Of a DNA stretch of 50,037 nt, positions 1-50,037 are shown piece by piece. Both the position numbers and the translations under genes were made by a program. The first letter of the stretch is position 1. Every line of letters starts with the position of its first letter. Source of the stretch: an uncultured Thiocystis sp. (GTDB lineage: Bacteria; Pseudomonadota; Gammaproteobacteria; Chromatiales; Chromatiaceae); assembly GCF_903866365.1 (NCBI RefSeq), contig NZ_CAIPNF010000125.1, positions 1-50,037 on the forward strand, read 5' to 3'. The notes beneath the pieces are model-generated. The model was not told where the DNA came from and did no database searches. It saw only the letters and a program-made list of their open reading frames with translations.

Positions 1-111
1 TCCATGAAAACAGCGTGACGTGGCGTCGATGTCGTGAAAAATGGCCATTCAATGACCCATTGATGAGAAAGTCACCTTGATTTTCAGCCTCCAGAGCGGC
101 TTCGCCGCGAC

Positions 112-129
112 GTCCGACCTAAGTCGGAC
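112..129. repeat. Short palindrome (REP-like) upstream of the pse remnant
   Basis: A perfect 7-bp inverted repeat, GTCCGAC and GTCGGAC, is separated by CTAA. It is preceded by GC-rich sequence and followed by a GTG-initiated reading frame. No T-run follows it, so it is not a classical terminator. It resembles dispersed palindromes found in this kind of genome, but only one copy can be checked here. Confidence 0.45.
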
Positions 130-138
130 AGGCTCCTA

Positions 139-267
139 GTGACATTGGTATTGGCGAGTAACGAGACCGGATTGTCGCTGGCCCACTTTCCGGGGCAATC
201 GCTTTATGCGATGGACATCTTGTTGGACGACGACTGGTTGCCCGACGGGGTCGAGCCATGCTGCTGA
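139..267 (+). CDS. Unrecognised 42-residue reading frame overlapping pseH
   Basis: A GTG-initiated frame ends in TGA at 265-267, ten bases inside the pseH start (ATG at 258). That overlap is typical of translational coupling in an operon. The product has an LYAMDI / LDDDWLP segment and looks like the C-terminal end of a larger protein rather than a complete one. The frame is open back to 67, but the part before 139 reads through a palindrome and looks non-coding. It may therefore be the tail of an upstream sugar or flagellar-modification gene cut off by a repeat insertion. I do not recognise the family. Confidence 0.35.
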   Translation: MTLVLASNETGLSLAHFPGQSLYAMDILLDDDWLPDGVEPCC

Positions 268-833
268 TCCCGCTGACCGAAGACGATCTCGAGCTGATTC
301 TTCCGTGGCGCAACGCCCCAGCCGTGCGGCGCAATATGTACAGCCATCACGAGATCACCCCGGATGAGCACCGCGCCTGGTTCCAGCGCATGTGTCAAGA
401 TCCCGCCATGCGCTGGTATCTCGCTCGCGACAGTCACGGAACGCCGACAGGAGTCGTCTACTTCACCGACCTCGATCCGGGGCAGGGGAGCGCCTTTTGG
501 GGGTTTTACGCCAGACCCGACGCCACGCCCGGCACGGGGACGCGGATTCTCTATGCCTCGCTCTAACTGGCCTTTGGCGAGTTGAGTCTGCACAAGCTCA
601 ATGGCGAGGCGCTAGTTTCCAATTCGGCATCCGTCAATCTGCACAAAAAATTCGGTTTTACTCGGGAGGGTGTTTTTCGTGATCAACATTTCGATGGTAC
701 GCACTACGTCGACGTGATCCGATTCGGTTTGCTTTCCGCCGAATGGGAGCCGCAACGTGACCGTCTGCGCGCTCGCATTGCGCAACTGGACGCCCTGACG
801 GACCAGCGGAAATCTACCCCCCCCCCCCCGTAA
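258..833 (+). pseudogene. pseH: pseH-like GNAT acetyltransferase interrupted by an in-frame stop
   Basis: PseH acetylates the 4-amino group of the UDP-linked altrosamine intermediate in pseudaminic acid synthesis, using acetyl-CoA. The N-terminal 102 codons resemble the family (LTEDDLELILPWRN, then a GVVYFTDLD strand). They are followed by TAA at 564-566. After that stop the same frame stays open to 833 and continues the GNAT fold, with LHKLNGEAL and KFGFTREGVFRDQHF, which are hallmarks of the C-terminal acetyl-CoA-binding half. No frameshift is needed to join the halves, so one nonsense codon separates them. A TTG at 582 could in theory restart translation of the second half. The gene runs into a 13-C tract at its 3' end. 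A sequencing error is possible, as are readthrough or complementation by another gene. Confidence 0.7.
817..829 (+). repeat. Poly-C tract (13 C) at the pseH / formyltransferase junction
   Basis: Thirteen consecutive C residues lie at the 3' end of the pseH frame, just before the codons that begin homology of the next gene (832 onward). With 13 C the pseH frame reads four Pro codons and stops at 831-833. Removing one C would put pseH in frame with the formyltransferase and fuse them. Homopolymer tracts of this kind act as phase-variation switches in flagellar-glycan loci of other bacteria. The length could also be an assembly or sequencing error. Confidence 0.8.
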
Positions 834-876
834 AATCCTGATCCTGTCCGATGCCGAAAGCTGGATTAACGTCTAT

Positions 877-1494
877 GTGGAGGATCTTGTGATCGACTGG
901 GGCGAACTGGGTCATGAAGTGCGTTGGGCGCACCAGATCGAGGAATCGCCCGGCGCGGATTTCTGCTTCTGTCTCAGTTTCGGTCGCCTCGTGCCGAGCG
1001 CCACGCGGGCCTTGTTCGGCCATACCCTGGTGGTGCATGAAAGCGATCTGCCGCACGGCAAGGGCTGGTCGCCGCTGACCTGGCAGATCCTGGAGGGCCG
1101 CGCCCGCATCCCGGTGACGCTCTTTGAGGCGGCCGCAAACATCGACAGCGGAGCGATCTATGCTCAACGCTGGATTGAGTTCCAGGGCCATGAACTGGTG
1201 GACGAGCTGCGCGCCGCCCAGGCGGCAGCTACGCTGGATCTGTGCCACTGGTTCGTCGAGCATTATCCGGCCAGCGTCGCGCAGGCCCGACCGCAGACTG
1301 GCGCGGAGAGCCTTTACCCTCGCCGTGGCCCCGACGACAGCCGGCTTGATCCCTGCCGGACCATCGCCGAGCAGTTCGATTTATTGCGGGTAGTGGACAA
1401 CCGGCGCTATCCGGCGTTTTTCGAGTGGCGGGGGCGGCGGTATCGCATCGCGATCAGCCACCATGCGAATGAATCCAGAAGTCACCGAGTTTGA
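877..1494 (+). CDS. Sugar N-formyltransferase-like protein of the pse locus
   Basis: The product resembles formyl_trans_N-type enzymes that transfer a formyl group from formyl-tetrahydrofolate to an amino sugar. Visible signatures are VVHESDLPHGKGWSPL (the counterpart of the HPSLLP loop), PVTLFEA followed by DSGAIY, and a C-terminal VDNRRYPAFFEWRGRRYRI segment. The usual Asn before the catalytic His is replaced by Val. The start is unclear: homologous-looking codons (KILILSDAESWIN) extend upstream to 832, but there is no ATG/GTG/TTG in frame between the TGA at 796 and the GTG at 877. The intact gene may need a fusion or a lost start across the poly-C tract. After the last recognisable motif the final dozen residues look like replacement sequence. 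This is not methionyl-tRNA formyltransferase, which is larger and lies elsewhere. Position suggests an N-formyl variant of pseudaminic acid on flagellin. Confidence 0.7.
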   Translation: MEDLVIDWGELGHEVRWAHQIEESPGADFCFCLSFGRLVPSATRALFGHTLVVHESDLPHGKGWSPLTWQILEGRARIPVTLFEAAANIDSGAIYAQRWIEFQGHELVDELRAAQAAATLDLCHWFVEHYPASVAQARPQTGAESLYPRRGPDDSRLDPCRTIAEQFDLLRVVDNRRYPAFFEWRGRRYRIAISHHANESRSHRV

Positions 1495-1501
1495 CATTGA
1501 C

Positions 1502-2602
1502 ATGCTTCAACGACTCTACATCGATAATTATCGCAGTTTCGTCAATTTTGAGTTCAAGCCAGAAGCACTCTGTCTCCTGGTTGGCGAAAACGGCGGCGGC
1601 AAGAGCACGATTCTCGACGTCATCGCCTTGTTGCGCGATTTTGTCACCGGGAAAGTAACCGTGGATGCGTTTCCGACCGCCACACTGACACGCTGGGATG
1701 CACGGCCGCTGCAACGCTTCGAGGCTGATTTCTGGATTGAAGGACAGATGTTCAGCTACCGCCTCGTCATCGAACATGAAATCCAGCGTAGTTTGCAACG
1801 GGTCCAGCAGGAGTTCCTGGAACTCGATGGCAAACCGCTCTACGCCTTTCGGGATCGTGTTGCGCAGCTCTATCGAGATGATCATAGCCAAGGCCCCACC
1901 ATTGCGTTCGACTGGTCGCGGAGTGGTATCGGGATGCTCCAGTCCGGCCCAAGCAATCTGTATCTGAGCCGGTTTCGCGAGCACCTCGGTCGCATCCTCG
2001 TGCTGGGCCTCATTCCAGCCATGATCGCCGCTGAATCGGAGCGGGAAACATTGGTTCTGGATCGAGCCGGCCATGATTTCGTGTCCTGGTATCGCGCGAT
2101 GGCCCTGGAGAATCCAGCCGCGACCATGAAAGTGGTGACGGCCCTGCGCGAAATGATGCCTGGGCTGGCGGCGTTACCGTTACGCGAGAGTGGCAGCAAA
2201 CGTCTACTCAAGGTTCAATTCGACGGGGTTGCTGGCGCACAGACGCGGTATCAGGAATACGGCTTCGACGAACTGTCCGATGGTCAACGCGCGCTGATGA
2301 TTCTGTACGCGCTGCTCTATCTGTATGAAGATCGTTCACTGTTGCTGTGCCTCGACGAGCCGGACAACTATGTCGCCCTGCGCGAGATACAACCCTGGCT
2401 GGCTGAATTGCAGGAACGCTGCGCGACCAGCGGCGGCATTCAAGCGATTCTCGTCTCGCACCATCCCGAGTTGATGAACTATCTGGGCGACGAACGCATT
2501 CTGCTGATCGAGCGCGATCAGGGCGGCCCGACCCGCGTCAAACCCTTCGCATCCACCGATGGGCTGGATGCAGGCGAGACGCTGGCGCGAGGCTGGCAAT
2601 GA
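1502..2602 (+). CDS. AAA/ABC-type ATPase of a two-gene ATPase-TOPRIM pair
   Basis: This 366-aa ATPase belongs to the SMC/OLD-like (AAA_15/AAA_21) type. It has Walker A GENGGGKST near the N-terminus, a signature-like DELSDGQRALMIL, Walker B LLLCLDEPDN and a switch His in ILVSHHPE. There is no long coiled-coil arm, only an insertion of about 230 residues between Walker A and the signature. I chose ATG 1502 because MLQRLYIDNYRSFVNF is the expected N-terminal strand. In-frame ATGs at 1463 and 1469 would overlap the previous gene. The stop overlaps the next start as ATGA (2599-2602), so the two products are probably made together. In such pairs the ATPase usually senses or gates and the TOPRIM partner acts. 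The locus, inside a glycan operon, suggests horizontal insertion. The defence role is inferred. Confidence 0.8.
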   Translation: MLQRLYIDNYRSFVNFEFKPEALCLLVGENGGGKSTILDVIALLRDFVTGKVTVDAFPTATLTRWDARPLQRFEADFWIEGQMFSYRLVIEHEIQRSLQRVQQEFLELDGKPLYAFRDRVAQLYRDDHSQGPTIAFDWSRSGIGMLQSGPSNLYLSRFREHLGRILVLGLIPAMIAAESERETLVLDRAGHDFVSWYRAMALENPAATMKVVTALREMMPGLAALPLRESGSKRLLKVQFDGVAGAQTRYQEYGFDELSDGQRALMILYALLYLYEDRSLLLCLDEPDNYVALREIQPWLAELQERCATSGGIQAILVSHHPELMNYLGDERILLIERDQGGPTRVKPFASTDGLDAGETLARGWQ

Positions 2603-3168
2603 CCCGCCCCAGCGCGACCGAGGTGATCCTGCTGTGCGAGGACCAACGCCATGAGCAATTCTGCCGACGTTTTCTGCTTGAGCGTGGCGTGTCCGCGAGG
2701 CGAATCCGCGCCTGCATTGCTCCCGCCGGACGGGGCGATGCGAAGCAATGGGTGATCGATCGCTATCCACAGGAATTGCGTGCATATCGCAGCAAGGCCA
2801 ACCGTATCAACAATGCGCTAATCGTGATGACCGATCTCGACCAGCAAAAGATAGGGCAACGCCGCCAAACACTTCAGATCGCTTGTCAGGCGGTCGATGT
2901 CGCGGATGTCGCGCCCGGCGAGCGGATTCTGATTGCATTGCCAAAATGGGCGATCGAGACCTGGATTCTCACGCTGGTGGGCCAGACAGTGGCCGAAGAC
3001 GAACGAATTCAGCCGACTCATAAGCAACGGGCTGCCGGTCAAATCCGCGTGGCGGCAAAGTTACTCGCGACTTTGTGTGCATCGCGGCAGGGTGGACAGA
3101 TACCGGAGACCTTGTCGGCATTGCACGACACTTGTTCTCAATTCCATGGTTTGAGGGAGACTTTGTGA
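2599..3168 (+). CDS. TOPRIM-like partner protein of the AAA ATPase
   Basis: The 189-aa protein begins with a strand and a conserved acid (EVILLCEDQRHEQFCRRFL). A second acidic motif, ALIVMTDLD, follows around residue 75. The spacing and the DxD pattern match a TOPRIM fold (a metal-binding Glu followed by Asp-x-Asp). Later features are a KWAIETWIL helix and a basic C-terminal region. TOPRIM partners of ATPases occur in anti-phage systems such as PARIS (AriA/AriB) and OLD/Gabija-type nucleases, but here the two domains are separate genes and the sequence is not clearly AriB. It is coupled to the ATPase by a 4-base overlap. I infer a nuclease or metal-dependent effector; no function is proven by the sequence. 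Confidence 0.65.
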   Translation: MTRPSATEVILLCEDQRHEQFCRRFLLERGVSARRIRACIAPAGRGDAKQWVIDRYPQELRAYRSKANRINNALIVMTDLDQQKIGQRRQTLQIACQAVDVADVAPGERILIALPKWAIETWILTLVGQTVAEDERIQPTHKQRAAGQIRVAAKLLATLCASRQGGQIPETLSALHDTCSQFHGLRETL

Positions 3169-3203
3169 TTCTCGGTGTCATCAGCCATGAGTGATCAACT
3201 ACC

Positions 3204-3653
3204 ATGAACAACAAGTACAGCATTGAGCAGCGTCAACTCTTGTCGGGTTGCCTCCCTCAACTCCATGTTCTCTTGGATCGTTGCTACTCACGTCCGCCGC
3301 GAGATGTGTTTTACCGACTGATCGAGCAATATCGTACAGGTTTTCCGGCCTGGCTCGCGCGTTCCGGGGACGGGCGGATCATCGGGTTCATCCATCTTGC
3401 GCCGAATAGCAAGGGCGGCACCCTGGAGACACTTGCGGTGGATCCAGACTTTCGACATCTCGGCATTGCACGGGCACTTGTGAACCACTTGCTCGATGCG
3501 ACGTCTGGTGTCGTGTCATTGACCACGCGGATTCCCGCGTTTTTCGCTACCCAGGGATTTCAGTCGATCAGTGTGTTGCCGGATCAATCCGTCTTCATGA
3601 TCCATGTCCATTTCGATCGTGAAGACTTATTGCCATCGGAAGTCATCGAATGA
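3204..3653 (+). CDS. GNAT family N-acetyltransferase
   Basis: This 149-aa GNAT protein has a typical motif A, ETLAVDPDFRHLGIARALV, matching the acetyl-CoA pyrophosphate loop (R/Q-x-x-G-x-G/A). It is preceded by a GRIIGFIHLAP strand. The substrate is not recognisable. It begins 35 bp after the TOPRIM-like gene, with no strong ribosome binding site. Its TGA overlaps the ATG of the following pseI remnant as ATGA (3650-3653), so before the locus was rearranged it was coupled to a pseI-type gene. It could be a sugar acetyltransferase of the glycan pathway, partly replacing the broken pseH, or part of the inserted cassette. Sequence alone does not decide. Confidence 0.75.
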   Translation: MNNKYSIEQRQLLSGCLPQLHVLLDRCYSRPPRDVFYRLIEQYRTGFPAWLARSGDGRIIGFIHLAPNSKGGTLETLAVDPDFRHLGIARALVNHLLDATSGVVSLTTRIPAFFATQGFQSISVLPDQSVFMIHVHFDREDLLPSEVIE

Positions 3654-3752
3654 TCAAGATCGTCGATCATCCTGTTGGCCATAACCACCCACCCTTCGTC
3701 ATCGCTTGAGATGTCCGGCAACCACAACCAATTGTTGGAGCGGGCGTTGGCG
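3650..3752 (+). pseudogene. pseI: 5' remnant of a second pseI copy
   Basis: Translation from ATG 3650 gives the start of a pseudaminic acid synthase (HPPFVIA) and then stops at TGA 3707-3709. A one-base insertion puts the rest (EMSGNHNQ then LLERALA) in another frame. Bases 3689-3752 match 4688-4750 of the intact pseI with only a few differences. Similarity ends abruptly at 3752. The remnant and the intact gene form direct repeats around a roughly 0.9-kb segment that contains the UPF0175/DUF3368 pair. Confidence 0.85.
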
Positions 3753-3910
3753 CCCGGCCGATCCGACCACTTCGCGACAGTGCCACATGCGTTGGACCGT
3801 CATGACTCGGCATTGGGGGGCTTGGCTTCCGACACCCTGAGAGGGATGTCGCCTACACTGAAACCCAGGATATTCCCGGCAAGCGCAATACATTGACTGG
3901 AGCCTTCGCT

Positions 3911-4171
3911 ATGACCATGACGTTACGTATTCCTGAAGACATTGCCGCGGCGATCAAGTGGCCGCGCGATCAGCTTGACCATCAATTGGAGACAGAACTC
4001 GCGTACGCTCTGTATGCGCGCGGACTCGCATCGATGGGTACGGCTCGCCGTCTGGCCTCGCTTGACAAATGGGCTTTCCTCGAAGGCCTTGCGGAGCGAC
4101 GCTTGGCCAGGCATTACGGCGAAATGGAATTGGAGGAAGATATTGAGTACGCAAGAGCCGGTCATCAGTAA
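3911..4171 (+). CDS. UPF0175 family antitoxin-like protein
   Basis: The 86-aa protein matches the UPF0175 pattern: an N-terminal TLRIPEDI strand, then ELAYALYARGLASMGTARRLA and LDKWAFLEGLAERRLARHY, followed by an acidic tail (ELEEDIEYA). UPF0175 proteins are small helical DNA-binding-type proteins usually encoded just before PIN-like DUF3368 proteins, and are thought to be the antitoxin half. The start at 3911 has a GGAG at 3899-3902, eight bases upstream. An ATG at 3917 is an alternative. Its 3' end overlaps the next gene by 29 bases. The pair lies between two copies of the pseI 5' end, a sign of insertion into the glycan operon. Confidence 0.8.
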   Translation: MTMTLRIPEDIAAAIKWPRDQLDHQLETELAYALYARGLASMGTARRLASLDKWAFLEGLAERRLARHYGEMELEEDIEYARAGHQ

Positions 4172-4643
4172 TTCCTCTCCATTGATCCACCTTGCCAAGA
4201 TTGATCAGTTGGGTTTATTGCCGGGCTGCTTTGGTGAGGTGCTGATTCCTCGCGCGGTCTATGATGAATGCGTGACGGAGGGCAGGGACCGGCCCGAGAT
4301 GGCAATGATCAAGCAGGCCGCTTGGCTGCGCGTGGTCGAGGTCGAGAACCTTGATCTGGTCCGGCTTCTCCGCGCGGAGATCGACCGCGGTGAAGCCGAG
4401 GCCATCGCGCTCGCCTTGGAGCAGCGAAGATCGCTTCTCTTGCTCGACGATTCTGATGCGCGGGAAAAGGCGCGCATCTTACGGCTGCGAATGACTGGCA
4501 CGTTAGGTGTGCTCCTTTGGGCCAAGCGGGCGGGGAAGATCGCATCCTTATCGGATCAGTTGAAGGCACTTCGCGATACTGGTTTTTGGCTGAGTCGGCG
4601 GTTGACTGATCGATTGTTGCTGGAGGCGGGAGAAGGGTCATGA
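4143..4643 (+). CDS. DUF3368 PIN-like toxin candidate
   Basis: The 166-aa product starts with VISNSSPLIHLAKI, the characteristic first strand of DUF3368 (a PIN-domain relative with Asn-x-Ser in place of the first Asp motif). It continues with a LDRGEAEAIALA-like segment (here EIDRGEAEAIALALE) and LLLLDDSDAR, which hold the other acidic residues expected at a PIN active site. The TTG at 4143 is the best in-frame start and overlaps the antitoxin gene, which is common for these pairs. PIN-type toxins cleave RNA; activity here is inferred from family resemblance. The stop overlaps the pseI start as ATGA (4640-4643), so pseI may now depend on transcription and translation through this module. Confidence 0.75.
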   Translation: MSTQEPVISNSSPLIHLAKIDQLGLLPGCFGEVLIPRAVYDECVTEGRDRPEMAMIKQAAWLRVVEVENLDLVRLLRAEIDRGEAEAIALALEQRRSLLLLDDSDAREKARILRLRMTGTLGVLLWAKRAGKIASLSDQLKALRDTGFWLSRRLTDRLLLEAGEGS

Positions 4644-5695
4644 GCAGTGCCATCGTCATGGCGGATTGGCCGATTGGGGCGACTCATCCACCCTTCGTCA
4701 TCGCCGAGATGTCCGGCAACCACAACCAATCGCTGGAGCGGGCGTTGGCGATCGTCGAGGCGGCGGCGCGTGCCGGTGCCCATGCCATCAAGCTTCAGAC
4801 CTACACCGCCGACACCATGACCCTGCCGGTCGTCAGCGGCGACTTCTTCATCAGCGACCCAAACAGCCTCTGGCACGGGCACAGTCTGTATGAGTTATAC
4901 CAAATCGCCCACACCCCCTGGGAGTGGCACGCCCCGATCATGGCGCGGGCGCGAGACTTGGGTATCCTCTGCTTGAGCACGCCGTTCGACGAAACGGCGG
5001 TGGATTTCCTCGAAGGGCTCGACTGCCCCTGCTACAAGATCGCCTCCTTCGAGAACGCCGATCTACCCCTGATCCGCAAGGTCGCCGCCACTGGCAAGCC
5101 GGTCATCGTCTCCACCGGCATGGCCACGCTGGCCGAACTCGACGAAACCATGCGCACCCTGCGCGAAGGCGGCTGTCAGGACATCGTGCTGCTCAAGTGC
5201 ACCAGCACCTATCCGGCCAGCCCGGAGAATAGCCATCTCAACACCCTCCCGCACCTGCGCGACCTGTTCGGCTGCGAGGTCGGCCTGTCGGACCATACCC
5301 TCGGGATCGGCGTCAGCGTGGCGGCGGTCGCGCTGGGTGCGACCGTCATCGAAAAGCACTTCACGCTCAGCCGCGCCGATGGCGGCGTCGACAGCGCCTT
5401 TTCGCTGGAACCCGCCGAAATGGCCGCGCTGGTCACCGAAACCGAACGCGCCTGGCAGGCGCTCGGCGGTATCCATTACGGACCGACCGAGGCAGAGAAG
5501 CCCTCGCTGCGCTTCCGCCGTTCGATCTACGCCGCCGCCGATCTCAAGACCGGCGACATCTTGACGCCCGAGAATCTGCGCATTGTGCGTCCCGGTTTCG
5601 GCCTGGCGCCGAAGTATTACGAGACCCTGCTTGGGCGTCGGGTGAACCGAGATCTCGCCATGGGGACGGCGATGGCATGGGAGTACCTCGGCTGA
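4640..5695 (+). CDS. pseI: Pseudaminic acid synthase PseI
   Basis: PseI condenses phosphoenolpyruvate with the 2,4-diacetamido-2,4,6-trideoxy-altrose intermediate to make pseudaminic acid. The 351-aa protein has the NeuB-like TIM barrel: FVIAEMSGNHNQ near the start, AIKLQTYTADTMT, and VGLSDHTLGIGVSVAAVALGATVIEKHFTL. A C-terminal SAF (antifreeze-like) domain follows (SIYAAADLKTGDILT to GRRVNRDLAMGTAM). Length and domain order are normal and the reading frame is intact. The start at 4640 overlaps the stop of the toxin-like gene; an internal ATG at 4658 is possible. Location just upstream of fliC points to flagellin glycosylation. With pseH interrupted upstream, whether the pathway still works depends on genes outside the window. 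Confidence 0.93.
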   Translation: MSSAIVMADWPIGATHPPFVIAEMSGNHNQSLERALAIVEAAARAGAHAIKLQTYTADTMTLPVVSGDFFISDPNSLWHGHSLYELYQIAHTPWEWHAPIMARARDLGILCLSTPFDETAVDFLEGLDCPCYKIASFENADLPLIRKVAATGKPVIVSTGMATLAELDETMRTLREGGCQDIVLLKCTSTYPASPENSHLNTLPHLRDLFGCEVGLSDHTLGIGVSVAAVALGATVIEKHFTLSRADGGVDSAFSLEPAEMAALVTETERAWQALGGIHYGPTEAEKPSLRFRRSIYAAADLKTGDILTPENLRIVRPGFGLAPKYYETLLGRRVNRDLAMGTAMAWEYLG

Positions 5696-5799
5696 CTCAG
5701 TCAATGACAACAGGCGGAGAGAGGGTCGGGATCCGCAGCGCCTTCTTTTCCGCCGGGCGCTACACTGGACCCCATGTCCATTGGTCGGTTGCATGTCTC

Positions 5800-7353
5800 A
5801 TGACCCAACCCCGTCGCAAACTCCCCATCGGAATCCAAACCTTCGCCAAGATCCGCGAGGGTGAGTATTACTATGTCGACAAGACGCCCCTGGCCTGGCG
5901 TCTGGCCCAAACCTCCGGCTATTACTTTCTCTCCCGTCCGCGCCGGTTCGGCAAGAGCCTCTTTCTCGACACCCTCAAAGAGCTTTTCGAGGGCAACGAA
6001 CCGCTGTTTCGGGGGCTGGACATCCATCCGCGCTGGGACTGGACGGTGCGTCATCCGGTGATCGCCATCAGCTTCGGCGGCGGGGTGCTCCAGACCCGGG
6101 CGGAACTGGATCGGCGCATCCTCGACATCCTGCGCGTCAACCAGGTGCGTTTGAGCCTGACCTGTCCGGATCCCCAGGATGTCGCTGGCTGTTTCGCCGA
6201 ACTGATCCGCCTCGCGCACGAACACACCGGCCAACGCGCGGTGGTACTGATCGATGAATACGACAAACCCATCCTCGATAACATTACCGATCCCGCCACC
6301 GCGTGCGCCATGCGCGAGGGGTTGAAGAATCTCTATTCGGTCATCAAGGATCAAGACGCCCATCTGCGTTTCGTCTTCCTGACCGGGGTCTCCAAATTCA
6401 GCAAGGTCAGCCTTTTTTCGGGCCTGAACAATCTGCGCGATATCACCCTGTCGCCCGAGTATTCGACCCTCTGCGGCTATACCGACGCGGATGTCGACAC
6501 CGTCTTCACGCCCGAACTCGATGGACTCGACCGCGACGACATCCGCCGCTGGTACAACGGCTATAACTGGACGGGCGAGGCGGTCTACAACCCCTTCGAT
6601 CTGCTGCTGCTGTTTCAGGAACGCCAATTTCGCCCCTGGTGGTTCGAGACCGGCACCCCGACGTTTCTCATTCGTCTTCTGACCGAGCGCGAGACCTGGT
6701 TACCGAAGCTGGGCGAACTGGAGACCGACGCCGACCTGCTCTCCACCTTCGAGGTCGACGACATCCCCACCGAGGCGCTGATGTTCCAAGCCGGGTATCT
6801 GACCATCGCGCGCGAGGAACTGCTCGGCGGCACCTACTATTACCAGCTCCGCTTCCCCAACCGCGAGGTTTACCAAAGCCTCTATCACAGCCTGCTACGC
6901 GCCTGGACGCAGGAGCCTCAGGCAACCGTCAAAAATCGCAAGCAACTCTATCGATTGCTCCTGGCCAATGACCTGACGGGCCTGAAAGACCTGTTTCACG
7001 CCTTCTTCGCCAGCATCCCCAGCGACTGGTATCGCAACAATCCCATCGCCCGGTACGAAGGCTACTATGCCAGCGTCTTCTACAGCTACTTCGCCGCGGT
7101 TGGTCTGGACATCACGCTGGAGGACGCCACCAATCAGGGACGGATCGACATGACCGTGCGCTTCAACAGTCGGATTTATCTGTTCGAGTTCAAAGTGGTG
7201 GAACTGGCGCCGGAGGGACGCGCCCTGCAACAGATCAAGGACCAGGGCTATGCCGACAAGTACCGCGCCTTGGGCCAGCCGATCCATCTGATCGGGGTGG
7301 AGTTCTCGCGCGAGGGGCGCAATGTCGTGGGGTTCGAAGTCGAGACGCTGTGA
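5800..7353 (+). CDS. AAA-ATPase-like / PD-(D/E)XK nuclease-like protein (copy 1)
   Basis: This 517-aa protein has the two-part architecture AAA-ATPase_like (PF09820) plus a C-terminal PDDEXK_9 domain. It opens with KLPIGIQTFAKIREG and YYYVDKT, then a Walker A-like SRPRRFGKSLF and Walker B VVLIDEYDKPILDN. A WYNGYNWTGEAVYNPFDLL block follows. The C-terminal nuclease-like segment GRIDMTVRFNSRIYLFEFKV supplies Asp and Glu-x-Lys. I chose ATG 5800 over upstream in-frame starts because paralogs begin right at this conserved block. Such proteins are expanded in many purple sulfur bacteria and other genomes, and their role is unknown (mobile-element or defence related ideas exist). A second copy lies at 15042-16592 on the other strand. 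Confidence 0.85.
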   Translation: MTQPRRKLPIGIQTFAKIREGEYYYVDKTPLAWRLAQTSGYYFLSRPRRFGKSLFLDTLKELFEGNEPLFRGLDIHPRWDWTVRHPVIAISFGGGVLQTRAELDRRILDILRVNQVRLSLTCPDPQDVAGCFAELIRLAHEHTGQRAVVLIDEYDKPILDNITDPATACAMREGLKNLYSVIKDQDAHLRFVFLTGVSKFSKVSLFSGLNNLRDITLSPEYSTLCGYTDADVDTVFTPELDGLDRDDIRRWYNGYNWTGEAVYNPFDLLLLFQERQFRPWWFETGTPTFLIRLLTERETWLPKLGELETDADLLSTFEVDDIPTEALMFQAGYLTIAREELLGGTYYYQLRFPNREVYQSLYHSLLRAWTQEPQATVKNRKQLYRLLLANDLTGLKDLFHAFFASIPSDWYRNNPIARYEGYYASVFYSYFAAVGLDITLEDATNQGRIDMTVRFNSRIYLFEFKVVELAPEGRALQQIKDQGYADKYRALGQPIHLIGVEFSREGRNVVGFEVETL

Positions 7354-7659
7354 TGGTCCGGTGACAGTGACCTCCTTATCATCTGCCGATCCGAGGTGGT
7401 CGCCAGGATGCGGCGCGCACCAGCCAATGGCGAGCGTCGCTAACGAAGTCGGTTAAGCTTGGTCTGACAGGTTGAGTCTGGCAAGCGGCATGATCCAGAT
7501 AGGACGGGTCGAATACTCCCGGCTCCCTGACCGGCGCACCTGCCAGTTTCTTGACGCGCATGCCGGACGCGACATTTGCCCCATCCGGCTTTCCGTTCAA
7601 TCCCCCGTCCCGTCTTTCGGAACGTCGTCGCAAGTTCGCGGCGCGGGCGCGGATGGCGC

Positions 7660-7686
7660 TTTAGGGCGCGCCCGACTGGCCGATAA
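7660..7686 (+). promoter_or_regulatory. Possible second FliA promoter
   Basis: GCCGATAA at 7679-7686 is an exact match to the sigma-28 -10 element. The -35 position 11 bases upstream (TTTAGGGC) matches TAAAGTTT poorly, so activity is uncertain. Confidence 0.3.
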
Positions 7687-7719
7687 CTTGCTTCGACGGG
7701 AGGCGTAAGGTTTCGGTTC

Positions 7720-7746
7720 TAAAGCTTTTGGTCCACTGGCCGATAC
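7720..7746 (+). promoter_or_regulatory. FliA (sigma-28) promoter of fliC
   Basis: TAAAGCTT at 7720-7727, an 11-base spacer and GCCGATAC at 7739-7746 match the flagellar sigma-28 consensus (TAAAGTTT-N11-GCCGATAA) with one mismatch in each element. It sits about 85 bases before the fliC start, as expected for a late flagellar gene. Confidence 0.88.
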
Positions 7747-7830
7747 CCCAATCGAACTATCCGTTATCACCCCACGGCAGACCGCTGATGCCCAGCAGAT
7801 CGCCGGTTCGACGAAGACAGGAGAACAGTC

Positions 7831-10032
7831 ATGGCAATGGTCATCAACACCAATGTTGCGTCGCTCAATGCACAGCGCAATATCACCAAGTCTCAGGGCT
7901 CCCTGAGTCAGTCCATGGAACGCTTGAGCAGCGGCCTGCGCATCAACTCCGCCAAGGACGACGCGGCGGGCTCGGCCATCGTCAGCCGCCTGACCTCGCA
8001 GGTGAAGGGGCTCGATCAGGCGGTGCGCAATGCCAATGACGGGATCTCGCTGGTGCAGACCGCCGAGGGTGCCTTGAGCGAGTCGAGCAACATCCTGCAG
8101 CGCATGCGCGAGTTGTCGGTGCAGTCCGCCAACGGCACCTACACCAGCGGCAACCGCACCACCCTGAACGCCGAGACCCAGCAGTTGGTCAAGGAACTCG
8201 ACCGCATCTCCAGCAGCACCAATTTCAATGGACTGAACCTGCTGGACGGCACCTCACAAGATGTGAAGTTGCAGATCGGCGCCGAGGCGAACCAGACGAT
8301 TACCGTCAGCATCGGTACGCTCGACGCCAAATCGCTGGGTGTGTCGGAGTCCGTGGGTGTGGGGTCGATCGGGCGGACGGCGTCCGAGACCGTAGTAGCT
8401 CACGCAACGGCTAGCACGGTCGCTGCGGCCATGTCGGCCGCTGTTTCAAACAGCACCACTGGAACGCAGGCCCTGGGTACCGGCGATCTCGTTATCAACG
8501 GTATCGCGATCGATAGCGCCAAAGGGTCATCCGATAATGCCTCCGCCTATGGCAAGGAGGCCAGCGCCATCTCGACAGCGGCGGCCATCAATGCGAAGAG
8601 CGATCAGACCGGTGTTACCGCGATCGTGGGCGAAACCCGCGTCGGCGGGAGCGCCATGGCCACCGGCCCAGGTTTGGGCGGCGCAGCCACCGGAGTGATT
8701 GCGCTGAATGGCGTCAAGATCAACCTAACGATCAGCGCGGTCGCCACGGGAACTGCTTCGGCCGATAATGCGGCCAATCGCGCAAACATCATCAAGGCGA
8801 TCAATCTGGAAAGTGACCGCACAGGGGTCATCGCGACCGATTCCGGGACTGATAATGGCGGAATTACCCTCACCGCCGCAGACGGGCGCAACATCAGCCT
8901 GCACATGGCTTCAGGCTCTTTAAGCGCGGCCAATACGGGTATCGGCGGTCTTGCGACCACTGCCGGTGCACTGGGCGTCTCGCTCACCACCGGCACCGTC
9001 ACCCTGGTGTCTTCGGGCGGGAAGCCGATCGAGATCACCTCTGGCTCCGAGGGTCACTCGATCGATGCGGGTTTCACGGAAGGCACCTATACCGGGAACG
9101 CCACGCAGATCTCCTCGAAACTCGCTGATTCGACGCAAGCCATGACGGCGGGCAACGTCTTCGTCAATGGCGTGTCGGTGGGGCCATCCTACGCCACGGA
9201 CGATACGGCCTCCTCTGGCTCCAAGGCCGCCAGCGCCATCGCCAAGGCAGCGGCTTTCAATTCAGTCTCCGACAAGACCGGGGTGACCGCGACGGTCAAC
9301 CAGAATCGTGCCGACAACACGACCGCTCAGGTGTCCGGAGCCGCGAGCGTTGCTGGAACCATCAATGGGGTGAGCTTTGTCGGCTTTAATACGACTGTGG
9401 GCGACTTGAGCGCCAACCGCACGGCGTTGGTGAATGCGATCAATGAGATCTCCGATCAGACTGGGGTGAAAGCCATCGATACCGGCGAGAAAGGCTCGGC
9501 CGATGGTGGTGGTGTCCAGCTTGTTGCCGAGGACGGTCGCAACATCATCACGAATATTTCGAATGGTGAAAATGTCGGTTTTGACGCTGGCGCCAAGACC
9601 TTCGTCGGCGAATTCACGCTCAGCTCCGACAAGGAGATCACTATCACGCGCGGGACGGATACCAATCTTTCCTACTCGGGCCTGGCCTTGGGTAACTACG
9701 GCGGCGGCAAGGACGGCCAGTCGCTCTCCAGCATCGACATCTCGACCGTGGACGGGGCGAACAAGGCGATCAAGGCGATTGACAACGCCCTCGAAACGGT
9801 CAACAACGTGCGGGCCGATCTGGGTGCGGTGAACAACCGGTTGGACTTCACCATCAACAACCTGTCGAGCATCTCGCAGAACGCCACGGCCTCGCGCTCG
9901 CGCATCCAGGACGCGGACTTTGCGTCAGAAACGGCGATGCTCTCCCGGTCGCAGGTGTTGCAGCAGGCGAGTTCGGCGATGCTGGCCCAGGCCAACTCGG
10001 CACCGCAGCAGGTGCTCTCGCTCCTGCGGTAA
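7831..10032 (+). CDS. fliC: Flagellin FliC, unusually long
   Basis: The flagellar filament subunit, secreted by the flagellar type III apparatus and polymerised under the FliD cap. The N-terminal D0/D1 region ([17 protein letters not shown] to about residue 170) and the C-terminal D0 region (about 650-733, ending [18 protein letters not shown]) are canonical. The middle of about 480 residues is Thr/Ser/Ala/Gly-rich and carries flagellin_IN-type repeats. One arm, near residues 220-350, contains [20 protein letters not shown] and [15 protein letters not shown] related arm, near 440-580, contains [20 protein letters not shown] and [14 protein letters not shown]. At 733 aa it is far longer than the usual 490-aa flagellin. 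The many surface Ser/Thr are plausible sites for pseudaminic-acid attachment. The start has AGGAGA upstream, and a sigma-28 promoter drives it. Confidence 0.95.
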
Positions 10033-10041
10033 GCTAAAGTC

Positions 10042-10071
10042 GGATGGGTAGAGCGCCAGCGAAACCCATCC
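10042..10071 (+). terminator. Possible terminator after fliC
   Basis: An 8-bp stem GGATGGGT / ACCCATCC encloses a 14-base loop and is followed by only a short TTT. It sits 10 bases after the fliC stop. It may lower readthrough into flaG rather than block it. Confidence 0.5.
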
Positions 10072-10124
10072 TTTCAGCGCCGAGGTTGCAGGATGGGCAG
10101 GCCGCGTCCCGCGAATCAACTTAG

Positions 10125-10136
10125 GGCAAATTTGCC
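10125..10136. repeat. 12-bp palindrome upstream of flaG
   Basis: The sequence GGCAAATTTGCC is a perfect palindrome 39 bases before the flaG start. It could be an operator half-site pair or chance; no regulator is implied. Confidence 0.3.
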
Positions 10137-10175
10137 TATCCAGCGACCTCGCAGCCGAACCAGGGAATCAAGATC

Positions 10176-10577
10176 ATGGCCAGTGACTCTTTCAATGTGG
10201 TGTCGGTCAGCCATCTACCGATGGCGGCGACGCCGCACGGTCCGTCTCAGGAAACGGCGCCGTCAGCCAATTCGATACAGCAAGCAGCGCCCGCTGAACG
10301 CACTCCGCCCGGTCTCGCCGATGTCAATGCGCTGAACAAGGACCGACCTGCCACGGTCGAACAGGTCGCCCAAGCGGTGGATCGCATCAACCAGATGATG
10401 CAGAACGGCCAACAGACCTTGAGCTTTCAGCTTGACGACGATTCCGGGCAGATGGTGGTCCGGGTGACGGACGCCCAGACCAAGGAAGTGATCCGCCAGA
10501 TTCCGAGCGAGGAAACCCTGAAATTCGCGGAGTATGTCGATGGGTTGGTGGGATTGATTTTTAATAAGAAAGCGTAA
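10176..10577 (+). CDS. flaG: FlaG family flagellar protein (copy 1)
   Basis: This 133-aa FlaG-family protein (PF03646) lies between fliC and fliD, its usual place in polar flagellar clusters. The N-terminal 60 residues are low-complexity. The conserved C-terminal half contains LSFQLDDDSGQMVVRVTDAQ and KEVIRQIPSEE, the family hallmark. FlaG influences filament length and may act with FliD/FliS; its molecular role is unsettled. A start at 10176 is supported by an AGGGAA eight bases upstream. A second, divergent FlaG gene lies after fliD (13400-13825). Confidence 0.9.
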   Translation: MASDSFNVVSVSHLPMAATPHGPSQETAPSANSIQQAAPAERTPPGLADVNALNKDRPATVEQVAQAVDRINQMMQNGQQTLSFQLDDDSGQMVVRVTDAQTKEVIRQIPSEETLKFAEYVDGLVGLIFNKKA

Positions 10578-10689
10578 CACCGCATCTGTCGCGATGGGAG
10601 CGCCCAGGTGTCGGCGCTTGGGGTGGGCGGAAAATCCTTCACTGAAGGGTATTGAGCGGCAGGTTCATCGAGGTAAGAGGGCGATCGTC

Positions 10690-13125
10690 GTGGATACCAA
10701 CATCATCAGCTCGCTCGGCGCAGGGTCGGGGATCGACATCGCCAAACTGGTCCCCCAACTGGTGGCGGTCGAACGCGCCCCGCAGCAGCAGCGACTCGAT
10801 GCGCGCCAGGAGACGCTCAAGGCGCAGATCTCCGGGTACGGTCAATTGAAGAGCGCGCTCGCGACGCTCCAGACCGCGATGGGTTCGCTGGGCAGCCAGG
10901 ATCTCTTCAACGCCCGCTCGGCCACTGTCCCCAGCTCGGAAGCCATTACCGCCGACAGCGTGTCGCCCGGCGCGCAAACCGGCACCTATAAAATCGACGT
11001 GCTGGCGGTCGCTAGCGCGCAGTCGCTCGCGACCCAGGCACAGACCGAACGCGACAGCGCGCTTGGCAAATCCGGGTCCATGACGATCAGCTTCGGCGAA
11101 TGGGGCTATAACGCCTCTAAACAGCCCATTAACTTTACGGTCAACGCGGACCGCGCCGCCGTCTCGATCGACGTGAAGGCGACCGATTCGCTCGATACCA
11201 TCGCCGACAAGATCAACGCGCTGAATTCGGGCGCGCAGGCGTCGGTGCTGAAGGTGGACGGCCAGTATCAGCTCCTGCTGACCTCGCCCTCGGGCGAGTC
11301 CAACGCCATGCAGATCACGGTCGATGACCCCAGTCTGAATGCATTCGCCTTCAATGCAACCACCTTCGCCGATGTCACCGAGACCCAGCAAGCTCAGGAT
11401 GCCGAATTAAAGGTCAACGGTCTGACAGTGGTACGCGAGAACAACGCGATCGACGACGTGATCGATGGCCTGGCCTTCACCGTCAATAAAGTCTCGACCG
11501 AGAGTCTGAGCTTTTCGATCACCGCGGATAAAAGCGCCGCCGAGGAAGCCGTGCGCGGCTTCGTCACCGCCTATAACGCCTTCCAGGAAACCACTCAGAA
11601 GCTGGTGGGCTACAGCCGCGACGAGGACAACAATCTGGTGCGCGGCGATCTGGCCGGCGATAGCTCGGCCCGCACTATGATCACTCGGATGCGCGAACTG
11701 ATCGGCAGCGCGGTGCCCGGCCTGGAGTCGGGTTTCACGGCGTTGACCAATGTCGGCATCCGCACCGAGCGCGACGGCAGTCTCTCGATCAGCGAGACCG
11801 AATTCAGCAGCGCGATCGCTAACCAGTTCGACCTGCTCGGCGATCTATTCGCGGACAAGACGACCTCGGCCAACACGGCGGTGACGGTCAATCAGGGCAC
11901 CTTTGCGGCCAACGCGGTCGCTGGTACCTACGCGGTTAAGATCACTCAGGATCCGACGCACGGACAGGCTCTGGCCGCCGGAATCACGCACGCGAATTTC
12001 GTGGCGGCGAGCGATACCTTTAGTACGCCGCTGGATACCTCCGGCGGGGGCTACAACTTCAAGATCAACGTCGATGGCAACAATTCCAATCTGATCACGC
12101 TGACCGGCACTTATAGCTCCGCCGAGCAGTTACGGGCGGATCTCCAGTCGAAGATCAATGGCGATGCGAGTCTCAAGGCGGCGGGCGTGGCGTTGGATGT
12201 CGGCTTCGATACCGCGACCAACGGTTTCACCTTTACCTCGCGCGACTATGGCGCGATCTCGCGGGCAACGCTCACCGAGACGAGCGCGAGCCTGAGCGCC
12301 CTGGGGCTTGCGCCAACGCGGGCAAACATCACGGGGAGCGCGGTGACGCAGACGGGCTTCGATGCGCCGACCGATACCTTTACCACGCCATTGGATACGG
12401 CCAGCGGGGATTACGGGTTCAAGATCAGTATCGATGGCGTGGAGTCAAACGCCATCGATCTGACCGACACCTATGCGTCAGCCGAGGCGTTGCGCGCGGA
12501 TCTCGAATTAAAGATCAATGCCGATGCGAAACTGACGGCGGCGGGCGTGGCACTGGAGGTTGCCTATGACACGACCACCAATCGATTCAGTTTCATCTCA
12601 AGCACGGGCGGTGCCAACTCCGCGGTCGCGTTGACCGAGACCGGAACCGACATGAGCAAGCTGGGCATCAGTCAGGCGATGACCGGCACCCGTGGCCTCG
12701 ACGTGGTCGGGACGATCAACGGCGTGGCGGGTTTCGGTGCCGGCAACGTGCTGTTGCCCGACATCGAGTCGGATGCCTATGGCTTGAATCTCAGCGTTGG
12801 CGCCGGGGCGCGGGCGCAGAGCGAGGCGAGCGGAACGAATGGCTTCCAGATCGGCTTCTCGCGCGGTTTCGGCGGCGAGTTATCCAAACTGATCGACGAT
12901 TTTCTCGGCTCCTCGGGCATCATCAAGACCCGCGAGACTGGCATTCAGACCCAACTCGACGGGCTCGACGAGCAAACGACCCGGCTGGATCGCCGGATGG
13001 AGGGCGTCTCCGCGCGTCTCTTCGCCCAGTTCACCGCGATGGAGAATATCGTCAACAGTCTCCAGGGGACCGGCAGTCAACTGGAAGGGCTGGTGGATCG
13101 GATGCCGTTTACGGCGTCGAGTTGA
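10690..13125 (+). CDS. fliD: Flagellar hook-associated protein 2 (filament cap) FliD, enlarged
   Basis: FliD forms the cap that folds and inserts flagellin at the filament tip. FliD_N is clear (SSLGAGSGIDIAKLVPQLV, then an Ala/Gln-rich coiled coil). The FliD_C end is also clear, with a C-terminal coiled coil (GLDEQTTRLDRRMEGVSARL). I start at GTG 10690, since the residues before VDTNIISSLG have no family match. The protein is 811 aa, against about 450-680 usually. The excess is explained by a tandem duplication: residues encoded by about 12001-12318 and 12361-12678 repeat (SDTFSTPLDT.. and TDTFTTPLDT..) with an exact 360-nt offset. Two strong terminators follow. Confidence 0.93.
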   Translation: MDTNIISSLGAGSGIDIAKLVPQLVAVERAPQQQRLDARQETLKAQISGYGQLKSALATLQTAMGSLGSQDLFNARSATVPSSEAITADSVSPGAQTGTYKIDVLAVASAQSLATQAQTERDSALGKSGSMTISFGEWGYNASKQPINFTVNADRAAVSIDVKATDSLDTIADKINALNSGAQASVLKVDGQYQLLLTSPSGESNAMQITVDDPSLNAFAFNATTFADVTETQQAQDAELKVNGLTVVRENNAIDDVIDGLAFTVNKVSTESLSFSITADKSAAEEAVRGFVTAYNAFQETTQKLVGYSRDEDNNLVRGDLAGDSSARTMITRMRELIGSAVPGLESGFTALTNVGIRTERDGSLSISETEFSSAIANQFDLLGDLFADKTTSANTAVTVNQGTFAANAVAGTYAVKITQDPTHGQALAAGITHANFVAASDTFSTPLDTSGGGYNFKINVDGNNSNLITLTGTYSSAEQLRADLQSKINGDASLKAAGVALDVGFDTATNGFTFTSRDYGAISRATLTETSASLSALGLAPTRANITGSAVTQTGFDAPTDTFTTPLDTASGDYGFKISIDGVESNAIDLTDTYASAEALRADLELKINADAKLTAAGVALEVAYDTTTNRFSFISSTGGANSAVALTETGTDMSKLGISQAMTGTRGLDVVGTINGVAGFGAGNVLLPDIESDAYGLNLSVGAGARAQSEASGTNGFQIGFSRGFGGELSKLIDDFLGSSGIIKTRETGIQTQLDGLDEQTTRLDRRMEGVSARLFAQFTAMENIVNSLQGTGSQLEGLVDRMPFTASS
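12001..12678 (+). repeat. Tandem 360-nt duplication inside fliD
   Basis: Two in-frame units of about 106 residues start at 12001 and 12361, exactly 360 nt apart. Both contain DTF(S/T)TPLDT, YxFKIxxDG, TYxSAExLRADL, LxAAGVAL and an ALTET-like strand. Nucleotide similarity is still visible, so the duplication is not ancient. It adds a surface domain to the cap protein. Confidence 0.85.
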
Positions 13126-13143
13126 CGTTCGACGATCCGCGCA

Positions 13144-13170
13144 GCGGTTCCTGAGAACCGCGAGTTTTTT
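13144..13170 (+). terminator. Rho-independent terminator 1 after fliD
   Basis: A 7-bp GC-rich stem (GCGGTTC / GAACCGC) with loop CTGA is followed three bases later by six T residues. Confidence 0.88.
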
Positions 13171-13175
13171 GGATG

Positions 13176-13201
13176 GTCCGCTCCCTGAGCGGACTTTTTT
13201 T
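13176..13201 (+). terminator. Rho-independent terminator 2 after fliD
   Basis: An 8-bp stem (GTCCGCTC / GAGCGGAC) with a 3-base loop is followed directly by seven T residues. With the preceding hairpin it forms a tandem terminator. Confidence 0.88.
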
Positions 13202-13206
13202 GGACC

Positions 13207-13233
13207 TAAAGAAATCTCTCGAGCCGCCGTTAC
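13207..13233 (+). promoter_or_regulatory. FliA promoter for the second flaG-fliS unit
   Basis: TAAAGAAA at 13207-13214, an 11-base spacer and GCCGTTAC at 13226-13233 match the sigma-28 consensus in 12 of 16 positions. It lies right after the tandem terminators, so it restarts transcription for the downstream genes. Confidence 0.7.
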
Positions 13234-13296
13234 TTTCACCATGAGCGGAGCAGGACACCACGCCAAATCCCTGGCGATGGACCGAGAAGAGCCGAA

Positions 13297-13315
13297 ATCC
13301 ATCCATCCATCCATC
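13297..13315 (+). repeat. ATCC tetranucleotide repeat in the flaG2 leader
   Basis: ATCC is repeated four times and followed by ATC, between the sigma-28 promoter and the second flaG start. Tetranucleotide repeats can change length by slippage. Here that would alter only the untranslated leader. Confidence 0.75.
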
Positions 13316-13399
13316 AATCACCGCAAGGTAGGTACGAAAGGTGCGTTGTTTCGGCTCAGACTTGGTTGTCACTTGCCCGCGGACGATGAGGGCGTCCTC

Positions 13400-13825
13400 A
13401 TGATCGAAGCGATTTCAAGTCTCGCGGGAGTGACTGCCAAAACAGTACAGACGACCGTGAAGACGGAGGCGAAACGCGCCGAAGATCCGTCGGTTTCGAG
13501 TCCGCCAACGGGTTCGTCCACGCCGATCGAGCGATCCTCGGAGCACGCGCGGACGCCACCGGAAGAAACCAAGAGCGGCGGTCCAGAGCCGAAGCCCACC
13601 ACGGAACTGAAGCAGGCGGTCGAGTCGATGAACAGCTTCCTGCAGGACCAAAAACGCGCGCTGGAGTTCAGCGTGGACGAGGAGACGGGGCATGTCGTGA
13701 TTAGCGTCATGGATGTCGAGCGCAAGGAGGTGATCCGTCAGATTCCGTCGGAACAGGCGTTGAAGCTCATGGCGCAGATGCGCGAGGGTGGCATGAGGTG
13801 GACCGGCCTGACTGAGAAGGCGTAG
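13400..13825 (+). CDS. FlaG family flagellar protein (copy 2)
   Basis: This is a second FlaG-family protein of 141 aa. The N-terminal part is Pro/Ser/Thr/Glu-rich and probably disordered. The C-terminal half carries LEFSVDEETGHVVISVMDVE and KEVIRQIPSEQAL, which align with copy 1. I start at ATG 13400 (MIEAISSLAG), because the upstream in-frame extension reads through the terminator and the ATCC repeat. It is probably cotranscribed with fliS (64 bp downstream) from the sigma-28 promoter at 13207-13233. Two flaG genes flanking fliD suggest duplication and specialisation within this filament locus. Confidence 0.85.
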   Translation: MIEAISSLAGVTAKTVQTTVKTEAKRAEDPSVSSPPTGSSTPIERSSEHARTPPEETKSGGPEPKPTTELKQAVESMNSFLQDQKRALEFSVDEETGHVVISVMDVERKEVIRQIPSEQALKLMAQMREGGMRWTGLTEKA

Positions 13826-13889
13826 ACGCCGCAACTTGTTGTCGATTGACAATTAATCTTTTAACCACTCATCTGGAGTGAAGAACGCC

Positions 13890-14291
13890 ATGTTAGCGAT
13901 GCGCAGAGAATTACAGCAATACCGTCAGTCCGGTCCCATGGCGGAAGCGGCCGTTGCCGATCCACATCGCTTGATCCAGATGCTGTTCGAAGGTGCGCTT
14001 GAGCGCATCGCCGTGGCGCGCGGCGCGATGGAGCAGGGCAATATCCGCGTCAAGGGCGAGAAGCTGAGCCAGGCGATCACGATTATCGACGGTCTGCGGA
14101 CGTGCCTGGACCACGGCAAGGGTTTGGATCTGGCCGAGAAGCTAGAGGCGCTCTACGAGTACATGTCCCGGCGTCTGTTAGAGGGAAACTTGCGTAACGA
14201 TCTGGGCGCGCTGGATGAAGTGAGCCGCCTGCTGCGCGAGATCAAATCCGGTTGGGATGCGATTCCTCAGATGTTGCGCCAAGCGTCTTGA
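13890..14291 (+). CDS. fliS: Flagellin export chaperone FliS
   Basis: FliS binds the C-terminus of newly made flagellin in the cytoplasm and prevents premature polymerisation. The 133-aa protein shows the family pattern: an N-terminal QYRQSG-like segment, DPHRLIQMLFEGALERIAVA, then a helix with AITIIDGLRTCLDHGKGLDLA and LYEYMSRRLLEGNLRND. ATG 13890 is preceded by GGAG at 13875-13878. An upstream in-frame GTG (13878) overlaps that ribosome site and is rejected. No fliT-like gene follows; the next gene is convergent. Confidence 0.93.
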   Translation: MLAMRRELQQYRQSGPMAEAAVADPHRLIQMLFEGALERIAVARGAMEQGNIRVKGEKLSQAITIIDGLRTCLDHGKGLDLAEKLEALYEYMSRRLLEGNLRNDLGALDEVSRLLREIKSGWDAIPQMLRQAS

Positions 14292-14398
14292 TGAGGTTTG
14301 CGCTGGGTTGTTGACTCGGTTCGGTTGGCGGCGGGCGACCCCCGACGTCTTCCGAGGCTGGCCGAACCGAGGTTTTTCTTCCGGTGGCCTTTTCTCTA

Positions 14399-14426
14399 GC
14401 CGGACGGGGCGCATGCCCCATCCGGC
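14399..14426. repeat. Strong hairpin between convergent genes
   Basis: A 12-bp stem with one mismatch (GCCGGACGGGGC / GCCCCATCCGGC) and loop GCAT lies between fliS and the convergent coiled-coil gene. There is no T-run on either side. It may act as a bidirectional transcript barrier or be a REP-like element. Confidence 0.55.
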
Positions 14427-14446
14427 ACGGGTTCCAACCATCCTCG

Positions 14447-14884
14447 CTACAGATAACGCAGGGCGGCGATGACGAGACCCGTGCTGGTGGCGATGAATCC
14501 GACCAGCCAGAGAAACTGCTGGTCGTGGCGCTTGAGCATCTCGTCAAAGCGTTTGTCTATCTGCTCGAAGCGTTTGTCGATCAGTTCGAAGCGTTTTTCC
14601 ATCTGCTCGAAGCGTTTGTCGACCTGCTCGAAGCGCTTCTCTACCATCTCGAAGCGTTTATCGACCTGCTCGAAGCGCTTGTCGATCTGCTCGAAGCGTT
14701 TCTCCATCTGCTCGAAGCCTTGGCGCATCAGTTCGCGCTGGTGCTTGAGTTCTTCCTCCACCCGCACCATGCGCTCGCGCAGTTCGATTTCGTAGACTAG
14801 CGGCGGCTTGCCGAGGCTTTGTTCGGCCAGCCATTCGCCGAGGTGGTCTTTGATGAAGGCAATATCTTCCTGGGCCAGGGCCAT
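14447..14884 (-). CDS. Heptad-repeat coiled-coil protein with C-terminal membrane anchor
   Basis: The 145-aa protein has a short N-terminal region (DIAFIKDHLGEWLAEQ), then a run of 7-residue repeats of the form KRFEQ(I/V)D from about residue 50 to 115. These form a long parallel coiled coil. A hydrophobic C-terminal helix (FLWLVGFIATSTGLVIAALRYL region) probably anchors it in the membrane. At DNA level the repeat appears as imperfect 21-nt units. A GGAG precedes the start at 14884. Such proteins (DUF1640/Bdr-like) are of unknown function. Repeat number could vary by slippage in steps that keep the frame. Confidence 0.8.
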   Translation of the reverse strand: MALAQEDIAFIKDHLGEWLAEQSLGKPPLVYEIELRERMVRVEEELKHQRELMRQGFEQMEKRFEQIDKRFEQVDKRFEMVEKRFEQVDKRFEQMEKRFELIDKRFEQIDKRFDEMLKRHDQQFLWLVGFIATSTGLVIAALRYL

Positions 14885-14980
14885 GCGGGCGTCTCCTCTT
14901 TCGCACCAATCAAGACAAGGACTCTAGCGGATCGCGGCGCGGGACGACAAGGGCAGTCGATCCATCGCCGACCGACTCGT

Positions 14981-15021
14981 CCGACGACAAGTCGAACGCC
15001 CCAGGGGCCGACGACAAGTCG
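14981..15021. repeat. Direct repeat of a REP-like 14-mer
   Basis: CCGACGACAAGTCG occurs at 14981-14994 and again at 15008-15021, 27 bases apart, between two minus-strand genes. Similar short repeats in such genomes are often REP/BIME units. Confidence 0.5.
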
Positions 15022-15041
15022 GCGCTCCCAGCATGGTCTCT

Positions 15042-16592
15042 CTACGGGAGTACGGTTTCGACCTCGAACCCGACGAGGGTGCGTCGCTCGCGGCTGAATT
15101 CCACGCCGATCAGATGGATCGGCTGGCCCTCGGCGCGGTATTGGTCGGCATAGCCTCGGTCCTTGATCTGTTGCAATGCCTTCCCTTCCGGTTCCAACTC
15201 CACGACCTTGAACTCGAACAGCCAGATCTGGCCGTTGAACCGTAACGCGAGATCCAGGCGTCCGGCGTGGCTGCTGTCCTCGGGCGTGAGGTCCAGACCG
15301 AGCGCGGCGAAATGGCTGTAGAAGACACTGGCGTAATAGCCTTCGTACTCGGTCATTGGGTTGTTGGTCTGCCATTGATAGGGAATGGCGGCGAACAGGC
15401 TTTCGAGATGGGCGCGCAGTCCGCTGAAGTCGGCGGCCATCAGCAGGTCGTAGAGTCGGCTTGCCAGTTCGCTGGCCCGACCCGGATTGCCGATCAGCGC
15501 CTTGACGAGCACGTCGTTGAGGGCGCTTTCGACTTCCAGATTGGGGTAGCGCAGGGTGTATTCGGTGCGCGCGCCGATGCGTCGCGAGGTGCTGAAGGTG
15601 AGATAGCCGGTCTGCCAGAGCAGCGCCTCGGGAGTCAGGTGCTCGACATCGAAGGCCGACAGCAGGGCCTGATCGGCGCGTAGATGCGCCAGACGGGGGG
15701 TGAAAAAGCCCTGTTGGGTGAGCAGATCGACCAGAAAGGTTGGGGTGCCGGTCTCGAACCACCAGGGGTGGATGAGGCGTTTGCGGAACAACAACAGCAG
15801 GTCGAAAGGGTTATAGACGGCCTCGCCGGTCCAGTTGTAGCCGTTGTACCAGCGGCGGATGGCGTCGCGATCCAGACCGTCAAGCTCCGGCGCGAAGACG
15901 CTGTCGACATCCGTGTCGGTGTAGCCGCAGATGGCGGAATAGGCGGCATCGACGGTGATGTCGTTCAGGTTATTCAGCCCGGAGAAAATGCTGACCTTGC
16001 TGAACTTGCTCACGCCGGTGAGGAAGGCGAACTTGAGGTTTGCATCCTGGCCCTTGATCACCGAGTAGAGATCGCGCAGTCCGTCGCGCATCTCGCGGGC
16101 GATCTCGGGGCGGGTCAGGTTGTCGAGAATCGGTTTGTCATATTCGTCCACCAGCACGACCACGCGCTCTCCGTGTTGTTCATGCGTCCGTTGAATCAGT
16201 CGGGAAAAGCGCCCTGAAATGCTCCGGGCTTCGCCCGCGACACCAAGTCGTTGTTCGTTCTCCTCCAGCAAGTCGAGGATTCTCCCGTCGAGTGCCGCGC
16301 GGCTGTGCAGCACGCCTTCGGCAAAGCTCAGGCGGATGACCGGGTAGCGGATCGTCCAGTCCCAGCGATCCTGAATGAATAACCCTCGGAACAGCGGCTC
16401 GTTGCCGGCGAAGAGTTCCGCCAGGGTGTCGATGAACAGCGATTTACCGAAACGGCGCGGGCGCGAGAGAAAGTAATAGGATCCCTCTTCGATGAGCTTC
16501 AGCGCAAAGTGGGTCTTGTCAACGTAATAGCAGTCCGTCGCGCGCAGTTTCGCGAAGGTCTGAATGCCAATAGGGAGTTTTTTCGGGGTCAT
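15042..16592 (-). CDS. AAA-ATPase-like / PD-(D/E)XK nuclease-like protein (copy 2)
   Basis: A 516-aa paralog of the protein at 5800-7353, with the same order of blocks: KKLPIGIQTFAKLR, YYFLSRPRRFGKSLF (Walker A-like), VVVLVDEYDKPILDN (Walker B-like) and WYNGYNWTGEAVYNPFDLL. The C-terminal GRLDLALRFNGQIWLFEFKV has the Asp and Glu-x-Lys of a PD-(D/E)XK site. The ATG at 16592 is chosen because the upstream extension (MSVHAGVC..) lacks similarity to copy 1. The start lies three bases from the stop of serC, so it could be cotranscribed with the ATP-grasp/serC operon. Function is unknown. The pair brackets the flagellin locus in opposite orientation, so recombination between them could invert the filament genes. 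Confidence 0.85.
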   Translation of the reverse strand: MTPKKLPIGIQTFAKLRATDCYYVDKTHFALKLIEEGSYYFLSRPRRFGKSLFIDTLAELFAGNEPLFRGLFIQDRWDWTIRYPVIRLSFAEGVLHSRAALDGRILDLLEENEQRLGVAGEARSISGRFSRLIQRTHEQHGERVVVLVDEYDKPILDNLTRPEIAREMRDGLRDLYSVIKGQDANLKFAFLTGVSKFSKVSIFSGLNNLNDITVDAAYSAICGYTDTDVDSVFAPELDGLDRDAIRRWYNGYNWTGEAVYNPFDLLLLFRKRLIHPWWFETGTPTFLVDLLTQQGFFTPRLAHLRADQALLSAFDVEHLTPEALLWQTGYLTFSTSRRIGARTEYTLRYPNLEVESALNDVLVKALIGNPGRASELASRLYDLLMAADFSGLRAHLESLFAAIPYQWQTNNPMTEYEGYYASVFYSHFAALGLDLTPEDSSHAGRLDLALRFNGQIWLFEFKVVELEPEGKALQQIKDRGYADQYRAEGQPIHLIGVEFSRERRTLVGFEVETVLP

Positions 16593-16594
16593 GC

Positions 16595-17698
16595 TCAGAA
16601 TCCTCCAGCGGAATGGTTGGCATCGGCAAACTCCCGCATGAACCGACACAGCGCGTCGACGGCTGCCGGTGTCATGGCGTTATAGATGGAGGCCCGGATG
16701 CCGCCGAGCGAGCGATGTCCCTTGAGTCCGCTGAAACCTTGCGCGGCGGACTGGCGCAGAAAGTCCGCTTCCAGGTCGGCGGTCGGCAGTGTGAAGACCA
16801 CGTTCATCAGCGAGCGATCCTCGCGCGCCGCCCAGCCGTCATAAAAACCGTCGCTGCGATCAATGATGTCATAGAGGCTGTCGGCTTTTTGACGGTTGAT
16901 GGCGTCCATGCGGTCCAGTCCGCCGATGTCGTTCAGCAACCAGCGGGTGACCAGCAGCACGACATAGATAGCAAAGACCGGGGGCGTGTTGTAGATCGAA
17001 TGGGCCTTGAGATGGGCGCGGTAGTCGAGCATGGCGGGGAGTCCGTCCGGCGTCCGGTCCAGCAACTCGCGCCGGACGATGACGACAGTGACGCCGGCGG
17101 GTCCGATGTTCTTCTGGGCGTGGGCGTAAATGAGATCGAAACGCTCGGGATCGAAGGGCCGCGACAGAAAATCCGATGACATATCGCAGACGCGCGTGAC
17201 TTGGTCGAGTCCGGGGATGGCGTGGTACTGGATGCCTTCGACCGTTTCGTTGGAGACATAGTGCAGGTAGGCCGCCGTGTCGGAAAAGTCGAGTTCGTCG
17301 GGGCGGGGCAGTCGTCGGAAGCCCCAGGGCTCGCCATCCCAGAGGACGCGCACCTCGCCTTCCAGCCGGGCATCGGGAATCGCCTTGGCGCTCCAGTAGC
17401 CGGTGCGCAGATAGTCGGCGGTTTGGCGGCGATGGCGCAGCAGCAGCATGGGGATCATGGAGAACTGGAGCGTGGCACCGCCCTGCAGGAAGAGCACGGC
17501 GTGGCTCTCGGGAAGCTGGAGCAGTTGGCGGATATTGCGCTCGGCCTCGTCGACGACGCCCGCGAACCAGTCCGAGCGATGGCTGATGCCCAGGATCGAC
17601 AGCCCGACCTCGGGGACGCACGCGATGGCCTGTTGAGTTTCGGCCAGCACCGTGGCGGGCAAGACACCGGGTCCGCCGGAAAAATTCAGATGGTTCAT
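16595..17698 (-). CDS. serC: Phosphoserine aminotransferase-like protein (SerC family)
   Basis: SerC converts 3-phosphohydroxypyruvate to phosphoserine with glutamate, using PLP. The 367-aa protein has the family landmarks: LNFSGGPGVLP at the start, NETVEGIQ, the PLP-lysine segment AHAQKNIGPAGVTVVIV, YNTPPVFAIYV, and the C-terminal GLKGHRSLGGIRASIYNAM. Length is normal. It starts two bases after the stop of the ATP-grasp gene, so they are surely one operon. In gammaproteobacteria serC usually sits with gyrA, pheA or aroA. Here it is paired with a ligase-type gene, so it may be the main serC relocated or a paralog that feeds a dedicated product. Confidence 0.88.
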   Translation of the reverse strand: MNHLNFSGGPGVLPATVLAETQQAIACVPEVGLSILGISHRSDWFAGVVDEAERNIRQLLQLPESHAVLFLQGGATLQFSMIPMLLLRHRRQTADYLRTGYWSAKAIPDARLEGEVRVLWDGEPWGFRRLPRPDELDFSDTAAYLHYVSNETVEGIQYHAIPGLDQVTRVCDMSSDFLSRPFDPERFDLIYAHAQKNIGPAGVTVVIVRRELLDRTPDGLPAMLDYRAHLKAHSIYNTPPVFAIYVVLLVTRWLLNDIGGLDRMDAINRQKADSLYDIIDRSDGFYDGWAAREDRSLMNVVFTLPTADLEADFLRQSAAQGFSGLKGHRSLGGIRASIYNAMTPAAVDALCRFMREFADANHSAGGF

Positions 17699-17700
17699 CG

Positions 17701-18903
17701 TCAGGTGCCGGATGACCCTGACGCGGCGGCCTGGAGCAGCATGGCGCGAAAGGCGGTAAAAATGGTTTGCATGGCGGCCTGTTTATAAGGGAAAAGATCG
17801 ACCGGATCCATGGCGTGAACGACCATGGCGTGATCGACCTCGAAGATCAGCAGGCGTCCGTCCGGTAGCTCGGCGCAGTCGATGCCGAGATAATCCAGTC
17901 CGATGGCGCGATCGATGGCGGCGAGCGCCGGTCCGTGCCGGACGGCGAAGGCGTGCTCGAAATCGGCCATGAAGGCGGCTTCCTCGGCGCGTTTCTCGGG
18001 GCTGTCGGCCATGCCGGCGTTGAGATAATGGATCATCCAGTGGCTGGAAATGCCCATGTGGCAGGCGAAGGGCTGTCCGGCGACGAGGATCACGCGGTAT
18101 TTGCGAAAAAGCCCATCGGGGCTGCGGTAGTCGATAAAGGGCGCCACGAAGAATTCGTCGTCGGGCAGGGTCTGGAGCTGTGCGGCGAGCTGCGCGGGCG
18201 TGTCGGTTTTGCTCAGGTCGTGACCGGCATGCGAGTCGAGCGGGCGGAAAATGAAGGGGAAGCCGAGTTCGGACGGCGGTTGTCGATCCGGCACGCGGCC
18301 TTCAGCCAGTGGCCGCAGGGTTTCCCGAGCAACGCGCCAGGTGGGCGGCATGGCGATCCCCGGCAGTCCCTGCAAGCGCCGCGCGGCGGTATCGCGGGCG
18401 ACGCGGGCGATGTGTCGCGGGTTGTTCAGGATGGGTCTTGGCCAGATGGCCAGATGGGGTAGCCAGTCGGTCAGCAGGCGGCGATTCGCCTGCGATTCGC
18501 CGATCGCGACGAACAGCAGGTCATGCTCGGGGAGGTCCGCCGGAGCGGCCTCGCCGGGGAGGGCGTAGTACAGATGAAGCTCGATATCCGAGTCTTCCAG
18601 CAGACACTCGATGGGGACATTCGCCATGAGTTCGCCGGGCGCCATGAGCGCCAGCAGGCGCAGCCGGACGGGCAGGGCGGCGGGGATGACGTAGTGCCGG
18701 CACAGCCTGAGCGCCTCCCGTTGCAGTTGCAGCGCGAGTGCCGGATTGCCGAGAAACTGCAAAATGATGGCGGCATCGAAGAGCGAGGCGGCATCGTTCG
18801 GGTCTTGCGTCGCCCGTGCGAGCAGGGATCGGCCGAGTGGCGTCAAGTCCTCGCCCGCCAAATGGCGGCGCATCAGGTGGGCAAGGCCAAGGGATGTCTG
18901 CAT
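17701..18903 (-). CDS. TPR-like / ATP-grasp protein upstream of serC
   Basis: This 400-aa protein has an N-terminal helical, TPR-like region (SLGLAHLMRRHLAGEDLTP, then AIILQFLGNPALALQLQREAL). A C-terminal ATP-grasp fold follows, with FPFIFRPLDSHAGHDL (phosphate-binding loop region), FVAPFIDYRSPDGLFRKYRV, and the metal-binding end LDYLGIDCAELPDGRLLIFE then VDHAMVVHAMD. ATP-grasp enzymes join a carboxylate to an amine or thiol through an acyl-phosphate. I start at ATG 18903; a TTG 60 bases upstream is possible but weak. Similar TPR/ATP-grasp proteins are scattered in alphaproteobacteria and methylotrophs without a known role. Coupling to a SerC-like gene suggests the substrate is serine, phosphoserine or a related amino acid. 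Confidence 0.75.
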   Translation of the reverse strand: MQTSLGLAHLMRRHLAGEDLTPLGRSLLARATQDPNDAASLFDAAIILQFLGNPALALQLQREALRLCRHYVIPAALPVRLRLLALMAPGELMANVPIECLLEDSDIELHLYYALPGEAAPADLPEHDLLFVAIGESQANRRLLTDWLPHLAIWPRPILNNPRHIARVARDTAARRLQGLPGIAMPPTWRVARETLRPLAEGRVPDRQPPSELGFPFIFRPLDSHAGHDLSKTDTPAQLAAQLQTLPDDEFFVAPFIDYRSPDGLFRKYRVILVAGQPFACHMGISSHWMIHYLNAGMADSPEKRAEEAAFMADFEHAFAVRHGPALAAIDRAIGLDYLGIDCAELPDGRLLIFEVDHAMVVHAMDPVDLFPYKQAAMQTIFTAFRAMLLQAAASGSSGT

Positions 18904-19068
18904 GACGGCGCGTTCCGCTCCCGAATGAGGTTCGATTGTCCGCTCGCCCTCGCACGGGTGCAAGCCAGGGGCCTTGTCGGCAGCATGGCTCCGGGTGTGT
19001 TGGGTAAGGCAACTCCCCGCGAATCATCGTTCAATGCCTTCGGCGTCGATCATCGTTTCGGCCATCGC

Positions 19069-19110
19069 TCGTTGTCGTTGTCGATGATCCGATTACGACA
19101 ACGACAACGA
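19069..19110. repeat. Long perfect hairpin built from CAACGA units
   Basis: A 15-bp perfect inverted repeat (TCGTTGTCGTTGTCG / CGACAACGACAACGA) encloses a 12-base loop. The arms are hexanucleotide CAACGA-type repeats, continued for one more unit on the right. It lies in the 388-bp gap between the divergent ATP-grasp and diguanylate cyclase genes. The rest of that gap contains AT-rich promoter-like sequence and no gene. No T-run adjoins the stem. Confidence 0.8.
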
Positions 19111-19239
19111 CAACGAAAGCAAGAACGACGACCGCGCGACGCGTCGTCCGATGCTCCCTTGTTTAAAAAACCGTCAAAATGCTGTCGCTTTAGCTTCGCG
19201 AAATCGCTAATCCATTATTTAATATAGATTTTTTATATC

Positions 19240-19255
19240 TGGCACGGCTTTGGCT
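19240..19255 (+). promoter_or_regulatory. Sigma-54-like (-24/-12) promoter of the diguanylate cyclase gene
   Basis: TGGCACG at 19240-19246, four bases, then TGGCT at 19251-19255 match TGGCACG-N4-TTGCW with one mismatch. The GG and GC elements have the required 12-base offset, and an AT-rich run lies upstream. A start site near 19266 would give a leader of about 25 bases containing GGGGAA before the GTG at 19292. Confidence 0.65.
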
Positions 19256-19291
19256 AAATCAAACTCAGGATCAACACTTTGGGGAACTCCC

Positions 19292-20239
19292 GTGAACCTG
19301 AACAGCCAAGCCGAAACGCCGCGTCTGACCCTCGTGTCCTCGGTCGAGCCACCGGTGCGTCAGCCGTCGGAATCTATCGATCCGATCCGGTTTTTACAGG
19401 CAATCTCGGCCTCGTTGGATCTCGATCAAGTGCTGAACACGCTCGGCGGCTTCCTCTACGATCTGGTCGCCCAGAGCGGCTGGGTGTACCGGCATGCGGA
19501 ATCCGAGCTCGAACTGTCGGGCGGAAAGCCGGATCGTCATCGGCTGGAATATGTCTTGACCCTGAACGGGCGGGAGATGGGGACGCTGAAATTGATGCGC
19601 GGCCGCCGCTTCTCCGAGACCGAGCAGGTGCGGATCGAGGGGCTGCTGGGTCTGGCGGCGCAGGCGCTGCATAACGCCCTGCGTTTTCATGACCTGAGCC
19701 AGCAGTTGGAGCGCGATCCGCTGACCGGTCTCGGCAATCGTCGTGCCTTGACCTTGCAGGGTGCGCAGTGGCTGGCGGACAACATCCGTCATAAGCAGCC
19801 GCTGTCGATGCTGGTGATGGATCTCGACCGCTTCAAGGCCGTCAACGACACCCATGGTCACCCGGTGGGCGATCGTTTGCTGTGCGCGCTGGCCAAGACC
19901 CTGCGCGAGGTCACGCGCGTTGCGGATCTCTGCGTGCGGATCGGCGGCGATGAATTCGTGGTGCTGCTGCCCAGGACCGATCTTTCCGACGCGATGGAAT
20001 GCGCGGAGCGGATCCGGTGCGCGGTGGCGACAATTGCGGTCGCGACCGCGACCGAGGGGCAGGTCAATGCCAGCGTCAGCATTGGGGTCGCGACATATCG
20101 CCATGGGATGGATCTGGATCAACTCTATCATCAGGCGGATAGCGCGCTCTATGCCGCCAAGCGCGCTGGCTGCAATCGGGTTCTGGCAGGCTCGGGAAAC
20201 CCCGATTGCAAGCGGGTCGACGCCGTTGGCGTGTCCTAA
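19292..20239 (+). CDS. Diguanylate cyclase with N-terminal GAF-like domain
   Basis: This enzyme makes cyclic di-GMP from two GTP. The 315-aa protein has a GAF-like sensory region (about 30-150). A complete GGDEF domain follows, with DPLTGLGNRRAL, VMDLDRFKAVNDTHGH (metal and guanine contacts) and the active site RIGGDEF. An RVAD motif lies five residues before GGDEF and matches the RxxD inhibitory I-site, so product feedback is likely. The GTG start at 19292 with GGGGAA seven bases upstream is preferred. The upstream TTG (19250) lies inside the putative sigma-54 promoter. Sigma-54 control would link this cyclase to flagellar or nitrogen regulation. Confidence 0.9.
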   Translation: MNLNSQAETPRLTLVSSVEPPVRQPSESIDPIRFLQAISASLDLDQVLNTLGGFLYDLVAQSGWVYRHAESELELSGGKPDRHRLEYVLTLNGREMGTLKLMRGRRFSETEQVRIEGLLGLAAQALHNALRFHDLSQQLERDPLTGLGNRRALTLQGAQWLADNIRHKQPLSMLVMDLDRFKAVNDTHGHPVGDRLLCALAKTLREVTRVADLCVRIGGDEFVVLLPRTDLSDAMECAERIRCAVATIAVATATEGQVNASVSIGVATYRHGMDLDQLYHQADSALYAAKRAGCNRVLAGSGNPDCKRVDAVGVS

Positions 20240-20286
20240 AGACCGAGGTCGCTCGCGGCCAGTGAAATTGCAGTAGACTCCCAGCA

Positions 20287-20344
20287 CGCTCGATGGCTTC
20301 GAGCGATCCTGTGAGTGGAAGGAAAGGCGCCTGTCGGGCGCTTT
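20287..20344 (+). terminator. Hairpins after the diguanylate cyclase gene
   Basis: A perfect 7-bp stem (CGCTCGA / TCGAGCG, 20287-20305) is followed by a weaker bulged stem at 20323-20344 (AAAG..CGCC / GGCG..CTTT) that ends in CTTTATT. Together they may terminate the cyclase transcript. The T-run is short. The rest of 20240-20534 shows no gene and no clear promoter. Confidence 0.35.
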
Positions 20345-20534
20345 ATTCATGGCGGTCGATGATCTTGACGCGAATCCGACGACATCTCTCGCGACGTTCG
20401 TGCCGCTCTCCCCATCGACGCAGGGATGTATCGAGCTTTACTGGTGCTTGTCCTGACTCGGCCTGTCTGAAAAGCGCAACCATCGGTGCACAGGATTCAT
20501 CAGATCCAGTTTTTATCGATCGGGAACAGTTGTC

Positions 20535-22208
20535 ATGAAAAAGGTTCGTCTGAGTGTCAAGTTGCTGGTGGGCTTTCTGTCGGTGGCGATGATCGTGCTG
20601 ATCGTCGGGTTGTTTGGAATCAAGGGCGAGTTGGACATGCGCGCTCATATCGAGGCGATCGGCCAGGTGCGACTGCCGTCCATCATCCAGTTGGATCGCA
20701 TGAATATCGAACGTTTGCAGGTGCGCGCGCAGACGCTTGAGGTGCAGGGTCAGGCGGTCTGGTCGCCGGAGACGCGTAAGGTGCTGGAACTGGTTTCGCG
20801 TCAGCGCCTGGCGTCCTGGAAGACGGTCGAGGAGGCGCTGGCCGCGTATGAAAGGTTGCCGAAATCCGCGGACGAGAAGGCCGTCTACGAGGTCTTCAGA
20901 ACCGAATACGCGGCCTGGCGGGCGAGCTATGCGCGGCTGGATCAACTCCTGGGCAGCCTGATTCAGGCGGCCAGCCCTGAAGACTATGCCCCCTTGCACG
21001 CGGAATTCGTTGGCTTGGTGACGGACATGAGGCTGATCTCGGATCGCGTGGGCGTGCTGATCGATACGATGGTGGCGTTCAACAATCAGGCCACCAATGC
21101 CGCGGTCGGGAAAGCCCTGGCGGAAGCGAGTCAAATGGTGAAGTTCACCGCGGTCGGGATGGGCCTGGGGCTGCTGCTGGCGGTGTTCCTGGGGCTGTAT
21201 CTGACACGCGACACGCTGCGTCAGCTTGGCGGGGAGCCATCCTATGTGGTCGAGGTGGTCAACCGGGTCGCGGAAGGCGATCTGACCGCGCGGATCGACC
21301 TGCGCCAGGATGACACGACCAGTCTGCTGGCCGCCTTTGCGCGCATGGTGGCGAATATGCAGCGCGTGCTGCGCGAGGTGGCGACGGCCAGCGCGCAGGT
21401 GGCGGCGGCGGCCGAACAACTCTCGGCGACCAGCGAGGAGATGCGTGAGCAGGTGAAGCTGGAACAATCCGAGACCGATCAGGTCGCCACCGCCATGAAC
21501 GAGATGACGGCGACGGTGGAAGAGGTGGCGCGCCATGCCGCGGCCGCGGCGCGTGCCGCGCAGGACACCGACACCGAGACCGATGCGGGGAGCGAGGTGG
21601 TGATGCAGACGATCGCGGCCATCGAGTCGCTGGCCCGCGAGGTGGAATCCGCTGGCGAGGTGATTGCGCGGCTATCCGAGGATAGCAAGGAGATCGGGGC
21701 GGTGCTGGATGTGATCCGGGGCGTGGCCGAGCAGACCAATCTGCTGGCGCTCAATGCCGCGATCGAGGCGGCGCGGGCCGGCGAGCAGGGTCGCGGATTC
21801 GCGGTGGTGGCCGCCGAGGTGCGCACCCTGGCCAGCCGCACCCAGTCCTCGATCCTGGATATTCAGGAGAAGATCGAGCGGGTGCAGAGCGGCTCGGCCG
21901 GGGCGGTGCAGGTGATGGAGAAGGGGCAGTCCAAGGCGCGCGAAAGTGTCGCTCAGGCGCGCAAGGCGGGCGAGTCGCTGCATACCATCAGCACCTCGAT
22001 TACCAGCATCAACGACATGAACCGGCAGATCGCCAGTGCTGCCGAGGAACAGACGGCGGTCGCGGAAGAGATCAACCGCAACATCCACACGATCTCGGGG
22101 ACGGTGGATCAAACCTCGGCCGGTTCGTCGCAGATCGCCACGGCCAGCGTGCAACTGGCCGGTCTGGCGGCGCAGTTGCAGGAACGGGTGGGGCAGTTCA
22201 GGATTTAG
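20535..22208 (+). CDS. Methyl-accepting chemotaxis protein
   Basis: A 557-aa membrane chemoreceptor. An N-terminal transmembrane helix ([21 protein letters not shown]) is followed by a periplasmic four-helix-bundle domain of about 150 residues. The second transmembrane helix lies around residues 196-225 ([18 protein letters not shown]). A HAMP domain ([17 protein letters not shown]) comes next, then a long signalling coiled coil with the CheA/CheW-binding hairpin [20 protein letters not shown] and [17 protein letters not shown]. No C-terminal CheR/CheB pentapeptide is present. The ligand cannot be read from the sequence. It sits alone between the diguanylate cyclase and a hybrid kinase, suggesting control of flagellar behaviour alongside c-di-GMP. 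Confidence 0.93.
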
Positions 22209-22245
22209 GGTGCGATTTTTACTTGCGTGGGATTCGCACTGGCCT

Positions 22246-22317
22246 GTAGGGGCGAATTCATTCGCCACGTCGGTTGCGCGGATCCAGGGATGTCGGGGCG
22301 AATGAATTCGCCCCTAC
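22246..22317. repeat. Palindromic dispersed-repeat-like element
   Basis: A perfect 21-bp inverted repeat lies at 22246-22266 and 22297-22317, beginning GTAGGGGCGAATTC and ending GAATTCGCCCCTAC, with a 30-base spacer. It lies between the convergent chemoreceptor and kinase genes. Elements built on GGGGCGAAT..ATTCGCCCC are common dispersed intergenic repeats in many bacterial genomes; only one copy is in this window. Confidence 0.85.
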
Positions 22318-22360
22318 GGCGATGCCGCGCAACATCCGCGCCGAGCGCATATAAATCCTG

Positions 22361-25084
<2,724 letters not shown>

Positions 25085-25119
25085 TGCCTGATCGGTCCGC
25101 GGATGAACAGGACTTGGCC

Positions 25120-26007
25120 TCAATCCTGGCGGGCGAAAAAGTTAGGGAAATAACGGCGAATGCCGGGATAATACTTGTCGACCAGTTGATCGTAGAGACC
25201 ATCGGCCTTGATCTTGACCAGGTACGCGTCGAACGCGGCCCGCAGCTCGGGTGCGTCCTTGGGGAAGGCGGCGGCCAGATCCTGATGTTCGGAGATCGGG
25301 CCGATGACCTTGATCCGGCCGGCCCATTTGCGCAGGTCGAGGATGGCGTCAGGTACGTCGAGCAGGGTCAGTTCCGCTTCCTCGTTGAGCAGGGCGGGGA
25401 CCATTTCGTTCAGATTGGTGCTCTTGGTATAGGACTTGAGATCGATCCCCGATCCTTTCAGTCCATAGTTTCCGGGATCCAGACAGGTGCGCTCCATGAC
25501 CAACAGACTGTTTTTGCCGATGAGCGACTTGGTTTCGCCAATGTCCGCAACGAGGTCGTCGCTGCCCTTGATCGGGGTGAAATTGGAGTCGGAACGGGCG
25601 ACCAGCAGCACCTGGGAGGGAAAGGTGGGTTGGGAGTACAGCAAGACCGCCTCGCGCCAGGGCAGGACGGTGAACCCCGTGGCGATCATGTCGCCTTTCA
25701 CGGGGTAGTCGCCTTCCAGCGTGACCGCGTCGCCCTTGCGGACCACGTCCTTGCCGAGGAGATCGCGGATCACATTGTAAAAATCCGAATAGACAAGGGT
25801 ATAGTCGACGCCGATCTCCCGGGCAAAGCCCTGGATCAATTCCACGTCGAAGCCATCCCCCGCGCCGGTGACGAAATTGGCGTAACGGATGCCGATATGA
25901 CGTAATTCGCCCCGTTCCTGGATGTCCTTCAGATCGGCCGCCCAGGTTGGGAACGCCATCGCCACCAAGAACAATCCGGCTAAAAACGAGCGGTTCACAC
26001 TTGTCAT
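25120..26007 (-). CDS. Periplasmic solute-binding protein (SBP_bac_3) paired with kinase
   Basis: A 295-aa amino-acid-type periplasmic binding protein. It has a signal peptide ([18 protein letters not shown], cleavage after TWA) and then the bilobal SBP_bac_3 fold: [35 protein letters not shown] and a C-terminal [22 protein letters not shown] start at ATG 26007, because GAGG lies six bases upstream. The neighbouring ATG at 26013 abuts that site too closely. There are no transporter genes nearby. It is followed by the hybrid kinase, so it probably works as a sensor subunit rather than in uptake. Confidence 0.88.
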
Positions 26008-26210
26008 GTTCATCCTCGATAGAGTTGCATCGGAAATCCGGGCGAGCCTGGAACAATGGCTGGCGGGGAATGGGCTGATTTCCATCGGCGCGCGGCGGGA
26101 ACCAGGACGATGAGCAAGTTAAACCTCTTCATGGGTTTGGTCAAAATCCGTGAAGTCTGGGATGATGATCGTCACTTGAGGCTGAAACGATTAAACCCTG
26201 GGGGCGATGC

Positions 26211-27374
26211 GTGATTCGCGTGTTGGTCGTCGAGGACGATGCGTCAACGGGCGCATTGTTGGTGCAACTGATCAAGCGGCTGTGGCCGCAGGCGTCCGTG
26301 GTGCTTGCATCCGATGCACTGTTCGCGCTGGAGCACTGGAAAAGCGCTGGCGCGGATCTGGTTCTGCTCGATTGGGGTCTGCCGGGAATGAGCGGCATCG
26401 ATCTCTTGAAACAGATTCGACGATCCGAAACAAAAACGGTTTGCGTGATGATTTCAGGCCACGCCGACCGTGAGGTGATTCTCGCGGCCCGCACCCATCA
26501 GGTCGACGCCTTTATCGTCAAGCCGTTCGCCGCGAAGCAGTTGATGGCGCGTCTGTCCGAGCTCATGGCGCTGCCGAGCGCGGATTCGCAGTTGCAGGCG
26601 CCCGTTGGCTCCATCGAGGATTTCATCAAGTATCACATGACGCAGGGGATCCTCGGACTGCCGATCGACCCTGAACTGGCTGGCGCGATCGAGGGAATAC
26701 GGGAGCTGGACGCGGGAGCAAGGGCCAAAGTCTTGCGCCAATGTCAGTTTCATCCCGCGCTGGTCTTTCGCGCCTTGAGTCTGGCCAATAGCGGACAGTA
26801 CATTCAAGGTCTGGAGTCGGTCGAAACCTTCGAAGGGGCCATCCATCAGGTTGGCCTGGCGGGATTCATCAATCTCGCCGTGGAGATGTCGCTGCATCCG
26901 GGAAGCGAGCTGAAAGCGGATTTTCTCAAGACCCGGCGGCTGCAATTCCACCGCGATTGTCTGTCGCTCGCCGACATCGTCACGAAGCTAGGCACGCACG
27001 CGACCTTCGATCTCGCGGCCTCCCGGTCTGCCTGTATGCTCTACCGGGTCGGCGAGCTCTCCCTGCTGCAACTCATGCAGTCATGGATGGACCTGGGGAA
27101 CGCCATCGACGACAGCCTCTGCGCGTCGATCCTGAAGGCGCATTCAAGCCCGGCCGGGAACCAGATCAAGACCCAATGGAACATCCCCAACACCATTCGC
27201 GGACGCATCGGCGCCGCCTATCTGCTGCCGACGGGAACGGTCAGGATCGACTCCATCGTGATGCGCATCGCCGGCTTGCTGTTAATGGGCGATCCTCATC
27301 AACAGTTGCCGCGCTTACTGGCTCGCGTCGGTCTGACGCCAAGCAAGGTGGAAGGCTATCGGCCAGCGGAATAG
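26211..27374 (+). CDS. Response regulator with HDOD output domain
   Basis: A 387-aa regulator. The N-terminal receiver has VLVVEDDAS, the phosphoacceptor Asp in LVLLDWGLPGMSG and the Lys in FIVKPF. The C-terminal region resembles an HDOD domain (VLRQCQFHPALVFRALSLAN to the mid-300s). HDOD proteins lack HD-phosphodiesterase metals and act as signalling scaffolds. The GTG start at 26211 is preceded by GGGGGCG. It is divergent from the binding-protein/kinase operon, so the 203-bp gap probably carries promoters for both. It is a plausible partner of one of the two hybrid kinases. Confidence 0.85.
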   Translation: MIRVLVVEDDASTGALLVQLIKRLWPQASVVLASDALFALEHWKSAGADLVLLDWGLPGMSGIDLLKQIRRSETKTVCVMISGHADREVILAARTHQVDAFIVKPFAAKQLMARLSELMALPSADSQLQAPVGSIEDFIKYHMTQGILGLPIDPELAGAIEGIRELDAGARAKVLRQCQFHPALVFRALSLANSGQYIQGLESVETFEGAIHQVGLAGFINLAVEMSLHPGSELKADFLKTRRLQFHRDCLSLADIVTKLGTHATFDLAASRSACMLYRVGELSLLQLMQSWMDLGNAIDDSLCASILKAHSSPAGNQIKTQWNIPNTIRGRIGAAYLLPTGTVRIDSIVMRIAGLLLMGDPHQQLPRLLARVGLTPSKVEGYRPAE

Positions 27375-27384
27375 GGGCGAGGCT

Positions 27385-27419
27385 TTGCCGCTTGCCGCTT
27401 GCCGCTTGCCGCTTGCCGC
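27385..27419. repeat. Heptanucleotide tandem repeat (TTGCCGC x5)
   Basis: Five perfect copies of TTGCCGC lie between two convergent genes, three bases from the stop of the kinase gene at 27422. A short T-run follows. It is a variable-number tandem repeat candidate with no coding role on either strand. Confidence 0.88.
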
Positions 27420-27421
27420 TT

Positions 27422-29500
27422 TTAACGCGGTCGAGCCTCCGTAAACCGCGAGATCATCGCTTCGAGATGCTTGGGCCGGAGCGGTTTGGGGAGATGTTCG
27501 TCCATGCCTGCCTCCAGGCAAAGTGCCCGGTCGCCGGCCATGACGTTGGCGGTCAATGCGACGATGGGGGTGTGAGCGGACCCTTGCTCCTTGTCGCGAA
27601 TCCGACGGGCCGCCTCGATGCCGTCCATGACCGGCATCTGCATGTCCATGAGCACGAGGTCGAAGGCGGATGGATCGAACAGCTCGACGGCGATTTTGCC
27701 ATTTTCGGCCAGGGTCACTTCATGTCCCCATTGTTCGAGCAGTTTACGGGCGAGTTTTTGATTGACCGGGTTGTCCTCGACCAAGAGGATCCGCGCGCCC
27801 TGTCGTTCGTCTTGCGGCGAGGGGGCTTGCGGGGTGGCCTGTGGCGGCGGCGGCGACGCGGCGGCGACCGCGGGGTCGAGCAGACGGGTCAGGGTGTCGA
27901 TGAGTTCGCGCGGCGTGGCGGGTTTGGTCAGCGTGGCGGCGATTCCAAGATCCTGGCCGCGTTGCGCATCGCCGGGGTTTTCGCCGCACGCGAGCATGAT
28001 CATCCGGCCTTGACCGACCAGGCCTTCCGCGGTGAGTTGGGCGGCCAGTTCCAGACCGTCCATGTCGGGCATGCGGGCATCGAGCAGCAGGAGATCGCAA
28101 GGCGCGCGGCTGGACTGGCTGCGGCGGGCCAATTCGAGCGCTTCCTGTCCGCTGCCGGCCTCCAGGGTCGTCAACCCCCAGTGACGCAGCCAGCCAGCCA
28201 GGGTTCCGCGATTGATCGGATGATCGTCGACGACGAGCGCGCACTGGTGCCGCCAGCGCGGGAGGGGCGTGGCGGGTTCGAGGCGGGCGAGCGGCAGGGT
28301 TAGATGAAAGGCGCTGCCCTGACCCTCGCGACTGGTGACCCGGATCTGTCCGTCCATGAGTTCGAGCAGACGGGCGCTGATGCTCAGACCCAGTCCGGTG
28401 CCGCCGAACTGACGGGTGATGGTGGCATCGGCCTGACGGAAGGCCTCGAAAATCTCCGTGAGTTTTTCGGCGGGAATCCCGATGCCGGTATCGCGAACGG
28501 TGATCTGGATGTCGTCCAGCCGCGGATCCCGCTGGGGGCTGGACCGCACCTTGACCTCGATCTCGCCCGTCGGAGTGAATTTGATGGCGTTGTCGCAGAG
28601 GTTCATCAGTACCTGACGGAGCCGCCCCGGATCGCCCAGGCTGAGCTGGGGAAGGTCGGCGGGCAGATCGCAGACCAGTTCCAGACCCTTGTTCCGGGCA
28701 CGCATGCCGATCGCCTTGAGGGTCTCGGCGACCAGGTCCGACAGAACGAAGGGGATCGGTTCGATGTGCAGCTTGCCGGCATCGAGCCTGGCGAAATCGA
28801 GGACGTCGTTCAGGATAGTCAGGAGCGTTTCGGCCGATGACTTGACGATGTTGAGATACTCGCGCTGGGTCGGGGTCAGCTCGGTGCCCAGGGCCAATTC
28901 GGTCATGCCCAGGATGCCGTTCATCGGGGTGCGGATTTCATGGCTCATGTTGGCGATGAACTGACTTTTCGCCGCGTTCGCGGCCTCCGCGCTGTCCAGC
29001 GCCCGGCGCATCTCCGCTTCGGCCCGACGCATTTTCTCCTCGAACAGACAGGCCCGGGCGGCATTGGCCAGTTTGCGCGCCAGGGGGGCAAAGGCAAGCT
29101 GGACATGGCTCGGCAAGACCCCGGCGTCGCAGCGGCGGAGAAAGATCAGAAGGCCGAAATCGGTCAGACGGAAGGCATGCACGGCGCAGCCGGCCTGAAT
29201 GGAGACCAGGGGCAGTTCGTCTGGCTGCTGGGCAAGCGCTTCATAGAGGGTCGTCGGCGACCAGTGCTTCCAGAAGGCGCTGTAACAGGGATGTCGGGCC
29301 AGGTTGCGAGGGAGCATGCAGACGATCGGATCCGATTCGGCTTCCTCCTGACCTTGCAACTGCAGGATGGCACCGCCGCTGCCGTCGAGGAGTCGCAGCA
29401 TGTCCACCAGAAACCGGCGTAGCATCGGCTCCAGTTCCGTGCTGTCGCCGATGGCGAGCGCGAGTTCGTAGAGCAGCGCGGTGTCGGCGGACAGGCTCAT
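27422..29500 (-). CDS. Soluble hybrid histidine kinase with two receiver domains
   Basis: A 692-aa cytoplasmic kinase. A GAF-like N-terminal domain (about 1-160) is followed by a short coiled coil, HisKA with [15 protein letters not shown] (His 187) and an ATPase domain ([23 protein letters not shown]). Two receivers complete it: VVDDHPIN with [13 protein letters not shown], and LLVEDNPVN with [11 protein letters not shown]. No transmembrane segment or HPt is present. I start at ATG 29500, which overlaps the stop of the upstream GGDEF-EAL gene as ATGA; the longer upstream reading is the shadow of that gene. Translational coupling implies the two proteins work together. Confidence 0.9.
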
Positions 29501-31629
29501 GGGACGGTCGCGCGATCGGCGGGTTCGTGCGTTGCGGATCCGGGGCGAACGAAGGTTTCCAGGAGCGATTCGATGCGTTCCGGCTCCATCGGTTTCCCGA
29601 TCAGATAGCCCTGGATTTCGCTGACTCCCAGCGCATCGACAAAGTCGCATTGGCGCAGGGTTTCGACCCCCTCCGCGATGACGCTCAGGCCCATGGTCTG
29701 GCCAATCGCGGTCACGGCGCGCACGATCACCCGATCCGCCTGGACACAGGTGATATTGGAGACAAAGGCGCGGTCGATCTTGATGGCGTCGATCGGAAAG
29801 CGCAGCAGATATTCGAGCGAGGAATGACCGATGCCGAAATCGTCGATGGCGATTTTGATGCCGGTTTCCCGCAGTCGTCCCAGCAAGGCGATGGCGTTGG
29901 CGGGATCCTGCATGGCGAGACTTTCGGTGATTTCCAGTTCGATGCGGGCGGGACTGGCGCAGCTGGTCTGGATGGCCTGTTGGATCGTGGCGAACAGGCT
30001 CGGTTCCTGAAACTGACGGGGCGAAAGATTGATCCCGACGCGCAGCTCCAGCCCCGTCCGCTCCCAGCGGCTGGCCTGACGGCAGGCTTCCTCCAGAACC
30101 CATTGTCCGACCGCCGTAATCAGGCCCAGGCTTTCCAGGGGCGTGATAAAGCGGGTCGGCGACACCAGACCCCAGGTCGGATGCCGCCAGCGCAGGAGCG
30201 ATTCGACCCCGACGATGGTGCCGCTCCGCAGATCCATCTGAGGTTGATAGACCAGAAAAAACTCCTGTTTTTCGAGTGCGGTGTGCAAGGCGCGTTCGAT
30301 TTCCAGGGTCTCGACGGAGCGCGTCTGCGACGGTGCGTCGGGCTTCGCCACCAGCATCGGACGGGCCTGGCTCCGCGCCAGTCGCTGGGCATCCTGGGCG
30401 AGCAGCAGCAATTGGTTGGCGTCGATGCCGTGCTCGGGAAAGCAGGCGACCCCCGAGGAAAAGGTCAGGATCGCCTCGCCCTGCGCGAGATGAAAGGGGC
30501 GGCGCAGATTGAGCAGAATGGACTCGAAGCGTTCGATCGCGTCCAGCGTCCAGGGCGCGCGCAGCATCAGGGCGAATTCGTCGCCGCCGACCCTGGCGAC
30601 CGCGTCCTGTTTACCGACCAACTCGCGCAGACGCTGTGCCATCCGAATCAGCAGCAAGTCGCCGCCCGCTTCGCCCATGGCCTCGTTGTGACGGTGAAAG
30701 CGCGCGATATCGATCCATCCCACAAGCAGGACTTCGCCCGGACGCCCCGCCTTCAATGCCTCCAGCGTCTCGCCAATCCGACGCAGGAACAGGCGACGAT
30801 TGGGGAGATCGGTCAGTTCGTCGTGCAAGGCCAGATAATCCACCAGCGCCTCGGTGTGACGCAGGTCGGTCACGTCCTGCAAGGCGCCGAGCACCAGATC
30901 GTTGTCGCTGCCCTGGACGCCCCGCTCGCCGATCATGCGGACCAGCCGGTCCGGTCCGCCCGCGCTCATCCGCAGTTCCATTTCGATCTGTCCCTCGGAC
31001 TGACGCACCAGATCCAGCAGACGTCGGGCGCGGCCGCGGTCCTCCGGGTGAATCGTCCGCAGAAAATCGTCCAGATGGCCAAGCTGCTGGCTCGCGATCC
31101 CGATGAGGGTTTCGAGATCGTCGGACCAGTACAGCGCATCGTCGGTGAGGCGCCATTCCCAAAACGCCAGCTTGGCGATCCGTCGGGCCGCCGCCTGGCG
31201 GAGGCGGTTTTGGCGCACCTCGCGGCCGAGCTGGCCGGCCCGCAGGGAATAGCGGACGCGCTGGGTGAGCAGGGTCCAGTTGATCGGCTTGGTGATGAAA
31301 TCGGTGGCACCGGCGCTGAAGGCTTTGTCGATGGCCTTGATGTCGTCGGCGCCGGTGAGCATGATCAGCGGCGTCCCTTCGCTCTGATCGAGCCTACGCA
31401 TGCGCGCACAGGCCTCGAAGCCATCCATGACCGGCATCATGACATCGAGCAGCACCAGCGCCGGGCGTTCTTGCTCGAACAGCGTGACGGCCTCCGCGCC
31501 GTCAGCCGCCTCGATCAGTCGAAATCCCTGGCGGTCAAGGACACCGCGAAGTAACCGGCGGGTCGGTGTATCATCGTCAACGATCAGCAAGAGATCGCGA
31601 TGGTCCTGCCTGTCTTCGTGATCGCCCAC
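29497..31629 (-). CDS. REC-PAS-GGDEF-EAL regulator of c-di-GMP
   Basis: A 710-aa response regulator with both c-di-GMP domains. The receiver has [10 protein letters not shown], Asp in [13 protein letters not shown] and Lys in FITKPI. A PAS-like segment (about 150-260) follows. GGDEF has an intact ARVGGDEF, but no RxxD I-site (GKQD instead), and its DxxxF loop is altered ([18 protein letters not shown]). EAL has [46 protein letters not shown] and QGYLIGKP. All the usual metal and catalytic positions are present, so phosphodiesterase activity is likely, and cyclase activity is possible. The start is GTG at 31629. It is coupled to the downstream hybrid kinase, which may phosphorylate it through the orphan HPt. 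Confidence 0.92.
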
Positions 31630-31662
31630 TCTACGTCTCCGTCGGTCGAGCCAATTTACAGG

Positions 31663-31691
31663 TTAAATCGGATACCTGACGGCACTATAAT
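31663..31691 (+). promoter_or_regulatory. Sigma-70 promoter of the HPt gene
   Basis: A perfect -10 TATAAT at 31686-31691 is preceded by a 17-base spacer and a weak -35 TTAAAT (31663-31668). The HPt start lies 30 bases downstream of the -10. The divergent GGDEF-EAL gene must use the other strand of the same short gap. Confidence 0.6.
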
Positions 31692-31721
31692 CAACCGCAA
31701 CCTCTCAAGGAAGCGATTGAG

Positions 31722-32129
31722 ATGAAAGATGCCGTGCGATCGAACGATCTGCCGCGAACCGGACTGGGGGTCCGCATGACCTATTTGGATATTGAAGTAT
31801 TGGATGAGTTGCTTGACATCTTGGGGGAGGAGGATCTCCGCTCGATCACGGACAGTTTCGTCGACCAGCTCGGTCATCAGTTAACCGCGCTCGCGACGCA
31901 TTTGGGCCAGGCGGATCACGCCGAGATCGCTCGCATTGCCCATTCGCTCAAGGGCGGCGCGGGCAATCTGGGCGCGCTCGCGCTCTCCGAGGCGGCGGCG
32001 GCGTTGGAACGTCATGCCCGCGCGGGGGAGGCGGACATGACCGCTTCGAGCCTGACGACGCTGCCGGAGATCGCCCGCCAGACGGTCGCCGAACTGAGCG
32101 AACGCGGCTACGTGAGCACGGACTCCTGA
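31722..32129 (+). CDS. Orphan HPt phosphotransfer protein
   Basis: A 135-aa single-domain HPt. The phosphoacceptor motif IAHSLKGGAGNLGA sits in a four-helix arrangement, with ITDSFVDQLGHQL before it and AAAALERHARAG after it. It probably shuttles phosphate from the hybrid kinases nearby, which both lack an HPt, to receivers such as REC-HDOD or REC-GGDEF-EAL. The start at 31722 has AAGGA about ten bases upstream. An ATG at 31776 would still include the core. It stops immediately before the EAL-HDOD gene, so the two are cotranscribed. Confidence 0.9.
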   Translation: MKDAVRSNDLPRTGLGVRMTYLDIEVLDELLDILGEEDLRSITDSFVDQLGHQLTALATHLGQADHAEIARIAHSLKGGAGNLGALALSEAAAALERHARAGEADMTASSLTTLPEIARQTVAELSERGYVSTDS

Positions 32130-33362
32130 ATGGCGTTGCCGTCGAACACGCAGCCGGTCTTCGTGGGCCGGCAGCCGATTTTCGATGCCCGTGGCTTGAT
32201 CGTTGGCTTTGAACTGCTGTTTCGCGGCGGCCATTCGGCCTCCGCCCCCGGCGCGCGCCATCCGGACACCGACGCGGACGCCACGACCTCCGATCTCTTG
32301 CGCAGCATCTTCGTCGATATTGGCGTCGAGAATCTGGTGGGCGACCGCCTGGCTTTCATGACCTTGCCCCGCCATTTTCTCGACAGCGATCTGCTCGCGG
32401 CCTTGCCCGCCGGGCAGACCGTGCTCGAAATCTTTCGGGACTGTCCGCTTGACCCAGACAGCGTGGGCGTGGCGCGCGCGCTCGCGGCGCGGGGCTTTCG
32501 TCTGGTCATGGACGCTCGACACCTGTTGACCGACCCGGCCGTGGCGCGTGAGGTTGCCGCGATCGTCAGGATCGATATCCGCGGGCTGGAGCGCACGGCC
32601 CTGGCGCGGCTAGCCGAGGGTTGCGCGTCAGCGGGGGTCGCCATGTTGGCGGAAAAGGTCGGGACGGAGGCGGAGTACCAGCTTGCCAGGCGTTTGGGTT
32701 TTACCTATTTCCAGGGCTTTTTTCTCTCCTATCCCAACGTGGTCGAGGGGCGCCGCATGGGTGGCGGCGCGCTGGCGCTGCTGCGTCTGCTGGAGATGCT
32801 GCAGCGAGCGGACAGTACGCTGGATGAACTGGAGCGGCTGGTGACCAGCGATGCGGCCTTGAGCATCGAGATGCTGAAGCTGGTCAATAGCGCGCGCTTT
32901 CGCCGACCTGACCCGATCGAGTCGATCCGTCAGGCACTGCTGCTGCTGGGCCGGAAACTCATCGGTCAATGGGCGCTGCTGCTCTCGCTGCGCGCGGCCT
33001 CCGGCAATCCGCAGGCCATGGAACTGGCCCTGATCCGGGCGCGCATGAGCGAGTTGCTGGCGTCGGTGTGCGGCCGTAAGGAGGATGCCGAGCGCTTTTT
33101 CACGCTCGGCCTGCTCTCCGGCATCGACCGGCTCTTCGGCGTCCCGCTGGCCGAGATTCTGCGTCAGATTCATCTGAGTCCGGAGATGACCGCCGCGCTG
33201 CTCAACCGGGAAGGGCAGATGGCCCTCGTGCTGGAGGTCATCGACGCCTTCGAGCACACGGACAATCCCTTGCCCGACGAATTGGATATCTCCCCGGAAG
33301 CGCTCTCGCGTCTCTATCTGGATGCCATTTCCTGGACTCGGGCGCGTTTGAGCGAGCTGTAG
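32130..33362 (+). CDS. Degenerate EAL-HDOD signalling protein (YuxH-like)
   Basis: A 410-aa protein of the EAL-HDOD (YuxH/CdgJ) type. The EAL half has VGRQPIFDARGLIVGFELLFR, so EAL reads ELL, and the DDFG motif is replaced by VMDARHLL. Catalytic residues are missing and it should not hydrolyse c-di-GMP. The HDOD half includes LERLVTSDAALSIEMLKLVN and IESIRQALLLLGRKLIGQW. Such proteins act as scaffolds that affect motility or pili. The ATG follows the HPt stop with no gap, indicating a two-gene operon. It ends one base from the convergent DUF4340 gene. Confidence 0.9.
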   Translation: MALPSNTQPVFVGRQPIFDARGLIVGFELLFRGGHSASAPGARHPDTDADATTSDLLRSIFVDIGVENLVGDRLAFMTLPRHFLDSDLLAALPAGQTVLEIFRDCPLDPDSVGVARALAARGFRLVMDARHLLTDPAVAREVAAIVRIDIRGLERTALARLAEGCASAGVAMLAEKVGTEAEYQLARRLGFTYFQGFFLSYPNVVEGRRMGGGALALLRLLEMLQRADSTLDELERLVTSDAALSIEMLKLVNSARFRRPDPIESIRQALLLLGRKLIGQWALLLSLRAASGNPQAMELALIRARMSELLASVCGRKEDAERFFTLGLLSGIDRLFGVPLAEILRQIHLSPEMTAALLNREGQMALVLEVIDAFEHTDNPLPDELDISPEALSRLYLDAISWTRARLSEL

Positions 33363-33363
33363 G

Positions 33364-34419
33364 TCAGGGCTCTTCCGTCTCGACGGGGGGCGCGGACGGC
33401 GGCGGTTCGCCCGCGGCGGCGGTGTCGTCAGGCTCGGGTTTGACCGCGAATCCGGCTGGATCCAGATCGAGCACGCCGTCCAGATCGAATTTGGACAGCT
33501 TGAAGAAATAGGGCCGCGCCGCATCCTTCAGCACATAGTCCTCGCTGTTTTCGGCCTGTGAAATGCGGTAAGTCCGCTCGGTGCCGTCGTCGAGCCGGAT
33601 GTCGAGCACGAGTGTCGGCGCCTGCTGCCGGTACGCGGGAGCGTCCTCGGTACCGAGCACACCGCGATAGCCGAGATTGGCCACGCGCGTGACCAGCGCA
33701 TTCGCCACGCTCTGGTCGACCGGCTGTTCGCTGTTCTCCAGCCGCCAGACATCCGCCGCCTTGACCAAGGCCCAATCCTTGCTGGCGATGCGCGCGATCC
33801 GCTCCCGCTCCAGACGCAATAACCCCGGATCGAGCCAGTCGTCGCGCCGCGCGGAAAGGTCGGTCGGGACCAGACTCAGGTCGTAGACCGCCTGCTCGCC
33901 CGCCGGTCGGGCGAAGACTCGGCGGAAACCGGGCGAGTCGCCGATCAGCAGGGTCGCCAGCGGACCCTCTTTTCCCTCCAGCGTCAGGCGGCGCTCGAAT
34001 CCGTCGTCGGTCAGCTTGAAGCGTTTGCGCGCCTCCTCGCTGGTGGCGATGGGCAGGGGGCGCTTCAGGTCGGCGAGCTGGGTCAGCAAGGGCTCGACCC
34101 GGGACGGCGCGACCGGAAAATCAGCCAGATCGGCGAGCACCCAGGCGTCCTCCGACGCGCGGCGCAGCGTCACGCCGCTGGCACCGTTCGCGCCCTCGAT
34201 GCGGACCTGGACGACGTCGTCCGGGGCGAAGTCGAGCAAGGGCGTGGGGGCGGTCAGCGCGGCCATTCCCGGCGCTCTCAGGCTGAGTCCGAGCGCGAGC
34301 AACAGTTGCAGAACCAGCAACAGGGCCAGCGCGATCGCCAGCGGCGAACGTAGAACGGGAGTCCAGCCGGAATCCCCGCCGGAATCTGGGTGGGGGGCGG
34401 TCGTGTTCAGCGAACTCAT
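33364..34419 (-). CDS. DUF4340 protein of the ABC export operon
   Basis: A 351-aa protein with one transmembrane helix near the N-terminus (LAIALALLLVLQLLLALGLSL). A large extracytoplasmic region of DUF4340 type follows (VQVRIEGANG.., WVLADLADFPV, YDLSLVPTDLSARRDDWLD). The tail is Pro/Glu/Thr-rich. The start at 34419 has GGAGGAA seven bases upstream and overlaps the stop of the permease fusion as ATGA. DUF4340 genes travel with GldG-like transporter genes in many gammaproteobacteria. The cargo is unknown, with envelope or gliding-like roles only by analogy. Confidence 0.88.
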   Translation of the reverse strand: MSSLNTTAPHPDSGGDSGWTPVLRSPLAIALALLLVLQLLLALGLSLRAPGMAALTAPTPLLDFAPDDVVQVRIEGANGASGVTLRRASEDAWVLADLADFPVAPSRVEPLLTQLADLKRPLPIATSEEARKRFKLTDDGFERRLTLEGKEGPLATLLIGDSPGFRRVFARPAGEQAVYDLSLVPTDLSARRDDWLDPGLLRLERERIARIASKDWALVKAADVWRLENSEQPVDQSVANALVTRVANLGYRGVLGTEDAPAYRQQAPTLVLDIRLDDGTERTYRISQAENSEDYVLKDAARPYFFKLSKFDLDGVLDLDPAGFAVKPEPDDTAAAGEPPPSAPPVETEEP

Positions 34420-37349
34420 GAGGTTCCTCCGTTGCTCAGAATGGACGCGTAACCTTGTTCGCGGCGCGCGCGCAGTCGTCGATACAGCCAATAGACCAAG
34501 GCGAGTCCGCCCAAGGCCAGCAGATAATTCAGCGACTCCCAGAAGAGACGCCCCTGCTGGCCGATGGGTTCGAGCAGCCGGCTGAATTGGCCGCGTCCGC
34601 GCAGCGTCAGCAGTCCGCGATCTTCGAGCGACCAGTCCACCGCGTTCTGGATCAACTCGATGGGCTTGAGATAGCGGCTCTGGGTCGCCTCGCTCGCCAG
34701 ACTGATGGCGGTGTCGGTGAGAAAACTCGACGAGCCGATCAGGATCAGACGCGCCGCGGGCGGGGACGATTCCACGACACCGGAAAACACCGGCGGGGAG
34801 GGTTCTTTCGCTTCCGGCGCTTCCGATTCGTCGGGGGCCGCGGGATCCGTCGTGGCGCTGTCCTGGTCGGCCTCCTCCCGGACGAGCAGCGGCGAGGGTT
34901 TGCCCGCGAAGGGCGATTGGAAACGGCCCTCGATCGCCACCGCCAGCAGTTTGCGCCCCCGATCGTCGCCGCGCGCGAAGCCGAGCGGGCCATGCTGCTC
35001 GAAGTCCGGCTGCATGTTCTCCGAATCGCTGGTCCAGGCCTCGGCGGAACTCTGGATCAACTCGATGACCTGGCGCTCGGCGTTGCGGTCGGCGTCGACG
35101 CGGATGGGAGACGACCAGTTCAGCGTGATCTGGCCCAGATTGGACGTGATCCCCGAAATCTCGGCGAGTCCGTCCGCGCGCACGTCCGGGAAGTAGGGAT
35201 AGTCGAGCGTCTGAATCTCCTGGACGGCGAAGCCGCCCAGGTCGCGCTGGACCGGGATGGGGAAGGGCGTGTTTTGGGGGTCGAGCACCAGGGTCGGCTC
35301 CAGATGCAGCCCCTGATGCGCGAGCCAGTCCTCCAGCCCCGTGGAGGCGCGGCGCGCCGCGATCGAGCCGCCGGTCAGGTCGACATGGAAGCTGGACGCC
35401 GCCAGGATCGCCGTGCCGCCCTGCATCAGGAACTGATCGATGGCGAACTGCTGCTTGTCGTCGAGATCCTCCGGCCCGATGACCAGTAGCAGATCCGTGT
35501 CCTCGGGAACCTGGCCGGAGGTCAGATCCGTCTCGCGCAGGCTGAAGTTTTCCCGCAGGCTCTGTTGCAGCAGGCTGTCATCATTCCCGGCGCTCATGCC
35601 CATCCCGACCTCCTGTGGGGCAGGGGAGGGCGTGTAGAGGGCCAGTGTCCTGAGCATGCCGGGGGCGAAGCGTTTGATCGCCGCCTCGATGGTGCGGTTC
35701 AGTCCGGCGCGGTCGAGCGATTCGGGAAGTGGAATCGGAATCGGCGCGGCCCGGTCGTCGGACTGGAGCACCATGTAGAAATAGAAAGGAGTCGGATCGA
35801 GCAGACTGGTCAACAGCGGTTCAAAACCGAACTGCTCCTGGATGCTTTTTGCCAGGGATCCGTCACCGGCCGCCGGGTCCGCGATCTCGAAGCTGAAGCG
35901 TCCGGCGGATTTCGCGGCCAGCTCGCCCAGCAGCGCTTCCAGTTCCTGACGTAGCGCCGGCAGCGGCTCGGGCAGCGCCGCCGAATCCGAGATGAAGCCC
36001 TGGAAGTGCAGCGGCCCGGAGAGACTGGCGAAGAGGTCGCCACCGCCCCGATAGCCGTAGAGCACCTTCTTGATGGTGCGGGTCAAGTCGTACTCGGGGT
36101 TGCGCAGACGCACGTCGAGGTCGGATTCGCTGCGCACCTTGACCTCGATCAGATCCTGAAAACCCAGGGTCTCGAATTGATCGCCGTATTTCACCAGGAG
36201 ATCGAAATAGGAGTTGACCACCGACGCCTGATATTTGGTCTCGGTCTGGAAGGCGACCGGGCGGATGCCGTATTGCTCGCCGGCCTCGCGCTCCAGCTCC
36301 GGGGACTGCTGCGGATCGACGAATTCCACCCGTACTCGACCTTTGCCTGCGACCTCGAACTCTTTCAGCAGGTCACGCAATTGCGGGACCAGCGGGGCCA
36401 GCAAGGGATGCGTCTGGGCGCTGAAATAGCCGCGGATCAGCAGCGGTTCCTGGAGCTGGTCGAGATAGGTTCGGGTCGCCTCGGAGAGACTGTAGAGCCG
36501 CCCCTCGGTGAGGTCGGCGCGGACGACGGAGACCGGATGGAGCCAGAGATTGGCGGCGGCCAGATTGGCGACGGTGAGCGCCGTGACCAGAGTCCAGCGG
36601 CGATGATGACGCGGATTGGCGCCGTGCTCGGCCCAGCGCAGACGCTCCAGGCTGTAGACCGTCAGGGTCAGAAAGATCCCGACGAGACTGAGATAGTAGT
36701 AAAGATCCCGCAGGTCGAGAACGCCACGGGTGATCGACTCGAAGCGCGCGCCGCTGCCGATGAGCCGCAGCAGCTCGCCGCCGCCATGACCGACCAGCGC
36801 GGTGAGTGCCGGCGAGCCGATCAGATAAAGGACTGCGGAGACGAGTGTGGCGCCGATCAGCGCCACGATGGGATTATCGGTGCGCGACGAGACGAAGAGC
36901 CCGATCGACAGATAGGCGGCGGCGAGCAGCAGGGTCGCCAGATAGGCGCCGATGACCGGCCCCCAGTCGAGCGGCCCGAGCAGCGCGACGGTGAGCGGCA
37001 GGGGCAGCGTGAGGGCCAGCGACGCGCTCACCAGACCCAGCGCGGCCAGAAATTTGCCCAGCACCAGCCGGGGCGTCGCCACCGGCAGGGTCAGCAGGGT
37101 TTCGAGGGTTCCGGCCCGCCGCTCCTCGCTCCACAGGCGCATGGTGAGCGCCGCGCAGAGGAAGATCAGCAGGATCGGCATCCACTCGAACAGCGGGCGC
37201 ACATCGGCGATATTCCGGGCGAAAAAGGCATCGACCCAGAAGAAGACGAACAGCGACACCGCCAGAAAGGTGCCGATGAAGAGATAGGCCACCGGGGAGC
37301 CGAAAAAGGCCGCCAGTTCACGGCGGGCGACGCGCAGAATTTCAGACAT
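34416..37349 (-). CDS. ABC-2 permease fused to GldG-like (ABC_transp_aux) domain
   Basis: A 977-aa fusion. Residues 1-245 are an ABC-2/GldF-type permease with six hydrophobic segments (ILRVARRELAAFFGSPVAYL at the start). Another transmembrane helix at about 250-275 leads into a long periplasmic GldG-like region (RADLTEGRLYSLSEATRTYL; LLVIGPEDLDDKQQFAIDQF; LAASSFHVDLTGG). The protein ends with a last helix near 945-965 and a basic tail. In Bacteroidetes GldF and GldG are separate genes needed for gliding; here they are one polypeptide. It overlaps the ATPase gene by eight bases upstream and DUF4340 by four downstream, so one transporter complex is likely. Confidence 0.9.
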   Translation of the reverse strand: MSEILRVARRELAAFFGSPVAYLFIGTFLAVSLFVFFWVDAFFARNIADVRPLFEWMPILLIFLCAALTMRLWSEERRAGTLETLLTLPVATPRLVLGKFLAALGLVSASLALTLPLPLTVALLGPLDWGPVIGAYLATLLLAAAYLSIGLFVSSRTDNPIVALIGATLVSAVLYLIGSPALTALVGHGGGELLRLIGSGARFESITRGVLDLRDLYYYLSLVGIFLTLTVYSLERLRWAEHGANPRHHRRWTLVTALTVANLAAANLWLHPVSVVRADLTEGRLYSLSEATRTYLDQLQEPLLIRGYFSAQTHPLLAPLVPQLRDLLKEFEVAGKGRVRVEFVDPQQSPELEREAGEQYGIRPVAFQTETKYQASVVNSYFDLLVKYGDQFETLGFQDLIEVKVRSESDLDVRLRNPEYDLTRTIKKVLYGYRGGGDLFASLSGPLHFQGFISDSAALPEPLPALRQELEALLGELAAKSAGRFSFEIADPAAGDGSLAKSIQEQFGFEPLLTSLLDPTPFYFYMVLQSDDRAAPIPIPLPESLDRAGLNRTIEAAIKRFAPGMLRTLALYTPSPAPQEVGMGMSAGNDDSLLQQSLRENFSLRETDLTSGQVPEDTDLLLVIGPEDLDDKQQFAIDQFLMQGGTAILAASSFHVDLTGGSIAARRASTGLEDWLAHQGLHLEPTLVLDPQNTPFPIPVQRDLGGFAVQEIQTLDYPYFPDVRADGLAEISGITSNLGQITLNWSSPIRVDADRNAERQVIELIQSSAEAWTSDSENMQPDFEQHGPLGFARGDDRGRKLLAVAIEGRFQSPFAGKPSPLLVREEADQDSATTDPAAPDESEAPEAKEPSPPVFSGVVESSPPAARLILIGSSSFLTDTAISLASEATQSRYLKPIELIQNAVDWSLEDRGLLTLRGRGQFSRLLEPIGQQGRLFWESLNYLLALGGLALVYWLYRRLRARREQGYASILSNGGTS

Positions 37350-38295
37350 GGGTAGCCTCCGCCGGTTCCGGGTTGAGTGTCTCCAGCGTCACGGCGCCGA
37401 ACAGCGCTTCCAGATCCTGGCGTTCCGGCGCCAGTCCGAACAGCGGCCAGTGGTGTTGACTGACCGCCTCGGCAACCGCCGGGGCAGCGGCGCGCGGAGC
37501 GGTCGTCTCCAGCGCATAGCGGCGCAGGTCGCCATCCCGGTCCAGCAGGGTCGCGCCAGTAATTCCAGTCACACCGGACAGCACGGGTTCGGCCTCCGCC
37601 GGCGCGCGGTCGAGCGTGACGATCAACCGTGGCTGGCGTCCGATGGCGTTCAATTCGCTGTCCAGGGCGAGCCGTCCGCCGCGCATGATGAGCACGCGCC
37701 CGCAGACGGCCTCGACTTCCTGTAGCACATGGGTCGAGATGATCAGGGTCGCATCGGCGGACAGTTCGCGCACCAGACCGCGCATGTGCTGGATCTGGGA
37801 CGGATCGAGTCCGTTGGTCGGCTCGTCCAGGATGAGGATGACCGGCTCGTGCAGGATCGCCTGGGCCACGCCGACCCGCTGGCGGTAGCCGCGCGACAGC
37901 GTGCCGATGACGGCGGTCGCCTTGGCGCCGAGTTCGGTGCGCTCCACGGCGCGACGGATCGCGGTCGCGCGGCGGGGCGGGGCGAGTCCGTGCAGCGATG
38001 CGTGATAATCCAGCGAATCCAGCACCGTCATTTCGGGATAGAGCGGGCAGTTCTCGGGCAGATAACCGATGCGCCGCTGGATCGCGCGACGCTGTTCGGC
38101 GATGTCCAGTCCGTCGACGCGGATTGTCCCGGCGCTCGGTTCGAGATAGCCGGTGAGCATCTTCATGATGGTGGTCTTGCCGGCCCCGTTGTGGCCGAGC
38201 AGACCGACGATCTCGCCGTGACCGATGTCGAACGAGACGTCCTGGACCGCTTTGAGTTCGCCATAATTGCGACTGAGCGCGCGCACCTCGATCAT
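37342..38295 (-). CDS. ABC transporter ATP-binding protein (GldA-like)
   Basis: A 317-aa ABC ATPase: Walker A GHNGAGKTT, Q-loop region GYLPENCPLYPEMTV, signature LSRGYRQRVG, Walker B VILILDEPTNGLDPSQ and H-loop IISTHVLQEVEA. An additional C-terminal domain of about 90 residues is typical of the GldA/NatA/CcmA branch. It is the first gene of a three-gene operon with the permease-GldG fusion and the DUF4340 protein. The substrate is not deducible from the sequence. Confidence 0.92.
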   Translation of the reverse strand: MIEVRALSRNYGELKAVQDVSFDIGHGEIVGLLGHNGAGKTTIMKMLTGYLEPSAGTIRVDGLDIAEQRRAIQRRIGYLPENCPLYPEMTVLDSLDYHASLHGLAPPRRATAIRRAVERTELGAKATAVIGTLSRGYRQRVGVAQAILHEPVILILDEPTNGLDPSQIQHMRGLVRELSADATLIISTHVLQEVEAVCGRVLIMRGGRLALDSELNAIGRQPRLIVTLDRAPAEAEPVLSGVTGITGATLLDRDGDLRRYALETTAPRAAAPAVAEAVSQHHWPLFGLAPERQDLEALFGAVTLETLNPEPAEATHV

Positions 38296-38619
38296 TGAGG
38301 GTAACTCCTTCGTTCGCCGGGAAGTCTGAGGAAAGTCGAATAGACCGCTTGGGCGCGGATTTGATCCAAGTTCGGAAGATCGCGCAAGAGGAAATTGACA
38401 ATCCGTTCGGTAGATGCCAGACCGAAGGTCGCCGAACCGTTATGGTGTCTCGGTGCGGGCGCAACGTCGCCGCGCGAAACCAGGCACTTGACACCTCAAT
38501 AGTCACCAGCTCACGCCGCTTGACCGACAAGCTCCGTCTCCACTGGCAATTGTTCAATCAAGGCGTTGCCAACGGGACACTGTCTGATTTTGGAAAAACG
38601 CCCGCGTGGCGTCGACAGC
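38296..38619. other. Intergenic region without a recognisable gene
   Basis: I see no convincing gene, RNA or repeat. It should contain the promoter of the ABC operon (minus strand). It also borders the broken end of the acuI remnant, so it probably includes unrelated DNA joined by the deletion that truncated that gene. Confidence 0.5.
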
Positions 38620-38768
38620 GCTCGCCAGCGCGTCATTGTCGTTGACGCTGGAATGACTGACCCGGATCAGTACCTCGCCGGCGGCGGCTCGTGTCGGGTC
38701 AGGGTCTCGATTCCGGCACGATGCCCCTGGTCGTCGCGATGGATGCGGAAGGCTTGGTAGCGGTTCAT
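38620..38768 (-). pseudogene. acuI: Decayed acuI/yhdH-type quinone oxidoreductase remnant
   Basis: From ATG 38768 the frame reads MNRYQAFRIHRDDQGHRAGI, like the N-terminus of the YhdH/AcuI zinc-free alcohol dehydrogenase family. It then hits TGA at 38667-38669. A frameshift around 38680-38695 restores AAGEVLIRVSHSSVN, matching the conserved GEV..RV..SS.NYKDAL segment. Similarity ends near 38620, and nothing of the remaining roughly 280 residues is present. The ATG overlaps the fumarase stop (ATGA), so it was once the second gene of that operon. Confidence 0.7.
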
Positions 38769-40291
38769 GGTAAAACCTCCACTGGAATCGTCCCGATCCG
38801 GCCGCGCCACTGGGCCGGTCCAGTCTGGTGGATCGATTCGCCCCGACTGTCGACCGCGACCGTGACCGGCATGTCCGCGACCGCGAATTCGCGGATCGCC
38901 TCCATCCCGAGATCCGCAAAGGCGATCGGTCGGGAGCTTTTGATCGCCCGGGCGACCAGATAGGCCGCGCCGCCGACCGCGATCAGATAGACGGCGCCGT
39001 GACGTTTGATCGACTCGATGGCTACCGCGCCGCGCTCGGCCTTGCCGATCATGCCGATCAGGCCGGTCTCGCCGAGCATCTGTTCGGTGAACTTATCCAT
39101 GCGGGTGGCGGTGGTCGGGCCGGCGGGACCGACCACCTCGTCGCGCACCGGATCGACCGGGCCGACGTAGTAGATAAACCGATTGCGCAGATCGACCCCG
39201 TCCGGCAGCGGCTCGCCCCGGTTCAGCAGGTCAGCGATGCGCTGGTGCGCGGCGTCGCGTCCGGTCAGCAGCTTGCCGGAGAGCAGCAGCCGGTCACCGG
39301 GTTGCCAGGTCGCGATCTCTTCGCGGGTGATGCCGTCGAGATTGACCCGGCGCGCGCCCGCCGCCGCATCCCAGACGATCCTGGGCCAGTCGTCCAGACT
39401 GGGCGGCGTCAAGATCACCGGGCCGGAACCGTCCAGGGTGAACTCCAGATGCCGGGTGGCCGCGCAGTTGGGAATCATGGCCACCGGCAGCGAGGCGGCG
39501 TGGGTCGGATAGGTCAGGATCTTGACATCCAGCACCGTGGTCAGACCGCCCAGACCCTGGGCGCCGATGCCGAGCGCGTTGACCTTCTCGTGCAGTTCCA
39601 GCCGCAGTTCCTCGATGGGATCGGAGGGACCGCGCGCCTTGAGTTCATGGATGTCGATCGGTCCGAGCAGGGACTCCTTGGCCAGCAGCATTGCCTTCTC
39701 CGACGAGCCACCGATGCCGATGCCGAGCATGCCCGGCGGACACCAGCCTGCCCCCATGGTCGGGACTGTTTTCAGAACCCAGTCAACCAGGCTGTCGGTC
39801 GGGTTGAGGATGGCAAATTTCGACTTATTCTCGGAACCGCCGCCCTTGGCGGCCAGCCGGACTTCGACCCGGTCGCCCGGCACCAGTTCCAGGTGGACCA
39901 CCGCCGGGGTATTGTCGCCGGTGTTTTTGCGGATGCCGATCGGCGGCGAGACCATGGAGGCGCGCAGCGGGTTGTCCGGATCCCGATAGGCCCGGCGCAC
40001 GCCTGCGTCGACCATCGCCTGCACGCTCCGCGTCGCTTCCCAGCGCACCGCCATGCCGATTTTCAGGAAGACGACCACCATGCCGGTGTCCTGGCAGATC
40101 GGACGATGACCCTCGGCGCACATCCGCGAATTGACCAGGATCTGGGCCATGGCGTCGCGCGCCGCGGGGGATTCCTCGATCGCATAGGCAGCGGCCAGTG
40201 ACCGGACGTAATCGCGCGGGTGATAGTAGGAAATGAACTGGAGCGCGTCGGCGATGCTCTGGATGAAATCGGTCTCGCGGATGGTGGTCAT
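38765..40291 (-). CDS. fumA: Class I (iron-sulfur) fumarate hydratase
   Basis: Interconverts fumarate and malate in the TCA cycle with a 4Fe-4S cluster. The 508-aa protein is a full-length single-chain class I enzyme. The cluster cysteines are expected in HRPICQDTGM, GAGWCPPGM and IPNCAATR, and all three are visible. Other landmarks are GGGSENKSKF, IGIGGSSEKAM and the beta-domain PAGPTTATRMDKFTEQML. The stop overlaps the start of a dead acuI remnant. The gene is divergent from tRNA-Val, sharing a gap of about 120 bp. The class is oxygen-sensitive, which suits an anaerobic phototrophic lifestyle, although many aerobes have it too. Confidence 0.95.
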   Translation of the reverse strand: MTTIRETDFIQSIADALQFISYYHPRDYVRSLAAAYAIEESPAARDAMAQILVNSRMCAEGHRPICQDTGMVVVFLKIGMAVRWEATRSVQAMVDAGVRRAYRDPDNPLRASMVSPPIGIRKNTGDNTPAVVHLELVPGDRVEVRLAAKGGGSENKSKFAILNPTDSLVDWVLKTVPTMGAGWCPPGMLGIGIGGSSEKAMLLAKESLLGPIDIHELKARGPSDPIEELRLELHEKVNALGIGAQGLGGLTTVLDVKILTYPTHAASLPVAMIPNCAATRHLEFTLDGSGPVILTPPSLDDWPRIVWDAAAGARRVNLDGITREEIATWQPGDRLLLSGKLLTGRDAAHQRIADLLNRGEPLPDGVDLRNRFIYYVGPVDPVRDEVVGPAGPTTATRMDKFTEQMLGETGLIGMIGKAERGAVAIESIKRHGAVYLIAVGGAAYLVARAIKSSRPIAFADLGMEAIREFAVADMPVTVAVDSRGESIHQTGPAQWRGRIGTIPVEVLP

Positions 40292-40362
40292 CGGGTTTGC
40301 TTGGTTTGAGGCTGACGAAGACGGCCAGTATAGTCAGATCGCGAACCGTCGCAAAAAAACGC

Positions 40363-40391
40363 TTGCGGTCTGGGGATGGCTTCTGTACATT
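40363..40391 (+). promoter_or_regulatory. Promoter of tRNA-Val
   Basis: TTGCGG at 40363-40368, a 17-base spacer and TACATT at 40386-40391 form a moderate sigma-70 promoter 17 bases before the tRNA. Confidence 0.5.
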
Positions 40392-40408
40392 TGCCAGCTC
40401 TTAACGAC

Positions 40409-40485
40409 AGGCGCGTAGCTCAGCTGGTTAGAGCACCACCTTGACATGGTGGGGGTCGTTGGTTCGAGTCCAATCGCGCCTACCA
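40409..40485 (+). tRNA. tRNA-Val (anticodon GAC)
   Basis: The 77-base gene folds as a full cloverleaf. The acceptor stem is AGGCGCG / CGCGCCT, and the D-arm has GCTC..GAGC. The anticodon stem CCACC / GGTGG carries loop TTGACAT with GAC at 40443-40445. The T-arm is GTTGG-TTCGAGT-CCAAT. The 3' ACCA is encoded. Confidence 0.96.
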
Positions 40486-40513
40486 AATACTGGCTGTCTG
40501 CCTTCAGCAATCA

Positions 40514-40569
40514 GCTTTCAGCTTGGCATCAAGTCTGAGAGTCAATCGCTGAAAGCAGATAGCTTTTTT
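40514..40569 (+). terminator. Terminator or leader hairpin between tRNA-Val and thrS
   Basis: A 9-bp perfect stem (GCTTTCAGC / GCTGAAAGC) with a 25-base loop is followed seven bases later by six T residues (40564-40569). It may end the tRNA transcript or act as a thrS leader structure. Confidence 0.5.
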
Positions 40570-40663
40570 GTTGCCCATTAAGTCTGTGTTCATCAGGATT
40601 GGGCCGCACTGAACGACTCATGTGATCCCTCGTATCGATCACCACTGAAACCAAGGATCCGAC

Positions 40664-42583
40664 ATGCCTCTGATCACTCTTCCCGATGGCTCCCAGCGTC
40701 CGTTCGAGCAACCCGTCACCGTCCGTGAGGTGGCTGCTTCCATTGGTCCGGGTCTCGCCAAGGCGGCGCTCGCCGGGCGCGTCGATGGGGCGCTGGTCGA
40801 TACCTCCTTTCTGATCGAGCGCGACGCCGAACTGGCCATCGTGACGAGTAAGGACGAGACAACCGCGCTGGAGTTGCTGCGCCACGACGCCGCGCATGTC
40901 ATGGCGCAGGCGGTCCAGGAACTCTATCCCAGCACCCAGGTGACCATCGGGCCGGCGATCGAAAACGGTTTCTACTACGACTTCGCCCGCGACGAACCCT
41001 TCACGCCAGAGGATCTGGAGCGCATCGAGACGCGCATGCACGAGATCGTCAAGCGCGATCTGCCGATCGTCCGCGAGATCTGGGATCGGGAGGAGGCCAA
41101 GCGCCGCTTCGGCGAGCTGGGCGAGCAGTACAAGGTCGAGATCATCGAGGACATCATCCCCGAGGGCGAGGCAGTTTCGATTTACCGTCAGGGCGACTGG
41201 TTCGATGTCTGTCGCGGCCCGCATCTCCCCAGCACCGGCAAGCTCGGCAACGGTTTCAAGCTGACCAAGCTGGCGGGCGCCTATTGGCGTGGCGATTCCA
41301 AGAACGCCATGCTCCAGCGCATCTACGGCACCGCCTGGCGGGATAAAAAAGAACTGACCGCTTATCTGACCCGTTTGGAAGAGGCCGAGAAGCGCGATCA
41401 CCGCAAGCTCGGCAAGCAGCTCGATCTCTTTCATTTTCAGGACGAAGCGCCCGGCATGGCCTTCTGGCACGCCAAGGGACGGACCGTTTACCGGCTCGCC
41501 GAAGCCTATATGCGCGAGAAGCTCGACGAGTACGGCTATCAGGAGGTCGAAACCCCGCAGATTCTTGATCGCTCGCTGTGGGAGCGCTCCGGGCATTGGG
41601 ACAAATTCGCCGGCGGCATGTTCACGACCCAGCTCGATGACCGCGATTACGCCATCAAGCCGATGAACTGTCCCGGCCATATTCAGCTCTATAATCAGGG
41701 TCTCAAGAGTTACCGCGATCTGCCGCTGCGGATCGCCGAGTTCGGCGTGGTCCACCGCAACGAACCCTCCGGTACCCTGCATGGCCTGATGCGCGCGCGG
41801 CGTTTCACCCAGGACGACGCCCATGTGTTCTGCACCGAGGCGCAGCTTCAGGCCGAAGTCGCCAAGCTGATCGACATGGTGTTCGAGACCTATCGGGATT
41901 TCGGTTTTACCGAGATTGATCTGGCCCTCTCGTTGCGGCCCGAGCAGCGGGTCGGCGCCGACGATCTCTGGGATAAAGCCGAGTCGGCGCTCGAACGATC
42001 GCTGACCGACAAAGGGTTGACGTTCCGGGTGCAGCCGGGGGAGGGCGCTTTCTATGGCCCCAAGATCGAATTCACCCTGCACGACAGCATCGGTCGCGCC
42101 TGGCAGTGCGGCACCATCCAGGTCGATTTTTCCATGCCGGGCCGCCTCGGCGCGCACTATATCGCCGAGGACAACAGCAAGCAGACCCCGGTGATGATCC
42201 ATCGCGCGATCCTGGGTTCGATCGAGCGCTTTATCGGCATTCTGATCGAACACTATGCGGGATTGTTCCCGCTCTGGCTGGCACCGGTTCAGGTCGTGGT
42301 GCTCAATATCACCGACCGTCAGGCCGAGTATGTCAAAGAGGTCGCTAAGACCTTGCGCGACAAGGGCTTCCGTGCCGAAATCGACTTGAGAAACGAGAAG
42401 ATCGGCTTTAAAATCCGCGAGCACACCCTGCAACGGGTGCCCTATCTGATCGTGGTCGGCGATCGCGAGGTCGAAACCCGCTCCGTCGCCGTGCGCGACC
42501 GTCAGGGTCAGGATCTCGGCATTCTCGAACTCGACGCCTTCATCGGGCGTCTGCGGGAAGAGGTCGCGAACCGAATCCACTAA
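40664..42583 (+). CDS. thrS: Threonyl-tRNA synthetase
   Basis: Charges tRNA-Thr with threonine and edits mischarged serine. The 639-aa protein has the full domain order: TGS (1-60), the editing domain with [12 protein letters not shown] (HxxxH), the class II catalytic core and the anticodon-binding domain. The Zn ligands lie in MNCPGH, QDDAHVF and [11 protein letters not shown], and motif 2 is in [11 protein letters not shown]. The length is typical. AAGGA lies upstream of ATG 40664. It heads the classic thrS-infC-rpmI-rplT-pheST order. Confidence 0.98.
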
Positions 42584-42644
42584 CGTTCGGCTCGGCGAGG
42601 GCGACCGCGAGTACGGTCACCCGGCCGTTTTTATTTGTGTTTTT

Positions 42645-42650
42645 GGAGGA
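42645..42650 (+). promoter_or_regulatory. Ribosome binding site that sets the infC start
   Basis: GGAGGA lies seven bases before ATC at 42658. No ATG, GTG or TTG lies at a suitable distance downstream of it in the infC frame, so it points to a non-canonical start codon. Confidence 0.85.
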
Positions 42651-42657
42651 ACCTGCT

Positions 42658-43176
42658 ATCGCTGCACCAAAGAGAAACCGCGTCAACAAGGAGATCAACG
42701 TACCGGAGGTCCGGCTGATCGGCGCGGATGGACATCAGGTCGGGGTCGTCAATACCCGCGAGGCCCTGGAGATGGCCGTCACGGCGGGCATGGACCTTGT
42801 CGAGATCGTGCCGACGGAAGATCCGCCGGTTTGTCGGTTGATGGATTTCGGACGGTTTCTCTTCGATCAGAAGAAGAAGAAAAACGAAGCCAAGAAAAAG
42901 CAGAAGCAGGTTCAGATCAAGGAAGTGAAATTTCGTCCAGGCACGGACGAGGGAGACTATCAGGTCAAACTACGCAACCTGACCCGTTTCCTCCAGGAAG
43001 GGGACAAGGCCAAGGTCACCATGCGTTTTCGTGGGCGCGAACACGCCCACCGCGAACTCGGCTTGGAATTGCTCAAGCGCATCGAGGGTGATTTGTCCCC
43101 GCTCAGCATCGTCGAACAACAGCCGCTCATGGAAGGGCGTCAGATGGTCATGGTGCTGGGGCCCAAAAAGAAATAG
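42658..43176 (+). CDS. infC: Translation initiation factor IF-3 with ATC start
   Basis: IF-3 binds the 30S subunit, discriminates the start codon and prevents premature 50S joining. The 172-aa protein matches the family along its length: [30 protein letters not shown], a basic linker [18 protein letters not shown], then [18 protein letters not shown] and [13 protein letters not shown]. The start is ATC 42658. GTG 42637 and TTG 42643 lie at or before the Shine-Dalgarno and are not credible. In E. coli infC starts with AUU, and IF-3 represses its own translation through this rare start. The same autoregulation is inferred here. Confidence 0.95.
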
Positions 43177-43320
43177 CGACGATCGGACGCCTGTGCCGGA
43201 GCGAATCGTTCCGGTACAGGCGTCCGCATCGGGTGCCATCGGTGCCCGATGCGTCATTCCGCCAACGGCAGGCGCTGTCGTCGCATCAAAATCATCGATC
43301 AATCGCGAAGTGAAGAAAAA

Positions 43321-43518
43321 ATGCCCAAGATGAAAACCAATCGCGGAGCCGCGAAGCGCTTCAAGCGCACCGCCTCCGGTGACGTCAAGTGCCATTCCTC
43401 TCACCGGCGCCACATCCTGACCAAGAAGACCACCAAGCGGAAGCGTCAGTTGCGCGCGCCGAAGCGGCTGCATAAGTCGGATGTTCGGTCCGCGCTGCGG
43501 ATGATTCCTTACTGTTAA
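43321..43518 (+). CDS. rpmI: 50S ribosomal protein L35
   Basis: The 65-aa L35 is highly basic and canonical ([35 protein letters not shown] end). ATG 43321 was chosen because the upstream extension is not part of the family. The stop TAA lies inside the left arm of an inverted repeat (43515-43524). In other gammaproteobacteria, L20 represses rpmI translation through a structure in the infC-rpmI region. The spacer to rplT is unusually long (221 bp), filled by repeats. Confidence 0.97.
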
Positions 43519-43602
43519 AACGCGACCGGCATGACTGGCGTTGTTTGTGTATTTGATTTGGCCTTGACTGCATCCCTATGCGTTGCAGTCGCCGCGTTTT
43601 AA
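43515..43602. repeat. Inverted repeat overlapping the rpmI stop
   Basis: TTAAAACGCG at 43515-43524 pairs with CGCGTTTTAA at 43593-43602. Inside lies a second stem (GACTGCA / TGCAGTC, near 43565-43590). The ends resemble those of the neighbouring element at 43621-43712, so the two may be related units. Confidence 0.6.
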
Positions 43603-43620
43603 GTATTTAATTTTCTTAAC

Positions 43621-43712
43621 TATTTAAACCGCGTCTCAACGACCGCAGCAGGTCGCTCCGAGGCCGGAGCTACTCGAAAACAACGCAGATCACGCTGGAC
43701 GCGGTTTAAATA
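43621..43712. repeat. MITE/REP-like element between rpmI and rplT
   Basis: A perfect 15-bp terminal inverted repeat (TATTTAAACCGCGTC / GACGCGGTTTAAATA) bounds a 92-bp element with no coding capacity. It has the layout of a miniature dispersed element. AT-rich tips in a GC-rich genome stand out. It lengthens the normally short gap between two ribosomal protein genes. Confidence 0.75.
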
Positions 43713-43739
43713 TGCTTGACGAATTATCGGAGATTCAGG

Positions 43740-44096
43740 ATGCCAAGAGTAAAACGCGGCGTAACCGCCCATGCCCGACATAAAAAGCTGCTGGACCAGG
43801 CCAAAGGCTATTATGGCGCCCGCAGTAAGGTCTATCGGGTTGCCAAGCAGGCCGTCATCAAAGCCGGACAGTATGCCTACCGCGACCGTCGTCAGAAGAA
43901 GCGCCAGTTCCGTACCCTCTGGATCGCCCGGATCAACGCGGCGGCGCGCGAGAACGGTCTGTCCTACAGCCGCCTGATCGACGGTCTCAAAAAGGCCGGG
44001 ATCGAGGTCGATCGCAAGATGCTGGCGGATGTCGCCTACCATGACAGCGTCGTCTTCGCGGCGCTGGCCGAACAGGCGAAGACGGCCCTGGCCTGA
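43740..44096 (+). CDS. rplT: 50S ribosomal protein L20
   Basis: The 118-aa L20 is needed early in 50S assembly and represses its own operon in enterics. The sequence is canonical: [57 protein letters not shown] and [21 protein letters not shown] 43740 follows GGAG by about nine bases. The upstream in-frame extension (from 43716) lies outside the family. A strong terminator follows. Confidence 0.98.
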
Positions 44097-44129
44097 TTTC
44101 GCGCCACACCGTCCGCGTCCGCCATCGAC

Positions 44130-44164
44130 AAAGAGGGGAAGGCCCAGGTCTTTCCCTCTTTTCG
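44130..44164 (+). terminator. Terminator or attenuator between rplT and pheS
   Basis: A 12-bp stem (AAAGAGGGGAAG / CTTTCCCTCTTT, one G-T wobble) with an 8-base loop runs into a TTTTCGTTT tail. It could end the ribosomal transcript, or regulate pheST as the attenuator does in E. coli. I see no Phe-rich leader peptide before it. Confidence 0.75.
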
Positions 44165-44195
44165 TTTGCGACAAGATTCAACGTTGCGGGTTTAA

Positions 44196-45230
<1,035 letters not shown>

Positions 45231-45307
45231 TGATTTTTCTATCGAAAAATCATATGTTTTTATAAATTTAATTTCAGTTTCTCTCAACGCGCAACGCGCT
45301 TTGAGAG
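45231..45307 (+). repeat. Two hairpins in the pheS-pheT gap
   Basis: A perfect 9-bp stem TGATTTTTC / GAAAAATCA with a 4-base loop (45231-45252) follows the pheS stop directly. A second stem pairs CTCTCAA with TTGAGAG and CGCG with CGCG (45281-45307), and ends 21 bases before pheT. The gap of about 98 bases is AT-rich for this genome. They may tune pheT expression or stabilise the pheS end. Confidence 0.6.
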
Positions 45308-45328
45308 TCGGACACGGGAAAGCAGGAC

Positions 45329-47707
45329 ATGCGATTCAGTGAGGCTTGGCTGCGCGAGTGGGTGAATCCGTCGGTCGACACCCAACAATTGGCCGATCAG
45401 CTCAGCATGGCGGGTCTGGAAGTGGACGCCATCGAACCAGCGGCCCCCGCCTTCAGCGGCGTTTTGATCGGCCTGGTGCAGCGCATCGCGCCCCATCCGG
45501 ATGCCGCTAAGCTGCGCATCTGCACGGTCGATCTGGGTCAGGACGAACCGCTGCAAATCATCTGCGGCGCGGCCAATGTTGCCGAGGGCATGCGGGTTCC
45601 GGTCGCCACCGTCGGTGCCTGCCTGCCCAACGATTTCAAGATCAAGAAGGCCAAGCTGCGCGGTGTCGAATCCTTCGGCATGATCTGCTCCGCCACCGAA
45701 CTCGGACTGGCCGACACCTCCGATGGCATCCTGCCCCTGTCGGCGGACGCGCCGATTGGCGAGGATTTTCGCGCCTGGATGGCCCTGGACGATTACTGCA
45801 TCGAGGTCGATCTGACCCCGGATCGTGGCGACTGTCTTGGCATCGCCGGACTCGCCCGTGAGGTCGCGGTCATCAACCGCGTCCCGCTACGGGCGCCCGC
45901 CGTGCAGCCCGTGCCGCCGACCTGCGACGACCGCGTGACGGTGCGTCTGCTGGCCCCCGACGCCTGCCCGCGCTATGTCTGCCGGGTCATCCGCCAGATC
46001 GATCCGACCGCCACGACGCCGCTGTGGATGCAGGAACGCCTGCGCCGCGCTGGACTGCGCGCGATCAGCCCGGTGGTCGATGTCACCAACTATGTCATGC
46101 TCGAATTGGGTCAGCCCATGCACGGGTTCGATCTCGCCAAACTCCGCGGCGGGATCGACGTCCGTCTGGCCCAGGCCGGCGAACGGCTCGCGCTGCTCAA
46201 CGGCGAAGAGGCCAGTCTGCGCGGGGACACGCTGGTCATCGCCGACGCGAACCAGGCGGTGGCCATGGCCGGCATCATGGGCGGCGCCGCGACCGGCGTT
46301 GGCCCCGAGACCCGCGACATCCTGCTCGAAAGCGCTTTTTTCGCGCCGCTCGCCATCAGCGGCAAGGCGCGCGGTTACGGCTTTCATACCGATTCCTCGC
46401 ACCGTTTCGAGCGCGGCGTCGACCCGCAACTCCAGGTCCGCGCGATCGAGCGCGCGACTCGTCTCCTGCTGGACATCGTCGGCGGCGAGGTCGGCCCGGT
46501 GGTGGACGTGGCCGACGCGACCCATCTGTCGCACCGCGAACCCCTGCATCTGCGCGAGTCGCGCGTCGCCCGGATTCTCGGGCTCGCACTGCCTGCCACG
46601 ACCATCACCGATGTGCTGGAACGTCTGGGCATGACCGTCGAACGTCTCGATGACGGCTGGCGGGTCACCCCGCCCAGCGCCCGTTTCGATCTGGTCCACG
46701 AAGTCGACCTGATCGCCGACATCGGGCGTATCCATGGCTACGACAACATCCCGGTGAGCCACGCCAGTGCCGCCTCGGTCACCCAATCCACGCCCGAGGC
46801 CGCGTTCGATCTCGACCGGGCGCGCCTGGCGCTGGTCGACCGCGGATTCCACGAGGTCATCACCTACAGCTTCGCCAGTCCCGAGATCCAGTCGCTGGTC
46901 GAACCCGAGGCCGACACCCTGCGGCTGGCCAACCCCATCAGCGCCGAACTCTCGACCATGCGCACCAGCCTCTGGACCGGCCTGTTGCAGACCGCTCGTT
47001 ACAATCAGACCCGTCAACTGGAGCGGGTGCGGATCTTCGAGTCCGGTCTGCGGTTTCGGGTCGGCGCGGACGGTCTGCGACAGGAGCCAGGGCTCGGCGG
47101 TCTGGTCATCGGCGCCGCCGCTCCAGAGCAATGGGGCTGGCAATCTGGCAAGGTCGATTTTTACGACCTCAAGGCCGACGTGGAAGCCTTGCTGGCGCTG
47201 ACCTGCGCATCCGCGCAATTCAGGTTCGTCGCCGGTGCGCATCCGGCCCTGCATCCGGGGCAGACGGCACGGATCGAGCGCGCGGGGAAACCCGTGGGCC
47301 TGATGGGGATGCTGCATCCCTCGCTGGCCGCCAAGCTCGATCTTAACGGCGACGCCTTTCTGTTCGAGCTGGATCTGGCCTCGCTGGCGGATGGAACCCT
47401 CCCTCGCTATGCGCCGATCTCGCGCTTTCCAGGTATTCGTCGCGATCTGGCGATCGTCATCGACGCACGGATCGCTTACGAGACCGTCGCCAACTGCGTT
47501 CGCGCCGCCGCCTCGGAACTGCTGCGCGAGGTCATTCTGTTCGATGTCTACACCGGTAAGAACATCGATTCTGGACGAAAAAGTCTTGCTTTAGGATTGA
47601 TTTTACAGTCTTCTTCCCAGACACTGACGGAAGAAATCATTGACGTCGAGGTGGGGCGGATCCTGGATCGCCTGGCCTCGGAACTTGCCGCACGATTGAG
47701 GGATTGA
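45329..47707 (+). CDS. pheT: Phenylalanyl-tRNA synthetase beta subunit
   Basis: The 792-aa beta subunit carries tRNA-binding and editing functions. It opens with [25 protein letters not shown], then an EMAP/OB-fold domain ([21 protein letters not shown]), the B3/B4 editing region and B5 ([20 protein letters not shown]). It ends with the ferredoxin-fold anticodon-binding domain ([27 protein letters not shown]). A GC-rich coding pattern runs throughout. It forms alpha2-beta2 with pheS. The downstream ihfA starts four bases after the stop, the classic pheT-ihfA order. Confidence 0.98.
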
Positions 47708-47711
47708 GGGT

Positions 47712-48011
47712 ATGGCATTGACCAAAGCCGAAATGGCTGAACATCTGTTCGATGAACTTGGCCTGAACAAACGCGAGGCAAAGGATATCGTCGAGATGTT
47801 TTTCGAGGAGATTCGCACTGCCCTGGAGCGGGGCGAGCAGGTCAAGCTGTCTGGATTCGGCAACTTCGACCTGCGCGAGAAAAACGAGCGTCCGGGCCGC
47901 AATCCTAAGACCGGCGAGGAAATTCCCATCACCGCGCGACGTGTCGTGACCTTCCGGCCGGGCCAGAAGCTCAAATCACGGGTGGAAGCCTATGCCGGAA
48001 CCGATGGTTAG
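47712..48011 (+). CDS. ihfA: Integration host factor alpha subunit
   Basis: The 99-aa IHF-alpha pairs with IHF-beta to bend DNA at specific sites. Family landmarks are [39 protein letters not shown] and [19 protein letters not shown], including the PGRNPKTGE turn that intercalates Pro. GAGGG precedes the ATG. It overlaps the next gene by 20 bases. IHF could assist the sigma-54-like promoter and the integrase in this same window. Confidence 0.98.
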
Positions 48012-48366
48012 TGGCGACGAGCCAGGAGACGGCGATCTCCCGCCGATTCCCGGCAAGCGTTACTTCACCATCGGTGAAGTCAGCGAGCTGTGTGGCGTCA
48101 AACCGCACGTTCTGCGCTACTGGGAACAGGAATTTCCGCAGCTCAAGCCGGTCAAGCGTCGCGGCAACCGGCGTTATTACCAACGCCATGACGTTTTGAT
48201 CGTGCGCCAGATCCGCAACCTGCTGTACGACCAGGGATTCACCATCGGCGGCGCCCGTCAGCAATTGAGCGGAGAGGGCGCCCGGCACGACATGAATCAG
48301 ACCCATCAGGTGCTGCGCCAGTTACGTTTGGAGCTCGAAGAGATCCTCCAGATACTGCGACGTTGA
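47992..48366 (+). CDS. MerR family transcriptional regulator
   Basis: The 124-aa protein has a winged-helix MerR domain near the N-terminus ([27 protein letters not shown], then [20 protein letters not shown]). A short C-terminal helix with no ligand domain follows, so it is of the YcgE/MlrA-like short type. This gene follows ihfA in many gammaproteobacteria, just before tRNA-Pro. The first ATG at 47992 overlaps ihfA; ATG 48004 is an alternative. Confidence 0.92.
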
Positions 48367-48403
48367 CGTTCAGTGGGTTAGGCTTTATGATTACTCGTCT
48401 TCT

Positions 48404-48481
<78 letters not shown>

Positions 48482-48590
48482 TTTAAGCAAGTAATTACAA
48501 GCGGTTACGTGGATCGCGTCGCCGCCTTGAGGAGCATCTGCCAAAGCGGTGTGCCGGAAAATGTGCGGCGCACTTCTTCTGGTTTTCTTT

Positions 48591-49649
48591 TTATGATCCA
48601 CGTTTCTGCTCAATCGTCTGAATGACAGACAACCCCGTCTCGATTTGTGCCGCGTGTTTCGCAAGATGCTCAGACGAAAGATGTGCGTATTTTTGCACCA
48701 TTGCAAAATCTGACCAGCCACCGAGTTCTTGAAGAACATGCAGCGGGGTTCCCGACTGCACATGCCAAGAAGCCCAGGTATGTCGCAGATCGTGCCACCG
48801 AAAATTCTCGATCCCAGCCCGCAGAAGTGCTTTTCGCCAAGCCCGGCCACCGGCTTTTGTGACACTCGTCCATTTCATCTGAGCATTCTCGTCCCGACGG
48901 GGATAAGCGAAGACGCGTTCTTGATGTCTGCCAATCCATCGCCGCAGCACGAGAACCGCATCGGCATTGAGCGGTACGCCAATCGCCCGCTTCGCTTTCG
49001 CTTGGTCAGAATGAATCCAGGCTACGCGCCGAACCAAATCAACTTGGCTCCATTCAAGTCCAGTCACATTCGCCTCGCGCAGTCCGGTCGCTAAACTGAA
49101 CCGCGCCATATCCGCCAGGTGCTCCGGCAGTTCTGCGATCAAGCGGTTCGCCTCGTCACGGGTCAGCCAGCGGATGCGTTGTTTGGGTTCTGGGAGCAGC
49201 GGGATGGTCGGCGCACGATCGAGCCACTCCCAAATCCGTTCAGCACGACGCAAAATCGTATGCAGAACAGAAAGCGTCCGATTGACGGTCGCATTGCTGA
49301 CTGCACCACCCGCTTTTCTTTCCGAACAAATTAGATGCAAGCGTTCTCGATCAATCTGATCGAGATACAGCCCATTTAACATGTGACTCACCCAACGTAA
49401 ATGGCACAGGTCGTCTTCGTGACTCGCCTTATGCGCGGTCTCCTCCACCCAGCGCACCACGGCTTCCTGCCAGGTATGACGTGGTTTATCGCCCATGCGT
49501 TCCTGTCGCCAGAGTTCCTGCTTCAGCTTTGCTTCGTATTCTTCGGCCGCTTTTTTGTCCTCCGTGCCAGCACTGCGTCGTACTTCTTTGCCGTCTGGTG
49601 TGGTGAACCGAATCCACCAAAAATGACTGTTCGATCTGCGGTAGAGCAT
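48591..49649 (-). CDS. int: Tyrosine recombinase (phage-type integrase)
   Basis: A 352-aa site-specific recombinase. An N-terminal arm-binding-like region opens with WWIRFTTPDGKEVRRSAGT. The core-binding domain is at about 65-150. In the catalytic domain the first Arg lies in ATGLREANVTGLEW. HxxR is in WHDLRHTWASWHV, the Trp position is in GGWSDFAMVQKYAHLS, and that segment also holds the tyrosine. All catalytic positions appear intact. It points toward tRNA-Pro. Its 5' end overlaps the 3' end of the excisionase-like gene by 127 bases. It marks the left edge of an integrative element that continues past the window. Confidence 0.93.
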   Translation of the reverse strand: MLYRRSNSHFWWIRFTTPDGKEVRRSAGTEDKKAAEEYEAKLKQELWRQERMGDKPRHTWQEAVVRWVEETAHKASHEDDLCHLRWVSHMLNGLYLDQIDRERLHLICSERKAGGAVSNATVNRTLSVLHTILRRAERIWEWLDRAPTIPLLPEPKQRIRWLTRDEANRLIAELPEHLADMARFSLATGLREANVTGLEWSQVDLVRRVAWIHSDQAKAKRAIGVPLNADAVLVLRRWIGRHQERVFAYPRRDENAQMKWTSVTKAGGRAWRKALLRAGIENFRWHDLRHTWASWHVQSGTPLHVLQELGGWSDFAMVQKYAHLSSEHLAKHAAQIETGLSVIQTIEQKRGS

Positions 49650-49849
49650 GCGGATACCTCGTCTGGCTCTGCCGCCCGCGCACGGTCAGCATACCGCTCG
49701 CGTATCCAGTTCGCCAAATCTTCGTCAATAAACAACCAATGTTTTCCCGGTTTGGCGCTGGGAATGACGCCAGCGACCGCCTGACGGCGCAGGGTCTCCG
49801 GGTGCATCCGCAAAAACACGGCGGCTTCAAGCAGATCAAGCGTCTTCAT
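49523..49849 (-). CDS. HTH excisionase/AlpA-like protein
   Basis: The 108-aa protein starts with a MerR/Xis-type helix-turn-helix (MKTLDLLEAAVFLRMHPETL, then RRQAVAGVIPSAKPGKHWLF). This is the pattern of helix_turn_helix_17 proteins that act as excisionases or element regulators. The C-terminal 50 residues are basic and overlap the integrase gene by 127 bases in another frame. ATG 49849 was chosen because the HTH starts there; it overlaps the previous gene stop as ATGA. Directional control of the neighbouring integrase is inferred. Confidence 0.8.
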   Translation of the reverse strand: MKTLDLLEAAVFLRMHPETLRRQAVAGVIPSAKPGKHWLFIDEDLANWIRERYADRARAAEPDEVSACSTADRTVIFGGFGSPHQTAKKYDAVLARRTKKRPKNTKQS

Positions 49850-50037
49850 CCATCGTCCCTCTTGGTCGTGGCAACGGTGTCCAGCAGCGCCTGCACCGTG
49901 CGCGTCCCGAGCAAGGCGCCGCGCTTGCGCATCAAGGCATCCGGTCGATACCCCCACGCTCTGAGTAGGCCATCCGCATCGCCCGATGCCCCCAAGCGCG
50001 CCAAGACGCGCCGTAAAAATTCGCGATGGGTTAAAAA
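49846..50037 (-). CDS. 3' end of an unidentified gene of the integrative element (partial)
   Basis: The open frame runs from the window edge to TGA at 49846-49848, giving 63 residues (ending LLDTVATTKRDDG). It contains a basic segment with YRPDALMRKRGALLG. The gene starts outside the window. Its stop overlaps the excisionase-like start (ATGA), so it belongs to the same operon. I do not recognise the family. Confidence 0.7.
   Translation of the reverse strand, partial: FLTHREFLRRVLARLGASGDADGLLRAWGYRPDALMRKRGALLGTRTVQALLDTVATTKRDDG

Follow-up and report, generated by a model that had tools for sequence, protein, structure and literature searches.

An overlapping ATPase and TOPRIM-type gene pair from an uncultured Thiocystis sp. 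that looks like a rare, separate branch of split ATPase-TOPRIM systems

The window considered here, 50,037 nucleotides long, is the whole of one contig (C125) from an uncultured Thiocystis sp., so that context upstream of the contig start is missing. Two genes on its forward strand overlap by an ATGA at 2599-2602: the first, at 1502-2602, codes for an OLD/ABC-type ATPase of 366 amino acids, and the second, at 2599-3168, starts within the stop of the first and codes for a protein of 189 amino acids. Both reading frames and their overlap are as described in an initial annotation of this DNA. The ATG at 1502 is preferred as the ATPase start over the mechanical ATG at 1463 because relatives begin with MLxRLY or similar. 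In the following list of features, A3 is a 7-row ATPase alignment (the window protein and 6 relatives), A6 is a set of DUF4276-type proteins, and 18/18 refers to an 18-row alignment of small proteins that omits two loci, L029 and L030, in which the small gene is broken or partial.

1502..2602, forward strand: OLD/ABC-type AAA_21/AAA_15 ATPase, the proposed sensor/regulator (Pfam, PADLOC, 17-row tree group)
1583..1606, forward strand: Walker A GENGGGKS, residues 28-35 (G28, N30, G31, G33 and K34 invariant in A3)
2273..2287, forward strand: ABC signature LSDGQ, residues 258-262 (L258, S259 and G261 invariant in A3)
2354..2359, forward strand: Walker B D285-E286 (invariant in A3)
2456..2464, forward strand: H-loop SHH, residues 319-321 (S319, H320 and H321 invariant in A3)
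2599..3168, forward strand: DUF4276-related TOPRIM-type protein of 189 aa, the proposed nuclease effector (hhalign, AlphaFold2 topology)
2638..2640, forward strand: E14, proposed catalytic Glu following strand 1 (18/18 members; AlphaFold2 model)
2833..2841, forward strand: D79-x-D81 following strand 3 (18/18 members; AlphaFold2 model)
2956..2964, forward strand: E120-x-W122 following strand 4 (18/18; a DUF4276-type pattern, with which the invariant ExW of A6 aligns)
2995..2997, forward strand: E133, an additional invariant acidic residue (18/18 members)

The ATPase scores over the Pfam cut-off for both AAA_21 (4.5e-15, 56.9 bits) and AAA_15 (37 bits), and it combines this membership with a Walker A, a signature, a Walker B and an H-loop, the combination by which we recognize an OLD-type ABC ATPase. 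All four motifs had been read from the sequence in the initial annotation and are confirmed by their invariance in A3, where P287 is likewise invariant. Against PADLOC, whose matches are given throughout without PADLOC's own score thresholds, it matches AbiLi (1.6e-22), HEC-01A (2.3e-22) and mad3 (1.6e-20); that is, the window ATPase scores 60-78 bits against several ATPase-TOPRIM system models at once. The same holds across the family, in that the HEC-01A, AbiLi, mad3 and AriA models are all matched by 7/7 of the ATPases scanned.

The small protein is far less readily placed. Pfam, with reporting to an E value of 1, returned 0 matches, DUF4276 (PF14103) and DUF4435 included; NCBIfam gave two chance-level matches; PDB sequences gave nothing meaningful (best E value, 0.25); and the only PADLOC matches were to HEC-01B models, weak and partial (best, 3.1e-5, residues 48-124). 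Pfam on 8 small proteins of the family yielded one DUF3226 match (0.046). Profile-profile comparison was more informative: hhalign of 18 family members against 17 DUF4276/HEC-01B-type proteins gave 96.8% (E value, 2.6e-10; profile residues 7-120), and another comparison, which overlaps the first and uses smaller alignments, reached 95.5% (1.4e-8). Subsets of the DUF4276/HEC-01B-type proteins gave 88.9% (five HEC-01B proteins), 75.6% and 62.8%, and reversed controls gave 0.1-0.6% overall and 0.4-0.6% beside the 96.8% result. A6 itself has an invariant E, DxD and ExW. DUF4276 is regarded elsewhere as TOPRIM-like. Judged by these alignments, the small-protein family is related to DUF4276 at the profile-profile level, below the curated Pfam cut-off.

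Six residues of the small protein (E14, D79, D81, E120, W122 and E133) are identical across all 18 aligned members. In an AlphaFold2 model of moderate confidence, built from four sequences (pLDDT, 69.9; pTM, 0.74), E14 and the DxD fall in TOPRIM order within a Rossmann-like alpha/beta domain, E14 following strand 1 and the DxD strand 3; E120 follows strand 4. The suggestion that a Glu and an Asp-x-Asp are arranged as in a TOPRIM fold is thus backed by the invariant acidic residues, the model topology and the DUF4276 profile homology, and the protein is a putative two-metal nuclease. Structure prediction had been proposed for both proteins; the ATPase model is unusable (pLDDT, 44.6). In Foldseek searches of the PDB with the small-protein model, the top matches were lumazine synthases (TM, about 0.4), with no TOPRIM enzyme title among the best 50 of 1227 matches. 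The best viral fold match in BFVD was an RloB-like protein, weak and not significant alone (E value, 6.6e-3; TM, about 0.3).

The ATPase gene and the small gene recur together in distantly related bacteria of two phyla. We compiled 20 loci, and in 19 of them the ATPase profile matches directly upstream on the same strand; given this pairing and the six residues invariant in 18/18, neither the pairing nor the motifs are due to chance. At the remaining locus, L029, the small gene is broken, lacks a cognate ATPase and sits behind a PtuA-PtuB pair. Three other loci hold damaged copies: the ATPase of L010 is in three pieces; L025 has a fragmentary second copy, and its main-copy ATPase shows profile positions 1-22 and 100-369 alone; and the small gene of L030 is reduced to its end. 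The family is compact (about 370 plus 190 aa), and one relative genome (G008) carries two further pairs.

The spread of the family is patchy, and profile searches were needed to see it because single-sequence searches underestimated it. A first genome-contig scan gave zero matches to the family, and the single-sequence search found 2 of 92 relatives positive, the source genome included. A three-row profile found 8 of 146 genomes of the bacterial family (the source genome included, and one weak match, G444, at 2.9e-4), and the three-row alignment also found the pair, in a genome contig search, in an acidobacterial MAG labelled Candidatus Solibacter. Across the phylum, 12 of 398 genomes gave a match to an eight-row profile: the source genome and 11 from outside its class, two of them by weak matches alone. 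In a class-wide draw the same profile found 2/369, namely, the source genome and one weak match; the single-sequence search of the class also gave 2/369, namely, the source genome and G107 (7.3e-4, internal stop), which the eight-row profile did not recover in the class draw. These draws (relatives, family, class and phylum) overlap. Weak or partial matches (G107, G232, G551:C36, G589:C170, G676 and G680) are counted in the search tallies and left out of the 20 loci; G444 was entered as L030 despite its weak match because its ATPase is intact. In single-sequence searches of 6 same-genus genomes, the small protein was unmatched and the ATPase was unmatched at 1e-15. Searches of phage records (2 queries), plasmids (3 queries) and viral contigs with the small protein all came back empty, as did a scan of viral contigs with the ATPase alignment.

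Looser relatives also exist. L011 (from G021; positions 3147-4593), which stands outside the 20 loci, and L099 (2950-4595) each pair an ATPase with a protein of 164-170 aa bearing PED and DFD motifs; one of the two genomes has a recA-like gene alongside (by eye), and in the other the genes are carried by a cyanobacterial plasmid. The partner on the cyanobacterial plasmid, 164 aa long, matches the family profile at 1.9e-5. A conjugative cyanobacterial plasmid carries a related ATPase near a VapC gene, without a partner matching the family profile.

In the window, Pfam and NCBIfam place the pair among pseH-like, formyltransferase-like, GNAT, UPF0175 plus DUF3368, pseI and flagellin-like genes. 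The pseI gene is over the TIGR03586 cut-off, and the flagellin-like gene scores at best 395.5 bits, below that model's 531 cut-off. The pseH-like frame (258-833) is interrupted by an in-frame TAA at 564-566, and the stretch ahead of this stop matches TIGR03585 at 89.3 bits, short of that model's 93.1. Only 7 bp separate the formyltransferase-like stop from the ATPase start, and the G+C content of the pair differs mildly from that of the window (0.58 versus 0.62). Downstream of the GNAT gene, the stop of which shares an ATGA with a possible start (by eye; region 3650-3760), lies a 5' fragment of pseI (3686-3752; 93% over 67 bp); the complete pseI is at 4640-5695, and the UPF0175-DUF3368 pair separates the two. 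Elsewhere in the same genome, one contig (G000:C238) holds a second, partial pseH-formyltransferase stretch (770-2365; 88.5% to window positions 269-1045) that runs into other sequence, and a second copy (3739-4510, 84%) of the open reading frame at window positions 5757-7355. The initial description of a flagellar glycan operon with a GNAT and a toxin-antitoxin-like pair therefore holds for the window and does not generalize: one other copy, on G008:C38 in another genus, directly adjoins pseG (TIGR03590, 290 bits), and a pse gene was recognized beside the pair in just 2/20 loci, on which count a view of the pair as a fixed component of pse operons was dropped.

Other copies lie between differing genes, e.g., sbcD-like, thiG/htpG-like and threonine-synthase-like genes (by eye). 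Two genomes, at L054 and L055, share thiG-like and htpG-like genes in the vicinity of the pair (by eye), with another gene intervening in L055. Neighbors were scanned with PADLOC (7 proteins of five loci) and Pfam (six loci), and the remaining loci were inspected by eye. Clear defense neighbors were found in two of the 20: L028, with TmtA (6.5e-128) and a NERD helicase (4.3e-64) next to the pair (region 1032-8308), and L029, with PtuA (7e-156) and PtuB (4.6e-30) at 6230-8203, directly before the broken small gene. The TmtA match in L028 is a large sacsin-like protein. A large NTPase/WD40 protein in L053 matches HEAT-ARM_XIII at 1.4e-52, which may reflect repeats, and PADLOC gave no match for the tubulin-like protein of L027, the L047 neighbor scanned or one of two L009 neighbors. 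A survey for defense islands had been proposed for this pair; at the loci inspected by eye alone, the neighbors mostly resemble ordinary chromosomal genes. Taken together, the varied sites, the patchy spread, the broken copies and the two loci with defense neighbors suggest that the pair is an accessory module.

We favor, as the rather more probable reading, a model in which the two genes form a self-contained accessory immunity module that acts by abortive infection, with the ATPase as the sensor controlling a two-metal nuclease. In this model, the ABC-type ATPase would oligomerize, bind and restrain the small TOPRIM protein, the ATGA overlap keeping the two proteins in step. The ATPase would sense an infection cue, which might be a protein made by the phage or a particular state of the DNA, and an ATP-dependent rearrangement would then free or activate the TOPRIM protein. 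The freed protein would act as a two-metal nuclease via E14, D79/D81 and E120 and cut tRNA or DNA, whether of the host or of the phage, thereby aborting the infection. We infer the complex between the two proteins, the nuclease activity with its trigger and its target, and protection against phages, hence any anti-phage function, from the sequence features described above and by analogy. The precedents come from excerpts of published work: in what is available of PMC12409363, a hexamer of AriA in PARIS sequesters AriB, which is let go upon an Ocr-type trigger and then cleaves tRNA; an excerpt of PMC12111858 describes HEC-04, an ATPase-TOPRIM fusion, as protecting Escherichia coli against T4 and T5 and not against T7 or lambda; several HECs showed antiviral activity, according to part of PMC12988326; and in BREX neighborhoods, pairs of an OLD-ABC ATPase and a nuclease are common, according to a portion of PMC12839542. 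In the literature searched, we saw no such activity described for HEC-01 itself.

The immunity model is supported by the pairing in 19/20 loci, the residues invariant in 18/18, the DUF4276 homology, the PADLOC matches of the ATPase and the AlphaFold2 topology, and further by the patchy presence, the broken copies, the defense neighbors in L028 and L029, and the precedents of PARIS, HEC-04 and the BREX-associated OLD-ABC pairs. Several observations weaken it. Defense neighbors occur in 2/20 loci, one of which (L029) has a broken small gene and lacks its own ATPase; the small protein is unmatched in the phage, plasmid and viral-contig searches, and the ATPase alignment in viral contigs; the ATPase model is unusable; and no TOPRIM enzyme title is among the Foldseek matches listed for the small-protein model. 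An archaeal OLD-family ATPase, moreover, is apparently not antiviral, as far as the available part of PMC12796447 goes, which counts against an immunity reading.

Could the pair instead be a toxin-antitoxin-like or selfish module, in which the ATPase neutralizes a TOPRIM nuclease toxin, the module persists by addiction and any effect on phages is secondary? The overlapping two-gene layout, the patchy spread, the many copies that stand alone among ordinary-looking genes (by eye) and the related ATPase near VapC on the conjugative plasmid would all fit. A full ABC ATPase, however, would be an unusual antitoxin. Relatives of the same architecture are defensive, at least in the excerpts describing PARIS (PMC12409363) and HEC-04 (PMC12111858). 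We regard this explanation as improbable, if the best of the alternatives. A cellular, nondefense role seems to us a little less probable still. Under this explanation, the pair would serve, for example, DNA/RNA repair or the control of flagellar glycan expression, and its place in the pse operon would be functional; the 7-bp gap suggests cotranscription with the formyltransferase-like gene, and the copy that adjoins pseG in another genus points the same way. Against it, a pse gene lies beside the pair in so few loci, and the neighbors differ elsewhere; the 6 same-genus genomes lack a match to the small protein and, at 1e-15, to the ATPase; and the small proteins of the window and L009 are 28-31% identical, no closer than copies elsewhere (up to 36%). 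More speculatively, and with little expectation that it is right, one may imagine a separately evolved split ATPase-TOPRIM branch, distinct from PARIS and HEC-01 and with its own trigger and target, that guards the flagellum or its glycan, killing the cell when flagellum-targeting phages interfere; the pse siting in two genera would then be functional. Finally, the interrupted pseH-like frame, the duplicated pseI fragment and the broken copies elsewhere might suggest a passenger that no longer works in a rearranging operon, but in the window neither gene is truncated and none of the invariant residues is lost, which makes such a remnant very improbable.

What would be gained by pursuing the immunity model? 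ATPase-TOPRIM pairs recur across bacterial immunity, and the function of most TOPRIM halves is said, in the available part of PMC12409363, to be largely unknown. This compact, two-phylum family provides a link to DUF4276. A search with a 12-row DUF4276 profile found no solved structure, and in the literature searched we found no paper naming DUF4276. One member solved and tested would tell whether proteins of the DUF4276 type act as nucleases, and in response to what trigger.

Where, then, does the pair stand among known systems? In a 38-row ATPase tree (midpoint rooted for drawing; L010, L025 and L029 left out), the 17 ATPases of the family form one group at an open fork (82/93), 16 DUF4276/HEC-01-linked ATPases form a separate clade (100/98) and 4 RloA ATPases form a distinct one (100/100). 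The position of the sole DUF4435-linked ATPase is unsure because of its very long branch beside the family, and the family ATPases could conceivably be more closely tied to AriA-type ATPases. In the fused systems, i.e., OLD classes 1-3 (including GajA of Gabija) and HEC-04/IbfA, an ABC ATPase works with a TOPRIM domain (excerpts of PMC10568477 and PMC12111858) in one protein, whereas the window pair is two genes; no GajB or reverse transcriptase was seen among the window neighbors scanned. AbiL is similar in its ATPase (AbiLi, 1.6e-22) and dissimilar in that AbiLii is absent among the PADLOC matches of the small proteins, although the library may or may not contain an AbiLii model. With MADS, the pair shares the mad3-like ATPase (1.6e-20) and weak mad4 matches in 2/8 small proteins (best, 2.6e-4), but the window neighbors are not mad-type (Pfam/NCBIfam scan). 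RloA-RloB likewise joins an ATPase to a small partner, with weak profile similarity between the partners; RloB was rejected as the closest partner family at 31.3% against four RloB sequences, and the RloA ATPases stand in their own clade. PARIS is also a split ATPase plus TOPRIM effector, and 7/7 ATPases scanned match its AriA model; the small protein, by contrast, is just 189 aa, lacks a DUF4435 match and gives 0.1% in hhalign against one DUF4435 protein, and so AriB was rejected as the partner family. Of the families proposed from the outset for profile comparison, DUF4276 is favored, in agreement with the early impression that the partner is not obviously AriB, the DUF4435 side being a single sequence. 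HEC-01, a PADLOC Hma-embedded candidate, has the same layout, in which a gene for a small E-DxD-ExW protein comes after that for the ATPase, and homology extends to both parts; still, the small protein matches HEC-01B weakly and partially (3.1e-5) and the ATPases fall outside the HEC-01/DUF4276 clade, so the pair was not assigned to HEC-01. The source genome has a strong HEC-01B match of its own (G000:C332:9066-9698, 1.8e-92) and a weak one (G000:C460:11751-11936, 7.9e-4). From the tree and the partner comparisons, we therefore treat the pair as its own branch among split ATPase-TOPRIM systems rather than as HEC-01 or PARIS. "Undescribed," the term first applied to it, calls for qualification, since PADLOC already lists distant relatives (HEC-01 and PDC-M25 as candidates, AbiL and MADS as named systems). 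To judge by its sequence, then, the pair looks like a rare, separate branch of a known class that has anti-phage members.
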